Below, one piece after another: positions 1 through 50,417 of a DNA stretch of 50,417 bases (positions are counted from its first letter, which is position 1; each line of letters opens with the position of its first letter). Position numbers and translations under genes: made by a program. This DNA comes from an uncultured Oscillospiraceae bacterium. Lineage in GTDB: Bacteria > Bacillota > Clostridia > Oscillospirales > Oscillospiraceae. The notes beneath the pieces are model-generated. The model was not told where the DNA came from. It did no database searches and saw nothing but the letters and a program-made list of their open reading frames with translations. The stretch lies in the NCBI GenBank assembly GCA_947630645.1, contig CANRIF010000006.1:1-50417 (forward strand), written 5' to 3'.

Positions 1-311
1 AGGAACGCGATGTCCAGCGGCTCCTTGATGGCCGTGCGGAACCGGACGATGGACAGCGCGCCCACCATGCCCAGGGACAGCACCACGTTGCTGGTCACCG
101 CCAGGATGACCAGGGTGGTGATCATGGTCAGGGCGATGAGGGTGACGCCGAAGCTGGAGGAATACATCACGCCCTGGTAGGTCTTTTTGTACACCAGGAA
201 GATGAACATCCCCAGCCCGAAGGCCAGCGCCAGCGCCAGGGCCATGTCCAGAAGGCTGACGGAGGCGATGTTTTCCAGAAAACCGGATTTGAAGATATCG
301 CTGAATGACAT
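1..311 (-). CDS. DUF4956 domain membrane protein (3' end outside window)
   Basis: Partial gene: the first 103 codons are present and the stop lies beyond base 1. The start MSFSDIF at 311 is preceded by AAAAGGAG at good spacing. The translation shows two or three hydrophobic helices (about residues 18-42 and 52-85) and the motif SLGMVGALSIVRFRTAIKEP, which is typical of DUF4956 proteins. Family knowledge: these small membrane proteins are habitually encoded beside bacterial VTC-domain polyphosphate polymerases and are thought to work with them at the membrane, but their biochemical role is unproven. It lies 23 bases downstream of the VTC gene on the same strand, so it is co-transcribed and shares the Pho-box-like promoter at 1041-1102. 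Confidence 0.85.
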   Translation of the reverse strand, partial: MSFSDIFKSGFLENIASVSLLDMALALALAFGLGMFIFLVYKKTYQGVMYSSSFGVTLIALTMITTLVILAVTSNVVLSLGMVGALSIVRFRTAIKEPLDIAF

Positions 312-334
312 GATGACGACTCCTTTTCTATAAC

Positions 335-1006
335 TTAGCCGTAGATACGGCTCTGGGCGTATTTGGAAAAGGCCCCCGCCCGCCCGCCGGTCAGCTGCAC
401 CGCCTGCCGGATGACATCCGGCAGGAAGGCGTCCCACTTCACCTCCAGGATGACGGGCGCGTCCCCGGCGGGGACGGTGAGGCACCCCGGGTCCAGAAAG
501 CCCATGCAGTCCAGCCCCGTGCGGATGCCGTAGTCCAGCGTGACCCGCACATTGCCGGGGCCGTACACGAACGGCTCCCGGGTGTAGTCCACGATGATCC
601 GCGGCCGGAGGCCCTGGGTACGCATCTTCGCGTACAGTTCCCGCACCAACTCATCGGGGCTGGCCAGCATCCAGTCTATCTCCCCCTCCAGGATGGCCCG
701 GACCTGGGCCGGGGCGAGCGGGGCGCTCCGCTTGCAGCCCAGGGCGTCCAGCTTGCTCTTTTTCTCCAGGCGGATGAGCGACGTGTCGCCATTATAGTAG
801 CGGATGCGGAATTTCTCCCGCCGGGCGGTGCCGTCGGTCTTCTCCCGCAGGGCCTTGTCCGTGGGCGTGTCGAAGTAGAGACTTCGCACGGTATACCGCC
901 CGTCCCGGGTGTGTTCATCCGGCCGGGCCACCGCCCGCAGCCGCCGGCGCAGCGCGAACACGTCCCCGGCGTTGATCTCGTATTTCCACTCGTGGCGCCA
1001 TCCCAT
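335..1006 (-). CDS. VTC-domain polyphosphate polymerase
   Basis: 223 residues, the usual size for a stand-alone bacterial VTC domain. Family knowledge: the triphosphate-tunnel fold makes polyphosphate from nucleoside triphosphate, as in yeast Vtc4. Tunnel-type basic and acidic residues are visible: R41 in RSLYFDT, R67 and R69 in KFRIRYYN, E81-K83 in LEKKSK, R143, R162, and E188-K190 in LEVKWD. No signal peptide or membrane helix is present, so it is a cytosolic catalytic domain that probably docks on the DUF4956 membrane partner encoded next. The ATG at 1006 follows ACAGGAGGATGTCCT, a strong ribosome site. First gene of a two-gene operon whose promoter carries four 11-bp-phased TTCACA-like hexamers, which fits phosphate control. 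Whether it makes or binds polyphosphate is not shown by sequence alone. Confidence 0.88.
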   Translation of the reverse strand: MGWRHEWKYEINAGDVFALRRRLRAVARPDEHTRDGRYTVRSLYFDTPTDKALREKTDGTARREKFRIRYYNGDTSLIRLEKKSKLDALGCKRSAPLAPAQVRAILEGEIDWMLASPDELVRELYAKMRTQGLRPRIIVDYTREPFVYGPGNVRVTLDYGIRTGLDCMGFLDPGCLTVPAGDAPVILEVKWDAFLPDVIRQAVQLTGGRAGAFSKYAQSRIYG

Positions 1007-1040
1007 AGGACATCCTCCTGTCCAAAACCTGTCCCCGAGG

Positions 1041-1102
1041 ATATCACAACCGCCGCGGCCGTCTCTGAAAATGGTGTGAATTTGTTGTGAAGATTTTGTA
1101 AA
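1041..1102 (-). promoter_or_regulatory. Pho-box-like promoter of the polyphosphate polymerase operon
   Basis: In the minus (gene) direction there are four hexamers at exact 11-base steps: TTTACA (1102-1097), TTCACA (1091-1086), TTCACA (1080-1075) and TTCAGA (1069-1064), each separated by five bases. The last sits in the -35 position, 17 bases from a TGATAT -10 (1046-1041). This matches the TT(A/T/C)ACA-N5 direct-repeat PhoP box known from Bacillus, and it stands before a gene for polyphosphate synthesis. Regulation by phosphate is inference. Confidence 0.65.
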
Positions 1103-1122
1103 TCCCGCCGCAAAAATAGACC

Positions 1123-1149
1123 GAGGCCACCCGTCTGGCGGGTGGCCTC
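1123..1149. terminator. Bidirectional terminator after the esterase gene
   Basis: Perfect 11-bp stem GAGGCCACCCG / CGGGTGGCCTC with a TCTGG loop. A T-run follows on each strand (TATTTTTG on minus, GGTTTTTCC on plus). It lies 18 bases past the esterase stop and separates that operon from the polyphosphate promoter. Confidence 0.85.
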
Positions 1150-1166
1150 TCCGGTTTTTCCGATGT

Positions 1167-1997
1167 TCACTTCACGTTTCCGCTGCCCACGCCCAGGCCC
1201 GTGTCGTCCGTGGGGAGCCAGGCGATGGCCCGCTTGATGTAGGCGTCCCAGAAATCCCACTCGTGGCCGCCGGGGCCCTCCTCGTAGGTGACGGACACGC
1301 CCTGCTCTTTGAGCCACCCGGCCATGGCCCGGTCGGCCTCCAGCAGCCCGTCCTCGGTGCCGCAGGCCATATAGACCGCCGGCACCGGCTTTCCCGCCGC
1401 CAGCAGCCCCCGCGCCAGGGCCTTGGGGTCCTTGTCGCTGCCTAGCAGCCGCGTCAGGTCCCCGAAGCAGGCCTCGGCGTAGGCCCGGCTTCCCAGGAAG
1501 GAGCCGTCCTCCCCCGTCCGGGCGGCGATCTGCTCCAGGTGCAGCGCCCCGGACAGGCACACGATGTAGCCGAAGGTGTCGGCGTACTTCAGGCCGTTTC
1601 GCATGGCGCCGTACCCGCCCATGGACAGCCCGCCGATGAAGGTGTCCTCCCGCCGCCGGGACAGGGGGAACATCCGCCGGGTCAGCTCCACCAGCTCCTG
1701 GCCCACGAACTGCCCGTAGCAGTTGCAGCTCTCCGGCCGGTCCACATAGAAGGCGTTGTCCCCCGAGGGCATCACCACCGCCAGGTCCCGCTCCTCGGCA
1801 TATCGCTGGATGCGGGTGCCGCAGACCCAGTCAGTGTAGTTGCCCAGCACCCCATGGAGCAGGTACAGCGTCTTAAAGGGCGCGTCCCCCCGCGGGGGCG
1901 TCCCCGGCGCCGGCAGCTTGTCCGCCGGCAGGATCACGTTCACAGGCACCGTTCGCATCAGCGCCTGGCTCATCACGTTCATCTGGATAAAGGCCAT
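1167..1997 (-). CDS. Alpha/beta-hydrolase esterase (esterase D / tributyrin esterase type)
   Basis: 276 residues, no signal peptide, cytosolic. An alpha/beta-hydrolase of the putative-esterase (PF00756-like) family. The oxyanion-strand motif LLHGVLGNYTDW is at 47-57, the nucleophile elbow GLSMGGYG gives Ser125, the acid is around Asp216 in GTEDGLL, and His245 lies in GGHEWDFW. Family members hydrolyse short-chain acyl or feruloyl esters and S-formylglutathione. The exact substrate cannot be read here. The start at 1997 has GAGGAGGAAC ahead of it. It begins 15 bases after the GH31 stop, so both are likely on one mRNA, and it may remove ester decorations from the oligosaccharides that GH31 cleaves (inference). 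Last gene before the terminator at 1123-1149. Confidence 0.85.
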   Translation of the reverse strand: MAFIQMNVMSQALMRTVPVNVILPADKLPAPGTPPRGDAPFKTLYLLHGVLGNYTDWVCGTRIQRYAEERDLAVVMPSGDNAFYVDRPESCNCYGQFVGQELVELTRRMFPLSRRREDTFIGGLSMGGYGAMRNGLKYADTFGYIVCLSGALHLEQIAARTGEDGSFLGSRAYAEACFGDLTRLLGSDKDPKALARGLLAAGKPVPAVYMACGTEDGLLEADRAMAGWLKEQGVSVTYEEGPGGHEWDFWDAYIKRAIAWLPTDDTGLGVGSGNVK

Positions 1998-2012
1998 TAT
2001 ATGTTCCTCCTC

Positions 2013-4349
2013 TTACAGCCGGGCCGTCAGCGGCTCGGTCACCGCGCCGTACAGCGCCGGCGGCAGGTCCATCCGGCCCAGGGCCGCCAGGGCGTGGGCC
2101 AGGCCGGGGCTGGTCCGCACCGCGTCGTATATCTGCCGCTTCAGCTCGTTGGATATCTGGGCGAAGGTGAGCAGGTCGAAGACCTCCTCCACCGGGTCCG
2201 GGTCCACCATATCGGCGGAGAACGCCGCGGAAAAGCCATCCCGGCCCGGCACCAGTTCAAAGCACAGCGTCCGGCTCTCTTCATCATAGCGCCAGCCGTC
2301 CACCGACACGGCCTCCGGCTCCGCCACGCCCGTCACCAGCACCCGTACCCGCCGCTCCGCCGGGATGCAGGAGCCGTCCCCCTCCACCGTCGCCGTGAGG
2401 CGCGCCGTCTTGCCCCAGGTAAAGGTGAAATGGGTGACAGTTGGCTCCGCGCCATACACGCCGCTGTCCTCGTACATATCGAAGTGTCCGTCCGCGCCGG
2501 GCCATACCCGCAACTCGATCACTTCCGGGTTCTCCGCGCCGTTGCGCTCCCCGTCCCCGTCCAGCGGCACGATCCCGCCGGCGGGCACCAGCACCGGGAT
2601 GCTCTCCAGCCTACGGTACAGCTTCAGCCGCCGGCCGCCCGTGTACCGCCGACCGGTGAAGAAGTCGTAGTATGTTCCCTCCGGCAGCCAGGCGTCGAAG
2701 CAGCCTATCTGCGTGTCCCGGTCCGCCGGGGCGGTGATGGGGCAGGCGATCATCCCGGTCCCGAACCAGTATTCGTTGGGAACGGTGTATGCTTCCGGAC
2801 AGTCGTTGACGTAGTACATGGGCCGCATCAGCGGCAGCCCCTCCCGGTGGGTGAGATAGTTCATCGTATAGAGGTACGGGATCAGCTTCCGGCGCAGGCG
2901 CAAAAACGCCGTCATGGCCCGCTCCGCCTCCAGCCCGTACTTCCACGGCTCCTTCCCCATGAACGGGTTGTCCGTGCTGTGCAGGCGCATGATGGGCGAG
3001 AACACACCCATCTGCACCCACCGGGCCGCCAGTTCGTCGTCCCGCCTGCCCCCCTGGTGCCCGCCGATGTCGTGGCTCCACCAGGTATAGCCGATGTTGG
3101 CCGCGTTGGCGGTGAAATAGGGCTGGAAGGCCAGGGACGCCCAGGTGGAGAAGCTGTCGCCGGAAAACCCGATGGGGTAGCGGTGGCTGCCCGGCCCGGC
3201 GTACCGGGAGAAGGTCAGGGGCCAGCGCCCATCCCGGCCGCTGTCCAGATAGTGCAGGTGGTTGAGCATCCACAGCGGGTCGATGCCCGGCACCGCCGAG
3301 CGCGTCCCCTGCTGCCAGTCCACCCACCAGAAGTCCACGCCCTCCGCCTCCAGGGGATGATGCAGATACTTGAAATAGGCGTCCATGTAGTCCCGGTCCG
3401 CGGCCTCAAAGGGGATGCGTCCGCCCTGGGCCGGGTCCTGTCCCAGAGCCTGGGCCACATCGGGATAGGCCCGCTCATGGGCCCCCACTCCCTCGGAGGG
3501 GTGGACGTTGAGGGTGACCTTCAGCCCTCGCTCGTGGAGCTGGCGCAAAAACGCCACATGGTCTGGGAACAGCTCCTCGTTCCAGGTGTACCCCGTCCAG
3601 CCGCTGCCGCAGTGGGGCGGCAGCTTCGTCAGGTGCCAGTCCATGTCCACCACCGCCACGCTCAAGGGGATGCCGTGGGCGGCGAACTGATCCATCAGGC
3701 GCATATAGCTCTGCTGGGTGTACTTGTGGAACCGGCTCCACCAGTTGCCCAGCACGAACCGGGGCAGCAGCGGCACCTGGCCGGTGAGACGGTAGAAGTC
3801 CCGCAGGCAGTCCATGTACTTGTGGCCGTAGCCGAAGAAGTACAGGTCCTGCAAGCCCTCCGGCCGTGGTTCGGCCCACATATCCTCCCGGACAAGGGCC
3901 GTGCGGCTGTCGTCCAGCACCGTGTACCCGTCCAGGCTCATGAGCCCGCTCTCCAATGGGATGGCTCCGTCCGCTCCGTCCAGGGTCCGGGCCGTGCCGC
4001 CCAGGTCGTGGGTCCTGTCCCCATACCGCCAGCAGTAGGCAAAGCCGTGGGGCGAGTCCGATGTCTCCACCCGCAGGCCCTCCGGCGAGAAGGGTCCGCC
4101 GTCATAGTAAAGGCACAGCCGGCCGGTGTCCACCACGACCCCCTGTCCCCGCCGCTCCGTCCTAAACGGCGGCACGGGGGCGAAGTCCCGGCACAGCACG
4201 GTCTGGGTGGCGCTGTCGGTGAAGCGGCCAGCCGGGTCGTACTCCAGCCGCAGAAGCCGCTCCGTCAGCACCGTGACGCGCCACGTGTCCCCCTGCACCA
4301 CGGCCTCCGGCCGCGCTAGGGGGCGAAGGTCCAATTTTCCGTTTCCCAT
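2013..4349 (-). CDS. Glycoside hydrolase family 31 (alpha-glucosidase-like)
   Basis: 778 residues without a signal peptide, so intracellular. Domain order is typical of GH31: N-terminal beta-sandwich (about 1-180), catalytic barrel (about 190-540), C-terminal beta-sandwiches (about 540-710). Catalytic residues are visible: nucleophile Asp344 in WWVDWQQG and acid/base Asp398 in GFSGDSFSTW. The HDIGGHQGG motif follows. Family knowledge: GH31 enzymes release glucose or xylose from alpha-linked oligosaccharides. The WQQG variant after the nucleophile marks an alpha-glucosidase-like subgroup, and I would not fix the linkage. The last 65 residues form a helical tail outside the usual fold. It is followed by the esterase 15 bases on and preceded by ald at 39 bases, apparently one transcription unit. 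Confidence 0.9.
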   Translation of the reverse strand: MGNGKLDLRPLARPEAVVQGDTWRVTVLTERLLRLEYDPAGRFTDSATQTVLCRDFAPVPPFRTERRGQGVVVDTGRLCLYYDGGPFSPEGLRVETSDSPHGFAYCWRYGDRTHDLGGTARTLDGADGAIPLESGLMSLDGYTVLDDSRTALVREDMWAEPRPEGLQDLYFFGYGHKYMDCLRDFYRLTGQVPLLPRFVLGNWWSRFHKYTQQSYMRLMDQFAAHGIPLSVAVVDMDWHLTKLPPHCGSGWTGYTWNEELFPDHVAFLRQLHERGLKVTLNVHPSEGVGAHERAYPDVAQALGQDPAQGGRIPFEAADRDYMDAYFKYLHHPLEAEGVDFWWVDWQQGTRSAVPGIDPLWMLNHLHYLDSGRDGRWPLTFSRYAGPGSHRYPIGFSGDSFSTWASLAFQPYFTANAANIGYTWWSHDIGGHQGGRRDDELAARWVQMGVFSPIMRLHSTDNPFMGKEPWKYGLEAERAMTAFLRLRRKLIPYLYTMNYLTHREGLPLMRPMYYVNDCPEAYTVPNEYWFGTGMIACPITAPADRDTQIGCFDAWLPEGTYYDFFTGRRYTGGRRLKLYRRLESIPVLVPAGGIVPLDGDGERNGAENPEVIELRVWPGADGHFDMYEDSGVYGAEPTVTHFTFTWGKTARLTATVEGDGSCIPAERRVRVLVTGVAEPEAVSVDGWRYDEESRTLCFELVPGRDGFSAAFSADMVDPDPVEEVFDLLTFAQISNELKRQIYDAVRTSPGLAHALAALGRMDLPPALYGAVTEPLTARL

Positions 4350-4388
4350 CTTCTTCCTCTCTTCTCTCCCGCAGCGGGAGCGGTCCTC

Positions 4389-5507
4389 TCACATCAGCGC
4401 CGCCGGGTCGGTATAGGGGATGTCCAGCGCCTCGGCCACCGCCGCGAAGGTGAGTTTGCCCTTATAGGTGTTCAGCCCGCTCATGAGGCAGGGGTCCGCC
4501 TTGCAGGCCGCCTCCAGGCCCAGCTGGGTGATGCGGACGCCATGGGCCAGGGTGGAGTTGACAAGCGCCTCGGTGGAGGTGCGGGGGACGCTGCCGGGGA
4601 TGTTGGCCACGCAGTAGTGCAAGATGCCGTCCACCTCGTACACCGGCTCGTCGTGGGTGGTGGGATGGCTTGTCTCGAAGCAGCCGCCCTGGTCGATGAC
4701 GATGTCCACCAGCACGGCGCCCTTCTTCATCCGCTTCAGGTCCTGGCGCAGCACCAGCTTCTCACACTCCCGGCCGGGGGCCAGCATCACGCAGCCGATG
4801 ACGAGATCAGCCTTTTCCAGCGCCTTGAGCAGGTTGGCCCGGCTGGAGTAGAGGGTGGTGATCTGGCTTTCAAACACCTCGTCCAGATAGGCCAGGCGCT
4901 GATGGTCGATGTCCAGCACGGTCACCCGCGCCCCCATGCCCACCGCCATGCGGCAGGCGTTGATGCCGGCGTTGCCGCCGCCGAGGATGACCACGTCCGC
5001 CTTGTCGCAGCCGGGGACCGCCCCCAGCATCACGCCCCGGCCGCCGTAGGTCTTCTCCAGGTACTTGGCCCCCTCCAGCACGGCCATGCGCCCGGCCACC
5101 TCGCTCATGCAATAGAGGCATGGCAGCCCCTTCCCGCCGGGGCCAAGGATAGTCTCGTAGGCCATGGCGGTGGTCCCGGAGGCCAGCAGCGCCTCGGTCA
5201 GGGCCTTGTCGGCGGCCAGGTGGAAGTAGGTGTAGATGATAAGGCCCTCCCGGAAGTACTTGTACTCGCACTCCAGCGGCTCCTTGACCTTCACGATCAT
5301 CTCCGCCTTTTCCCACACCTCCGCGGCGCTCGCCACCAGCACAGCCCCGTTCTGGGCGTATTCCTCGTCGGCAAAGCCCGCGCCCAGGCCGGCGCCCCGC
5401 TCCACATAGACGGTGTTGCCCGCCCGCACATACTCGCCCACAGCCCCCGGCGTGAGTCCCACGCGGTACTCGTTGTTCTTTATCTCTTTCGGCAGACCAA
5501 TTTTCAT
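4389..5507 (-). CDS. ald: Alanine dehydrogenase
   Basis: 372 residues, matching the usual 371-375. It oxidatively deaminates L-alanine to pyruvate and ammonia with NAD+, or runs in reverse. Visible features: N-terminal MKIGLPKEIKNNEYRVGLTP, substrate-binding VKVKEP (about residue 74), catalytic His in YFHLA (about 96), MSEVAGRMA, the Rossmann motif ILGGGNAGINA, and the active-site Asp in VDIVIDQGG. A GTG lies one codon upstream, but GAAAGGAAGG is eight bases from the ATG at 5507, so I use the ATG. Its neighbour upstream is the [FeFe] hydrogenase, across a hairpin at 5539-5566. In an anaerobe, alanine oxidation gives reducing power that hydrogenases can dispose of. That link is inference from adjacency. 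Confidence 0.95.
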   Translation of the reverse strand: MKIGLPKEIKNNEYRVGLTPGAVGEYVRAGNTVYVERGAGLGAGFADEEYAQNGAVLVASAAEVWEKAEMIVKVKEPLECEYKYFREGLIIYTYFHLAADKALTEALLASGTTAMAYETILGPGGKGLPCLYCMSEVAGRMAVLEGAKYLEKTYGGRGVMLGAVPGCDKADVVILGGGNAGINACRMAVGMGARVTVLDIDHQRLAYLDEVFESQITTLYSSRANLLKALEKADLVIGCVMLAPGRECEKLVLRQDLKRMKKGAVLVDIVIDQGGCFETSHPTTHDEPVYEVDGILHYCVANIPGSVPRTSTEALVNSTLAHGVRITQLGLEAACKADPCLMSGLNTYKGKLTFAAVAEALDIPYTDPAALM

Positions 5508-5538
5508 CACAATGACCTTCCTTTCGCAAAATCATCAA

Positions 5539-5566
5539 AGGGGACCGGTCATGCGGACCGGCCCCT
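5539..5566. terminator. Hairpin between hydrogenase and ald
   Basis: Stem AGGGG-(bulged A)-CCGGTC / GACCGG-CCCCT in the 66-base gap between the hydrogenase stop and the ald start. On the minus strand only a broken T-run (CCTTTGATGATTTT) follows, so it may be a leaky terminator that sets hydrogenase to ald stoichiometry. The plus side has a better T-run but no upstream gene. Confidence 0.55.
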
Positions 5567-5573
5567 CCTGTTT

Positions 5574-7031
5574 TTATTTGCCGCGGTGCATGGGTACCTG
5601 ATCGGCCCCCATGGCCTTCAGGTTCTCCAGCACCCCCCGGCCGTCGGCCTTGGCGATCATGGCGTCCCGGGTCTTCTTGGCCTCGGCCACGGTCATGTTT
5701 TTGCTGGGGCCGCCCACGCAGCCTCCCTCGCACACCATGCCCTCCACGAAGTCCGCCGGCAGCTTGCCCGCCTGCAGGAGCAGCAGCGCCTTTTTGCACT
5801 CTGCCGCGCCGTTGCACTTCATCACCTCGGGCTGGATGTCCTCGCCCATCTCCTTGAAGCACTGGCACACCGCCGCGGCCACGCCGCCGCCGTTGCCGAA
5901 CCGCTTGCCGAAGACGGAACTCTCCTGGCGGCTGTCCTCCTCCGGCTCCAGCTCGATGCCCTTGGCGTACATCAGCGAGCGTATCTCGCCGTAGGTAAGC
6001 ACATAGTCCGCGTTGCCCTCGATGCCGTAGAGGTTGATCTCGCTCTTCTTGGCGATGCATGGCCCCACGAACACGGTGACCGTATAGGGGTCCAGCTTTT
6101 TCAGATACCGGCTCACCCCGCACATTGGCGAGACGGTGGTGGACATATTCTCCTTGAAGAGTTTGGGGAAGTGCAGGTAGATCATGTTCACGAACGCCGG
6201 GCAGCAGGAGGTGGTCATCTTCTTGCCCTCCTTGTACGCCTCGGCCCACTCGGCGGCCTCGGCGGCGGCGGTCATATCCCCGCCCAGGCCCACCTCCACC
6301 ATGTCGGCGAAGCCCGCCTTTTTCAGGGCGGTGCGCCAGCTCTGCATGGTGATGCCCTCGCCGAACTGGCCCTCGGTGGCGGGCGCCAGCATGGCGATGA
6401 CCTTCTTTCCCGCCTTGATCTCGTGGATCACGTCCACCACGCTGGCCTTGGTGCCGATGGCGCCGAAGGGGCAGTTGTGGATGCAGATGCCGCAGCGGAT
6501 GCACTTGGACTCGTCGATGACGCAGATGCCATACTCGTCGTAGGTGATGGCGTCCGCCGGGCAGGCCTTTTTGCAGGGCCGCTCCAGGTGGGCGATGGCG
6601 TTGTAGGGGCAGGCCTGGGCGCACATCCCGCACTCCCGGCACTTGTTGGGGTCTATGTAAGCCCGGCCGGGGCCCATGCTGATGGCGTCGAATTTGCAGG
6701 TGTTCTGGCAGGCCTTGCCCACGCACTTGCGGCAGTTGTCCGTCACGATGTAGGACGCGATGGGACACTCCTCGCAGGCGGCGTTGATGACCTGGACCAT
6801 ATTGTCGGACCGGTTCCCGGTGGGGCTCTTCCCCTCGGCCAGCCGGACCCGCTGGCGGATGATCTCCCGTTCCTTGTAGATGCAGCAGCGGAACTGGGCC
6901 TGGGGGCCGGGGATCAGCTGATAGGGGATCTGGTCCCGTCCCTCGTCCAGCTTGCCTTCCCAGGCCAAGCGGCACACCTCCTGGACCACCTGATGTTTGA
7001 TCTGGGAGATGGTCGCGTCGTTGGTCACCAT
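5574..7031 (-). CDS. [FeFe] hydrogenase, group B-like, with several Fe-S clusters
   Basis: 485 residues, cytosolic. A cysteine-rich N-terminal part (C86-C112) is followed by ferredoxin-type CxxCxxCxxxC clusters at C131-C141 and C177-C187, with an extra pair C153/C157 between. The C-terminal half carries the H-cluster motifs in group B form: L1 TTSCCPAF (C276, C277), L2 FVGPCIAKK (C325) and L3 EGMVCEGGCVGG (C434, C438). Family knowledge: group B enzymes are widespread in Clostridia, less studied than group A, and presumed ferredoxin-linked H2 producers. The ATG at 7031 was chosen because AAGGAG stands ten bases upstream. Further in-frame upstream codons lack any such site and run through the promoter at 7068-7096. 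No maturase genes are in the window. Confidence 0.88.
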   Translation of the reverse strand: MVTNDATISQIKHQVVQEVCRLAWEGKLDEGRDQIPYQLIPGPQAQFRCCIYKEREIIRQRVRLAEGKSPTGNRSDNMVQVINAACEECPIASYIVTDNCRKCVGKACQNTCKFDAISMGPGRAYIDPNKCRECGMCAQACPYNAIAHLERPCKKACPADAITYDEYGICVIDESKCIRCGICIHNCPFGAIGTKASVVDVIHEIKAGKKVIAMLAPATEGQFGEGITMQSWRTALKKAGFADMVEVGLGGDMTAAAEAAEWAEAYKEGKKMTTSCCPAFVNMIYLHFPKLFKENMSTTVSPMCGVSRYLKKLDPYTVTVFVGPCIAKKSEINLYGIEGNADYVLTYGEIRSLMYAKGIELEPEEDSRQESSVFGKRFGNGGGVAAAVCQCFKEMGEDIQPEVMKCNGAAECKKALLLLQAGKLPADFVEGMVCEGGCVGGPSKNMTVAEAKKTRDAMIAKADGRGVLENLKAMGADQVPMHRGK

Positions 7032-7067
7032 ATAGCTGTCACTCCTTGTCTCTTTGTCTTTGCTAAC

Positions 7068-7096
7068 AGTATATCTGTCCTTTCGGAAAAATGCAA
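7068..7096 (-). promoter_or_regulatory. Promoter of the hydrogenase-ald-GH31-esterase unit
   Basis: TTGCAT (7096-7091), 17-base spacer, TATACT (7073-7068) on the minus strand. The -10 is embedded in an inverted repeat ACAG-N5-CTGT (7066-7078). The 14-base string 7067-7080 recurs exactly at the mrp promoter (32791-32804). Confidence 0.75.
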
Positions 7097-7139
7097 TGCT
7101 CATTTGCTGCCCGCCGTGGCAAAATGCGCCGCCGTCCGA

Positions 7140-7168
7140 TTGACAGCCGGGCGCGAAGCGGGTAAGAT
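7140..7168 (+). promoter_or_regulatory. Promoter of the amidohydrolase gene
   Basis: Perfect TTGACA (7140-7145), 17-base spacer and TAAGAT (7163-7168), 34 bases before the ATG. It diverges from the hydrogenase promoter 44 bases away. Confidence 0.75.
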
Positions 7169-7202
7169 GGTGGACACACTGAAATACAGGGAGGCGCATC
7201 CC

Positions 7203-8561
7203 ATGAGGACGCTGATCTACGGCGGCCGGGTGATCGACCCGGCCGATCAGGTCGACAGCCGGCTGAACATACTCATAGAGGACGGGAAGATCGCGGCGGT
7301 GGGTCCGGAGGACATGGCCGCCGAGAAGCGCATCGACGCGTCGGGCCGGGTGGTCTGCCCCGGGTTCGTGGACGTACACGTCCACGAGGACCCGGTGGAG
7401 GACGGGCGTATCTGGGCCGACGGGGAGCGGTCCGTGTTCGCCTGTATGCTGCGTATGGGCGTGACAACGGTGGTGGGCGGCAACTGCGGCAGCTGTGTGT
7501 GCGACCCGGGGGACTACCTGGACCTGGCGGACCGGGACGGGGCCTTCGTCAATGTGGCCATGCTGGCCGGACACGAGTTCTTCCGGGTCCAGGCCGGGGC
7601 CAAGGACCCCTATGGCCCCGCGGACGAGGGGCAGGTGACGGCCATGGCGGCGGGCATCCGCCGGGCGCTGGAGCGGGGCTGCGCGGGGATGTCCTACGGC
7701 ATCCGCTACGCCCCCGGCCTGGACGGGCGGGAGCTTATCGGCACCATGGCCGCCCTGCACGGCACGGGCAAGCTGGCCGCCTGCCACCTGCGGGACGACG
7801 CGGCGGCGGTGTTCGGCGCGCTGGCGGAGTTTTTGGACGCGGCGGCGGCGCTGGGCGTCCCGGCCCAGGTGTCCCACATCGGGAGCATGGCGGGCTTCGG
7901 GCAGATGGAGCGGTTTTTGGCCCTGGTGGACGCCCGGCGGGCCTCCGGCATGGACGTGGCCTGCGACTGCTACCCATACAGCGCCTTCTCCACGGGCCTC
8001 GGCTCCGCCACTTACGACGACGGCTGGCTGGAGCGTTACGGCTGCGGCTACGACGTGCTGGAGCTGTGCGAGGGTCCGTACAAGGGCCAACGCTGCACCG
8101 AGGCCATCTTCCGCGACCAGCGCCGGGCCTTCCCCGAGTGCCGGACGGTGTGTCACGTGATGCAGCCGGAGGAGGTGGCCATGGCCCTGGCGCACCCGGC
8201 GGTGATGCTGGCCAGCGACGCCACCCTCCACCGGGGCCAGGGCCACCCCCGGGCGGCGGGGACCTTCCCCCGGCTGATCGCGGAGTACGTCCGGACCGGG
8301 CGGCTGGGCCTGTACGACGCCATCGCCAAGATGACTGTCCTCCCCGCCGGACGGTTCCACCTGGCGGGCAAGGGCCGGCTGGGCGTGGGCGCGGACGCGG
8401 ACGTGGTGGTGTTCGACCCGGCGCGGATCCGGGACGCCGCCACCTTCACCGACCCCATCCGCCCCCCGGAGGGCATCGACCTGGTGCTGGTGAACGGAGA
8501 GATCGCCGCCCGGGACGGCCGCATCGTCTCCGCCCCCCTTGGCCGCGCCGTCCGGGTGTGA
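7203..8561 (+). CDS. D-aminoacylase-like amidohydrolase
   Basis: 452 residues, cytosolic. Amidohydrolase superfamily with the N-acyl-D-amino-acid deacylase pattern: HxH (H59, H61) in FVDVHVHED, the metal-ligand cysteine C95 in GGNCGSC that replaces the carbamylated lysine in D-aminoacylases, H195 in ACHLR, H225 in SHIG, and a late catalytic Asp in LASDATLHRG. Family knowledge: such enzymes free D-amino acids from N-acyl or peptide-like forms. The real substrate is unknown. The ATG at 7203 follows GGGAGGCG and the promoter at 7140-7168. The same reading frame stays open far upstream, but that part overlaps the hydrogenase on the other strand and is not coding. It sits close to a muropeptide salvage locus, where D-amino-acid derivatives would arise (inference). 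Confidence 0.85.
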   Translation: MRTLIYGGRVIDPADQVDSRLNILIEDGKIAAVGPEDMAAEKRIDASGRVVCPGFVDVHVHEDPVEDGRIWADGERSVFACMLRMGVTTVVGGNCGSCVCDPGDYLDLADRDGAFVNVAMLAGHEFFRVQAGAKDPYGPADEGQVTAMAAGIRRALERGCAGMSYGIRYAPGLDGRELIGTMAALHGTGKLAACHLRDDAAAVFGALAEFLDAAAALGVPAQVSHIGSMAGFGQMERFLALVDARRASGMDVACDCYPYSAFSTGLGSATYDDGWLERYGCGYDVLELCEGPYKGQRCTEAIFRDQRRAFPECRTVCHVMQPEEVAMALAHPAVMLASDATLHRGQGHPRAAGTFPRLIAEYVRTGRLGLYDAIAKMTVLPAGRFHLAGKGRLGVGADADVVVFDPARIRDAATFTDPIRPPEGIDLVLVNGEIAARDGRIVSAPLGRAVRV

Positions 8562-8577
8562 AAAGAGATAAAGAGCA

Positions 8578-8605
8578 AGGGCCTGCCGCGAACGCGGCAG
8601 GCCCT
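8578..8605. terminator. Bidirectional terminator between convergent genes
   Basis: 12-bp stem AGGGCCTGCCGC / GCGGCAGGCCCT with loop GAAC, followed on plus by CGCCTTTTGTTTTG. It ends the amidohydrolase and, from the other side, the WG-repeat gene. Member of the GGCCTGCCGC hairpin family found at three other places in the window. Confidence 0.85.
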
Positions 8606-8621
8606 CGCCTTTTGTTTTGTC

Positions 8622-9908
8622 TCACTCGCCCTGGTAGCAGGGGTTCTCAAACACGCCGATGCTGGCGCCCTTCACCACATAGAAGAAACGGCCGTTGGTC
8701 CAATCCGTGTCCGTATAGACATCTCCGCAATCATCGTACTCCAGCGGGAGGACCACCGCGCCTGTGGCGTCAATGTAGCCCCACTTCCTGTTCCCGGCCG
8801 CGTCGTCCTTGCTGACAGGGGCCAGACCCTCCGAGAAGTCAAATGCCAGATCGTATTCCAGCGGGATCACCACCGCGCCCGTGGTGTCGATATAGCCATA
8901 CTTCAAGTTTCCATCCGCGTCGTCCCTGCCGACCCGGGCCAGGCCATCCGAGAAGGAGTCCGTGTCATTATACTCCAGCGGGATCTCCACCGCGCCCGTG
9001 GCGTCGATGTAGCTATACTTCAAGTGCCCGTCTGCGTCGTCCTTTCTGACCAAGGCCAGGCCATCCGTAAAGTCAATCGCCCAATCGTATTCCAGCGGGA
9101 GGACCACCGCGCCGGTGGTGTCGATATAGCCATACTTCCTGTGCCCGTCCGCGTCGTCCTTGTAGACCCAGGCCAGACCCTCCGAAAAGTTGCCTTCGTT
9201 ATCATATTCCACCGGGACCACCACCGCGCCCGTGGCGTCGATGTAGCCATACTTCAAGTTCCCGTCCGTGTCGACCTTGGCGACAGGGGCTAGGCCTTCC
9301 GAAAAGCTATATGCTTCATCGAATTCCAGCGGGATCACCACTGCGCCCGTGGCGTCGATGTAGCCATACTTCAAGTTCCCGTCCGCGTCATACTTGCCGA
9401 CAGGGGCTAGGCCTTCCGAAAAGCCATATGCTCCATCGAATTCCAGCGGGATCTCCACCGCGCCCGTGGCGTCGATGTAACCATACTTCGTGTTCCTATC
9501 CGCGTCCATCTTGCAGACAGGGGCCAGACCCTCCGAAAAGCCATCCGCCCAATCATATTCCAGAGGGATCACCACCGCGCCCGTGGCGTCGATGTAGCCA
9601 TACTTCTTGCGCCCGTCTGCGTCGGCCTTTCTAACCAAGGCCAGGCCATCCGAAAACGGATTCACCCGGTCATATTCTTCCAGTGTCACCGTCCGCCCCG
9701 TCTGCACGTCCGCCAAGGCAACAGTTTCCCAATCATCCAGCAAAAACAGCCCCAACTCCGGGATGTAATAGATCGTGAGATGGTCAGGGTCAGCGGAGGG
9801 GGTCAGCCAGGTGATCTTCGGCGCACTGTCCCCCGCCGCCGAGGCGGGCGCAGCCACTGTCAGCGTGAGCAGCAGCGCCAGGACCAGGGAAAAAAGCCGC
9901 TTTTTCAT
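8622..9908 (-). CDS. Exported WG-repeat protein with eight 39-residue repeats
   Basis: 428 residues. Signal peptide 1-25 (KKRLF basic start, hydrophobic core, ASAA cleavage). After a short N-terminal region come eight near-identical 39-residue repeats at about 78-389, each of the form EYDxxxxFSEGLAxVxKxDADGxxKYGYIDATGAVxIPL, then a non-repeated tail. These are WG (KWG) beta-hairpin repeats. Family knowledge: WG-repeat proteins are common on or outside Clostridia and are thought to bind partners or ligands, without known catalysis. No sortase signal or membrane anchor is visible, so it is probably secreted. GGAGGAAAAAAC precedes the ATG. An extended -10 TGGTATATT stands at about 9950-9942. Repeat-to-repeat DNA identity is high, so copy number may vary between strains. 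Confidence 0.9.
   Translation of the reverse strand: MKKRLFSLVLALLLTLTVAAPASAAGDSAPKITWLTPSADPDHLTIYYIPELGLFLLDDWETVALADVQTGRTVTLEEYDRVNPFSDGLALVRKADADGRKKYGYIDATGAVVIPLEYDWADGFSEGLAPVCKMDADRNTKYGYIDATGAVEIPLEFDGAYGFSEGLAPVGKYDADGNLKYGYIDATGAVVIPLEFDEAYSFSEGLAPVAKVDTDGNLKYGYIDATGAVVVPVEYDNEGNFSEGLAWVYKDDADGHRKYGYIDTTGAVVLPLEYDWAIDFTDGLALVRKDDADGHLKYSYIDATGAVEIPLEYNDTDSFSDGLARVGRDDADGNLKYGYIDTTGAVVIPLEYDLAFDFSEGLAPVSKDDAAGNRKWGYIDATGAVVLPLEYDDCGDVYTDTDWTNGRFFYVVKGASIGVFENPCYQGE
8742..9677 (-). repeat. Eight tandem 117-bp repeats inside the WG-repeat gene
   Basis: 936 bases coding residues 78-389, exactly eight units of 39 codons with no indel between units. Variation is concentrated at a few codon positions, such as the residues after EYD and after GLA. 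The units look like products of recent duplication. Confidence 0.9.
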
Positions 9909-10002
9909 GTTTTTTCCTCCTGTTTTATTTTTTGTATCTCCAATATACCACGCCCGCGCAGGAAAGAAAAGCCTTTTTCCCGCCCTTTCCTGGCCGCAAA
10001 AA

Positions 10003-10027
10003 GGCCTGCCGCTTGCCGCGGCAGGCC
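10003..10027. terminator. Terminator after dppA, end of the peptide salvage operon
   Basis: 10-bp stem GGCCTGCCGC / GCGGCAGGCC with loop TTGCC. On minus it is followed by TTTTTGCGG. On plus, GTGTTTATTTTT follows. It lies 11 bases past the dppA stop. Confidence 0.85.
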
Positions 10028-10038
10028 GTGTTTATTTT

Positions 10039-10848
10039 TCACCCGTCGCTTAGGACGAAGTGGGCGAAGCGGAGCATCTCGAACCAGTCGTCGGAGGAGA
10101 AAAGCACGTTCTTCTCGTCCTCCAGCCTGGCGCCGGGGTAGAAGCTCTTGGAATAGGCCCGCCGATGCTCCCGGAAGCGGATGGTCATGTCGAACCGGTC
10201 CGGCATGGGCACGGCGCAGTTTTTCGCGTTGCGTACCGCCTTCTCCGCCGCCTGGCGTATCTCGCGCACGGCCGCGTCCGGGTGGATGGACACCGTGGCG
10301 CCGCCGACGCCCTCGTTCACCGCCACGGTGATGATGCCGGGGATGAACTCCCTGGCGAAGGCGCACAGGGCCTTGTCGCCGGACAGGAACACCGCCGGAA
10401 CGCCGTAATACCCGGCGGTATAGGCGTTCATCATGAACTCGCTCATACGCACGCCGTTGAGGGTGACGAACTCGTTCTGTCCGTTCATGGTGTGGCTCAA
10501 GGGGTTGCCGCTGCTGGCGGCCCAGGCGTGGTAGCCGGTGAACATGGCCGCGTCAAAATGGCCCTGGTCCACGCCGCTCATCATGCTCAAGGGGTCCCCG
10601 GTCCAGCCCCGCATGATGCGGATGCGCTCCGGCAGGCCCGCCGGGTCCAGGTTCCGGGCCGAGTCGTGGGCGTCCTTGACGAACACCTCCTCCGCCCCGG
10701 CGGCGATGGCGCCCTCGCAGGCGGCGTTGACCTCCCGGGTCATCTGCTTGCGGTAGGGGTCGTAATCCATGGGGGTGGAGCGCTCCGTCTCCGGCCAGCT
10801 GGCGATGCCGCAGGTCCCCTCGATGTCGGCGCTTAGAAATACGCGCAT
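10039..10848 (-). CDS. dppA: M55 family D-aminopeptidase
   Basis: 269 residues, no signal peptide. Zinc D-aminopeptidase of the DppA family, which removes N-terminal D-amino acids, preferring D-Ala-D-Ala. All family residues are visible: D8 and E10 in SADIEGTCG, H61 in KDAHDSARN, H107 in GYHA, nucleophilic H119 in PLSHTMNG, and E137 in MSEFMMNA. Length matches Bacillus DppA (274). Last gene of the minus-strand operon and 24 bases after the NlpC/P60 gene, with AGAAAGGAACG as ribosome site. In Bacillus subtilis dppA heads an operon with the Dpp transporter and ykfABC. Here the same functions are present in a different order. It would deal with D-Ala-containing peptides brought in by the transporter. 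Confidence 0.93.
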   Translation of the reverse strand: MRVFLSADIEGTCGIASWPETERSTPMDYDPYRKQMTREVNAACEGAIAAGAEEVFVKDAHDSARNLDPAGLPERIRIMRGWTGDPLSMMSGVDQGHFDAAMFTGYHAWAASSGNPLSHTMNGQNEFVTLNGVRMSEFMMNAYTAGYYGVPAVFLSGDKALCAFAREFIPGIITVAVNEGVGGATVSIHPDAAVREIRQAAEKAVRNAKNCAVPMPDRFDMTIRFREHRRAYSKSFYPGARLEDEKNVLFSSDDWFEMLRFAHFVLSDG

Positions 10849-10872
10849 GGTAGATCGTTCCTTTCTGTCAAG

Positions 10873-11682
10873 TCAAAATATGCTGCCGATGGCGGTGATC
10901 TTCTCCGCCAGGTCCGGCCGGAAGTCGGCGTGGCCGGGGTCCAGGCTGTTGACCACCACGCCGTCGCTGCCGTTTTTGGCGGTGGAGTGGATGTACCGCC
11001 CCTCGCCCATGTACAGGGCCACATGGCCGGGGAAGAACAGCAGGTCCCCGGGGCCCATCCGGTCCCGGCCGATGGCACGGACGGGGTAGCCCTCCCGGAT
11101 GGAGGCGTCCCGCCAGATGGTGACGCCGGCCAGGCGGTACGCCATGAAGGCCAGGCCCGAGCAGTCGATACCCAGCGGCGTCTTGCCGCCCCACAGGTAG
11201 TGGGCGTCCATATAGAGCCGCGCCATGGCCACGATGCGCTCTCTCGTCTCCGCCTCCGTGTCCGGCCGGGCAACGTCGAAGAGGAAGCCGGTCTTGGTCC
11301 AGCCCTCCCGTCCGTCGGGCAGGGACACCCGCTGCCAGCCGTCGGCGTTTGGCTCGCCGTGGACCGCCGCCTGGGCGCCCCGGACCAGCCGGGCGATCTG
11401 CCAGCCCTGGACCCGGGGTTCCGATCGCACAGAGCAGGCACCACGCAGCACGGTCCGGCGCTTCAGCGCCTGCCAGCGGGCGGCGTTGCCGTCCCCCACC
11501 GTGAGTGCCCCGGCGGGCGCCCAGCCGGTGTAGCCATAGTCGGTCCGCACCTGATACCAGCCAGGCCCGGCCTCGTCCAATATCTCCACCATCCAGCCCA
11601 GCAGCGCCTCGTCCGCCAGCTCACACTGGCAGCTGGGACGCAGGTACAAGGGGCATATGTCCGATGAAACGACGGCGTACAT
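10873..11682 (-). CDS. NlpC/P60 gamma-D-glutamyl-diamino acid endopeptidase, YkfC-like
   Basis: 269 residues, no signal peptide, so it acts in the cytosol. Two SH3-like domains (about 1-60 and 75-135) precede a C40 NlpC/P60 catalytic domain. The catalytic residues are C174 in GIDCSGLAF, H220 in FPGHVALYMG and H232 in YIHST. The layout is the same as YkfC, which cuts L-Ala-gamma-D-Glu from the diamino acid in murein tripeptides. A GTG five codons upstream is possible, but GAGGAGG stands just ahead of the ATG at 11682, so I take that. It lies 11 bases after the serine hydrolase gene and before dppA. Its product L-Ala-D-Glu is the substrate of the epimerase encoded at the head of the operon. Confidence 0.9.
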   Translation of the reverse strand: MYAVVSSDICPLYLRPSCQCELADEALLGWMVEILDEAGPGWYQVRTDYGYTGWAPAGALTVGDGNAARWQALKRRTVLRGACSVRSEPRVQGWQIARLVRGAQAAVHGEPNADGWQRVSLPDGREGWTKTGFLFDVARPDTEAETRERIVAMARLYMDAHYLWGGKTPLGIDCSGLAFMAYRLAGVTIWRDASIREGYPVRAIGRDRMGPGDLLFFPGHVALYMGEGRYIHSTAKNGSDGVVVNSLDPGHADFRPDLAEKITAIGSIF

Positions 11683-11693
11683 ATCCCGCCTCC

Positions 11694-12494
11694 TCACAAG
11701 CTCTTATAGGTGTCGAAAATGGCCTTGCCCAGCCGGCCAATGAACTTCTTTTGCTGCTGGTCCGGGTCCCCGTCCAGACTGGGGCCCTCCCAGGTGAACA
11801 CGCCCACATACAAAGGACCCATGGGGGCCAGGAACAGTCCGCTGTCATGGCTCACCCCGTCCAGACCGCCGGTCTTGTGGGCGAGGGTCACCCGGTCTGG
11901 GACGTAGCGCAGCAGCGAGTCCATGGACCGCTGGCGGCAGAGGATGTCCAGCGCCGTCCGGCACAGGTCCGGCGTCAGGATGCGCTGGGTCTGCAAGAGC
12001 CAAAAAAGCCGCCGCTGGTCCTGGGCAGAAGTCACGTTGTCCCGGCCCGCCGCCGCGGCCTCGAAATCCAGCATCTTCCGCCGGCACAGGGTGCTGCGAA
12101 GCCCGATGGAGGCGCTGTAGGCCGTCACCTCGTCCATGCCCACCGCGTCCAGCAGAACGTTGGTGGCGGTGTTGTCGCTGACGGTGATCATCCAGTAGAG
12201 CAGCTCCTCCACCGTGTACCGCCGCTGGTCCCGCTCGAACACCCGGGTGTCCGGCAAAATGACCTCCGGCGGCACCTCCAGCCAGTCGGTGAGGGAAAGC
12301 TGCCCCCGCCGCACCTGCTCCAGGGCCGTGACCAGGATGGGGGTCTTGATGGTGGACGCCGACGGCACGGGCGCGTCCCCCAGCCGCTCATGCAGCGCCG
12401 GGCCGTCCGGGCTGTCGGCGATCACATAGGCGCACTGGCCGGGAAAGGCCTCCGCCTGCTCCTGCAGATATGCATCCAGTTCTTTGACGGTCAT
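11694..12494 (-). CDS. Class A beta-lactamase-fold serine hydrolase, no signal peptide
   Basis: 266 residues. It carries the penicillin-recognising serine-enzyme motifs: S47-T-I-K50, SDN at 106-108 and KTG at 207-209 (HKTGGLDG), as in PF13354-type proteins. The omega-loop is atypical: E145 could be the Glu166 counterpart, but the usual ExxLN is not there (DFEAAAAGRDN), which argues against an efficient lactamase. No signal peptide or anchor is seen, so it is probably cytosolic, unlike true lactamases or penicillin-binding proteins. The ATG at 12494 overlaps the LD-carboxypeptidase stop by four bases (ATGA), tying expression together. In this operon a role on muropeptides or D-amino-acid peptides is likely (inference). 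It is not part of the known Bacillus dpp-ykf set. Confidence 0.85.
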   Translation of the reverse strand: MTVKELDAYLQEQAEAFPGQCAYVIADSPDGPALHERLGDAPVPSASTIKTPILVTALEQVRRGQLSLTDWLEVPPEVILPDTRVFERDQRRYTVEELLYWMITVSDNTATNVLLDAVGMDEVTAYSASIGLRSTLCRRKMLDFEAAAAGRDNVTSAQDQRRLFWLLQTQRILTPDLCRTALDILCRQRSMDSLLRYVPDRVTLAHKTGGLDGVSHDSGLFLAPMGPLYVGVFTWEGPSLDGDPDQQQKKFIGRLGKAIFDTYKSL

Positions 12495-13405
12495 TCCAGC
12501 ACCTCCAGCGTCTTGGCCTCCGCGTCCATCCGGGCCATGGCCCCCAGGGGCAGGCTCATGGTGGGCAGGCTGTGGCCGCAGGCCAGGCCCGTCAGCGCCG
12601 GCTTGCCCGCGGGCAGGATGACTTCCTTGAATATCTCCTCCAGGGTCAGGGTCCGCTGGGGGTCCTCCGGCGGGCAGTCCGTCCAGTACCCCAGCAGCAC
12701 CCCGGCGCAGTCGTCGAACTTGCCCGCGTTCCGCAGCTGGGTGAGCATACCGTCCACCCGGTAGGTCTTCTCCCCCACGTCCTCCAGAAACAGCAGCTTC
12801 CCCCGTGTGTCGATCTCCCAGGGGGTCCCCAGGCTGTCGCACACCAGGGACAGGTTCCCGCCGCACAGCGGTCCCTCCGCCCGGCCGGGGGCCAGGGTCC
12901 GGACATTCTCGCCCATGTCCAGCGGCCCCGTCAGCCCGCCGAACAGCGCCCGGCGCAGATACCCCTCGGTGAATCCATCCAGCCCCGCGTACCACTCGGT
13001 GGAGGGCATGGGCGTGTGGTAACTCACCATATGGCAGAGCTGCTGCAGGGCGATGTGCAGGGCGGTGACGTCGGAGTAGCCGAAGAGGGGCTTGGGGCAA
13101 CGGGCGATGGCGTCCCAGTCCAGCAGCGGCAGCAGCCGCCCCGCCCCGTAGCCACCCCGGATACAGACCACGCCCCGGATGGTGGGGTCGGCAAAGGCCC
13201 CTTGCAGGTCCTCCGCCCGCTGGCGGTCGGTCCCGGCGAAGTAGCCGTGGCGGGCCTCGTCACGGCAGGTGGGGTACAGCACTGGCTCCAGGCCCATGGC
13301 CCGCACGGACGCCGCGGCCGGCTCCAGCCGGTCCGCCGGCACGGCGGAACTGGCGCACACCAGCGCCACCCGGTCGCCCGGGCGCAGCGGTCCAGGTATG
13401 GTCAT
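12491..13405 (-). CDS. LD-carboxypeptidase, S66 family (YkfA/LdcA-like)
   Basis: 304 residues, cytosolic. Ser-Glu-His peptidase that trims D-Ala from murein tetrapeptides in the recycling pathway. The related MccF cleaves microcin C7. Catalytic residues are visible: S111 in FGYSDVTAL, E208 in LFLEDVGE and H278 in ACGHSLPT, with RGGYG at 83-87. Length fits LdcA (304). GAGGAGG overlaps the preceding oppF stop, 14 bases away. The downstream serine hydrolase starts inside its stop codon. In the pathway suggested by the operon, this enzyme makes the tripeptide that the NlpC/P60 enzyme then splits. Confidence 0.93.
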   Translation of the reverse strand: MTIPGPLRPGDRVALVCASSAVPADRLEPAAASVRAMGLEPVLYPTCRDEARHGYFAGTDRQRAEDLQGAFADPTIRGVVCIRGGYGAGRLLPLLDWDAIARCPKPLFGYSDVTALHIALQQLCHMVSYHTPMPSTEWYAGLDGFTEGYLRRALFGGLTGPLDMGENVRTLAPGRAEGPLCGGNLSLVCDSLGTPWEIDTRGKLLFLEDVGEKTYRVDGMLTQLRNAGKFDDCAGVLLGYWTDCPPEDPQRTLTLEEIFKEVILPAGKPALTGLACGHSLPTMSLPLGAMARMDAEAKTLEVLE

Positions 13406-13418
13406 TCCGTCGCCCTCC

Positions 13419-14357
13419 TCACAGCAGCATCTTCCGGTACTCGTCCAGCTCCCGCTGGCTGCCCCGGACGAAGTGGCCCGGCTCCAGTTCCTCCCACAGC
13501 GGCGGGTCCGCCGGGGTGTATCCGTGCTGGCTGGGGTCGTAGACGATAAGCTTCTTCTCCCGCTCCCGGATGGGGTCGGGCATGGGGATGGCCGACAGCA
13601 GCGCCCGGGTGTAGGGGTGCAGCGGATGGGCGAACAGCTGTTCGCTCTCCGCCAGTTCCATCAGCTGCCCCCGGTAGATGACGCCGATGCGGTCGGAGAT
13701 GAACCGCACCACGGAAAGGTCGTGGGCGATGAACAGATAGGTCAGCCCCCGCTCCTTTTGCAGCTGGCTCATCAGGTTCAACACCTGGGCGCGGATGGAC
13801 ACGTCCAGGGCCGAGATGGGCTCGTCGGCCACGATGAATTCCGGCTCCATGATCAGCGCCCGGGCGATGCCGATGCGCTGGCGCTGGCCGCCGGAGAACT
13901 CGTGGGGGAAGCGGCTGGCGAACTCCGGCAGCAGCCCCACGTCGCTCAACGCCTTGGCCACCCGCTCCTTGCGCTCGGCCTCCGGCATATGCTTGTGGAT
14001 GGAGTACAGCCCCTCCGACACGATGTAGTCCACCTTGGCTCGCTCGTTGAGGGAGGCCATAGGGTCCTGGAACACCATCTGGATGTTGCGGATGATGCGC
14101 CGGTCGGTGGCCCGGCTCACCCGGCCGGAGATGACCTCACCCTTATAGCGGATGGTGCCGCCGGCCACCGGGTTGACCCGGATGATGGCCCGGCCGATGG
14201 TGGTCTTGCCGGAGCCGGACTCCCCCACCAGGCCGAAAGTCTCCCCCTTGTAGATGTCGAAGGACACCCGGTCCACCGCCGTGAAGGGGTGACGGCGGGA
14301 GCCGAAGGTGACGGTCAGGTCCTGGACCTGGAGCAGTTTTTCCCGTGTTTCAGGCAT
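13419..14357 (-). CDS. oppF: Oligopeptide ABC transporter ATP-binding protein, OppF type
   Basis: 312 residues. ABC ATPase with Walker [10 protein letters not shown] (about 45-53), Q-loop [10 protein letters not shown], signature [16 protein letters not shown], Walker [13 protein letters not shown] and H-loop [10 protein letters not shown]-terminal extension ([16 protein letters not shown] and after) is typical of Opp/Dpp ATPases. It powers peptide uptake as a heterodimer with OppD at the cytosolic face. It overlaps oppD by eight bases (14350-14357), so the two are translationally coupled. Opp versus Dpp naming is by similarity and operon order, and the natural cargo is probably murein peptides given the neighbours. 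Confidence 0.92.
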
Positions 14358-15396
14358 AGGGACCCACGCCTCCTCTCTCCCGCAGCTGGCGGATGTGTTC
14401 CGGCGGCTCCACCTTGGGCGCCCGGGGGTCCAGCAGCCAGGTGCGCGCCCGATGGGTGTCCGTCACGTCGAAGTAAGGCGGGCGCTTGAAAAAGTCGATC
14501 TTCAGCGCCCAGGGGTTCCGGGGCGCGAAGGCGTCCCCCTTCACCTCGTAAAAGAGGTTGGGAGGCGTGCCTTTGATGGAATACAGGTCCTGGCCCTTCA
14601 CCCCCAGCTGGGGCAGGCTGGAAAGCAGCGCCCAGGTATAGGGGTGGCGGGGGTCGTAGAACACCTCGTCGCAGCCGCCCACCTCCACGATGTCGCCGGC
14701 GTACATCACCGCGATCCGGTCGGCCACGTTGGCCACCACGCCCAGGTCGTGGGTGATGTAGATGGTGGTCAGCTCCAGCTTCTTTTGCAGGTCCCGTATC
14801 AACTCCAATATCTGCGCCTGGATGGTCACGTCCAGGGCCGTGGTGGGCTCGTCGCAGATCAGGATCTTCGGCCGGCAGGCCATGGCGATGGCGATGACCA
14901 CCCGCTGGCGCATACCGCCGGAGAACTCGTGGGGGTACTGCTTATACCGAGTCTCCGGGTCGCTGATGCCCACGTCGGCCAGGGCCTGGACCGCGGCCTG
15001 CTTCGCCTCGGCGCCCCGCAGGCCCTGGTGCAGGCGCACCGCCTCCTCGATCTGGGCGCCCACGGTCTTGAGCGGATTGAGGCTGGTCATGGGGTCCTGC
15101 ATGACCATGGCGATCTGGCTGCCCCGGACGGAGAGCCACTGTTTCTCCGTTTTGAAGGCGGCCAGGTCCTTGTCGTCATACCAGATGTGGCCGCCGGCGA
15201 TGGTGCCGTTGGCGTCCAGCAGGCCCATGGAGGACTTGGCCAGCACGCTCTTGCCCGAGCCGGACTCCCCCACGATGGCCAGCGACTCGCCCTTGTACAC
15301 GTCCAGGGAGATGCCCCGGATGGCGTTGAGTACCTGGCCCCGGAGGGTGAAGCGGATATCCAGATCCTCAAAGGAGAGAATGACGTTTTCTTTCAT
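14350..15396 (-). CDS. oppD: Oligopeptide ABC transporter ATP-binding protein, OppD type
   Basis: 348 residues. Walker A GESGSGKS at 43-50, signature [16 protein letters not shown], Walker [14 protein letters not shown]-loop YITHDLGV. The C-terminal region that in DppD or E. coli OppD carries cysteines for an Fe-S cluster reads [14 protein letters not shown] here, with no cysteines. This resembles the OppD/AmiE type of low-GC Gram-positives. AAAGGAGGGG precedes the ATG, 15 bases after the oppC stop. Works with OppF, OppB and OppC. Confidence 0.92.
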
Positions 15397-15411
15397 TGGT
15401 CTGCCCCTCCT

Positions 15412-16434
15412 TTAATTGACATGGTTTTTCGGGTCGGCGGCGTCGGCAAAGGAGTTGCCGATGATGTAGAAGGAGATGGTGATCACCGCCAGCACCGCCA
15501 CGGGGAAGATCAGCTGGTAGCGCAGCACCGCCATCTGCATCAGGGACCGGCCGGTCTGGATCAGGTTCCCCAGCGAGGGGATGGACACCGGCAGGCCGAT
15601 GCCGATATAGGTGACGAACACCTCGCTGCCGATGGCGTTGGGGATGGCCAGGGCCATCCGCATGGTGATGACGCTCACCAGATACGGCAGCAGGTTGCGG
15701 AAGATGATCCGCCCGGTGGGGACCCCCAGGCACCGGGAGGCCAGGTTGTAGTCCCGGTCCCGGATGATGATGATCTGGTTGCGGATGAACCGGGCCATCC
15801 CCAGCCAGCCCGTCAGGGACAGGGCGAAGATGATGGTGTCCACACCCGGCTTCATGATGTAGGAGATCAGGATCAGCAGCAGGGTCTGGGGGATGTTGTC
15901 CAGGACGTTGTAAAGCTCGGTGAAGAAGAAGTCCAGCTTACGCACATAGCCCCACAGCACCCCGGCCAGGATGCCCACCACCGCCTCCACCACGGCCACG
16001 GAAAAGCCGATGAAGAGGCTGGTGCGGGTGCCGGCCCAGATGCGGGACCACAGGTCCTGGCCGATGGAGTTGGTGCCGAACCAGAACTCGTCGTTGGGCG
16101 GGACGTTGTTCAGCGGCAGGCCCCACTCGCCGTAGTGGACCAGCAGCGGGTCCTTCTGGTTCGGCAGCAGGGGCTGGATGAAGGTGAACAGCAGCGTCAC
16201 GCCCATGAGGGCCAGGAAGAACACCGCCGTCTTGTTGCGGAAAAAGGCCCGGAGGGTGGCCCGCCAGTAAGAATAATTGGAATAGCCGCCCCGCTCCGCG
16301 TCCTCCGGCCGGAACCCGGCCAGGGAGAAGGCCACGGCGTCGTCCGCCATCACGGCGGCCTCGTCCAGGTCCCATGCCAGCTTCTCGTTCAGCTTATCGC
16401 CCAGGGCGTCGGCGGTCTTATGGAACAGGCCCAT
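15412..16434 (-). CDS. oppC: Oligopeptide ABC transporter permease, OppC type
   Basis: 340 residues. A cytosolic N-terminus of about 65 residues, then about six membrane helices. The FWFGTNSIGQDLWSR motif is typical of OppC/DppC periplasmic loops, and the binding-protein-dependent permease signature lies in the GWLGMARFIRNQIIIIRDRD region. The start MGLFHKTAD at 16434 shares its first base with the oppB stop (TGATG), a translational coupling. The frame stays open further upstream, but that overlaps oppB and is not coding. Confidence 0.92.
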   Translation of the reverse strand: MGLFHKTADALGDKLNEKLAWDLDEAAVMADDAVAFSLAGFRPEDAERGGYSNYSYWRATLRAFFRNKTAVFFLALMGVTLLFTFIQPLLPNQKDPLLVHYGEWGLPLNNVPPNDEFWFGTNSIGQDLWSRIWAGTRTSLFIGFSVAVVEAVVGILAGVLWGYVRKLDFFFTELYNVLDNIPQTLLLILISYIMKPGVDTIIFALSLTGWLGMARFIRNQIIIIRDRDYNLASRCLGVPTGRIIFRNLLPYLVSVITMRMALAIPNAIGSEVFVTYIGIGLPVSIPSLGNLIQTGRSLMQMAVLRYQLIFPVAVLAVITISFYIIGNSFADAADPKNHVN

Positions 16435-17384
16435 CAGCGCGCCCCCTCTCTCTTGGTGAGGCTGATGCGCGGGTCCACCACGGCCATCAGGATGTCGCCG
16501 AACAGCAGCCCCAGGATGGACACCACGGCGTAGATCAGCACCAACGCCTGGACCAGGGTGTTGTCCTGGCGTTTGATGGCGGTCACCAGCAGCCCGCCCA
16601 TGCCAGGGATGGAGTACAGCGACTCCACGTAAAGCGACCCCATCAGGGTGGACAGGATGGAGCCGGGGATATACTGCACCAGGGGGACCATGGCGTTGCG
16701 GAACACGTGCCGGCGGGAGATGGCGCCGCTGGACACGCCCTTGGCCCGGGCCAGCATCACATAGTCCTTGTTGGCCTCGTCCACCATGTACCGCCGCAGC
16801 CACATGGCGTAATAGGCGGTGCTGCCGATGGACAGGGACAGCACGGGCAGGATATAGCTGGCCGGGTTGTCCTCGGCGAAGAGCATGGGCATCCCCCCGT
16901 ACTGGGAGCCCATGAACTGGATGACGATGTGGTACACGGCGGAGGGCACCGCCTGGACCACCACGATCAGCACTGTGCCCAGCTTGTCGCCGATGCGGAA
17001 GCGGGTGCGGGTGCTGTAAGCCATCCAAACGCCCAGGGCCAGGCCCATCACCAGGGACAGCGCGAAGGAGATCAGGCCGAACTTCACGGAGATGGGGATC
17101 TTCTCGGCGATGATGGTGTTGATGGACACGCCCCGGCGGTAGATGTTGGATGTACCCAGATCGCCGTGGAGGAGCTGGCCGTAAAACCGGGCCAGCTGCT
17201 TGGGCAGCGGGTCGTTCAGGCCCAGGGAGTTGAGTTTGACCTGGATCTCTGTGGAGGAGACCTTGTCAAAATTCTCAAAGTACCCCTCGATGGGCATCAG
17301 CCGCAGGAGAGAAAACAGGATGGTGATGATGATGAGCAGCGTAACGGATGCCCGCAGGACACGCTTGAGGATATATTTGACCAA
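16434..17384 (-). CDS. oppB: Oligopeptide ABC transporter permease, OppB type (TTG start)
   Basis: 316 residues with about six membrane helices. It begins VKYILKRVLRASVTLLIIIT, a standard OppB start helix, and carries the permease motif YVMLARAKGVSSGAISRRHVFRNAM. The initiation codon is TTG at 17384, supported by AAAAGGAGG eight bases upstream and by the position of the first helix. No ATG is suitably placed. A TTG start may hold down synthesis relative to the binding protein. A stable hairpin (17411-17438) sits between the binding-protein gene and this one. Confidence 0.9.
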   Translation of the reverse strand: MVKYILKRVLRASVTLLIIITILFSLLRLMPIEGYFENFDKVSSTEIQVKLNSLGLNDPLPKQLARFYGQLLHGDLGTSNIYRRGVSINTIIAEKIPISVKFGLISFALSLVMGLALGVWMAYSTRTRFRIGDKLGTVLIVVVQAVPSAVYHIVIQFMGSQYGGMPMLFAEDNPASYILPVLSLSIGSTAYYAMWLRRYMVDEANKDYVMLARAKGVSSGAISRRHVFRNAMVPLVQYIPGSILSTLMGSLYVESLYSIPGMGGLLVTAIKRQDNTLVQALVLIYAVVSILGLLFGDILMAVVDPRISLTKREGAR

Positions 17385-17410
17385 GCGAAGGCCTCCTTTT
17401 CATGGGATAT

Positions 17411-17438
17411 GCCCCCTGCCGCGGAAACGGCAGGGGGC
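17411..17438 (-). terminator. Intra-operon hairpin between oppA and oppB
   Basis: Perfect 11-bp stem GCCCCCTGCCG / CGGCAGGGGGC with a six-base loop and no following T-run on the minus strand. Such hairpins after binding-protein genes commonly protect the upstream message and reduce permease expression. Confidence 0.6.
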
Positions 17439-17457
17439 GGATAGTCTAAAGGACGGT

Positions 17458-19386
17458 TCAGCCCTTCTTGGCAGCCCACTCGGCGTAGGCGGCGTTGTAC
17501 TCGTCGATGCTCATGGACTTCTCCTGGATGTGCTGGTCCTTGTAGCGGTAGGTCACGGTGTCCACCATGGCGTACTGGCCCTCGAACACGTTCAGCTTGC
17601 TCATGGAGTAGCTGATCTCATTGGTGTGCAGAGGCACCACAAAGGCGTGATCCAGCAGGAAGGCCTCCGCCTTGGCAAAGGCGGCGTAACGGGCGTCGAT
17701 GTCGGTGGTGATGGCCTTGGCGTCGTTCACCAGCTGGCAGTACTCGTCATACAGGGCCTTGGTGTCGGGGTCGGTGCTGGTGTAGATGAAGCTGTAACTG
17801 GAGTCAGGCACGAAGGGGTCGGTCCAGGTCTCGGGGTCGGCGTAGTCGGCGCCCCAGTTGCAGTTCATGAAGGCGTAGTTGCCGGAGCGGCGCACGGCAA
17901 CCAGGAAGCCGTCGGAGGGGCCGGCCTCCACGATGATGTCCACATAGTCGGTGCCCAGCACGTTCTCGATCAGCTGCTCCACCACCTGGCACTCGTTGGC
18001 CATGTTGGAGGTGGAGGGGTTGTAGCACATCAGCATCTTCACGGGGAAGGTGGCGCCGGCCGCGGTCAGCTCGTCGATGGCCTTGTCCCGGTACTGCACG
18101 GCCAGGTCGGCGTCGAAGTTGTCGCCCTCGGTGTAGGCGGCCAGGCCCTCATAGGAGGTGTAGTCCTTGCCGTCGCACATGGCGAAGTTGCTGGGGGTAA
18201 TGGTGTTGGACATATTGGCGGTGGGGTTCAACGGGTCGTGGGCGGCCAGCGCGGGGATACGGTTGAAGGCGTGTACGATGGACTGGCGGAAGTTCTCGTT
18301 GTTCACCGCGATGGTCCAGTTCTCCGGCTCATACTCGGCGTCGAAGTTGGGGTCGAAGTTGAACAGATACCAGTAGGAATAGGAGGTGCTGGGCCGGGAG
18401 GAGTGGATCTGGTCGGCGGTCTCGGGATCGGCCATCATAGCGGTGAGCAGATCGGAGGAAACGGTGGCGGCGTCGATCTCGCCGTTCATGTACATGGTCA
18501 CGCCGATGGAGCTGGCCTCGGCGTTATAGGTCTCGCGGACCTCGTCGATGTACACGCACTCGGGCTCCCAATAGCTGGGGTTCTTGGTCAGGACGTGTTC
18601 CTGCTGGGGCTTGAAGGAGCTGAGGATATAGGCGCCGCAGTACAGCAGGTACTCGTTGCTGGTGCCGAACTTGTCGCCGCACTGGGCCAGGAAGTCGGCG
18701 TTCACAGGCATGAACGCGCCGTGGCTGAGCAGGGAGACGAAGTAGGCCTTGGGGCCGGTGAGGGTGAACTTCAAGGTGTGTTCGTCCACGGCCTCCACGC
18801 CGATGTCGTCCAGGGAAGCCTCGGGGACCTCCTCCAGGACCTCCTCCTCACCGTCCTCGTTGACGATGATCTTGGCGGGGTCGCCGTTCTCGTCCACGCC
18901 GTCCTTGGCGGAGGGCAGGGCCAGCTGATAGGCGGTGTAGTTGTAGTAATCGGCAGCGCCGGCCAGGTTGTCGCGCAGCACGCTGTAAGTGCTGGCGTCA
19001 TTGGCCGCGTCGCAGATGTAGTGGACGGCGGTCACCCAGTCCTGGGCGGTCACGTCGGCGACCTCGTTGCCGTCTTTGTCCACCCACTTGACGCCCTCGC
19101 GCAGGTGGAAGGTCCACTCGCTGGCGTCCTCGTTGGGCTCCCAGGAGGTGGCCAGCGCCGGCTCCACGTTGCCGTAGGAGTCATACTCCACCAGGCAGTC
19201 GATCAGGTTGAAGGTCAGGCTGGTGGTGACGGCCTGGGTGGTGTCCAGGTAGTTGAGGGTGTCCACCTCGCTGGAGTACAGCGTGCGGTAGACAGCGCCC
19301 TCCCCGCTGGCGCTGGCAACGCCCGCCAGGGACAGCACCATCACGGCGCACAGCAGCAGGGTGACGATTCGTTTGCTCGCTTTCAT
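17458..19386 (-). CDS. oppA: Oligopeptide-binding protein of ABC transporter
   Basis: 642 residues, family 5 solute-binding protein. Signal peptide 1-26 (MKASKR, hydrophobic core, VASA cleavage). No lipobox cysteine follows: C13 lies inside the core after LLL, so the protein would not be lipid-anchored, which is unusual for a binding protein in a cell without an outer membrane. Typical features include the region around EDASEWTFHLREGVKWVDKD (residues about 100-125) and the peptide-site C-terminal lobe. The start at 19386 follows AAGAAAGGATG. An in-frame codon 21 residues upstream would bury the signal peptide and is rejected. An acidic insert, EDGEEEVLEEVPE, lies near residues 185-200. First transporter gene after the epimerase, 64 bases away. 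Confidence 0.92.
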   Translation of the reverse strand: MKASKRIVTLLLCAVMVLSLAGVASASGEGAVYRTLYSSEVDTLNYLDTTQAVTTSLTFNLIDCLVEYDSYGNVEPALATSWEPNEDASEWTFHLREGVKWVDKDGNEVADVTAQDWVTAVHYICDAANDASTYSVLRDNLAGAADYYNYTAYQLALPSAKDGVDENGDPAKIIVNEDGEEEVLEEVPEASLDDIGVEAVDEHTLKFTLTGPKAYFVSLLSHGAFMPVNADFLAQCGDKFGTSNEYLLYCGAYILSSFKPQQEHVLTKNPSYWEPECVYIDEVRETYNAEASSIGVTMYMNGEIDAATVSSDLLTAMMADPETADQIHSSRPSTSYSYWYLFNFDPNFDAEYEPENWTIAVNNENFRQSIVHAFNRIPALAAHDPLNPTANMSNTITPSNFAMCDGKDYTSYEGLAAYTEGDNFDADLAVQYRDKAIDELTAAGATFPVKMLMCYNPSTSNMANECQVVEQLIENVLGTDYVDIIVEAGPSDGFLVAVRRSGNYAFMNCNWGADYADPETWTDPFVPDSSYSFIYTSTDPDTKALYDEYCQLVNDAKAITTDIDARYAAFAKAEAFLLDHAFVVPLHTNEISYSMSKLNVFEGQYAMVDTVTYRYKDQHIQEKSMSIDEYNAAYAEWAAKKG

Positions 19387-19450
19387 CTTGATACATCCTT
19401 TCTTATGATATGGGCCTATCCAAACCGCCGCAGGGCGGGATGAATCCATT

Positions 19451-20536
19451 TCAGTCCCAGCAGCTATCCGGGACCTGGACGCCGATGCCGGGCGTCTCCG
19501 TCATGGTGATGCGGGGGCCGTCGAACACCGGGCCGCCGGGGAATGGCTCGCAGTCGCACAGGGACGGGCCGTCCAGGTCCGCCATGGTGATGACCCCCCG
19601 GGCCGCGGCCAGATGGGCCGCCGCCGCCACGGAGATCTGGCTCTCCAGCATACAGCCGATCATGCACCGGGCGCCCAGGCTCTCCGCCGCGGCGCACAGC
19701 CGCAGCGCCGGCCAGATGCCGCCGGTCTTCATCAGCTTGATGTTGATATAGTCCGCAGCGCGCTGCTCCAGCACCCGGATCGCGTCGGCGGGAGAGAACA
19801 CGCTCTCGTCCGCCAGGATGGGGGTCTGCACGTTGGCCGTGACATACTTCATGCCGTCGAAGTCCGCCGCGGGAACGGGCTGCTCCACAAGCTCCGCGTC
19901 CACCCCGGCGTCCTCCATCCCGCCGATGATCCGCACGGCCTGGCGGGGGCTCCAGCCCTGGTTCGCGTCCACCCGCAGGGTGATGTCCGGTCCCACCGCG
20001 GCGCGGATGGCGGCCAGGCGCTCCACGTCGCCGCTGCCGTCCCGGCCCACCTTCACCTTCAAAATGTGAAAGCCGCGGGCCACCGCCTCCAGGCTGTCCC
20101 GGACCATCTCGTCCACGCCGTTGACGGAGATGGTCAGGTCCGTCTCGAACCCGGATCTGGCCCCGCCCAGCAGCCGCCACAGCGGCGCGCCCAGCGTCTT
20201 GGCCCACAGGTCCATCAGCGCCATGTCCACCGCCGCCTTGGCAGAGGTGTTGTGTACCATGCAGCGCTGGAGCGTATCCATCACGGCGTCCAGGTCCATC
20301 AGGTCCATGCCGGTGAGGGCCGGGGCGATGAAGTCCCGGACGGCGCACTCGATGGAGCCCAGGGTATCCCCGGTGATGACGGCGGTGGCGGGGGCCTCGC
20401 CGTATCCGATCAGGCCGTTCTCCCCGATCACGCGCACCGCCACGTCCTCGACGCGCTCCACCGTTCGCAGCGCGGTCTTGAAGGGGTGCTTCAGGGGGAG
20501 CGATACCCTCCCCAGCTGGATCTCCCGGATACGCAT
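19451..20536 (-). CDS. Dipeptide epimerase (L-Ala-D/L-Glu type), enolase superfamily
   Basis: 361 residues, cytosolic. The catalytic set matches Bacillus YkfB closely: K160-V-K162, metal ligands D190 (RVDANQGW), E218 (VEQPV) and D243 (LADES), second-side lysine K267 (NIKLMK), and the DxD dipeptide motif D320-L-D322. YkfB-type enzymes turn L-Ala-D-Glu from murein into L-Ala-L-Glu so that ordinary peptidases can use it. First gene of the ten-gene minus-strand operon, preceded by AAGGCGGTG and a weak promoter at 20587-20615. Enolase-superfamily dipeptide epimerases vary in specificity, but the operon strongly favours murein peptides. Confidence 0.9.
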   Translation of the reverse strand: MRIREIQLGRVSLPLKHPFKTALRTVERVEDVAVRVIGENGLIGYGEAPATAVITGDTLGSIECAVRDFIAPALTGMDLMDLDAVMDTLQRCMVHNTSAKAAVDMALMDLWAKTLGAPLWRLLGGARSGFETDLTISVNGVDEMVRDSLEAVARGFHILKVKVGRDGSGDVERLAAIRAAVGPDITLRVDANQGWSPRQAVRIIGGMEDAGVDAELVEQPVPAADFDGMKYVTANVQTPILADESVFSPADAIRVLEQRAADYINIKLMKTGGIWPALRLCAAAESLGARCMIGCMLESQISVAAAAHLAAARGVITMADLDGPSLCDCEPFPGGPVFDGPRITMTETPGIGVQVPDSCWD

Positions 20537-20586
20537 GATATCACCGCCTTCGGCGCGCCCGCCATTTGCCAGAAATGATTTGTTTT

Positions 20587-20615
20587 ACTATACCGGACAG
20601 CACCCGCAATGAAAA
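20587..20615 (-). promoter_or_regulatory. Probable promoter of the peptide salvage operon
   Basis: Minus strand: TTTTCA (20615-20610), 17 bases, TATAGT (20592-20587), about 50 bases before the epimerase ATG, in an AT-rich island between divergent genes. The -35 is poor, which may mean activator dependence. Confidence 0.45.
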
Positions 20616-20690
20616 TAGTGTTGGTTGCTATTTTTATTGCAAAAAGTGCTATACAAGCCCGCCAGCGCGGAAAACCGGCCCTCTCCGGCA

Positions 20691-20719
20691 TTGCACGGAC
20701 GGGGGAAAGCGGGTATAAT
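20691..20719 (+). promoter_or_regulatory. Promoter of the P1 peptidase gene
   Basis: TTGCAC (20691-20696), 17 bases, perfect TATAAT (20714-20719), 47 bases before the ATG at 20767. Confidence 0.75.
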
Positions 20720-20766
20720 GGCCCTATCATCACGGCGCCGCGAGGCGCGGCAAAGGAGCGAGGAAA

Positions 20767-21786
20767 ATGGGACTGCCGGAAAACTGCGGCCTGGACCTGT
20801 CCGGCAAATGGGCCAGAGGTCCCCGGGACCTGATCACGGACGTACCGGGGGTGACGGTGGGCCACGCCACCGTCCGCGGGGACGGGGTCAACACGGGCGT
20901 GACGGCCATCCTCCCCCACCAGGGCGACCTGTTCCGGGAGAAGGTGACGGCGGCATGCAGCGTGATCAACGGCTTCGGCAAGAGCGCGGGGCTGGTGCAG
21001 GTTCAGGAGCTGGGCACCATCGAGTCGCCCATCCTCATGACCAACACCCTGAGCGTGGGGACCGCGCTGGACGCGGCGGTGCGGTATATGCTGGAGCGGG
21101 ACCCGGACATCCGGTCGGTGAACTGCGTGGTGACGGAGTGCAACGACGGCTCTATCAACGACATCCGCGGCCTGCACGTGACCGGGGACCACGTCCGCCA
21201 GGCGCTGGCCAGCTGCGGCGAGGACCCGGAGGAGGGCGCCGTGGGGGCCGGGACCGGCATGGTCTGCCTGGGGCTGAAGGGCGGCATCGGCTCGGCGTCC
21301 CGGGTGGTGCCGGTGGACGGGACGGACCGCACCGTGGGGGCCATGGTGCTGTCTAACTTCGGCCGGGCCGGGGACCTGGTCATCGGCGGCCATCATTACG
21401 ACACCCGCCAGACGGACGCGGCCCCCGGCAAGGACATGGGCTCCATCATCATCGTCATCGCCACGGACATCCCCCTGAACGAGCGGCAGCTGGGCCGGGT
21501 GGCCAAGCGGGCCATGATCGCCCTGGGGCGGGCGGGCTCCTTCTGCGGCAACGGCAGCGGGGACATCGCCATCGCCTTCACCACGGCGGACCGCCGCCCG
21601 CATACCAGCGACCGGGCGGTGCTGGATGCCCGGCTGCTCCACGAGAGCGCCATCGACGACGTGTTCGAGGCGGCGGTGGAGGCGGTGGAGGAGGCCATCG
21701 TCAGCTCCCTCTACCACGCCGATACCACCGTGGGCGTCAACGGCAGGCGCTATCTGGGCCTGCGCGACTTCCTCCAGACCCTCTGA
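20767..21786 (+). CDS. P1 (S58) family aminopeptidase, DmpA-like
   Basis: 339 residues, no signal peptide. Self-cleaving N-terminal nucleophile peptidase of the DmpA/BapA family. The expected autocleavage is at G225-S226 in GKDMGSIIIV, which exposes Ser226 as nucleophile and gives about 24 and 12 kDa subunits. Other family marks are the N-terminal ITDVPGVTVGHATV, GMVCLGLKGGIGSASR and FCGNGSGDIAIAF. Members cleave L-aminoacyl amides, D-aminoacyl esters or beta-peptides. Activity here is unknown. AAAGGAGCGAGGAAA leads into the ATG. It is divergent from the muropeptide operon across a 230-base gap, so it may belong to the same function. Confidence 0.9.
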   Translation: MGLPENCGLDLSGKWARGPRDLITDVPGVTVGHATVRGDGVNTGVTAILPHQGDLFREKVTAACSVINGFGKSAGLVQVQELGTIESPILMTNTLSVGTALDAAVRYMLERDPDIRSVNCVVTECNDGSINDIRGLHVTGDHVRQALASCGEDPEEGAVGAGTGMVCLGLKGGIGSASRVVPVDGTDRTVGAMVLSNFGRAGDLVIGGHHYDTRQTDAAPGKDMGSIIIVIATDIPLNERQLGRVAKRAMIALGRAGSFCGNGSGDIAIAFTTADRRPHTSDRAVLDARLLHESAIDDVFEAAVEAVEEAIVSSLYHADTTVGVNGRRYLGLRDFLQTL

Positions 21787-21814
21787 TATATAGACATTGC
21801 CCACCCAGGAATCC

Positions 21815-21942
21815 GGCCCCCTCTGACGAGGGGGCTGTCAGCGCCTTTGGCGCTGACTGGGGGAGAGAAATTTTATAACTCGGCGTATCTCTCCCTCCGT
21901 CTCGGCCTTGCGGCCGAGCCACCTCCCTCGTCAGAGGGAGGC
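21815..21942. repeat. MITE-like palindromic repeat element, 128 bp
   Basis: Two imperfect inverted arms of about 55 bases (21815-21869 and 21888-21942). Each arm contains its own pair of small hairpins, and both share the exact core CCCTCTGACGAGGG when read outward to inward. The left arm holds GCCCCCTC-TGAC-GAGGGGGC and TCAGCGCC-TTT-GGCGCTGA. The right arm mirrors it with CTCGGCC-TTGC-GGCCGAG and CCTCCCTC-GTCA-GAGGGAGG. The centre is AT-rich and codes nothing. I recall similar CCTCCCTCGTCAGAGGGAGG palindromes as abundant dispersed repeats in Faecalibacterium and relatives. No clear target duplication flanks it. It sits between convergent genes and could also stop transcription. Confidence 0.75.
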
Positions 21943-21955
21943 TTCCATATAGTTA

Positions 21956-21979
21956 GGCCTGCCGCATACGCAGCAGGCC
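21956..21979. terminator. Hairpin between convergent P1 peptidase and symporter genes
   Basis: 7-bp stem GGCCTGC / GCAGGCC enclosing CGCATACGCA, with AT-rich ATTAATATTAAA on the plus side. It belongs to the GGCCTGCCGC family but is weaker because of a base change (GCAGCAGG instead of GCGGCAGG). Confidence 0.5.
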
Positions 21980-22012
21980 ATTAATATTAAATGTAGTCGA
22001 TATGTCCGGCTG

Positions 22013-23401
22013 TCAGGACTCCGGCTGGTCCCTCTTGCCGTGCAGCTGGTCGGCGATCTGCTGCACCCGGCTGTCGGTGAGTTTGAACTTCTTCACGAAG
22101 AAGAGGAACGCCACCGTCAGCCCCAGGATGGGCAGGATGGTCATCAGCATCCGCAGGCCCATGATGGTGCTTTCGCTCTGGGCCGCCACCACGCCGGTCT
22201 CGGAGGTGTCCCCCACCAGGCCGATCAGGTCCAGGCCGATGCCGGTGATGAACACCGCCACGCCGGAGGCCGCCTTCACCACGAAGGTCTGCATGGAGAA
22301 GATGACGCTCTCCTCCCGCCGGCCGGTCTTCAGCTGGCCGTAGTCCACGGAGCTGGACAAAAACACCGTGGTCAGCACCGTGAGGATGCCGTTGGCGGCG
22401 AACACCAGCGCCCCGCACACGCACAGCAGGATGATGTCGGAGCCGAAGCCGAGAAAGCACACCGCCAGAATGAGGGCGTAGCCCACCATGGCCAGGCCCA
22501 GGGCCGCCTTGAAGATGCTGGTGTTGCCCAGCTTGATGTGCAGCAGCGGGTACACCACCATCATGCCCAGGATCTGGCAGGCGCCGCCCACGGTGGTGAA
22601 CAGGGTATAGCTTCCCATCCAGCCCTCCCCGCCGAAGTCGTACTTGAAGAAGTAGATGACCAGGTTGCTGGTCAGGTACAGCGCCCCGTTGATCAGCAGG
22701 ATGGCCAGCACGGTGATCATGGCCTGGTCGTTGCGGAACAGGGCCTTGAACATCTCCCCCACGGAGGATGTCTCCATCTTGCCGATGTCATGCTCCCGCA
22801 CCTTGGCGCAGCAGAACACCTCCGCCGCCACGAACACCGCCGCTACGATCAGCGCGATGCGGCCGAAGCCGACCCGCTCGTTGCCGGCGCCCAGGAACGC
22901 CACCGCCAGCAGCGTGCCCACCTGGATGACCGCCGAGCCAACACCCGCGCAGGTGCGCCCCACCACGGACAGGTTCTCCCGGTCCTTGGGGGTGTCGGTG
23001 ACGGCGGGGATCATGGACCAGTAGGGGATGTCCATCATGGTGTATGTAACGCCCCAGAGGATGTAGATGACGCCGAAGTAGACCATCAGGCCCGTGCCGT
23101 GAAGGTCCGGCGCGGCGAACAGGGCGTACAGCACGAAGGCGTTCAGCACCGTGCCGCTGATGAGCCAGGGCCGGAACCGGCCCCACTTGGTACGGGTCTT
23201 GGCCACCAGGATGCCCATGAACGGATCGTTGAAGGCGTCGAACACCCGGGCGATCATCAGGATCAGCCCCACGAAGGTGGACGGCAGGCCCAGGATGTCC
23301 TGGTAGAAGTACATCACATAACTGGCGGACAGGGCGTACACCATGTCCTTGCCCACGGCGCCCACGCCGAAGGCCGCGGTCTGGGAACGGGTCAGTTTCA
23401 T
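22013..23401 (-). CDS. GPH-family (MelB-like) sugar:cation symporter
   Basis: 462 residues with about twelve hydrophobic helices. It belongs to the glycoside-pentoside-hexuronide:cation symporter family of the MFS. Supporting motifs are the N-terminal FGVGAVGKDMVYALSASYVM, ARVFDAFNDPFMG (the Asp-rich cation-site helix seen in MelB) and TRTKWGRFRPWLISG. The ATG at 23401 has GAGAGGAAAC upstream. A TTG nine codons earlier lies over the ribosome site and is rejected. Last gene of the operon with alpha-galactosidase, so import of melibiose or another alpha-galactoside is the natural guess. The exact sugar is inference. Confidence 0.9.
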   Translation of the reverse strand: MKLTRSQTAAFGVGAVGKDMVYALSASYVMYFYQDILGLPSTFVGLILMIARVFDAFNDPFMGILVAKTRTKWGRFRPWLISGTVLNAFVLYALFAAPDLHGTGLMVYFGVIYILWGVTYTMMDIPYWSMIPAVTDTPKDRENLSVVGRTCAGVGSAVIQVGTLLAVAFLGAGNERVGFGRIALIVAAVFVAAEVFCCAKVREHDIGKMETSSVGEMFKALFRNDQAMITVLAILLINGALYLTSNLVIYFFKYDFGGEGWMGSYTLFTTVGGACQILGMMVVYPLLHIKLGNTSIFKAALGLAMVGYALILAVCFLGFGSDIILLCVCGALVFAANGILTVLTTVFLSSSVDYGQLKTGRREESVIFSMQTFVVKAASGVAVFITGIGLDLIGLVGDTSETGVVAAQSESTIMGLRMLMTILPILGLTVAFLFFVKKFKLTDSRVQQIADQLHGKRDQPES

Positions 23402-23440
23402 GTTTCCTCTCTCCTCTCGTTGCAGCAAAATTATGTCAAC

Positions 23441-24391
23441 TTATTTTGCTTCCACTGTATGTTCCCCCACGCCCACCGAGGCCAGGAACGCACGCACCGC
23501 CCGGCCGTACTTCTCCGGGTCCAGGACGTAGGCGATGGCGTGGGGCGCGCCGGGGATGGTGACGCGCCTCCTCTCGCTGGCGCAGGCGTCGTAGATCTCC
23601 TGGCTCATGCCGCAGGGGACGAACCGGTCGTCCTCGCCGTGGATGAGCAGGATGGGGACCTTCGCGTGGCGCACCGCCTTCACCGGGGAGGCAGCGGTCA
23701 GGCTGAAGCCGCCGTACAGCCGCGCCCCCAGCAGGATGAAGGGGTAGAGCAATATGGACGCCTGGCCCATGCTGTCCCGGCCCACCTTCTTGATGATGGC
23801 GGACGGGTCGGAATAGGGGCAGTCGGCGATGATGCCGCGCACCTCCTTCGGCAAGTCCAGGTCCGAGGCCATCAGCACCGTGGCAGCGCCCATGGACACC
23901 CCCATCAGCACGATGGGGCTGCCGGGCCAGCGTTCCGCCGCGTACCTGGCCCAGGCCAGGCAGTCGAACCGCTCCTTCACGCCGAAGGAGATGGTCTTGC
24001 CGTCGCTCTTTCCGTGGGCGCGCTGGTCCACCAGCAGGGCGTTCATCCCCATCTGCCGGGCCAGCTTCCCGCCGCCGCACATATCCCGCAGGGCGGTGCT
24101 TTTGAAGCCGTGGAACCCGATCAGCACCGGCGCGCCGTCGGCCGCATGGTAATAGCGGGCAAAGAGCTTCGCCCCGTCCGGGGCGGCCATCTCCACCGGC
24201 TCGAACGGCTCCTGGTCCAACTCCCGTATCAGGGCGGTCATGGCCTCCCGGTAGGGGTCGTATTGGGCCTCCGGGGGCAGCTCATAGGGGCTTTTCTCAT
24301 GGTCGGGGTGGTAAAAGGGGATACGATAGGCGGCATAGCTGACCGCCAGGACCGCCGCGATCACCAGGGCGATTATTATGATCGGCACCAT
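23441..24391 (-). CDS. Membrane-anchored alpha/beta hydrolase
   Basis: 316 residues. N-terminal hydrophobic helix (3-22) without a clear cleavage site, then an alpha/beta-hydrolase domain: oxyanion loop IGFHGFKSTALRDM, VDQRAHGKSDG, nucleophile elbow MGVSMGAATV, acid in HGEDDRFVP, and His in PGAPHAIAY. The type resembles BAAT/YqkD-like extracytoplasmic hydrolases of unknown substrate. AAGGAGG precedes the ATG. It lies between GH36 (55-base gap) and the symporter (39-base gap), all in one direction. An acyl-ester-removing role on imported sugars is possible but unproven. Confidence 0.82.
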   Translation of the reverse strand: MVPIIIIALVIAAVLAVSYAAYRIPFYHPDHEKSPYELPPEAQYDPYREAMTALIRELDQEPFEPVEMAAPDGAKLFARYYHAADGAPVLIGFHGFKSTALRDMCGGGKLARQMGMNALLVDQRAHGKSDGKTISFGVKERFDCLAWARYAAERWPGSPIVLMGVSMGAATVLMASDLDLPKEVRGIIADCPYSDPSAIIKKVGRDSMGQASILLYPFILLGARLYGGFSLTAASPVKAVRHAKVPILLIHGEDDRFVPCGMSQEIYDACASERRRVTIPGAPHAIAYVLDPEKYGRAVRAFLASVGVGEHTVEAK

Positions 24392-24446
24392 TTCGCAGCC
24401 TCCTTATCAAGTTTATCTTATATTATAGCGCCCCCGCGGGGAAAAA

Positions 24447-26633
24447 TCAATGGTCCGCCGCCTCCAATACGACGAGACATCCCGCAAAGTCCCCCTCCAG
24501 CCGGGGCATGGGCACGCCGCCGTACATCCACCCCGCGCCGGAGCGGATGTCCCCGGTGTCCAGGCGGCGGTAATACCGCCCCTCGTCCAGCCCCTCCGGG
24601 TGCAGCAGCAGCGTCCGCTCCGTCCGCCGGGACAGCACCTGCACATAGTCCAGCACCGCGACGCGCCTGTCCTTGGACACCGCCATCAGCGCGTCGTGCG
24701 TCCCGTTCTCGCCGTAGGACGCCAGGCGGTAGTAGTCCCCGGTCCGGAACACCCAGCCATAGTTCTTATAGTCCGCCAGCTGCCCAGGGATCATGGCCCG
24801 CTCCCCGTCGGAGAGCTTCGTCAGGTCCAGCTCATAGCCGAAGCACCCGGGCAGGGACACCAGCCCCCGGGTGGCAAAGGGCGTGACGCGCCCGTTGGTG
24901 TGGCTGGGGCAGGCCGCCACGTGCGCCCCCATGCTGGACAGCGGGTAGACCAGCGCCGTCCCCTCCTGTATCTTCAGCCGGTCGATGGCCTCGGTGTTGT
25001 CCGATGTCCAGATCTGCGGGCTGTAATAGAGCATCCCCGGGTCGAACCGCCCGCCCCCGGCGCTGCAATTCTCCAGCAGGATGTGGGGAAAGTCCCGCAG
25101 CAGCCGCTCCTGCAATTCGTATACCCCCAGCATATACCGGTGGGCCAACTCCCCCTGCCGGTCCGGCCCCAGCGCCGGGCTGGCCGCGTCCGTCAGCGGC
25201 CGGTTCATGTCCCACTTGACATACTCGATGTTGGCCGACGACAGCACCCGGCGTATCTGCTCATACACATGGTCCCGCACCTCCCGCCGGGACATATCCA
25301 GCACCAGCTGCCCCCGGCTCAACGCCGGGGCCCGGCCAGGTATCTGTAAGGCGTAGTCGGGGTGGGCGCGGTACAGCTCCGAGTCGGGGGACACCATCTC
25401 CGGCTCCATCCAGATGCCGAACTTCATCCCCAGCTTGTTGACCTCCCCCACCAGATAGGGCAGGCCGCCGGGCAGCTTCCGCTCGTTCACGGTCCAGTCC
25501 CCCAGGCTGCATGTGTCCGAGTCCCGGCGGCCGAACCAGCCGTCGTCCATGACCAGCATCTCCACGCCCGCCTCCGCCGCCACCCGGGCGATGGCCAGCA
25601 GCTTTTCCGTGTCGAAGTCGAAATAGGTGGCCTCCCAGTTGTTCACCAGGGACGGCCGGGGCTTATCTTTATAAGGCCCCCGGACCAGGTGCTGCCGGTA
25701 GAGGTCGTGGAACGTCCGGCTCATGCCCCCCAGCCCGGCGTCGGAGCAGACCAGCACCGCCTCCGGGGTCTGGAACGCCTCCCCCGGCGCGAGACGCCAG
25801 CCGAAGCCCGCCGGGTGGATGCCCATGATGAGCCGCACCCGCCCCTCCTGGCCCATCTCCGCCTGGGCCAGGAAGTTGCCGGAATAGACGAAGTTCATGG
25901 CGTACACCATTCCCCGGCTCTGGGTGGCGGTGTGTTCCGCCAGGGCGATGAAGGGGTTGGCCTCGTGGGACGAGATGCCCCGCTGGGACCCTGCCCCCTG
26001 TTTGCCCCAGGCCAGGGGCCGGCGCTGGATCATCCGCTCGCTGGCCCACCGGCCGTGGAGGGTGATCACGTCCATGTCCTGCCCGTCCATGTCCAGGCAG
26101 GCCGACAGCGCCTGGGTCAGCCGGAGCGGCCCGGCGCCCACGTTCACCAGCTTCGCGCTGCGGCACACCGCGTCCAGGCGCTCAAAGGCGGTGTAATATA
26201 AGTGCGCCTCCAGCCCCATATCCTCGTCCCGGCACACCAGCTCCAGCGTGGCGCAGTCCTCCGCCCCGCCGTAGGTGGCGGGCAGCCCCTCCAGGGGCGG
26301 CTTGCCCCCGAAGATGCGGTGGCTGACGTATGTCAGGCAGCAGGCCCCGTAGCCCTCCGCCGTCTCCGCCCGCAGGCACGGCTCCCGGAAGTCGCCCCGG
26401 CCGCTGCCGGGGTATTCCGACGGCAGCCGCCCCAAAAACGACACCTGTTCACGGCTGCTCCCATAGGGCGTGTCCGGCGCGTCCAGCAGATAGCGCATAT
26501 CGTCGTCCGGTATCCGCCGGCCGTAATAGATATGGGCGGGGAAGCCCGCCTCGTCCGCCAGTCCGATAAGATAGGTAGTGCGGGGCGTGTCCAGGCGGAA
26601 CACCCGCTCCCGCTCGTTATAGCTGATCGCCAT
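24447..26633 (-). CDS. Alpha-galactosidase, glycoside hydrolase family 36
   Basis: 728 residues, the standard size of GH36 group I enzymes, and no signal peptide. It releases terminal alpha-galactose from melibiose, raffinose and related sugars in the cytosol. The catalytic pair is nucleophile D475 in EYVKWDMNR and acid/base D545 in WTSDNTEAIDR. Their spacing of 70 equals that recalled for Geobacillus AgaA/AgaB. Also seen: N-terminal beta-sandwich, MLVMDDGWFG, the ENCSAGGGRFDPGML substrate loop, and a C-terminal beta domain. The ATG at 26633 is chosen over an upstream in-frame start because the latter lies before the promoter (26679-26707). First gene of the operon GH36, hydrolase, symporter. 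Confidence 0.95.
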   Translation of the reverse strand: MAISYNERERVFRLDTPRTTYLIGLADEAGFPAHIYYGRRIPDDDMRYLLDAPDTPYGSSREQVSFLGRLPSEYPGSGRGDFREPCLRAETAEGYGACCLTYVSHRIFGGKPPLEGLPATYGGAEDCATLELVCRDEDMGLEAHLYYTAFERLDAVCRSAKLVNVGAGPLRLTQALSACLDMDGQDMDVITLHGRWASERMIQRRPLAWGKQGAGSQRGISSHEANPFIALAEHTATQSRGMVYAMNFVYSGNFLAQAEMGQEGRVRLIMGIHPAGFGWRLAPGEAFQTPEAVLVCSDAGLGGMSRTFHDLYRQHLVRGPYKDKPRPSLVNNWEATYFDFDTEKLLAIARVAAEAGVEMLVMDDGWFGRRDSDTCSLGDWTVNERKLPGGLPYLVGEVNKLGMKFGIWMEPEMVSPDSELYRAHPDYALQIPGRAPALSRGQLVLDMSRREVRDHVYEQIRRVLSSANIEYVKWDMNRPLTDAASPALGPDRQGELAHRYMLGVYELQERLLRDFPHILLENCSAGGGRFDPGMLYYSPQIWTSDNTEAIDRLKIQEGTALVYPLSSMGAHVAACPSHTNGRVTPFATRGLVSLPGCFGYELDLTKLSDGERAMIPGQLADYKNYGWVFRTGDYYRLASYGENGTHDALMAVSKDRRVAVLDYVQVLSRRTERTLLLHPEGLDEGRYYRRLDTGDIRSGAGWMYGGVPMPRLEGDFAGCLVVLEAADH

Positions 26634-26678
26634 CTCCGGCCCTCCCGCTTTTCGCCCCACCGGGCGTATTCTGGGCCG

Positions 26679-26707
26679 ATTGTAGCAAATCCGCCCCGCC
26701 TTGTAAA
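26679..26707 (-). promoter_or_regulatory. Promoter of the alpha-galactosidase operon
   Basis: Minus strand: TTTACA (26707-26702), 17 bases, TGC-TACAAT with -10 at 26684-26679 and an extended TG. The leader is about 40 bases. No catabolite-response (cre) motif was recognised near it. Confidence 0.75.
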
Positions 26708-26800
26708 GACGCAAAGCGCCCCCGCCCGCCGCAGGTATTCCTTTGATGACCAATGCATAAAGCCGTTCCCGGCATATTGGGCGCACAGACAGCGAAAAAG

Positions 26801-26825
26801 GCCTGCCGCAAGATCTGCGGCAGGC
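26801..26825. terminator. Bidirectional terminator after the yesL-type gene
   Basis: Perfect 10-bp stem GCCTGCCGCA / TGCGGCAGGC with loop AGATC. On minus it is followed by CTTTTTCGC, so it ends the long Mrp-to-YesL unit. The 15 bases at 26795-26809 (AAAAAGGCCTGCCGC) are identical to those of the dppA terminator at 9998-10012. Confidence 0.85.
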
Positions 26826-26840
26826 TCTTTCGTTATATCC

Positions 26841-27482
26841 CTATCGTTCCCGTTCCTCCGGCTCCTCTTTTGGCAGGTAAGGGGCGAAGATGCGCTCCAT
26901 GAACAGCGACGCGAGCAGCGCCGCCAGCCCCGGCGTCACCAGCACAGGGAGGAACACCTTCTGGTAGGTGAACACCGCCAGCTCCTCCGCCAGCAGCGCC
27001 ACCACCGCCGCCGAGGGCAGGTGCGCCAGCGCCAGCTTCGCCGCCGTTACCAGCAGGTCCCGGGCGCCAAAGGTGAACCGGGAGAGGGTGAACATGGCGA
27101 ACAGCCACACCGCCAGCGGCACCAGCAGCAGGATGCGGCAGGCGTACAGCCACACCATCGCCGCCGGGTCCCCGCCCGCCGCCATGACGTAGGCCACATA
27201 CCACATATAATAGATCAGCGCCGCCAGCGCCAGGGCCGGCAGGGTCAGAAGCGTGGCGGGCCGGAAGCTGGCGCGGAAGGTGCGGAAAAAGCGGACGTAG
27301 TCCCCCATCTCCCCCCGGCGCACGCCGTGGTACACCGCGTCGTACAGCGCCGTGGTGGCCGCGCCCACCGTAAACACCGGCAGCGAACACACCGTCCAGC
27401 ACACGCTCAAGCCCACGATGTCGCACACCCGGGCCAGTCCCTGCCAGAAGCCGTTCGTCGGGTCGAATATCCTGCCCCACAT
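26841..27482 (-). CDS. YesL family (DUF624) membrane protein
   Basis: 213 residues with four to five hydrophobic helices. It opens with WGRIFDPTNGFWQGLARVCDIVGLS and WTVCSLPVFTVGAATTALY, the hallmark of DUF624/YesL proteins. Family knowledge: these small membrane proteins sit beside sugar transporters and two-component systems in Firmicutes, with no known biochemical role. The start MWGRIF at 27482 has AAAGGAGG upstream. An in-frame codon ten residues earlier has none. Final gene of a minus-strand run starting at mrp. Confidence 0.85.
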   Translation of the reverse strand: MWGRIFDPTNGFWQGLARVCDIVGLSVCWTVCSLPVFTVGAATTALYDAVYHGVRRGEMGDYVRFFRTFRASFRPATLLTLPALALAALIYYMWYVAYVMAAGGDPAAMVWLYACRILLLVPLAVWLFAMFTLSRFTFGARDLLVTAAKLALAHLPSAAVVALLAEELAVFTYQKVFLPVLVTPGLAALLASLFMERIFAPYLPKEEPEERER

Positions 27483-27528
27483 GGCCGCCGCCTCCTTTCG
27501 ATCTTGATCCACGGAAGAAAAGGCCGGC

Positions 27529-28251
27529 CTACACCGGCAAAAACGCCGCCGCGACGGCCACGAAGATGGCGGGCAGCAGGTTCGCCACCCGGATCTTCTT
27601 CCCCCAGACCAGATTCAGCCCCACACAGAAGATAAGGATGGAGCCCACCAGGGAGAGGTTCGCCAGCGCCCCGTCGGTCATCAGGGGCTTCACCAGCTGG
27701 GCCAGGACCGTCAGCGACCCCTGCCATATTGCCACGGGGATGGCGGAGAACAGGCACCCCTTCCCCAGGGAGCAGGTCATCACCAGCACGATGATCAGGT
27801 CCAGCACCGCCTTGGTGGCCAGCACGGACGGGTCGCCGAACAGCCCGTCCCGCAGGGCGCCCACCACCGCCATGGCCCCCACGCACACCGTCAGCGACGC
27901 GGTGACGAACCCCTCCGTGAACTGCCGCTCCCCGGCATTCCCGGTCTTCACCTTCAGCCACCGGCCGAACCGCTCGAAGCCGCCGTCTATATTGGCAAGC
28001 TCCCCCAGCACACCGCCCAGGGCGAGGCTCACCACGATGAGCATGGACCCGCCGCTGGCGAGGGAGCCGTCCTCCGCCAGGGAGAGCATCCCCTCCATGG
28101 CCCCGGCGACGCCCAGAAACAGCACGCTCACGCCGCAGGCTTTCGTCAGGGTGTCCTGGAACCGCTCCGGCAGGAACCGGCCGCACACCAGCCCCAGCGC
28201 GCCGCCCAGCACGATCCCCGCCGCGTTGAGCAGCGTCCCCAGTCCGATCAT
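27529..28251 (-). CDS. DUF554 family membrane protein (YdfK/YqgA-like)
   Basis: 240 residues with about six membrane helices. It opens with MIGLGTLLNAAGIVLGGALG, the DUF554 signature, and then GFERFGRWLK and TEGFVTASLTVCVGAMAVVGALRDGL. No function has been established for the family. It is generally considered a transporter or channel-like protein. The ATG at 28251 overlaps the preceding hydrolase stop by four bases (ATGA), so translation is coupled. It follows an amidotransferase-like hydrolase and precedes YesL. Confidence 0.88.
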   Translation of the reverse strand: MIGLGTLLNAAGIVLGGALGLVCGRFLPERFQDTLTKACGVSVLFLGVAGAMEGMLSLAEDGSLASGGSMLIVVSLALGGVLGELANIDGGFERFGRWLKVKTGNAGERQFTEGFVTASLTVCVGAMAVVGALRDGLFGDPSVLATKAVLDLIIVLVMTCSLGKGCLFSAIPVAIWQGSLTVLAQLVKPLMTDGALANLSLVGSILIFCVGLNLVWGKKIRVANLLPAIFVAVAAAFLPV

Positions 28252-28970
28252 GCCTCCGCCTCCCCCGCGCCGGCCGCCGCCACGAAGGCGCCGAAGATGC
28301 GGCGGCTGGACTCGTCGGTCCGGAAGGAGAACTCCGGGTGCCACTGGACCGCCCAGAAGAACCGGCGGCCCGGCATATACAGTGCCTCCGTCACGCCGTC
28401 CGGCGCCTGGGCCATGGGCGCGAGGCAGGGGGCCAGATCCCGCACCGCCTGGTGGTGGCAGCTGTTGACGCCGATCTCGTCCCGCCCCAGCAGGGCAAAA
28501 AGGGGCGTGTCCCGGACCAGGGCCACCTCATGTGCGACGCGGTCATAGGGCGGCTTCATCCGGTGGCACACCGCCGACGGCCGCTGGCCGGGCAGGTCCT
28601 GCCACAGCGTCCCGCCCAGGGCGGCGTTGAGGAACTGCAGCCCCCGGCAGATGCCGAGAACGGGCCTGTCCCGTTCCAGGGCCAGGCGCAGCAGCGCCGT
28701 CTCCATCCCATCCCGGGCCGGACACACCTCCTCCATCGCCGGGTCCGGGGCCTGGCCGTACAGCGCCGGGTCCACGTCCTGACCCCCGGTGAAGAGAAAT
28801 CCGTCGCACAGCGCCGCCAGCTGCTCCAGCGCGGCCGGGTCCTCCGTCAGCGGCAGCATCACCGGCAGCCCGCCCGCGGCGGCCACGCCGTCCATGTACC
28901 CCGGCAGCATCCACAGGCTGTCCCGCCCGATGTCCATCAGCGGCACCAGCCCGATCAGCGGTCTTTCCAT
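28248..28970 (-). CDS. Class I glutamine amidotransferase-like hydrolase (peptidase C26, PuuD type)
   Basis: 240 residues, cytosolic. Catalytic triad visible: nucleophile C108 in LGICRGLQF, H211 and E213 in QWHPEF, plus FTGGQDVDPALYG typical of the gamma-glutamyl-gamma-aminobutyrate hydrolase group. It hydrolyses a gamma-glutamyl amide. Murein-type gamma-D-glutamyl amides are conceivable, but nothing fixes the substrate. Two tandem identical 14-bp copies of the ribosome-site segment precede it (28972-28999). The ATG at 28970, seven bases from the nearer GGAGG, gives the standard family N-terminus (MERPLIGLVP). A second ATG six codons earlier also has GGAGG, but only three or four bases away. 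Confidence 0.88.
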   Translation of the reverse strand: MERPLIGLVPLMDIGRDSLWMLPGYMDGVAAAGGLPVMLPLTEDPAALEQLAALCDGFLFTGGQDVDPALYGQAPDPAMEEVCPARDGMETALLRLALERDRPVLGICRGLQFLNAALGGTLWQDLPGQRPSAVCHRMKPPYDRVAHEVALVRDTPLFALLGRDEIGVNSCHHQAVRDLAPCLAPMAQAPDGVTEALYMPGRRFFWAVQWHPEFSFRTDESSRRIFGAFVAAAGAGEAEA

Positions 28971-28971
28971 C

Positions 28972-28999
28972 CATTTACCTCCCAACATTTACCTCCCAA
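28972..28999 (-). repeat. Tandem duplication of a ribosome-binding segment
   Basis: CATTTACCTCCCAA occurs twice in direct contact (28972-28985 and 28986-28999). Read on the minus strand, each copy is TTGGGAGGTAAATG, so both a GGAGG and an ATG are duplicated in front of the C26 hydrolase gene. Confidence 0.9.
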
Positions 29000-29009
29000 A
29001 CGCCGCGGC

Positions 29010-29870
29010 TCACGCGTTGAAGCGCAGTTCTGCCGCGGTCCATATCATCGGCACGGCCACTTCCTCCCCGTCCAGACGGAGGTACGCCGTGCCCGCCTTC
29101 GGGTCGATGTCCGCCCCGTAGGAATAGGCCGCCATGCCGTCCACCAGCCCGTAGATCAGCTGGTCGGACAGCGCCAGGGCCATGTCCTGATCGATGTAAT
29201 AGTCCATGTAGTCAGGGTCCGGGAACCCCTCCCCGGCCAGTTCCTCGCCGAACTCCATCTCCACCCCGGGCGTGGGCGCCACGGTGGGCATGGCGTCTGC
29301 CGGGTCCTCGGCCGGCCCGGCCGCAGCGGCAAAGTCCGTCCACTGTACCCGCAGGCTCACCACCCGCCCGGTCCGGTCGTCCACCAGCGCCGCGGCCGTG
29401 AAGGGCGACGCGCCCGCGCCGTCGTCAAAGACGGCCAGCAGGGGGTTGTAGCCCGTGCCGGACAGCTCCACCTGCCAGAAGATCACGTTCTGGCCCGTGG
29501 CGTCCATGTAGAGCCATGGCTGGGCGGACGCCGCCGAGGCGCTGGGCGCCATGTGGTCCGCCACATAGTACGCGGCGAACACGTCGATATTCAGGGCGTT
29601 GGCGGCGATGCGCTCCGCCTGGTCGGCGTCCAGCTCCCGCCCTTGCTCCAGGGCCACGCGGGACTGGTATTGGCCCACCATGGCCAGGGTCTGGGCCGAG
29701 GACAGCTCCGCCAGCAGGCTCAAGTCCGCTGTCTCCGCCTCCCAGGACCGGACCTGTCCGGCCAGGGCGCGGTCCTGCAGACCCAGCACCGCCGACGGCA
29801 TCAGCGCGCTCACCGCCACCACCAGCGCCGCCGCCCCGATCCACACGGCCGTTTTCGCTCTCGCTCTCAT
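29010..29870 (-). CDS. Exported or membrane-anchored protein of unknown function next to a histidine kinase
   Basis: 286 residues, not recognised. The N-terminus MRARAKTAVWIGAAALVVAVSALMP is one membrane helix or uncleaved signal. The rest is outside the membrane: a helical stretch (31-90), then two beta-rich halves of similar tone (about 100-185 and 225-286, each with YMD or AVF-type strands), split by a Pro/Ala linker (APTPGVEMEFGEE). Its start overlaps the kinase stop by four bases (ATGA), so the pair is translationally coupled. Proteins in this position may modulate the sensor kinase, as YycH/YycI-type partners do, but no homology to these is visible. Calling it a kinase partner is inference. 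Confidence 0.8.
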   Translation of the reverse strand: MRARAKTAVWIGAAALVVAVSALMPSAVLGLQDRALAGQVRSWEAETADLSLLAELSSAQTLAMVGQYQSRVALEQGRELDADQAERIAANALNIDVFAAYYVADHMAPSASAASAQPWLYMDATGQNVIFWQVELSGTGYNPLLAVFDDGAGASPFTAAALVDDRTGRVVSLRVQWTDFAAAAGPAEDPADAMPTVAPTPGVEMEFGEELAGEGFPDPDYMDYYIDQDMALALSDQLIYGLVDGMAAYSYGADIDPKAGTAYLRLDGEEVAVPMIWTAAELRFNA

Positions 29871-31255
29871 AGCCGCCCTCCGTTGAGGGTCACCGTCACG
29901 GCGGTGCCCCGGCCCTCCGCGCTCTGGAAGGTCATGGTCCCTCCGTGCAGCTCCGCGATCTGCTGGCACAGGGCCAGCCCCAGCCCCACGCCGCCCTGGG
30001 CCCGGGAGCGGGACTTGTCCACCCGGTAGAACGCCTCCGTGATGTGCGCCAGCTCCTTTTCCGGCATCCCCCGGCCGTTGTCGGCCACCCGGATGCGGCA
30101 GCCGTCGTCGGTCATCTCGGAAAGCACATAGATGTTGCCCGGGCCGTCCATGGCCTTGCGGGCGTTGTCGATGAGGTTGGTGACCAGGCTCTTTACCAGG
30201 TCCGGCTCCATCCGGCACTGGCCCGCCTGGCACCGGCACTGGAGGGTGATGTCCTGCCGGGCCATCACCGGCCGCAGCACGTTCACCAGCCCCCTTATCA
30301 CCGCCGCCGGGGAGGCGGGGACCAGCTCAAAGTCCTTCCGGCGCAGCACCAGCAGGTCCAGCAGCTTCAAGGACAGGCTCTCCAGCCGTTTTCCCTCGGA
30401 GAAGATATAGTTGGCCGCCTGCTGCTGGTCCGCCGGGGACAGGCTCTGGCCCCGGAGCAGGTCCGCGTAGCCGATGATGGAGGTCATGGGGGTCTTCATC
30501 TCGTGGGCGAAGGAGCCCATGAACTCCTCCTGCCGGCGCATGGCGTCCTGGAGCGCCTGCATATCCTCCTCCACCCGGTCGGTCATGTGGTTGAAGTCGT
30601 CCGCCAGCTGCTCGAACTCGTCCCCGGAGCGGATGTGCGCCCGGCTGGCCAGGTTCCCGCCCGCGATCTGACGGGTCACCCGGGACAGCTGGTAAAGCGG
30701 CCGGGTCAGCAGCATGCTCAACACCCAGCTCAATGCGCCGCCCACCGCCGCCACCGCCGCCAGCAGCCGGTAATAGATGCCCATCTGGGTCTGGCGCACG
30801 GCGTACAGGTGGCTCACGTCGTACCCCGCGTCCAGCAGCAGCCACTGCTCGTTCACCCGCAGCATCCCGGACACCTGCAGCACCGCCGCGCCGCCGCCGT
30901 CATACAGCCGGGTATAGCACCGGCCCGGCTCCCCGGCGGCGCTGTCGGAAAAGGGCAGCGTCCCGCTGGCGTACAGGGTCGTCCCCTCCGATGTCAGCCG
31001 CAGCCCGCTCCAGGGCGCGCCGCCCCGGTCCAGCTGCCGGAGGGTGTCGGTCACGTCGCCCAGGTCGTTCTGGGAGGAGATGCTGTTGGCCAGGACCATG
31101 GCGGTCTGGACCATCTGGTAGCTCTTCAGCGCCGTGGTCTGTTCGCTCTCCATGCCCCGGCGGAAGCTGACGGATATGAGCATACTGCCCCCGGCCCCGA
31201 ACACCAGGGCCAGGAGCATCACCATACACAGCATCATCCGCAGGCGGAACTTCAT
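29867..31255 (-). CDS. Sensor histidine kinase, HAMP-HisKA-HATPase
   Basis: 462 residues. Membrane helices at about 7-28 and 160-183 frame an extracellular sensor region of about 130 residues. Then a HAMP segment (about 184-236), HisKA with phospho-acceptor H251 in SFAHEMKTPMTSIIGY, and an ATPase domain with N-box NLIDNARKA, G1 VADNGRGMP and G2 GGVGLGLALC. It phosphorylates the response regulator encoded three bases upstream. The signal is unknown. The exported protein whose gene overlaps its stop codon is the natural candidate to influence it. Confidence 0.93.
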   Translation of the reverse strand: MKFRLRMMLCMVMLLALVFGAGGSMLISVSFRRGMESEQTTALKSYQMVQTAMVLANSISSQNDLGDVTDTLRQLDRGGAPWSGLRLTSEGTTLYASGTLPFSDSAAGEPGRCYTRLYDGGGAAVLQVSGMLRVNEQWLLLDAGYDVSHLYAVRQTQMGIYYRLLAAVAAVGGALSWVLSMLLTRPLYQLSRVTRQIAGGNLASRAHIRSGDEFEQLADDFNHMTDRVEEDMQALQDAMRRQEEFMGSFAHEMKTPMTSIIGYADLLRGQSLSPADQQQAANYIFSEGKRLESLSLKLLDLLVLRRKDFELVPASPAAVIRGLVNVLRPVMARQDITLQCRCQAGQCRMEPDLVKSLVTNLIDNARKAMDGPGNIYVLSEMTDDGCRIRVADNGRGMPEKELAHITEAFYRVDKSRSRAQGGVGLGLALCQQIAELHGGTMTFQSAEGRGTAVTVTLNGGRL

Positions 31256-31258
31256 CTC

Positions 31259-31912
31259 TTACGCTTCCAGCCGGTAACCCACCTTGGGCAGGGCCACCAG
31301 ACGGTCCTCCCAGCCCACCTTTTTCCGCATCCGCTGCACGTGCAGGTCCACGGTGCGGCTGCCGCTGAGCCAGTCGCCGCCCCACACCCGCTCATATATT
31401 GTCTCCCGGTACAGGGCCGTGCCGGGGTTGCGGGCGAACAGGAGCAGCATCTCGTATTCCTTGGCGGTGAGGGCGATCTCCTGCCCGTCCCGGCTGACGG
31501 TCATGGAGCGGGTGTCGATGTCCAGCCCGCCCACATGCAGCACCTCGTCCAGCTTGCTGTACCGGCGCAGGACCACCTCCACCCGGGCCAGCAGCTCCAG
31601 CACCTCGAAGGGCTTGACGATGTAATCCTCCGCCCCCATCCGCAGGCCCTTCACCCGGTCGTCCACCGAGTTCTTGGCCGTGAGGAAGATGACGGGGATA
31701 TCCAGGGGCCGGATATAGTCCATCAGCGCGAAGCCGTCCACGCCGGGCAGCATCACGTCCAGCAGGACGAGGTCGAACCGCTCCGCCTCCAGGGCGTCCG
31801 CCGCCGCCAGCCCGTCGTACACGCAGGTACACTCGTAGCCGGCCTTTTGCAGGCTCATGCGGACCAGGTCGGAGATGGGCCGCTCGTCCTCCACCACCAA
31901 AATGCGTATCAT
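31259..31912 (-). CDS. Response regulator, OmpR/PhoB family
   Basis: 217 residues. Receiver domain with acidic pocket VEDE (8-10), phosphorylation site D52 in LVLLDVMLPG, T78 in FLTAK and K100 in YIVKPFE, followed by a winged-helix DNA-binding domain (GSRTVDLHVQRMRKKVG). The kinase gene follows after three bases. Targets cannot be read from sequence. It lies 22 bases downstream of mrp and probably shares its promoter. Confidence 0.94.
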   Translation of the reverse strand: MIRILVVEDERPISDLVRMSLQKAGYECTCVYDGLAAADALEAERFDLVLLDVMLPGVDGFALMDYIRPLDIPVIFLTAKNSVDDRVKGLRMGAEDYIVKPFEVLELLARVEVVLRRYSKLDEVLHVGGLDIDTRSMTVSRDGQEIALTAKEYEMLLLFARNPGTALYRETIYERVWGGDWLSGSRTVDLHVQRMRKKVGWEDRLVALPKVGYRLEA

Positions 31913-31934
31913 CGCTTCTCTCCGGGACGGGCCC

Positions 31935-32753
31935 TCACAGGTTCTGGGCGAACTGCCACAGCCGGGACACGTCCGCGTCCTCCACCTTCCCGCTGTCGCA
32001 CAGCGCCGCCAGCGCCGGGTCCAGGGGCAGGCTCACCGTGTTGCCTACGCCCAGACGCATCCCCTGCTCCTCCACATGGCTCTGGCCAAAGATGTTCAGC
32101 TTCTGCCCGCAGCAGGGGCACTCGTACCAGCTCATGTTCTCCGCCAGGCCCAGCACGGGCACGTTCATCATCCGGGCCATGTTCACGGCCTTTTCCACGA
32201 TCATGCCCACCAGGTCCTGGGGCGTGGTCACCACCACCGCGCCGTTCACCGGCAGGGACTGGAACACCGTCAGCGGCACGTCGCCGGTCCCGGGAGGCAT
32301 ATCCACGAAGAGGTAATCCAGTTCGCCCCAGATCACGTCCGTCCAGAACTGCTTTACCGCCGAGGCGATGATGGGCCCCCGCCAGACCACCGGGTCCGTC
32401 TCGTTGTCCAGCAGCAGGTTGATGCTCATGACCTTGATCCCGCTGCGGCTGACCATGGCGGGCAGGCCCTGGTCAGTGCCGTAGGGCCGGTCATGGACGC
32501 CGAAGGCGGTGGGGATGGAGGGGCCGGTGATGTCCGCGTCCAGGATGCCCACCTTATAGCCCGCCTTGGCCGCGCACAGCGCCAGCAGGCTGGTGACCAT
32601 GCTCTTGCCCACGCCGCCCTTGCCGCTGATCACGGCGATGACCTTGTTCACCCGGGACAGCTCGTTGACCGGCTCCAGCAAGCTGGACGGGTCCTGCCGC
32701 TGGGCGCAGTCCGCGCCGCATTTCGCGCAATCGTGATCGCAATTTTCGCTCAT
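31935..32753 (-). CDS. Mrp/NBP35 family Fe-S carrier ATPase
   Basis: 272 residues, cytosolic. N-terminal cysteine cluster C5, C9, C12, C16 as in NBP35-like proteins, then a deviant Walker A GKGGVGKS at 44-51 and FVDMPPGTGD (switch and Walker B). The cluster-bridging pair is CPCC in WYECPCCGQ. Family knowledge: these P-loop NTPases assemble and hand on [4Fe-4S] clusters. First gene of the run mrp, response regulator, kinase, unknown, C26, DUF554, YesL. Its promoter shares a 14-base -10 segment with the [FeFe] hydrogenase promoter, another Fe-S protein gene. Confidence 0.92.
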   Translation of the reverse strand: MSENCDHDCAKCGADCAQRQDPSSLLEPVNELSRVNKVIAVISGKGGVGKSMVTSLLALCAAKAGYKVGILDADITGPSIPTAFGVHDRPYGTDQGLPAMVSRSGIKVMSINLLLDNETDPVVWRGPIIASAVKQFWTDVIWGELDYLFVDMPPGTGDVPLTVFQSLPVNGAVVVTTPQDLVGMIVEKAVNMARMMNVPVLGLAENMSWYECPCCGQKLNIFGQSHVEEQGMRLGVGNTVSLPLDPALAALCDSGKVEDADVSRLWQFAQNL

Positions 32754-32791
32754 GTTCCACTCGCTCCTGTCGCTAAAATAAGAATAAATTC

Positions 32792-32820
32792 AGTATATCT
32801 GTCCCGCCGGGCTTTGTCAA
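32792..32820 (-). promoter_or_regulatory. Promoter of the mrp-led operon
   Basis: Minus strand: perfect TTGACA (32820-32815), 17 bases, TATACT (32797-32792), about 38 bases before the ATG. The -10 lies in a CAG-N5-CTG inverted repeat, identical over 14 bases to that at 7067-7080. Confidence 0.8.
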
Positions 32821-32874
32821 CGCCGCCGAAAGGGCGCGCCGGGCGGCCGGCGGCGGGGCAAAACCGCGAAAAAA

Positions 32875-32904
32875 CGGGCTGTTGAGAGTTTTCCCAACAG
32901 CCCG
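32875..32904 (-). terminator. Terminator after the acyltransferase/membrane protein pair
   Basis: 10-bp stem CGGGCTGTTG / CAACAGCCCG with a ten-base loop, followed on minus by six T residues. It lies 24 bases past the stop of the membrane protein gene. Confidence 0.88.
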
Positions 32905-32927
32905 CGGGATATAAAATTAAAAAATTT

Positions 32928-33581
32928 TTAAGACTCTTTCCCGTACTCCGCCCGCAGCTGGGTCCGCACCTTCCCCTCGGGGCCGCGCAGCCTGCCGCAC
33001 AGCCGCTTCCACAGTAGCCAGATCACGAAATACCCCAGCGCCAGCATCAGCACCGCCCGCAGCGCCGGCCATCCGGCCCACAATTCCCCCAGCAGCACGT
33101 TGGCCGCCGTCAGCACCAGCGTGGCCAGGACGAACCACTTGATATTCTTCTTCCGGAACAGCTCCCGCACCTTTTTCTGCGGGAAGAGCAGCTTATACAC
33201 CAGCGCGAACAGCGCCGCCAGCGCCGCGCCATGCAGCCCCAGGCCCGCCAATACCCGCCATAGGGGCGTCAGCGCCGTCACCAGCGCCGCCGGGGCGGCG
33301 CCCACCGCCCACAGAGGCAGCAGCACCCCGCTCTTCACCGCCGTGGGCAGCCGCAAAAACCGGCTGCGAAGCCGGTCGGCCCGGCTCATGCGCCGCTCCT
33401 CCGTGTAGGCGGCGAAGACGGCGTCGGCGGTCCCGGTATCGGCCGGCTCCACGATCTGCTCCGGCGCCGGCTCCGTCATCTCCTCCGTCAGTTCCTCCGG
33501 GGAAAAGGCCCGGTTGACGCTGACCCCGGCGGCCACCACCGCCGCGGCCACGCCCGCCTTGATCCGTTTGTCCATCTTCAT
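32928..33581 (-). CDS. Membrane protein of unknown function, coupled to acyltransferase
   Basis: 217 residues, not recognised. A short basic start with one hydrophobic segment (MKMDKRIKAGVAAAVVAAG), then an acidic stretch (about 28-55), a basic segment (RADRLRSRFLRLP), and about four hydrophobic helices from 75 onward, separated by a basic loop (PQKKVRELFRKKN). The tail is charged. The start at 33581 overlaps the acyltransferase stop by four bases (ATGA), so the products are made together. A role as membrane partner of the acyltransferase is inference. Confidence 0.75.
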   Translation of the reverse strand: MKMDKRIKAGVAAAVVAAGVSVNRAFSPEELTEEMTEPAPEQIVEPADTGTADAVFAAYTEERRMSRADRLRSRFLRLPTAVKSGVLLPLWAVGAAPAALVTALTPLWRVLAGLGLHGAALAALFALVYKLLFPQKKVRELFRKKNIKWFVLATLVLTAANVLLGELWAGWPALRAVLMLALGYFVIWLLWKRLCGRLRGPEGKVRTQLRAEYGKES

Positions 33582-34435
33582 CCGGCCTCCTCTCCGCCGG
33601 GATGGCGGCCGCTCCCGGCCGCTTCCTCCAGCATGGCGCGCACCCGGCCGCCCAGCTGCTTGGTGGTGGAGGCGGCCACCTCCTCCGCGCCGATGGGCTC
33701 CAGCAGGTCTATGGTCACGTCCGTGGGCCGCCAGGGGGCGTTGGCCTTTATCCGCTCCGTGCCGGACACGGCCGCCGTCACGATGGGCACACCCGCCCGC
33801 TTGGCGATCTTGAACACCGCGTCGTGGAAGGGAAGAAGCTGGCCCGTCTTGCTGCGGGTCCCCTCCGGGTACACGCCCACGTTCACCACGTCCCGCTCCA
33901 GCAGGTCCGCCGCGGCGTGGATGGTGACGATGGCCTTGCGGGCGTCGTCCCGGTCGATGACGAGGAAGTTGGCCCGGTGGATATACCGCACCAGGGGGAG
34001 CTTCATGTTCTCCGGCTTGGTGATGAACGCCAGCTCCACCCCCCGCCGGCGCAAGGCCCAGACGGTGGCGATGGGGTCGTAGTTGGAACAGTGGTTTCCC
34101 ACCAGCAGGAACCGGCCCCGGGGCAGGTCCTCCCAGCCCTTCACCGTGATACGCAGCCGGCCTGCCCGGACCAGCAGCCCGATGATGGTGATCACGATCC
34201 AGCGGGAGAGGGGCTTGTCCTCTGTCACCGGCTTTTTCAGGTCCACCGTCAGCGACAGCAGGAACACGAACAGCACCCAGCCCACCACCAGTCCCAGGAC
34301 CCAGGCCAGGTACAGTCCCGCCAGCACCGGGACGATGGCCCATCCCGCCGGGCGGAGCGCCCAGGCGCACAGCGCCGCGCAGGGTGCCGCCAGTATGACC
34401 GCCAGCAGCACGATATCGTCCTTCAAGCGCCTCAT
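33578..34435 (-). CDS. 1-acyl-glycerol-3-phosphate acyltransferase family protein (PlsC-like)
   Basis: 285 residues. Two to three N-terminal hydrophobic helices (about 8-62, 78-90), then the LPLAT domain: motif I H115-CSNY-D120 (GNHCSNYDP), VYPEGTRSKTG with E191 to R194 as motif III, and VPIVTAAVSG as motif IV. It transfers an acyl chain to lysophosphatidate in phospholipid synthesis at the membrane. Family members differ in acceptor, so the exact lipid is not fixed. First gene of a two-gene unit with a clear promoter at 34474-34502, divergent from the MATE exporter. Confidence 0.9.
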   Translation of the reverse strand: MRRLKDDIVLLAVILAAPCAALCAWALRPAGWAIVPVLAGLYLAWVLGLVVGWVLFVFLLSLTVDLKKPVTEDKPLSRWIVITIIGLLVRAGRLRITVKGWEDLPRGRFLLVGNHCSNYDPIATVWALRRRGVELAFITKPENMKLPLVRYIHRANFLVIDRDDARKAIVTIHAAADLLERDVVNVGVYPEGTRSKTGQLLPFHDAVFKIAKRAGVPIVTAAVSGTERIKANAPWRPTDVTIDLLEPIGAEEVAASTTKQLGGRVRAMLEEAAGSGRHPGGEEAG

Positions 34436-34473
34436 GTCCGCACCTCCCGCGCCCCGCGTTTTTCTCTGTCACC

Positions 34474-34502
34474 ATCATACCATGCTTCGCGCTCTTTCGC
34501 AA
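34474..34502 (-). promoter_or_regulatory. Promoter of the acyltransferase operon
   Basis: Minus strand: TTGCGA (34502-34497), 17 bases ending in TGG, TATGAT (34479-34474), an extended -10 promoter 38 bases ahead of the ATG. Confidence 0.7.
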
Positions 34503-34516
34503 GCGCCGGACCCCTC

Positions 34517-34544
34517 TTGACTATCCGCGGCGATGTGATAATAT
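34517..34544 (+). promoter_or_regulatory. Probable promoter of the MATE exporter gene
   Basis: TTGACT (34517-34522), 16 bases, TAATAT (34539-34544), about 37 bases ahead of the ATG. It is back to back with the acyltransferase promoter, whose -35 ends only 14 bases away. Confidence 0.5.
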
Positions 34545-34581
34545 GTGTGCGAATCTTGAGCGAGGCGAGGCGTGAACGGCC

Positions 34582-35958
34582 ATGGAGACCATCCAGACCA
34601 ACAAGATCACCGAGGGGATCATCTGGAAGCAGCTGCTGCTGTTTTTCTTCCCCATCCTGATCGGCTCCTTCTTCCAGCAGCTTTACAACACCGTGGACAC
34701 GGTCATCGTGGGCCGGTATGTGGGAAAGCAGGCGCTGGCGGGCGTGGGCGCCACGGGCAACATCATCAACCTCTGGGTGGGCTTCTTCGTGGGCCTGGCC
34801 TCCGGCGCGTCGGTGATCATCTCCCAGTATTACGGCGCCGGGAACCGGGAGGGGCTGTCCCGCTCCGTCCACACCGCGGCGGCGTTGAGCCTGGCCGGCG
34901 GCGTGGTCCTCACGGCGGTGGGCCTGGCCACCGCCCGGCCCTCCCTGGAGCTGCTGGACGTGCCGGAAGAGGTGATGGACGAGGCCCTTACCTACATCAA
35001 CGTGTTCTACCTGGGCATGGTCCCCTGCCTGGTCTACAACGTGGGCACCGGGGTGCTGCGGGCCATCGGGGACTCCAAGATGCCCCTCTATGTGCTGATC
35101 GCCTGCTGCGGGGTGAACATCGTGCTGGACCTGCTGTTCGTGGTGGCGTTCCACTGGGACGTGTTCGGCGTGGCCCTGGCCACGGTGCTGGCCCAGACGG
35201 TGAGCGCGGTGCTGATCACGCTGCGGCTGCTCCTCACCCGGGACATCTACCGGCTGACGGCGCGGAAGATACGCTTTCACGCCGACGCCCTGCGGCGGAT
35301 CGTCCGGCTGGGCCTGCCCGCGGGGATGCAGTCGGTGCTGTACTCCGTGTCCAACCTGGTCATCCAGGCGGCGGTGAACGGCTTCGGCACCGACGCGGTG
35401 GCCAGCTGGTCGGCGGTCAGCCGCATCGACGGCTTCGTGTGGATGGTGATGGGCGCCTTCGGCATCTCGGTCACCACCTTCGTGGGCCAGAACTTCGGCG
35501 CGGGCAAGTACGGCCGGGTCCTGCGCGGCACCCGGGTGTGCCTGGCCATGACCGCCGGGACCATCCTGGTCCTGACGGCCCTGGAACTGCTCTTCGCCGG
35601 ACCTATCCTGCGTGTGTTCACCCCGGACGAGGACGTGGTGGCCCAGGGCGCCGCCTTCGTGCGGGTCTGGGCGCCGGCCTACATCGCCTATGTGTTCATC
35701 GAGATATTCTCCGGCGCGGCCCGGGGCGTGGGCGAGGCGCTGCCGCCCATGATCATCACCGTTTTCGGGGTGTGCGTGCTGCGGCTTATCTGGATATGGG
35801 GCGTGGTGCCCTTCTGGCGCACCCCCGCCATGGTGGCCGCCAGCTACCCCGTCACCTGGGGCATCACGGCCGTGGTGTTCATCGTCTACTACCTGCGGAT
35901 GAACTGGCTCCGGCGCCATGTGCCGGAGGGGACCGTGCTTTCCGACGGCGTCACTTGA
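34582..35958 (+). CDS. MATE family efflux transporter
   Basis: 458 residues with about twelve helices. Multidrug and toxin extrusion family marks: QLYNTVDTVIVGRYVGKQALAGVGATGNI in helix 2 and the matching second-half segment containing VASWSAVSRIDGFVWM, FVGQNFGAGKYGRV and GVGEALPPMIITV. It exports organic cations or metabolites using an ion gradient. The substrate is unknown. The ATG at 34582 fits the family N-terminus (ITEGIIWKQLLLFFFPI). The ribosome site is loose (GCGAGGCGAGGCG). No resistance role is implied by sequence. Confidence 0.92.
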   Translation: METIQTNKITEGIIWKQLLLFFFPILIGSFFQQLYNTVDTVIVGRYVGKQALAGVGATGNIINLWVGFFVGLASGASVIISQYYGAGNREGLSRSVHTAAALSLAGGVVLTAVGLATARPSLELLDVPEEVMDEALTYINVFYLGMVPCLVYNVGTGVLRAIGDSKMPLYVLIACCGVNIVLDLLFVVAFHWDVFGVALATVLAQTVSAVLITLRLLLTRDIYRLTARKIRFHADALRRIVRLGLPAGMQSVLYSVSNLVIQAAVNGFGTDAVASWSAVSRIDGFVWMVMGAFGISVTTFVGQNFGAGKYGRVLRGTRVCLAMTAGTILVLTALELLFAGPILRVFTPDEDVVAQGAAFVRVWAPAYIAYVFIEIFSGAARGVGEALPPMIITVFGVCVLRLIWIWGVVPFWRTPAMVAASYPVTWGITAVVFIVYYLRMNWLRRHVPEGTVLSDGVT

Positions 35959-36015
35959 AAAACCCGCCGGTTTGTGGCATGATATAGGCAGAGACACATC
36001 GGGAGGCGATGGGCG

Positions 36016-37146
36016 ATGAAGAGGATGGCGGCTCTGGTCCTGGCCTGTCTGCTGGCGCTGTCCTGCGCCCGGGCCAAGGCGGACCAGACGGCGGAGGCGG
36101 ACGCGGCGGACGTGACCGTGGACAGGATCGCCCGCTATATCGTCGGGACCGGCTGCGGGCTGGACCCGGCCGGACTGGAGCGGCTGGACGAGACGCTGGA
36201 CGCCGACGCCCTGGACCGGTATATCACCGGGATATACGGCCTAGAGGAGGGCTCCTGGACCAGCTGCGCCCTGTACAGAGCCGGCGGCGCCGAGGCATTG
36301 GAGATCGCCGTGTTCCGCATGGCGGACCCCGGGGCGGCCGGGACCGCCGCGGAGGCCCTCACGGCCTACATCCAGGCCCGAGAGGGGGACTTCACCGGAT
36401 ACGAGCCGGCGCAGGCGGCCATCGTCCACGATTCCCTGGCCGCCGCCTCGGAGCAGGGGGACGCGGCCCTTCTTATTTGCCCGGACGCCGGGCGCGCCCG
36501 GGACGCCTTTTTGGCCAGCTACGAGGCGCTGTACCGCTGCCCCTTCGACCCCCCCAACGCGGACGACATGACCATCTACGACACAGCCGCCATCCTGGAG
36601 GCCTGGGAGAGCGGCGACGCCTCCGGCCTCACGGACAAGGACGCGGCCATCCTGGAAAAGGCCGCCCAGGTTCTGGAGGACGTGACGGAGGACGATATGG
36701 ACCCGCTGGATGTGGAGCGGGCGGTCTACCGCTGGATCACCTCCACGGTGACCTACGACCAGGACCACTACGACAAGACCGTGACCATGAGCCCCGACTC
36801 CTTCTCCCCCTATGGGCCGCTCATCGAGGGCAAGGGGGTGTGCCTGGGCGTGGCCTCCACCTTCCAGCTGCTCATGGACATGGCCGGGGTGGAGTGCATC
36901 ACCGTCGTCGGCGCATCTTACAGCAGCGCCCGCGACCACGCCTGGAACATGGTGCGGCTGGACGGCCGGTGGTACTGCGCGGACCCCACCTGGGACCTGG
37001 GCGACGCGGAGGAGACCTGGGCCTACTTCAACGTCACCAGCGACCATCTGGCCGCGACGGACCACCAGTGGGATTACGCCAACGTGCCGGAGGCCGTGGA
37101 CGCCGCCCCCGCCCCGGCGGGACCCGGCGCGGACGGCGAGGGATGA
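36016..37146 (+). CDS. Exported DUF4358 / transglutaminase-like protein
   Basis: 376 residues. Signal peptide with a cysteine at 17 (LLALSCARA). It could be a lipoprotein, though the residue at -3 is Ala, so simple cleavage near ARA-KA is also possible. Residues about 33-175 resemble DUF4358. About 225-335 form a transglutaminase-like core with C276 in GKGVCLGVAS, H308 in RDHAWNM and D323 in CADPTWDL. Such exported proteins in Clostridia are taken as peptidases or cross-linking enzymes of the surface, but the activity is unverified. It begins 57 bases after the MATE stop. A TTGAAA at the stop has only a weak -10 (TGATAT, 19 bases), so read-through from MATE is likely. Confidence 0.87.
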   Translation: MKRMAALVLACLLALSCARAKADQTAEADAADVTVDRIARYIVGTGCGLDPAGLERLDETLDADALDRYITGIYGLEEGSWTSCALYRAGGAEALEIAVFRMADPGAAGTAAEALTAYIQAREGDFTGYEPAQAAIVHDSLAAASEQGDAALLICPDAGRARDAFLASYEALYRCPFDPPNADDMTIYDTAAILEAWESGDASGLTDKDAAILEKAAQVLEDVTEDDMDPLDVERAVYRWITSTVTYDQDHYDKTVTMSPDSFSPYGPLIEGKGVCLGVASTFQLLMDMAGVECITVVGASYSSARDHAWNMVRLDGRWYCADPTWDLGDAEETWAYFNVTSDHLAATDHQWDYANVPEAVDAAPAPAGPGADGEG

Positions 37147-37233
37147 ACTCTGTCACACGCACCGGACAGACGCGCTCTGCCCGGTGTACTCATATCTGAC
37201 GGGCCTGCGGGCCAACGGAAAGGAGGCGGGACC

Positions 37234-39558
37234 ATGGACGCGAAAGCGGTCCTCGGCCAGATGACGCCGAAGGAAAAGACGCGGCTGCTCTCCGGCAGCG
37301 GCTTTTGGCACACCCTGGGCTGCGAGCGGCTGGGCGTGCCCAGCCTGCTTGTCACGGACGGGCCCCACGGCCTTCGCAAGCAGCTACGCCGAGGGGACCG
37401 GCTGGGCATCGGCCCCTCCCTGCCCGCCACCTGCTTCCCCACCTCCGGGGCCACCGCCTGCTCCTTCGACCCGGCGCTGCTGGAGCGGATCGGCCGGGCG
37501 CTGGGCGAGGAGTGCCGGAAGGAGGGCGTGGCCCTGCTGCTCGGCCCCGGGGTCAACATCCAGCGCAACCCCCTGTGCGGCCGGGACTTTGAGTACTTCT
37601 CCGAGGACCCGCTGCTGGCCGGGACCCTGGCGGCGGCCTTCATCCGGGGGGTGCAGAGCGCGGGCGTGGGCGCCTGCCTAAAGCACTTTGCCGCCAACAG
37701 CCAGGAGCTGTACCGCAACTGGGCCGACTCCGTCGTGGACCAGCGGGCCCTGCGGGAGATATACCTGCGCCCCTTTGAGATCGCGGTCAAGACCGCCCGG
37801 CCCTGGGCGATGATGACGGCCTACAACCGCCTCAACGGCACGTTCTGCTCCCAGAACCCCGTCCTGATGCGGGACCTGGCCCGGGGAGAGTGGGGCTTCG
37901 ACGGCCTGTTCGTCACCGACTGGGGCGCCATGAGCGACCCGGTGGAGTCCTTCCGGGCGGGGCTGGATCTGGAGATGCCCGGCGTCTGCCGGGGCACGGA
38001 CCGGGAGCTGCGCTACGCCGTGGAGACCGGCGCCCTGGCCCAGGAGGACATCGACCGGGCGGCCCGGAACGTGCTGGCCCTGGCCGAAAAGCACCAGGCC
38101 GGCGACGCCGTCCCCTATACCTGCGACATGGCCGCACACGCCGCCCTGGCCCGCCAGGCGGCCCGCGAGAGCGCGGTGCTGCTGAAAAACGACGGCCTGC
38201 TGCCGCTGCGCCCCGGGGCGCGTCTCGCGGTGATCGGCGGCCTGGCCAGGGAGCCACGGTATCAGGGCGCCGGCTCCAGCCGCATCGAGCCGGCGGGGCT
38301 GGACAGCTTCTGTCAGGCCCTGGATGAGGCGGGCGCCGCCTACGGCTGGGCCGAGGGCTTCCGGGGCGACGAGCCCGACGGCGGCCTGATCGCCCAGGCG
38401 GTGGCCACGGCCCGGGACAAGGACGCGGCGGTGGTGTTCGCTGGGCTGCCGGAGGACGGGGAGAGCGAGGGCTTCGACCGGGCGCACATGGAGCTGCCCG
38501 AGGCCCAGAACGCCCTGATCCGGGCCTTGGCGGAGGCGGGCGTCCCCACCGCCGTGGTGCTGCAATGCGGCAGCCCCGTGGCGCTGCCCTGGGCGGAGGC
38601 GGTGAACGCCGTCCTGCTGGTCCACCTGGCCGGGCAGGAGGGCGGCCACGCCGCGTGGGAGCTGCTGTCCGGGGCCTGCAGCCCCGAGGGCCGGCTGGCC
38701 CAGACCTGGCCCGCCAGGCCGGAGGACGTGCCCAGCGCCGCCACCTTCTCCACCGGGGAGGAGCGGGTGCAGTACCGGGAGAGCATCTTCGTGGGCTACC
38801 GCTACTACTGCTCCGCCCCCGCCGCGCCGGCCTACCCCTTCGGCCACGGCCTGGCCTACACCACGTTCGATTACAGCGATCTGGCCATTGACGGCCGGAC
38901 CGTGCGGTGCACGGTGAAGAACACCGGCGCCGTCCCCGGGGCAGAGACGGTGCAGCTGTACGTCTCCCTGCCGGGCTCCAAGGTGTTCCGGGCCCAGCGG
39001 GAGCTGAAGGGCTTTCAAAAGCTGCGCCTGGCCCCGGGCCAGGAGGCCCAGGCGGTCTTCACCCTGCCGGACGAGGCCCTGGCCTGGTACGACCCCCGCG
39101 GCCGCGGCTGGAGCGTGGAGCCGGGGCAGTACCGCGTCCTCATCGGCGCCTCCAGCCAGGACATCCGCCTGGAGGGGACGCTGGCCGTGACCGAGGGCAC
39201 CGTGCCGGAGCCGCTGGATTACCCCGTGGGCACGGCGGACCAGGCCCAATTCGAGGCGCTGCTGGGCCGTCCCGTGCCGCCGGACACTCCCGAGCGTCCC
39301 TACACCAAGGACACCCTCATGGTCCACGCCCGCTCCTCCCTGGCGGGGAAGCTGTTCCTCACCATCGGCGCCCGGGTCGCCCGGGGCCGGACGGGCAGCG
39401 CGGAGCGGGACGCCCGGATCGGCCGGCAGACCGTGGAGGGCATCCCCCTGCGGGGCATCGGCATGGCCGGCGGGGACCGGCGGCTGATCCACGCGGCGGT
39501 GGAGCTTTTCAACGGCCACCCCCTCCGGGCCGTGGCCCGGCTGTTCCGCAGGCCGTGA
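37234..39558 (+). CDS. Glycoside hydrolase family 3 (beta-glucosidase-like)
   Basis: 774 residues, no signal peptide, cytosolic. GH3 barrel with LVTDGPHGLR, GPGVNIQRNPLCGRDFEYFSE, CLKHFAANSQE, MMTAYNRLNGTFCSQN and nucleophile D229 in LFVTDWGAM. Then the second domain (RESAVLLKNDGLLPL) and an Fn3-like domain (about 540-650, CTVKNTGAVPGAETVQLYV). A tail of roughly 120 residues follows (about 655-774, FEALLGRPVPP and a basic end), which I recall in other clostridial GH3 enzymes. It splits beta-linked gluco-oligosaccharides in the cell. Substrate detail is inferred from family only. AAAGGAGGCGG precedes the ATG. A strong terminator follows at 39576-39614. Confidence 0.92.
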   Translation: MDAKAVLGQMTPKEKTRLLSGSGFWHTLGCERLGVPSLLVTDGPHGLRKQLRRGDRLGIGPSLPATCFPTSGATACSFDPALLERIGRALGEECRKEGVALLLGPGVNIQRNPLCGRDFEYFSEDPLLAGTLAAAFIRGVQSAGVGACLKHFAANSQELYRNWADSVVDQRALREIYLRPFEIAVKTARPWAMMTAYNRLNGTFCSQNPVLMRDLARGEWGFDGLFVTDWGAMSDPVESFRAGLDLEMPGVCRGTDRELRYAVETGALAQEDIDRAARNVLALAEKHQAGDAVPYTCDMAAHAALARQAARESAVLLKNDGLLPLRPGARLAVIGGLAREPRYQGAGSSRIEPAGLDSFCQALDEAGAAYGWAEGFRGDEPDGGLIAQAVATARDKDAAVVFAGLPEDGESEGFDRAHMELPEAQNALIRALAEAGVPTAVVLQCGSPVALPWAEAVNAVLLVHLAGQEGGHAAWELLSGACSPEGRLAQTWPARPEDVPSAATFSTGEERVQYRESIFVGYRYYCSAPAAPAYPFGHGLAYTTFDYSDLAIDGRTVRCTVKNTGAVPGAETVQLYVSLPGSKVFRAQRELKGFQKLRLAPGQEAQAVFTLPDEALAWYDPRGRGWSVEPGQYRVLIGASSQDIRLEGTLAVTEGTVPEPLDYPVGTADQAQFEALLGRPVPPDTPERPYTKDTLMVHARSSLAGKLFLTIGARVARGRTGSAERDARIGRQTVEGIPLRGIGMAGGDRRLIHAAVELFNGHPLRAVARLFRRP

Positions 39559-39575
39559 CATATAGGACCCACCGA

Positions 39576-39614
39576 CGCCCGGGGCGGCAAAAGCCGCTCC
39601 GGGCGCCGTTTTTT
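39576..39614 (+). terminator. Terminator after the first GH3 gene
   Basis: 13-bp stem CGCCCGGGGCGGC / GCCGCTCCGGGCG with one G-T pair and loop AAAA, followed by CCG and six T residues (39609-39614). Confidence 0.92.
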
Positions 39615-39667
39615 CCTCTGGCCCGCACAATAAGTCAAAAATCGATAAAATTTATTTGAATCACATC

Positions 39668-39696
39668 TTGCTATTTGTGCAGGATGATGATAAAAT
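39668..39696 (+). promoter_or_regulatory. Promoter of the phosphoesterase-CBM gene
   Basis: TTGCTA (39668-39673), 17 bases, TAAAAT (39691-39696), about 60 bases ahead of the ATG in a strongly AT-rich island (39620-39740). Confidence 0.65.
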
Positions 39697-39756
39697 CAGG
39701 ATATACATCTGCCATATTTTAACAAATCTTGATGGGCAGAAGAAAGGATGATATCC

Positions 39757-41742
39757 ATGAAAAAAGCAAAGGCATTGTTATCGCTGGTCTGCGCTCTGGG
39801 CCTGATGCTGACGTGGGCGCCCTGCGCTTTCGCCAGCGAGGGCGGCGCGGCCCTCGCCTATGAGTTCACCGGCAGCGGCGCCGAGGCGCCGGGCTTCGCG
39901 GAGGGGACCGTCACCCTCACCGCGGAGGACGGCACATACCGGCTGTTCTGGGCGGACGACGAGGCAGCCCTGGCGGGCTACTATGAGATCGCAACCCTGG
40001 AGGTGTCCGGCGGCAGCGCCTCGTTCACCTTCGGCGACCACGTGGCCATCCCCGCCGACGCCACCAAGCTGATCGCCGCCGCGGGCGAGGAGGAGTACCC
40101 CGCCGTGGCGGACGCCGTGGCCGTGTACGACATCCCGGCGGAAAAGCAGCTGGGCCACCGCTCCGGCGAGGAGCTGTACACCTTCAACTCCTTCTCCGAC
40201 ATCCACATCGACGAGGAGCATATCGGCCAGACCCCGCCCTACTACTGGGTCTATTCCGAGGGCCACTGGGCCAAGGCGCTGCAGTTCGCCGTGGACAAGG
40301 GCGTGGACTTCATCGTCTCCTCCGGCGACCAGGTGACCAACGCCAACCTGGACACCCTGGACAAGGAGTGGCAGGCCTATCAGTACATCCTGTCCCAGTC
40401 GGATTATGTCAATCCCATCTACGAATCCGGCGGCAACCATGAGGTCCGGCAGGACGGCGCCGTGCCCGAGGAATTGCAGGCGTTCGTCACCGGCAGCGGC
40501 CTGAACAGCGAGCTGGACACCCTGGCCGCCGCCAAGCCCTACTACGCCATCGCCGAGCCCAAGACCGGGGACCTGTTCATCTTCATGGCCCTGGAGGGCG
40601 GCTACCGGCCGGCCCAGTACGACGAATTCACCGAGGAGCAGCTGGACTGGGTGGAGGGCCTGCTGAATGAGAACTACGGCCAGGGCCGGAACATCTACAT
40701 CGTCCAGCATGCGCTGATCAACGGCTACGGCCCCGGCGACGACCTGGAGACCCCCTATTACGGCGGCTCCCTCAACCGGGATCTGCCCTCGGTGCAGCGG
40801 TTCATCTCCATCCTGGAGGCCCATCCGGACGTGATCTGGATCTCCGGCCACTCCCATGAGGACCTGACGCTGAACTACAACTTCACCAACAACGGCGGCG
40901 CGTCCTGCTACATGATCCACAACCCCTCCGTGGGCAACCCCACCCATGTGACCGACGGCGCCATCGACTACACCTTCTATGAGGACAACTCCCAGGGCTA
41001 CTTCGTCCAGGTGTTCGACGACGCCATCGTCTTCAACGGCGCCAACCTGGTCTACGGCAAGATCTTCCCCGCCTACTGCTACATCATCCCCGGCGGCACC
41101 AGCCTCCAGGAGCAGGCGGAGGAGGAGCCCTTCCTCTTCACCGACGTGGCCATCGACGCGCCCACGTTCCGCTCCGAGCTGGCCAACGCCAACACGCTGC
41201 TGGGCATCTACTATGAGTTCAGCTCCTATGACCAGTATCAGGCGCTGAAACGCTGCTACCGCCAGTATAAGGACGCCGACGCGGACGCCATGGGCGAGGA
41301 GGAGCTGGCCGCCGCTTACAGCAGCGTGCGCCTGGCCATCGCCTACCTCCATCAGGTCGTGGAGGCCGCCAGCGGACGCGAGTTCGAGGTGGTCCTCCAG
41401 GAGCCCGAACCGGAGGCCACGCCCGAGCCCACCCTGCGGGAGAGCGAGCTGACCGTCCGCATCCACTACCACCGGGAGGACGGCGACTATGAGCCGTGGA
41501 GCGTGTGGCTGTGGTCCACCGGCGACGGCACCGACAACCCCTTCACCGGCACCGACGACTTCGGCGTGTACCTGGAGTACCCCGTGGCCCCGGAGATCAC
41601 CTCCCTGGGCTTCATCGTCCGGACCCAGAGCTGGGATAAGGACATCGACGCCGACCAGTTCATCAACGTGGACGGCACGGTGACGGGCGATACGCTGGAC
41701 GTGTACATCGAGTCCGGCGTGGAGGGCTACACGACGGGCTGA
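39757..41742 (+). CDS. Exported calcineurin-like phosphoesterase with a C-terminal pullulanase-type carbohydrate-binding module
   Basis: 661 residues. Signal peptide 1-27 (CAFAS). Residues about 32-130 form a beta-rich domain. About 140-445 is a metallophosphoesterase with the full metal set: D148 and H150 (SFSDIHID), D191 (SSGDQVTN), N227-H228 (SGGNHE), H318 (VQHAL), H365 and H367 (WISGHSHEDL). A helical region (465-545) and a Pro/Glu linker lead to 565-655, which matches the pullulanase-associated (PUD, CBM41-like) pattern: VRIHYHREDGDYEPWSVWLW, then FGVYLEY, LGFIVRT, KDIDADQF and a closing VYIESG strand. No sortase or membrane anchor. An ATG three codons upstream overlaps the AGAAAGGAT ribosome site, so I start at 39757. 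The fusion suggests a phosphatase or nuclease held on alpha-glucan. Confidence 0.88.
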   Translation: MKKAKALLSLVCALGLMLTWAPCAFASEGGAALAYEFTGSGAEAPGFAEGTVTLTAEDGTYRLFWADDEAALAGYYEIATLEVSGGSASFTFGDHVAIPADATKLIAAAGEEEYPAVADAVAVYDIPAEKQLGHRSGEELYTFNSFSDIHIDEEHIGQTPPYYWVYSEGHWAKALQFAVDKGVDFIVSSGDQVTNANLDTLDKEWQAYQYILSQSDYVNPIYESGGNHEVRQDGAVPEELQAFVTGSGLNSELDTLAAAKPYYAIAEPKTGDLFIFMALEGGYRPAQYDEFTEEQLDWVEGLLNENYGQGRNIYIVQHALINGYGPGDDLETPYYGGSLNRDLPSVQRFISILEAHPDVIWISGHSHEDLTLNYNFTNNGGASCYMIHNPSVGNPTHVTDGAIDYTFYEDNSQGYFVQVFDDAIVFNGANLVYGKIFPAYCYIIPGGTSLQEQAEEEPFLFTDVAIDAPTFRSELANANTLLGIYYEFSSYDQYQALKRCYRQYKDADADAMGEEELAAAYSSVRLAIAYLHQVVEAASGREFEVVLQEPEPEATPEPTLRESELTVRIHYHREDGDYEPWSVWLWSTGDGTDNPFTGTDDFGVYLEYPVAPEITSLGFIVRTQSWDKDIDADQFINVDGTVTGDTLDVYIESGVEGYTTG

Positions 41743-41778
41743 CCGCCGCCCGCCGCGAGGCATGACATGAAATAACAA

Positions 41779-41814
41779 AGGGGCTGCCGCCGGTCCGTGA
41801 CCGGGGCAGCCCCT
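41779..41814. terminator. Bidirectional terminator between phosphoesterase and second GH3
   Basis: 10-bp stem AGGGGCTGCC / GGCAGCCCCT, extended inside by CCGGT / ACCGG. On minus it is followed by TTTGTTATTT. It serves both convergent genes. Confidence 0.85.
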
Positions 41815-41819
41815 GCGTA

Positions 41820-43940
41820 TTATGTCAACTGTTCCCCTGTGCCGTCCTGCCACAGCAGTTCCACCGGCCCGTCCCCGGTCAGCGCCCGGCTGCGCCCGTC
41901 CGGCTGGCTGCACCCCACCCAGAGGGCGAACCGCGTCCCCCGGCGCCGGACCCCGGCCTCGTCCACCACGGTGAAGGCCCGGGCGGGCACGTCCAGCGTC
42001 ACCGTGACCGTCCCCCCGGCGGGGACCTCCGCCCGCCGGAACGCGGCCAGGGCCGGGTTCGGCGGCGCGAAGGGGCTGTCCAGGCACCGGATATACGCCT
42101 GCACCACGTCCTGGGTATCCGCCCGTCCGGCGTTCTCCACCGCCGCGGACAGCCGCAGCCCCTCCTCCGCGCTCCCAGCCAGCACCCGCGCCGCCGTCAC
42201 CCGCACACGGCCGTAGGTCAGCCCGAAGCCGAAGGGGTACTGGGCGGGCCGCTCCATGTACCGGTACGTCCGGCCTTTCATGGCGTAGTCCTCGAAGTCG
42301 GGCAGCTGATCCGCGCTCTCATAAAACGTCACCGGCAGCTTCCCGGAGGGGGACGCCGCCCCGAACAGCAGCTCCGCCGCGGCCGCGCCGCCCTGGGCGC
42401 CGGGGTACCACAGCGCCAGGATGGCGCCGAAATGCTCCGCCGCGTAAGCCAGGTCCACGGCGCTCCCTGTCATCAGGCACAGCACCGTGGGCTTGCCGGT
42501 CCCGGCCACGGCCTCCATCAGCGCCCGCTGGGGGGCGGGCAGCCGCAGGTCGGGCCGGTCGCCGGATGCGTAGCTGTTGTTGGCGTCGCCGGCCTCGCCC
42601 TCCAGCGTCTCGTCCAGCCCCAGGCACAGGATCACCGCGTCGCTGGCCCGGGCGGCGGCCACCGCCTCCGCCAGCCGGTCCCCCGCCTGGGCCACCGGCT
42701 CGGTCCTGTCCCGGAACAGGTGGCACCCCGCCGCCGTCAGCACCCGCACGCCGCTGCCGGCCAGGTAGTCCTGCACGCCCTCCTGCACCGTCACATAGCG
42801 GCCGGCGGTGCCGTGGTAATTCCCCGCCAGGGCGGCGCGGCTGTCGGCGTTGGGGCCGATGACGGCCACGGTCCGCAGCGCGTTTTTGTCCAGGGGCAGC
42901 AGCCCGTCGTTTTTCAGCAGCACGGCGCTCTCCCGGGCGGCCCGGCGGGCCAGGGCCAGATGCTCCGGGCACTCGATGGCCGTATAGGGGATGGCGTCGT
43001 ACTCGCTGCCGTCGAAGAGGCCCAGCAGGAACCGGGTGGTGAACAGCCGCACGGCTGCCTCGGTGACGGCCGCCTCGCTCACCAGCCCCCGCTCCACCGC
43101 CTTAGCCAGGTGGCGGTAGGTGTCCCCGCAATTGAGGTCGCACCCGTTGTTCACGGCCAGGGCCGCGGCCTCCACGGCGTCCCGCGCTACGCCGTGGCGC
43201 ACATGGAAGTCCTCGATGGCGCCGCAGTCGGATACGAAGTGGCCCTTAAAACCCCACTCCTCCCGCAGCCGCTTTTGCAGCCCGGGGCTGGCGCAGCACG
43301 GCTCCCCGTTCAGGCGGTTGTAGGCGCCCATCACCGCCTCCACCCCCGCCTCCCGGACCAGGGCCTCGAAGGCGGGCAGATAGGTCTCCTCCAAATCCTT
43401 GTCGGACACGGCCGCGTCGAAGCCGTGGCGCAGGGCCTCCGGCCCGGAGTGGGCGGCCAGGTGCTTGGCGCAGGCGGCGGCCTTCATCACCGGCCCGTCC
43501 CCCTGCATCCCCCGGACGAAGGCCACGCCCATCCGGGCGGTGAGATAGGGGTCCTCCCCGTATGTCTCCTGGCCCCGGCCCCACCGGGGGTCCCGGAAAA
43601 TGTTCACGTTGGGCGCCCAGAAGGTCAGCCCCTTGTAGGCGTCCCGGTCCCCCTGGGCGGAGCAGGCGTTGTACTTGGCCCGGCCCTCGGTGGCGATCAC
43701 ACCGCCCACCTGCCGCAGCAGCGCCTCGTCGAAGGTGGCGGCCAGGCCGATGGCCTGGGGGAATACGGTGGCCTGGCCGCCCCGGGCCGCCCCGTGCAGC
43801 GCCTCGTTCCACCAGGTATAGGCCGACACGCCCAGCCGCTCGATGGCCGGCGCGTCGTACCGCAGCTGGCTCACCTTTTCCTCCAGGGTCATCTGCGCCA
43901 CCAGCGCCCGCGCCCGTTTTTCCGCCTGATCCCGCGTCAT
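41820..43940 (-). CDS. Glycoside hydrolase family 3 (beta-xylosidase-like)
   Basis: 706 residues, no signal peptide. N-terminal barrel with VSAYTWWNEALHG, FWAPNVNIFRDPRWGRGQET, AKHLAAHSGPE, VMGAYNRLNGEPCC and nucleophile D238 in GHFVSDCGAI. Then the alpha/beta sandwich (RESAVLLKNDGLLPLDK, VIGPNADSR) and a C-terminal Fn3-like part (VENAGRADTQDVVQAY). The WWNEALHG and RDPRWGRGQET forms and the SDCGAI nucleophile site are those of the beta-xylosidase/alpha-arabinofuranosidase branch, unlike the GH3 at 37234, so the two differ in role. Promoter at 43964-43992. The product would split xylo-oligosaccharides inside the cell (family inference). Confidence 0.92.
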   Translation of the reverse strand: MTRDQAEKRARALVAQMTLEEKVSQLRYDAPAIERLGVSAYTWWNEALHGAARGGQATVFPQAIGLAATFDEALLRQVGGVIATEGRAKYNACSAQGDRDAYKGLTFWAPNVNIFRDPRWGRGQETYGEDPYLTARMGVAFVRGMQGDGPVMKAAACAKHLAAHSGPEALRHGFDAAVSDKDLEETYLPAFEALVREAGVEAVMGAYNRLNGEPCCASPGLQKRLREEWGFKGHFVSDCGAIEDFHVRHGVARDAVEAAALAVNNGCDLNCGDTYRHLAKAVERGLVSEAAVTEAAVRLFTTRFLLGLFDGSEYDAIPYTAIECPEHLALARRAARESAVLLKNDGLLPLDKNALRTVAVIGPNADSRAALAGNYHGTAGRYVTVQEGVQDYLAGSGVRVLTAAGCHLFRDRTEPVAQAGDRLAEAVAAARASDAVILCLGLDETLEGEAGDANNSYASGDRPDLRLPAPQRALMEAVAGTGKPTVLCLMTGSAVDLAYAAEHFGAILALWYPGAQGGAAAAELLFGAASPSGKLPVTFYESADQLPDFEDYAMKGRTYRYMERPAQYPFGFGLTYGRVRVTAARVLAGSAEEGLRLSAAVENAGRADTQDVVQAYIRCLDSPFAPPNPALAAFRRAEVPAGGTVTVTLDVPARAFTVVDEAGVRRRGTRFALWVGCSQPDGRSRALTGDGPVELLWQDGTGEQLT

Positions 43941-43963
43941 GCGCCACCGCCTCCTTTTTTCCC

Positions 43964-43992
43964 AGTATACACCCCGCCGCCCCGGTTGTCAC
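43964..43992 (-). promoter_or_regulatory. Promoter of the second GH3 gene
   Basis: Minus strand: GTGACA (43992-43987), 17 bases, TATACT (43969-43964), then AAAAAAGGAGG and the ATG at 43940. Confidence 0.7.
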
Positions 43993-44043
43993 GGGGTTTT
44001 GCCCCGCCTCAACTGGTATTAAAAAATTCATCTATTTTGGATA

Positions 44044-44071
44044 TTTCAATATACCCAATTCGTGCTATCAT
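44044..44071 (+). promoter_or_regulatory. Promoter of the pyridoxamine kinase gene
   Basis: TTTCAA (44044-44049), 16 bases ending in TGC, TATCAT (44066-44071), an extended -10. Leader about 26 bases with GGAGG. Confidence 0.6.
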
Positions 44072-44103
44072 GGGAGCATAAGAAAAAACGGAGGTATCCC
44101 TCG

Positions 44104-44943
44104 ATGAAACAAAAGCGTATCATGACCATACAGGACCTCTCCTGCTTCGGCAAGTGTTCCCTCACGGTGGCCCACCCCATCATGTCGGCCATGGGCCTGG
44201 AGGTCTGCCCCATCCCCACGGCGGTGCTTAGCACCCACACCGGCGGCTTCACGGGCTGGACGTTCCGGGACCTGGCGGCGGACCTGCCGGCCATCGCGGC
44301 CCACTGGAAGAGCCAGGGCCTGACCTTTGACGGCGCGGTGACGGGCTACCTGGGCAGCGGGGAGATGATCGGCATGGTGTCGGACTATTTCCGGCTGTTC
44401 CCGGGGATGGTGAAGGTGGTGGACCCGGTGTTCGCGGACAACGGCAAGCTGTACGCGGGCTTCGACGAGGCGTATGCGGCGGGCATGACCCGGCTGTGCG
44501 CCCAGGCGGACGTGATCGTGCCGAACCTGACGGAGGCGGCGTATATGCTGGGCGAGCCATACGTGGCCTCCGGCTACGACGAGGCGTACATCCACGGCGT
44601 GCTGCGCCGACTGGCGGCGCTGGGCTGCGGCACGGCGGTGGTGACGGGGGTGACCTACGACCCGGCCCAGCAGGGCGCGGTGGCCTATGACGCGGCCACG
44701 GGGGAGTTCTTCCAGTACTTCCGGGAGAACATCGACGCCTCCTTCCACGGCACCGGCGACGTGTTCACCTCCGCGCTGGCGGGGGCGGTGGTCCTGGGCC
44801 GGAGCCTGCCCGACGCGCTGCGTATCGCGGTGGACTACACCGTGGACTGCATCCGCGCCACCATGCCGGACCGGGCGGAACACTGGTACGGCGTGAAGTT
44901 CGAGACTTGCCTCCCCGGCCTGATCCGGTCCCTGGAGGCCTGA
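44104..44943 (+). CDS. Pyridoxamine/pyridoxal kinase (PdxY-like, ribokinase superfamily)
   Basis: 279 residues, cytosolic. It begins with IMTIQDLSCFGKCSLTVAHPIMSAMGLEVCPIPTAVLSTH, a PdxK/PdxY opening (shown here in two parts: IMTIQDLSCFGKCSLTVAHP at 6-25 and the LSTHTGGF substrate region). The PfkB-type catalytic loop HGTGDVFTSAL carries base D219. VPNLTEAAYML is also typical. It phosphorylates B6 vitamers with ATP, salvaging pyridoxal phosphate. The ATG at 44104 follows CGGAGG. A monocistronic unit with its own promoter and a strong terminator at 44976-45011. Confidence 0.9.
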   Translation: MKQKRIMTIQDLSCFGKCSLTVAHPIMSAMGLEVCPIPTAVLSTHTGGFTGWTFRDLAADLPAIAAHWKSQGLTFDGAVTGYLGSGEMIGMVSDYFRLFPGMVKVVDPVFADNGKLYAGFDEAYAAGMTRLCAQADVIVPNLTEAAYMLGEPYVASGYDEAYIHGVLRRLAALGCGTAVVTGVTYDPAQQGAVAYDAATGEFFQYFRENIDASFHGTGDVFTSALAGAVVLGRSLPDALRIAVDYTVDCIRATMPDRAEHWYGVKFETCLPGLIRSLEA

Positions 44944-44975
44944 CCGGGACACGCGGTCCCCTCATACGAAAGCAC

Positions 44976-45011
44976 GGCGCGGCCCAAAACAGCGGGCCGC
45001 GCCTGGTTTTT
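44976..45011 (+). terminator. Terminator after pyridoxamine kinase
   Basis: 10-bp stem GGCGCGGCCC / GGGCCGCGCC with loop AAAACAGC, then TGGTTTTT (T-run 45007-45011). Confidence 0.9.
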
Positions 45012-45055
45012 CCAGCTTTTCCAGCATATACAAATATTTTTAATAAAATCTATGC

Positions 45056-45084
45056 TTGCAATCTGGCATGAAATGCATTACAAT
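45056..45084 (+). promoter_or_regulatory. Promoter of the dockerin and anchored surface-protein genes
   Basis: TTGCAA (45056-45061), 17 bases, TACAAT (45079-45084) at the edge of an AT-rich island. The leader is about 100 bases (45090-45189), GC-rich and able to fold, but I recognise no known riboswitch in it. AAAGGAG leads into the ATG. Confidence 0.75.
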
Positions 45085-45189
45085 GTACGCACCAGTAGAC
45101 AGCGGCGCGGCGTGCCGGGCGTCCGGCCCTCCCGCGGGGCTGTCGAAAGTGACCCATCATTTCATTCCCCTTATGAAAGGAGAAAACAC

Positions 45190-47580
45190 ATGAAAAAGAT
45201 CACCTGCCTTGTCCTGGCGCTGCTCATGCTCCTGGCCATGTTCGCCACGGCCGGCATGACGGCGGACCCGGCTTCCGTTTCGGAGGAGCCCGCTCCCGTT
45301 TCCGAGGAGCCGGCCGGCCAGCCGGAAGTTCCCGCCTCCGACCCGGTGCAGCCCCAGATCGCGGCGCCGGAGGCCACCGAGACCGAGGCCGGCGCCCCCG
45401 CTGCGTCCGACCCCGTCGACGAGTCTGCGCCCGTAGAGCCGGCCCCCGAGGCCGACGCCCAGACCGAAGAGGTCGAAGAGACTGAAGAGACTGAGAAGGT
45501 CGAGGATGTCGAGGATGTGGAACAGGCCGAAGAGCCCGAACCCGCTGCCGACAACAGCATCTCGCCCATCTCGGGACCCGCCGAGGAGGAAGGGCCCCGC
45601 ACCGTCGCTGTGTATGCCAACGGCGGCTGTTTCCCGGCGCCCCGCTCCGCCTATGATCCCCTGACGGTCACGCTGACCGAGGAAGGCAAACTCCCCAAGG
45701 CCGACACCGAAGCCGAGAAGGATTGGTACATCCCCCAGCGCGCGGGTTACCGCTTCGTGGGCTGGTACAAGGATAACCCCGGCCCGACTACGCCCAGCGA
45801 GGATGCCCTTGATTTGAGCAAGCCCCTTGACAAAGAAGTGACGGCGCTTTACGCCGGCTGGGTTCGTGTCCTCGTCTTGGATGCCGCGCCCGGCAGCTTT
45901 AACGACAAGAACACCGATAACTACTCCCGCACCGTGGATGTCCCCAATGGCGTCATGCCCAATGTGGAGGCGTATAAGCCCGTCTTCAACACCGACGCCG
46001 AAGAGCAGAGCGCGGACTTCATCGGCTGGTACACCGCGCCCACCTCCGTGACCCACACCGAGCATGAGGGCTACTGGACCTGGGATGTGAAGACCAACGG
46101 CCAGGAGGTCAAGCCCGGCGACCCGCTCGCCGAGGGCGTCACCACCCTTTATGCTGGCTATAAGGTCAACGAGGCGAAAGCCCCCGAGACAGCCCGGCAG
46201 GCCATCACCTTCTATCTCGACTGGAACGGCATCAACGGTATGTGGGGCAAGTGCCTGACCCTCTCCCGCAGCTACGATGCGGCCAAGGGCGGCTACACGC
46301 TCACCCCCGCGGACCTGCTGGTCTGGAGCCTGAACTGGGACAGTAATGACGAGGTGGATGTCAGCAGCATGGATGCCCTGAATACGTATTGGGCGGGACG
46401 CACCTTCCCGGCCGAGAATGGCTACACGTTCCGCGGCTGGGCCACCACCGAGAACGCCACGGACCCTGACGTGGACGACGAAACCGTGGTCAAGGACGGC
46501 GACAGCATCTACGCCGTCTGGACCAAGGACGGCGACAGCAGCCAGAAGTTCGTCGCTGACGGCGGCCGGGATAAGACCGTCGGCCCCCTGGAGTTCATCC
46601 AGTTCCCGAATCTGAAAAACAGCGCCCACGGCAAGGCGGGCGCCACCGCCACGGTCACCATGCACACTTCCCCGGTGGATGCCGAACTGTCGAACGTGGT
46701 CTGGAACGTCACCTACTCTGTACCCAGGGAGAACCCCTTCGCGCCTCCCCTGTCCTACACCGTGCAGGTCAAGGACGGCGAGACCTTTGACGGCCAGAAC
46801 CCGGGAGAGGGCAAAGGAAAGATAGGCATCGAAGCCAAAGCCAGCGGCCGCACCCTGACTTTCACCGATGTGGACGGCATGGACCACGTCGTGACCGTCA
46901 CCGTCTCCTCCGACACCGACTACACGGACCCCGTGACCCAGGAGAAGATCACCAGCGTCCAGTCCAACACCTACGCCGAGGTCGTCTTCACCCACAGCTG
47001 GCAGGAGAGCAAAGAAGAACTGGCTGCCACTTGCAGCACCCGCGGCGCGAAGTATTACGAGTGCAGCGACTGTGCCGCGGAAAAGACCGTGGAGACGCCC
47101 ATGCTGACCCACGTCTGGCAATACGTGGTGGAGCCGGCCCCCCAGTGCACCACGCCCGGCTACAAGCAGGACACGTGCAAGTACTGCGGCATCACCTTCG
47201 CCCAGTATCAGCAGGAGATGAATGCCAAAGGCTTGAAGCTCAACCCGCCCCACAAGACCACCATCATCCCCGCCACGGGACATGAGTATAAGACAGTCAA
47301 TGCCAATGCAGGGCGGGCCGAGAACGGCCTCCGGCTGATATCCGAGCAATGCGTCAGGCCTGGCTGTGGAGACACGGAGATCGTTATGAATGGCGATGCC
47401 ACGGGTGACAACAACGTGAATGTTCTCGATGTCGATTTGCTGTTCCAGATCGTCAACAAGCAGGTCGTTTCTACCCAGTCGGTCGAGGCGCTTGACCTAA
47501 ATGGCGATGGTAAAGTGAATGTTCTTGATGTGGATAAGATTTTCATGTACGTCAACAAACAGATAGCTTCTTTTGACTGA
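45190..47580 (+). CDS. Secreted surface protein with InlB-like repeats and a C-terminal dockerin
   Basis: 796 residues. Signal peptide about 1-25 (MKKITC, AGMTA). Residues 26-136 are a Pro/Glu-rich linker. Then three Listeria-Bacteroides (InlB B-type) repeats at about 137-224 (GYRFVGWY, LYAGW), 226-324 (FIGWYTAP, LYAGY) and 338-445 (GYTFRGWATT, YAVW). A beta-rich part follows, then a cysteine-bearing stretch (615-730). The end, 732-796, is a type I-like dockerin: F-hand 1 D736-A-T-G-D740 to D747, F-hand 2 D769-L-N-G-D773 to D780, both followed by VNVLDVD. No enzyme domain and no cell-wall anchor are seen. A dockerin normally docks a protein onto a cohesin. The anchored protein 27 bases downstream starts with a cohesin-like domain. 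GC content falls abruptly at the dockerin (from about 47400). Confidence 0.88.
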   Translation: MKKITCLVLALLMLLAMFATAGMTADPASVSEEPAPVSEEPAGQPEVPASDPVQPQIAAPEATETEAGAPAASDPVDESAPVEPAPEADAQTEEVEETEETEKVEDVEDVEQAEEPEPAADNSISPISGPAEEEGPRTVAVYANGGCFPAPRSAYDPLTVTLTEEGKLPKADTEAEKDWYIPQRAGYRFVGWYKDNPGPTTPSEDALDLSKPLDKEVTALYAGWVRVLVLDAAPGSFNDKNTDNYSRTVDVPNGVMPNVEAYKPVFNTDAEEQSADFIGWYTAPTSVTHTEHEGYWTWDVKTNGQEVKPGDPLAEGVTTLYAGYKVNEAKAPETARQAITFYLDWNGINGMWGKCLTLSRSYDAAKGGYTLTPADLLVWSLNWDSNDEVDVSSMDALNTYWAGRTFPAENGYTFRGWATTENATDPDVDDETVVKDGDSIYAVWTKDGDSSQKFVADGGRDKTVGPLEFIQFPNLKNSAHGKAGATATVTMHTSPVDAELSNVVWNVTYSVPRENPFAPPLSYTVQVKDGETFDGQNPGEGKGKIGIEAKASGRTLTFTDVDGMDHVVTVTVSSDTDYTDPVTQEKITSVQSNTYAEVVFTHSWQESKEELAATCSTRGAKYYECSDCAAEKTVETPMLTHVWQYVVEPAPQCTTPGYKQDTCKYCGITFAQYQQEMNAKGLKLNPPHKTTIIPATGHEYKTVNANAGRAENGLRLISEQCVRPGCGDTEIVMNGDATGDNNVNVLDVDLLFQIVNKQVVSTQSVEALDLNGDGKVNVLDVDKIFMYVNKQIASFD

Positions 47581-47607
47581 CCTACCCGCAAAGGAGGAAC
47601 GATCGAT

Positions 47608-50238
47608 ATGAAAAAGTTTTTAATTGCACTTTTGGCGTTGGTGCTGATCATATCAGTCTTTACCATCGCCGTCGGTGCTGATGGAGGCGTACAGATCGTA
47701 GTCACAGCAGACAAGCCTACGGTCTACCCTGGCCAAACAATTACTTATACCTTGTCAGTAAAAAATTCCGGAGTGGCTATTGTTAATCTCTCGTTTGATT
47801 TCTCCTTACCTGCCGGAATCGAATTTACAGCCACAGAATCCAGTGATGTCAGCGGCTTTGCATATCATAATATTAATTTGCACCCGGCGCCGGGCACAGG
47901 TAATCCAACTGTCACATTGTCTTCTGGTTCCAAATCTGGAGATTTCACCATAGGAACTATCACAGGAACTGTTACCAACACTGTCGAAGTGAAGACATAT
48001 TCATTCACGGTTTCTAACATCGTAACGACACAGGGTGGGGGAGAAACTAGCGACACATCTGGTGCTTCTGTGACGGTATCTCATGGCGACAAAGACAGTT
48101 CTTACCACAATTATCCGTTATCTCCCACCAAAACGGTGCCCCCCACCTGCCAGGAGTATGGCAAAGAAATCTACGAGTGCCAGACCAAAGGCTGCAACGC
48201 AATTGATGAAAAGTCCATTGCTAAAAAAGAACACCTTTGGAAGGATACTCCCACTTGGGACTGGGGAAGCGAGAACCCGCCCTTTGACAACGTGACCGCG
48301 ACCCTTACCTGTTCCGGGAACGGCGGCAAATCTCACACGGTGGAAGCAACTGCCAAGGGAGAGAAGGTCAAGAGTACTGCCACTTGCACAGAGCCGGGCG
48401 ATACGACTTACGCCGCCACGGTCACCTTTGGCACTGGCGATGAAGGCAATGGTATGTCCTACACCGATACCAAGACTGTCGAGGGCGTCGCCCTTGGCCA
48501 CCAGTGGCCGGACCAGGCCGATATCAAGGTCAGCTGGACCGGCGAGGCCGGCAAGCAGACCATAGAGGGGCCTGTGACCGTAATGTGCGGGAACGGCGAC
48601 AAGTGTGATTCTCCCAACGGCATCGAGTTGGAATTCAAGTACGTTTACACCGATGACACCGCCACCTGCACTAAGCCCGGCGAGATCACCGCCACCGCCA
48701 CCGCTACTGCCACCAACGTCCCCGGCATGACCTATACCTTCAAAAACACAGCAAAGACCCCCGCCCTGGGCCACAAGTGGGCGAAAGACGCTCCTACGGT
48801 GATCTGGACTGGTGATGCGAACAAGGAAGCGCGTACCATCCAGGGAGAGGTCAAGGCGACTTGCGATAATGGTGATAAGTGTGACGGCAGCCGGAAGCTG
48901 ACATTCACCTATTCCCACGATGGAACGCCCGCCACCTGCACCGAGGACGGCGATATCACATATTCGGCCGTTGGCACCACCGAAGACGGTCATACCTATA
49001 ACTTCACCGATGCGAAGCAGACGCTTACCAAGCTGGGCCATGATTTTCAGGGGAACAAGCTTCTTGTCACCTGGCCCGAGGAATACGACGGCAAGAACCC
49101 CCCCGTTGTCACCACTGTTGCCATTGAGTGCAACAATGGCTGCTCCGAAGAGCCCATCCCGGGTAAAGTCGTTAGCGTCAACAAGGTCGAAACCGACGGC
49201 GATTGGGCGGAGCCCACTTACCAAAAAGGCGGCGTACACACCTATACCGTTACCGCTACGTTCCCTGACGGCAAGGGCAATCAGACCGCTAAAATGACTT
49301 CCGAGAAAAAGCCGTACACGCTTTCCCCGCTGGAGGCCACAGTCGAAGCGTCCGAACTGCCCAGCCAGGCCGACCAGTCCGCAAAGGCAAAGGATGCCCT
49401 GGAAGCCGATGTGAAGGCTATGCTGGATGCCGCGCTGACAGAGAACAGCTTCAGCGGCATGGACGAGGACCTGAAAGAGGCTCTCCAGAACGCCCAGGTC
49501 AGCACGACCGCAGGCATGAACGTCACCACCGCGTTGGTCGTGACCGATAGCACCGCCAATAAGGGTTCCGTCACCAACGTGGATGCCGAGAACGTTAAGG
49601 GCTATTATGACATTCACATCGACGTAAAGGTGGAATTGAATGGCAAGACTACGGAAGGCCATATCACGGAAGTCAGCACCCCCATTACCTTCACGATCAA
49701 GCTGCCCAGCGGCGGCCCCATCTGGTATGTGATGACGAACCATGGCGGCCCTTGGGCCAAGATCGAAGGCTCCAAGGTGGAAAATGGCCACATCGTGTTC
49801 AGTTCCAAGCAGTTCTCCGATTTCGCCATCATCTCCAGCAACGACCTGAAGGACGCCAAGATCGAGGCCATCCCCGCCCAGACCTATACTGGCAAGGCCA
49901 TCACGCCCAAGGTGAAAGTCACCATCAACGGCGGCCAGGAACTGACGGAGAACGAGGACTACACCGTCACCTACTCCAACAACACCGATAAGGGTACCGC
50001 CACAGTGACCATCGAGGCTGTGGAAGGTTCCGATTACATCGGCTCCAACACCGCCACCTTCCAGATCAAGGCGGCCTCCTCCGGCGGCTCCGGCAGCGGC
50101 AGCGGCAATGGCAGCGGCTCCGGCTCCCCCGAGACGGGCGACGAGACGCCTCTGGCCCTGTATGCGGCCCTGCTGACGGCCTCCCTCGCGGCTCTGGCCG
50201 CCACCCTCCTGGTCCTGCATAAGCAGCGCCAGAAGTAA
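47608..50238 (+). CDS. Sortase-anchored surface protein with an N-terminal cohesin-like domain
   Basis: 876 residues. Signal peptide 1-24. Residues about 28-160 are an all-beta domain (PGQTITYTLSVKNSGVAIVN, then DFSLPAGIEF, TYSFTVSNIV, SGASVTVSHG). Its strand order, length and closing strand look like a cohesin, but the opening also resembles DUF11. Then four repeats of about 90 residues at 209-297, 298-388, 389-477 and 478-569, each opening H(L/Q/K/D)(W/F). The second and third carry CxNGDKCD, and the first three carry ATCT(E/K). Residues 575-745 form a mixed domain and 749-822 an Ig-like YTGKAITP repeat. A Gly/Ser linker leads to SPETG (840-844), a hydrophobic helix and HKQRQK: a class B/SPxTG-type sortase signal. 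AAAGGAGG precedes the ATG, 27 bases from the dockerin gene. The first 640 bases are low in GC, unlike the rest. Confidence 0.85.
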   Translation: MKKFLIALLALVLIISVFTIAVGADGGVQIVVTADKPTVYPGQTITYTLSVKNSGVAIVNLSFDFSLPAGIEFTATESSDVSGFAYHNINLHPAPGTGNPTVTLSSGSKSGDFTIGTITGTVTNTVEVKTYSFTVSNIVTTQGGGETSDTSGASVTVSHGDKDSSYHNYPLSPTKTVPPTCQEYGKEIYECQTKGCNAIDEKSIAKKEHLWKDTPTWDWGSENPPFDNVTATLTCSGNGGKSHTVEATAKGEKVKSTATCTEPGDTTYAATVTFGTGDEGNGMSYTDTKTVEGVALGHQWPDQADIKVSWTGEAGKQTIEGPVTVMCGNGDKCDSPNGIELEFKYVYTDDTATCTKPGEITATATATATNVPGMTYTFKNTAKTPALGHKWAKDAPTVIWTGDANKEARTIQGEVKATCDNGDKCDGSRKLTFTYSHDGTPATCTEDGDITYSAVGTTEDGHTYNFTDAKQTLTKLGHDFQGNKLLVTWPEEYDGKNPPVVTTVAIECNNGCSEEPIPGKVVSVNKVETDGDWAEPTYQKGGVHTYTVTATFPDGKGNQTAKMTSEKKPYTLSPLEATVEASELPSQADQSAKAKDALEADVKAMLDAALTENSFSGMDEDLKEALQNAQVSTTAGMNVTTALVVTDSTANKGSVTNVDAENVKGYYDIHIDVKVELNGKTTEGHITEVSTPITFTIKLPSGGPIWYVMTNHGGPWAKIEGSKVENGHIVFSSKQFSDFAIISSNDLKDAKIEAIPAQTYTGKAITPKVKVTINGGQELTENEDYTVTYSNNTDKGTATVTIEAVEGSDYIGSNTATFQIKAASSGGSGSGSGNGSGSGSPETGDETPLALYAALLTASLAALAATLLVLHKQRQK

Positions 50239-50253
50239 TACCCCCAATTCCCC

Positions 50254-50282
50254 GAAAGGACACGGCCCCGCCGTGTCCTTTC
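50254..50282 (+). terminator. Terminator after the anchored surface-protein gene
   Basis: Perfect 12-bp stem GAAAGGACACGG / CCGTGTCCTTTC with loop CCCCG, then TTTATT. Confidence 0.88.
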
Positions 50283-50302
50283 TTTATTGGTGAATGACCA
50301 TC

Positions 50303-50331
50303 TTGTAAATGGCCGCTGTTTGCGGTACAAT
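50303..50331 (+). promoter_or_regulatory. Promoter reading out of the window
   Basis: TTGTAA (50303-50308), 17 bases, TACAAT (50326-50331). It must serve a gene starting at or beyond the right edge. Confidence 0.7.
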
Positions 50332-50396
50332 AGGAGAAAGACCAGAAAGACTAACTATTAAAAGTCAAGTCTGAATTAAGGAAAAAGGACGAAGAG

Positions 50397-50417
50397 GTGT
50401 GGGACCGCAAGAAGGCA
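50397..50417 (+). CDS. Possible 5' end of a gene with GTG start
   Basis: Seven codons (VWDRKKA) from a GTG, with AAAAAGGACGAAGAG upstream and the promoter at 50303-50331. The frame is open to the edge but also back to a stop at about 50351 without any ATG. Too short to say more, and the true start could lie outside the window. Confidence 0.2.

Follow-up and report, generated by a model that had tools for sequence, protein, structure and literature searches.

Can a protein that lacks a recognizable catalytic domain and ends in a dockerin be held on the cell by the surface protein encoded immediately behind it? The question is raised by two genes within a window of 50,417 nucleotides, contig CANRIF010000006.1 of an uncultured Oscillospiraceae bacterium (assembly GCA_947630645.1, 73% complete, denoted G000; other genomes scanned carry other G-numbers, and C-numbers denote contigs within a genome). 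Gene 1 (45190..47580, + strand; ORF and domain scans) encodes a secreted dockerin protein of 796 amino acids, and gene 2 (47608..50238, + strand; ORF, sequence, and NCBIfam) encodes a surface protein of 876 amino acids. The gap between them is 27 bp, and these boundaries and spacing agree with the initial annotation. Read directly from the sequence, both ribosome-binding sites are of good quality, AAAGGAG for gene 1 (45176..45182, +) and AAAGGAGG for gene 2 (47590..47597, +). A terminator-like hairpin of 10 pairs, all G-C, followed by a T-rich tail lies 5′ of the genes (44976..45003, +), and another of 13 pairs with a 3-base loop lies 3′ (50254..50282, +); both are pattern matches only, among 10 terminator-like sites in the region where 6.7 are expected by chance. 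Between the first hairpin and gene 1 sits a weak sigma-70-like promoter candidate, TTGCAA-17-TACAAT (45056..45084, +; 9 of 12 matches), one of 3 sites of that kind in the region versus 1.5 expected. The layout looks like a two-gene operon. The same 50-kb stretch holds a GH31 and two GH3 enzymes, at 2016-4349 (-), 37234-39558 (+), and 41820-43940 (-).

The gene 1 protein starts with a signal peptide, ends in a dockerin, and carries both List_Bact/InlB-type and Cys-containing repeats. The InlB-like repeats, recognized in the initial annotation, are found by two models above their cut-offs, PF09479 (28.2 bits, cut-off 27) and TIGR02543 (32.6, cut-off 20.95). Judged by its sequence, the C-terminus (residues 735-788; 47392..47553, +) is a type I dockerin, given the score of PF00404 and the presence of two calcium loops. 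PF00404 reaches 29.7 bits on the protein against a cut-off of 22.9; in the genome scan the score, at 47392-47553, is 35.8 bits. The two F-hand loops, also correctly called at the outset, are DATGDNNVNVLD (47395..47430, +) and DLNGDGKVNVLD (47494..47529, +). Both contain D1, D5, N9, and D12, and both read VL at positions 10-11; position 3 is T in loop 1, rather than N, and N in loop 2. When the PDB is searched by sequence, gene 1 hits dockerins only weakly (best E 0.0045), and gene 2 has no informative match. In agreement with the initial annotation, neither protein has a catalytic family at the Pfam and NCBIfam cut-offs.

The gene 2 protein begins with a signal peptide and an N-terminal beta domain, continues with Cys-containing repeats, and ends in an SPETG signal. 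The motif (50125..50139, +) is followed by a hydrophobic stretch and a basic tail, so that the full set of export and sorting features is present by eye, in keeping with the sortase signal first proposed, and the srtB_target model falls just short of its cut-off (16.8 versus 18.15). A sortase-like ORF with a TLSTC motif, which we take to be class B, is found in G000 at L154:299-2128 (contig C2), where PF04203 scores 28.5 bits in the protein scan (cut-off 26.6) and 23.7 in the genome scan. From these features, the gene 2 protein is probably attached to the wall through sortase. The sortase-like ORF also carries a long run of QRPVQQ-type repeats ahead of its membrane segment. Cys-containing repeats with CxxC pairs and a TCTxxG...GH pattern are, by eye, common to gene 1, gene 2, and the anchors at two other loci. 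These loci are C12, a contig in G000 that carries a second dockerin/cohesin-like pair, and L073, a rabbit-gut Oscillospiraceae MAG contig (CANROZ010000024.1; the same locus as G034:C24).

The N-terminal domain of gene 2 (47680..48102, +) is a divergent domain with a predicted cohesin fold of nine strands, assigned from an AlphaFold2 model, PDB fold matches, and homology to the C12 and L073/G034 domains. The initial annotation had called it cohesin-like with the doubt that it could be DUF11-like, and taken alone the sequence models do lean toward DUF11. PF01345 scores 23.4 bits (cut-off 24.6) against 12.4 for the cohesin model PF00963 (cut-off 24.1), TIGR01451 exceeds its cut-off on residues 33-75 of the protein (30.5 versus 24), and the cohesin HMM misses the domain in the genome scan of G000. 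Because the cohesin HMM stays below its cut-off, the domain is termed cohesin-fold and not a formal member of PF00963. Its C12 homologue, 34% identical, scores 25.5 bits with DUF11 across the first half and 20.6 with cohesin along the length. The L073/G034 domain scores 32.7 with DUF11 and 22.8 with cohesin, and reaches 25.9 with cohesin, above the cut-off, in the genome scan. This ranking of DUF11 above cohesin for all three domains, the TIGR01451 match, and the presence of DUF11 proteins in 23 of the 35 genomes of the genus speak for a stalk repeat of the DUF11/Ig type that plays no part in dockerin binding, with the gene 1 dockerin docking elsewhere.

Predicted fold and gene context favour cohesin. 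The AlphaFold2 model, with a pLDDT of 77.6 and a pTM of 0.76 (the other four models are weaker, pLDDT 60-70), predicts the cohesin jelly-roll fold. It was built on an alignment of two sequences, since the collection scan with the narrower cohesin alignment gave a single relative, L073. Cohesins are its best fold matches in the PDB, which is how the structural check proposed in the initial annotation turned out. The CLIPPER adhesin domain ranks seventh in Foldseek, above many cohesins, and no row among the PDB fold matches listed is labelled DUF11, a result compatible with a DUF11 fold as well. In hhalign, a profile of the three domains matches 25 cohesins at 97.6% (E 4.5e-12, 102 columns) and 23 DUF11 domains at 96.5% (E 8e-10, 85 columns). 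As a single sequence, the window domain matches DUF11 at 95.4% over 40 columns and cohesin at 91.4% over 102, and the cohesin match is the better one for C12 (97.2 versus 86.2) and G034 (97.5 versus 90.5). As controls, the cohesin and DUF11 profiles match each other at 35.5%, six single cohesins match DUF11 at 0.3-13.4%, and five single DUF11 domains match cohesins at 0.3-34.3%. Given that the two families match each other so poorly, the window/C12/L073 subfamily is unusual in resembling both.

The genomic setting separates this subfamily from the other DUF11 matches. Among the 112 DUF11 matches listed for the 35 genomes of the genus, the three that share a contig with a dockerin are those of the window, C12, and G034; the other 109 have none on the same contig. 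Of the seven over-cut-off cohesins in the genus, six have a dockerin on their contig; the remaining one lies at a contig end. The subfamily profile is matched in only 6 of the 35 genomes. With cohesins first in the fold comparison, a cohesin alignment over 102 columns against 40 for DUF11, and dockerin-free contigs for the remaining DUF11 matches, the stalk reading is unlikely. DUF11 was accordingly set aside as the identity of the domain, with HMM scores for it and fold and context against it; the cohesin-like call holds on the latter two, and the doubt attached to it on the former.

The reading we favour, and consider probable, is that the operon encodes a dedicated, non-cellulosomal module for docking at the cell surface. 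The gene 2 protein would be exported and fixed to the wall by sortase at its SPETG end, leaving a single divergent cohesin-fold domain exposed near its mature N-terminus. The gene 1 protein would be exported as a free repeat protein, and its calcium-binding C-terminal dockerin would plug into that domain. The InlB-like repeat protein would thereby be displayed non-covalently. Binding would depend on calcium and be specific to the pair, and the cargo might play an adhesin-type role.

The arrangement recurs. A genome search, which the initial annotation had suggested, finds three dockerin matches in G000, those of the window, of C12, and of a 1814-aa protein on C4; the window pair is not the sole one in its genome. 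At C12, a gene for a 651-aa dockerin protein is followed by one for a 484-aa cohesin-like SPETG protein, whose first ATG falls inside the end of the preceding gene, with an overlap of 4 bp. Elsewhere in the genus, pairs occur in G034, at three loci of G009, and in G003, where two cohesin genes lie upstream of two dockerin genes. Across the family, a cohesin matches at E 1e-3 in at least 80 of 300 genomes, and a dockerin is present in 48 of the 51 of these that were searched. In at least 36 of the 51, a cohesin and a separate-frame dockerin share a strand and lie no more than 4 kb apart, separate genes being told apart by their differing open-frame lengths, and at least 24 of the 51 also have cohesin and dockerin in one frame. 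These counts are lower bounds that leave out all dockerins of G035, all but one of G076, some of G140, G211, G280, and G070, cohesins below about 24.8 bits, and genomes outside the 51. At least 24 family pairs are less than 400 bp apart, and in 24 of 24 the dockerin gene comes first on the same strand; opposite-strand pairs within 4 kb number 0 among the matches listed for the 51 genomes.

Clustering of surface-protein genes is common, and genes 1 and 2 might on that ground be chance neighbours without any relation. The constant strand and order of the close pairs, the want of opposite-strand pairs among the matches listed, and the second pair in G000 make this very improbable. Beyond the family, at least 130 of 391 genomes of the class have a cohesin at E 1e-6. 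Dockerins were searched in 21 class genomes that lie outside the family, have a listed cohesin coordinate, and do not look like classical cellulosome bearers. By eye, five of them (G544, G564, G579, G589, and G625) carry a dockerin in a separate frame upstream of a listed cohesin, at most about 600 bp away. G544, which has 50 dockerins, may be cellulosome-like.

The third dockerin of G000 is of another kind. The C4 protein (L006:3007-8451, -; 1814 aa) combines fn3 and M60-peptidase domains with a dockerin near the N-terminus, which scores 25.6 bits in the genome scan and is absent at E 1e-3 in the Pfam scan of the protein. No cohesin match was found beside its gene in the cohesin scan of G000. 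By eye, 20 of the 35 genomes of the genus have a dockerin in a comparably long open frame (1778-1937 aa), and 19 of these 20 have no over-cut-off cohesin. The C4-type dockerin is an orphan.

The M60 family includes mucin-acting peptidases, and the C4 protein means that not all dockerin cargo in G000 is non-enzymatic. Its peptidase domain raises the rating of a further explanation, that the operon is a remnant or outlier of an enzyme complex of the cellulosome or mucinolysome type. Such complexes share these module types, and family genomes with 19-36 dockerins exist. The Limousia mucinolysome, likewise of a gut bacterium, has an LPxTG protein with an N-terminal cohesin, cSca5, which differs in that the accessible text presents it as the predicted anchor of multi-cohesin scaffolds and mucin-degrading enzymes (PMC12997984). 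In G000, at 73% completeness, neither a multi-cohesin scaffoldin nor dockerin-bearing carbohydrate-active enzymes were found, and none of its three dockerins sits on a protein with a glycoside hydrolase match. The GH31 and GH3 ORFs of the window have no dockerin match at E 1e-3.

The cargo of related pairs bears on the same explanation. Of the 28 pairs analysed, 7 belong to the genus; the other 21 come from the 24 close family pairs, without those of G076, G224, and G280. The Pfam scan covered 22 of the dockerin partners in these 28 pairs (that of G034 as its L073 copy). Sixteen of the 22 have no enzyme family; they contain InlB-type repeats, leucine-rich repeats, Ig-like, cadherin-like, or GLUG domains, a Shr-like domain, a cohesin, or a dockerin alone. 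The six with enzyme-type domains are transglutaminase-like (G003), a lysozyme (G309), a protein with a VgrG3-like C-terminal domain (G267), a CHAP protein with RCC1 repeats (G127), and two phosphodiester glycosidases with phosphoesterase and CotH (G284 and G065). The dockerin of the G127 partner scores 25.4 bits in the genome scan and is absent at E 1e-4 in the Pfam protein scan. Beyond the one lysozyme, a peptidoglycan hydrolase, and the two phosphodiester glycosidases, the 22 partners hold no polysaccharide glycoside hydrolases, lyases, or esterases. Against this cargo, derivation from an enzyme complex is quite unlikely, somewhat more so than the stalk reading. Some dockerin partners bear a cohesin of their own (L120:1271-3760, L118:153-2390, and L117:2079-5090), making chains or branched assemblies possible. 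On the anchor side, some of the paired cohesin proteins have a sortase-type motif at the end (SPETG, SPQTG, APKTG, or VPATG), and the rest have other tails.

In type I dockerins, positions 10-11 of the calcium loops are recognition positions, and F-hand symmetry is a mark of dual-binding dockerins. Across 28 dockerins, these positions agree in 62.5% of comparisons between the F-hands of one dockerin versus 7.7% between dockerins (permutation p 5e-5), in a table that kept the second loop of G187 and the first of G127, both read out of register. The window reads VL/VL, a symmetry as expected for a dual-binding dockerin, C12 reads GD/GD, and two G009 dockerins read RA/RA. Such differences suggest pair-private dockerin codes and, as the window and C12 codes differ, each of these two dockerins probably prefers its own neighbour. 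Distances between dockerins correlate with those between neighbouring cohesins, with r 0.45 (p 5e-5) for 28 pairs and r 0.66 (p 0.0046) for the 7 genus pairs. At about one pair per genus, a set of 20 pairs that still has two each from two genera (G284 and G187; G065 and G217), r is 0.30 (p 0.0065). Shared ancestry contributes to these correlations, so they are only supporting for specificity. A fused dockerin-cohesin AlphaFold2 chain gave a low-confidence model (pLDDT 51.8; dockerin part 33-43) without a usable interface.

The most serious competitor of the dedicated module accepts the cohesin and gives up privacy. Dockerins and cohesins of the cell would interchange, or a larger scaffold absent from the incomplete assembly would capture the gene 1 protein. 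In a genome 73% complete another cohesin partner could be missing, the C4 dockerin has no adjoining cohesin match, and the RA/RA code occurs on two G009 dockerins; in R. flavefaciens, one cohesin binds several dockerins, according to the accessible text of PMC5301203. Set against these are the difference between the window and C12 codes, the recurrence of adjacency across the family, and the lack of a multi-cohesin protein in G000 by the cohesin model, which also misses the window domain. We regard interchange or capture as doubtful, with a substantial minority chance of being right. The dedicated module, a non-enzymatic dockerin protein with an adjacent sorting-signal cohesin as first proposed, draws support from the predicted fold, the second pair, the recurrence, the DUF11 control, and the symmetric, pair-specific residues.

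A broader proposal, whose truth we judge evenly balanced, is that the dockerin-then-cohesin pairs of gut Oscillospiraceae constitute a general plug-and-socket display. Each operon would supply one cargo (a repeat adhesin, transglutaminase, lysozyme-like protein, or other) together with a single private anchor, and the recognition residues would have diversified between pairs, keeping those in the same cell from cross-reacting. Anchors would have drifted, here toward DUF11-like sequence, until the standard cohesin model misses some of them.

The non-cellulosomal cohesin gene of Archaeoglobus fulgidus presumably adjoins a dockerin-bearing gene, with a cargo and an anchor that we take to differ from those of the window pair. 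That cohesin (PDB 2xdh) is archaeal, unlike the one here, and use of its cohesin-dockerin pair is mentioned in PMC12484212. The initial premise that known systems attach enzymes proved too narrow, as CttA on ScaE (PMC5301203), leucine-rich-repeat and serpin dockerin proteins (PMC2930009), and Sas20 on Sca5 (PMC9112005) illustrate. A close likeness in the accessible texts is R. flavefaciens CttA, a non-enzymatic, cellulose-binding dockerin protein held on ScaE, a single-cohesin, LPXTG sortase-anchored protein from the same sca gene cluster (PMC5301203, PMC2930009). That pair, however, belongs to a large cellulosome, its ScaE also binds ScaB and others, its dockerin comes with an X module, and its cargo binds cellulose, whereas no enzyme complex was found in G000 and the window cohesin is divergent. 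The same organism has leucine-rich-repeat, transglutaminase-like, and serpin dockerin proteins, for which a part in structuring the cell surface was suggested as possible (PMC2930009). Its group 4 dockerins are internally symmetric and occur on leucine-rich-repeat, transglutaminase-like, and uncharacterised proteins, among others (PMC2930009), but there few cohesins serve many dockerins (PMC5301203), and the accessible texts do not describe dedicated one-to-one gene pairs. In the R. bromii amylosome, as the available account has it, non-catalytic Sas20 docks on one cohesin of the sortase-signal scaffoldin Sca5; unlike here, the complex degrades starch with amylases, and Sca5 has two cohesins and starch-binding modules (PMC9112005).

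Non-enzymatic dockerin proteins held by sortase-anchored cohesins are already in print. The apparent novelty lies in an operon that is stand-alone and one-to-one, in how often this form occurs in the family, in dockerin codes private to each pair, and in a subfamily with a cohesin fold that standard models assign to DUF11. A search of the open literature, with subscription papers mostly outside it, turned up nothing on dedicated pairs of dockerin and cohesin genes in Oscillospiraceae. In its accessible part, a 2024 survey describes a class of single-cohesin proteins, alike in having one cohesin per protein, with no function assigned and some thought to be cell-associated (PMC11557425). It was restricted to genomes that have both a multi-cohesin protein and a glycoside hydrolase bearing a dockerin, a filter that would exclude pairs of the window type.

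If the pairs bind, cohesin-dockerin docking would be a general route of surface display in ordinary gut commensals and not mainly a matter of fibre digestion. A survey of the PMC11557425 type would miss the system, and the anchor in the window itself escapes the standard cohesin HMM. Binding would also give a rationale for single-cohesin proteins that lack an assigned function, and gene order alone would suggest partners for many dockerin proteins. The pairs would then form a natural set of possibly non-cross-reacting protein pairs for engineering.
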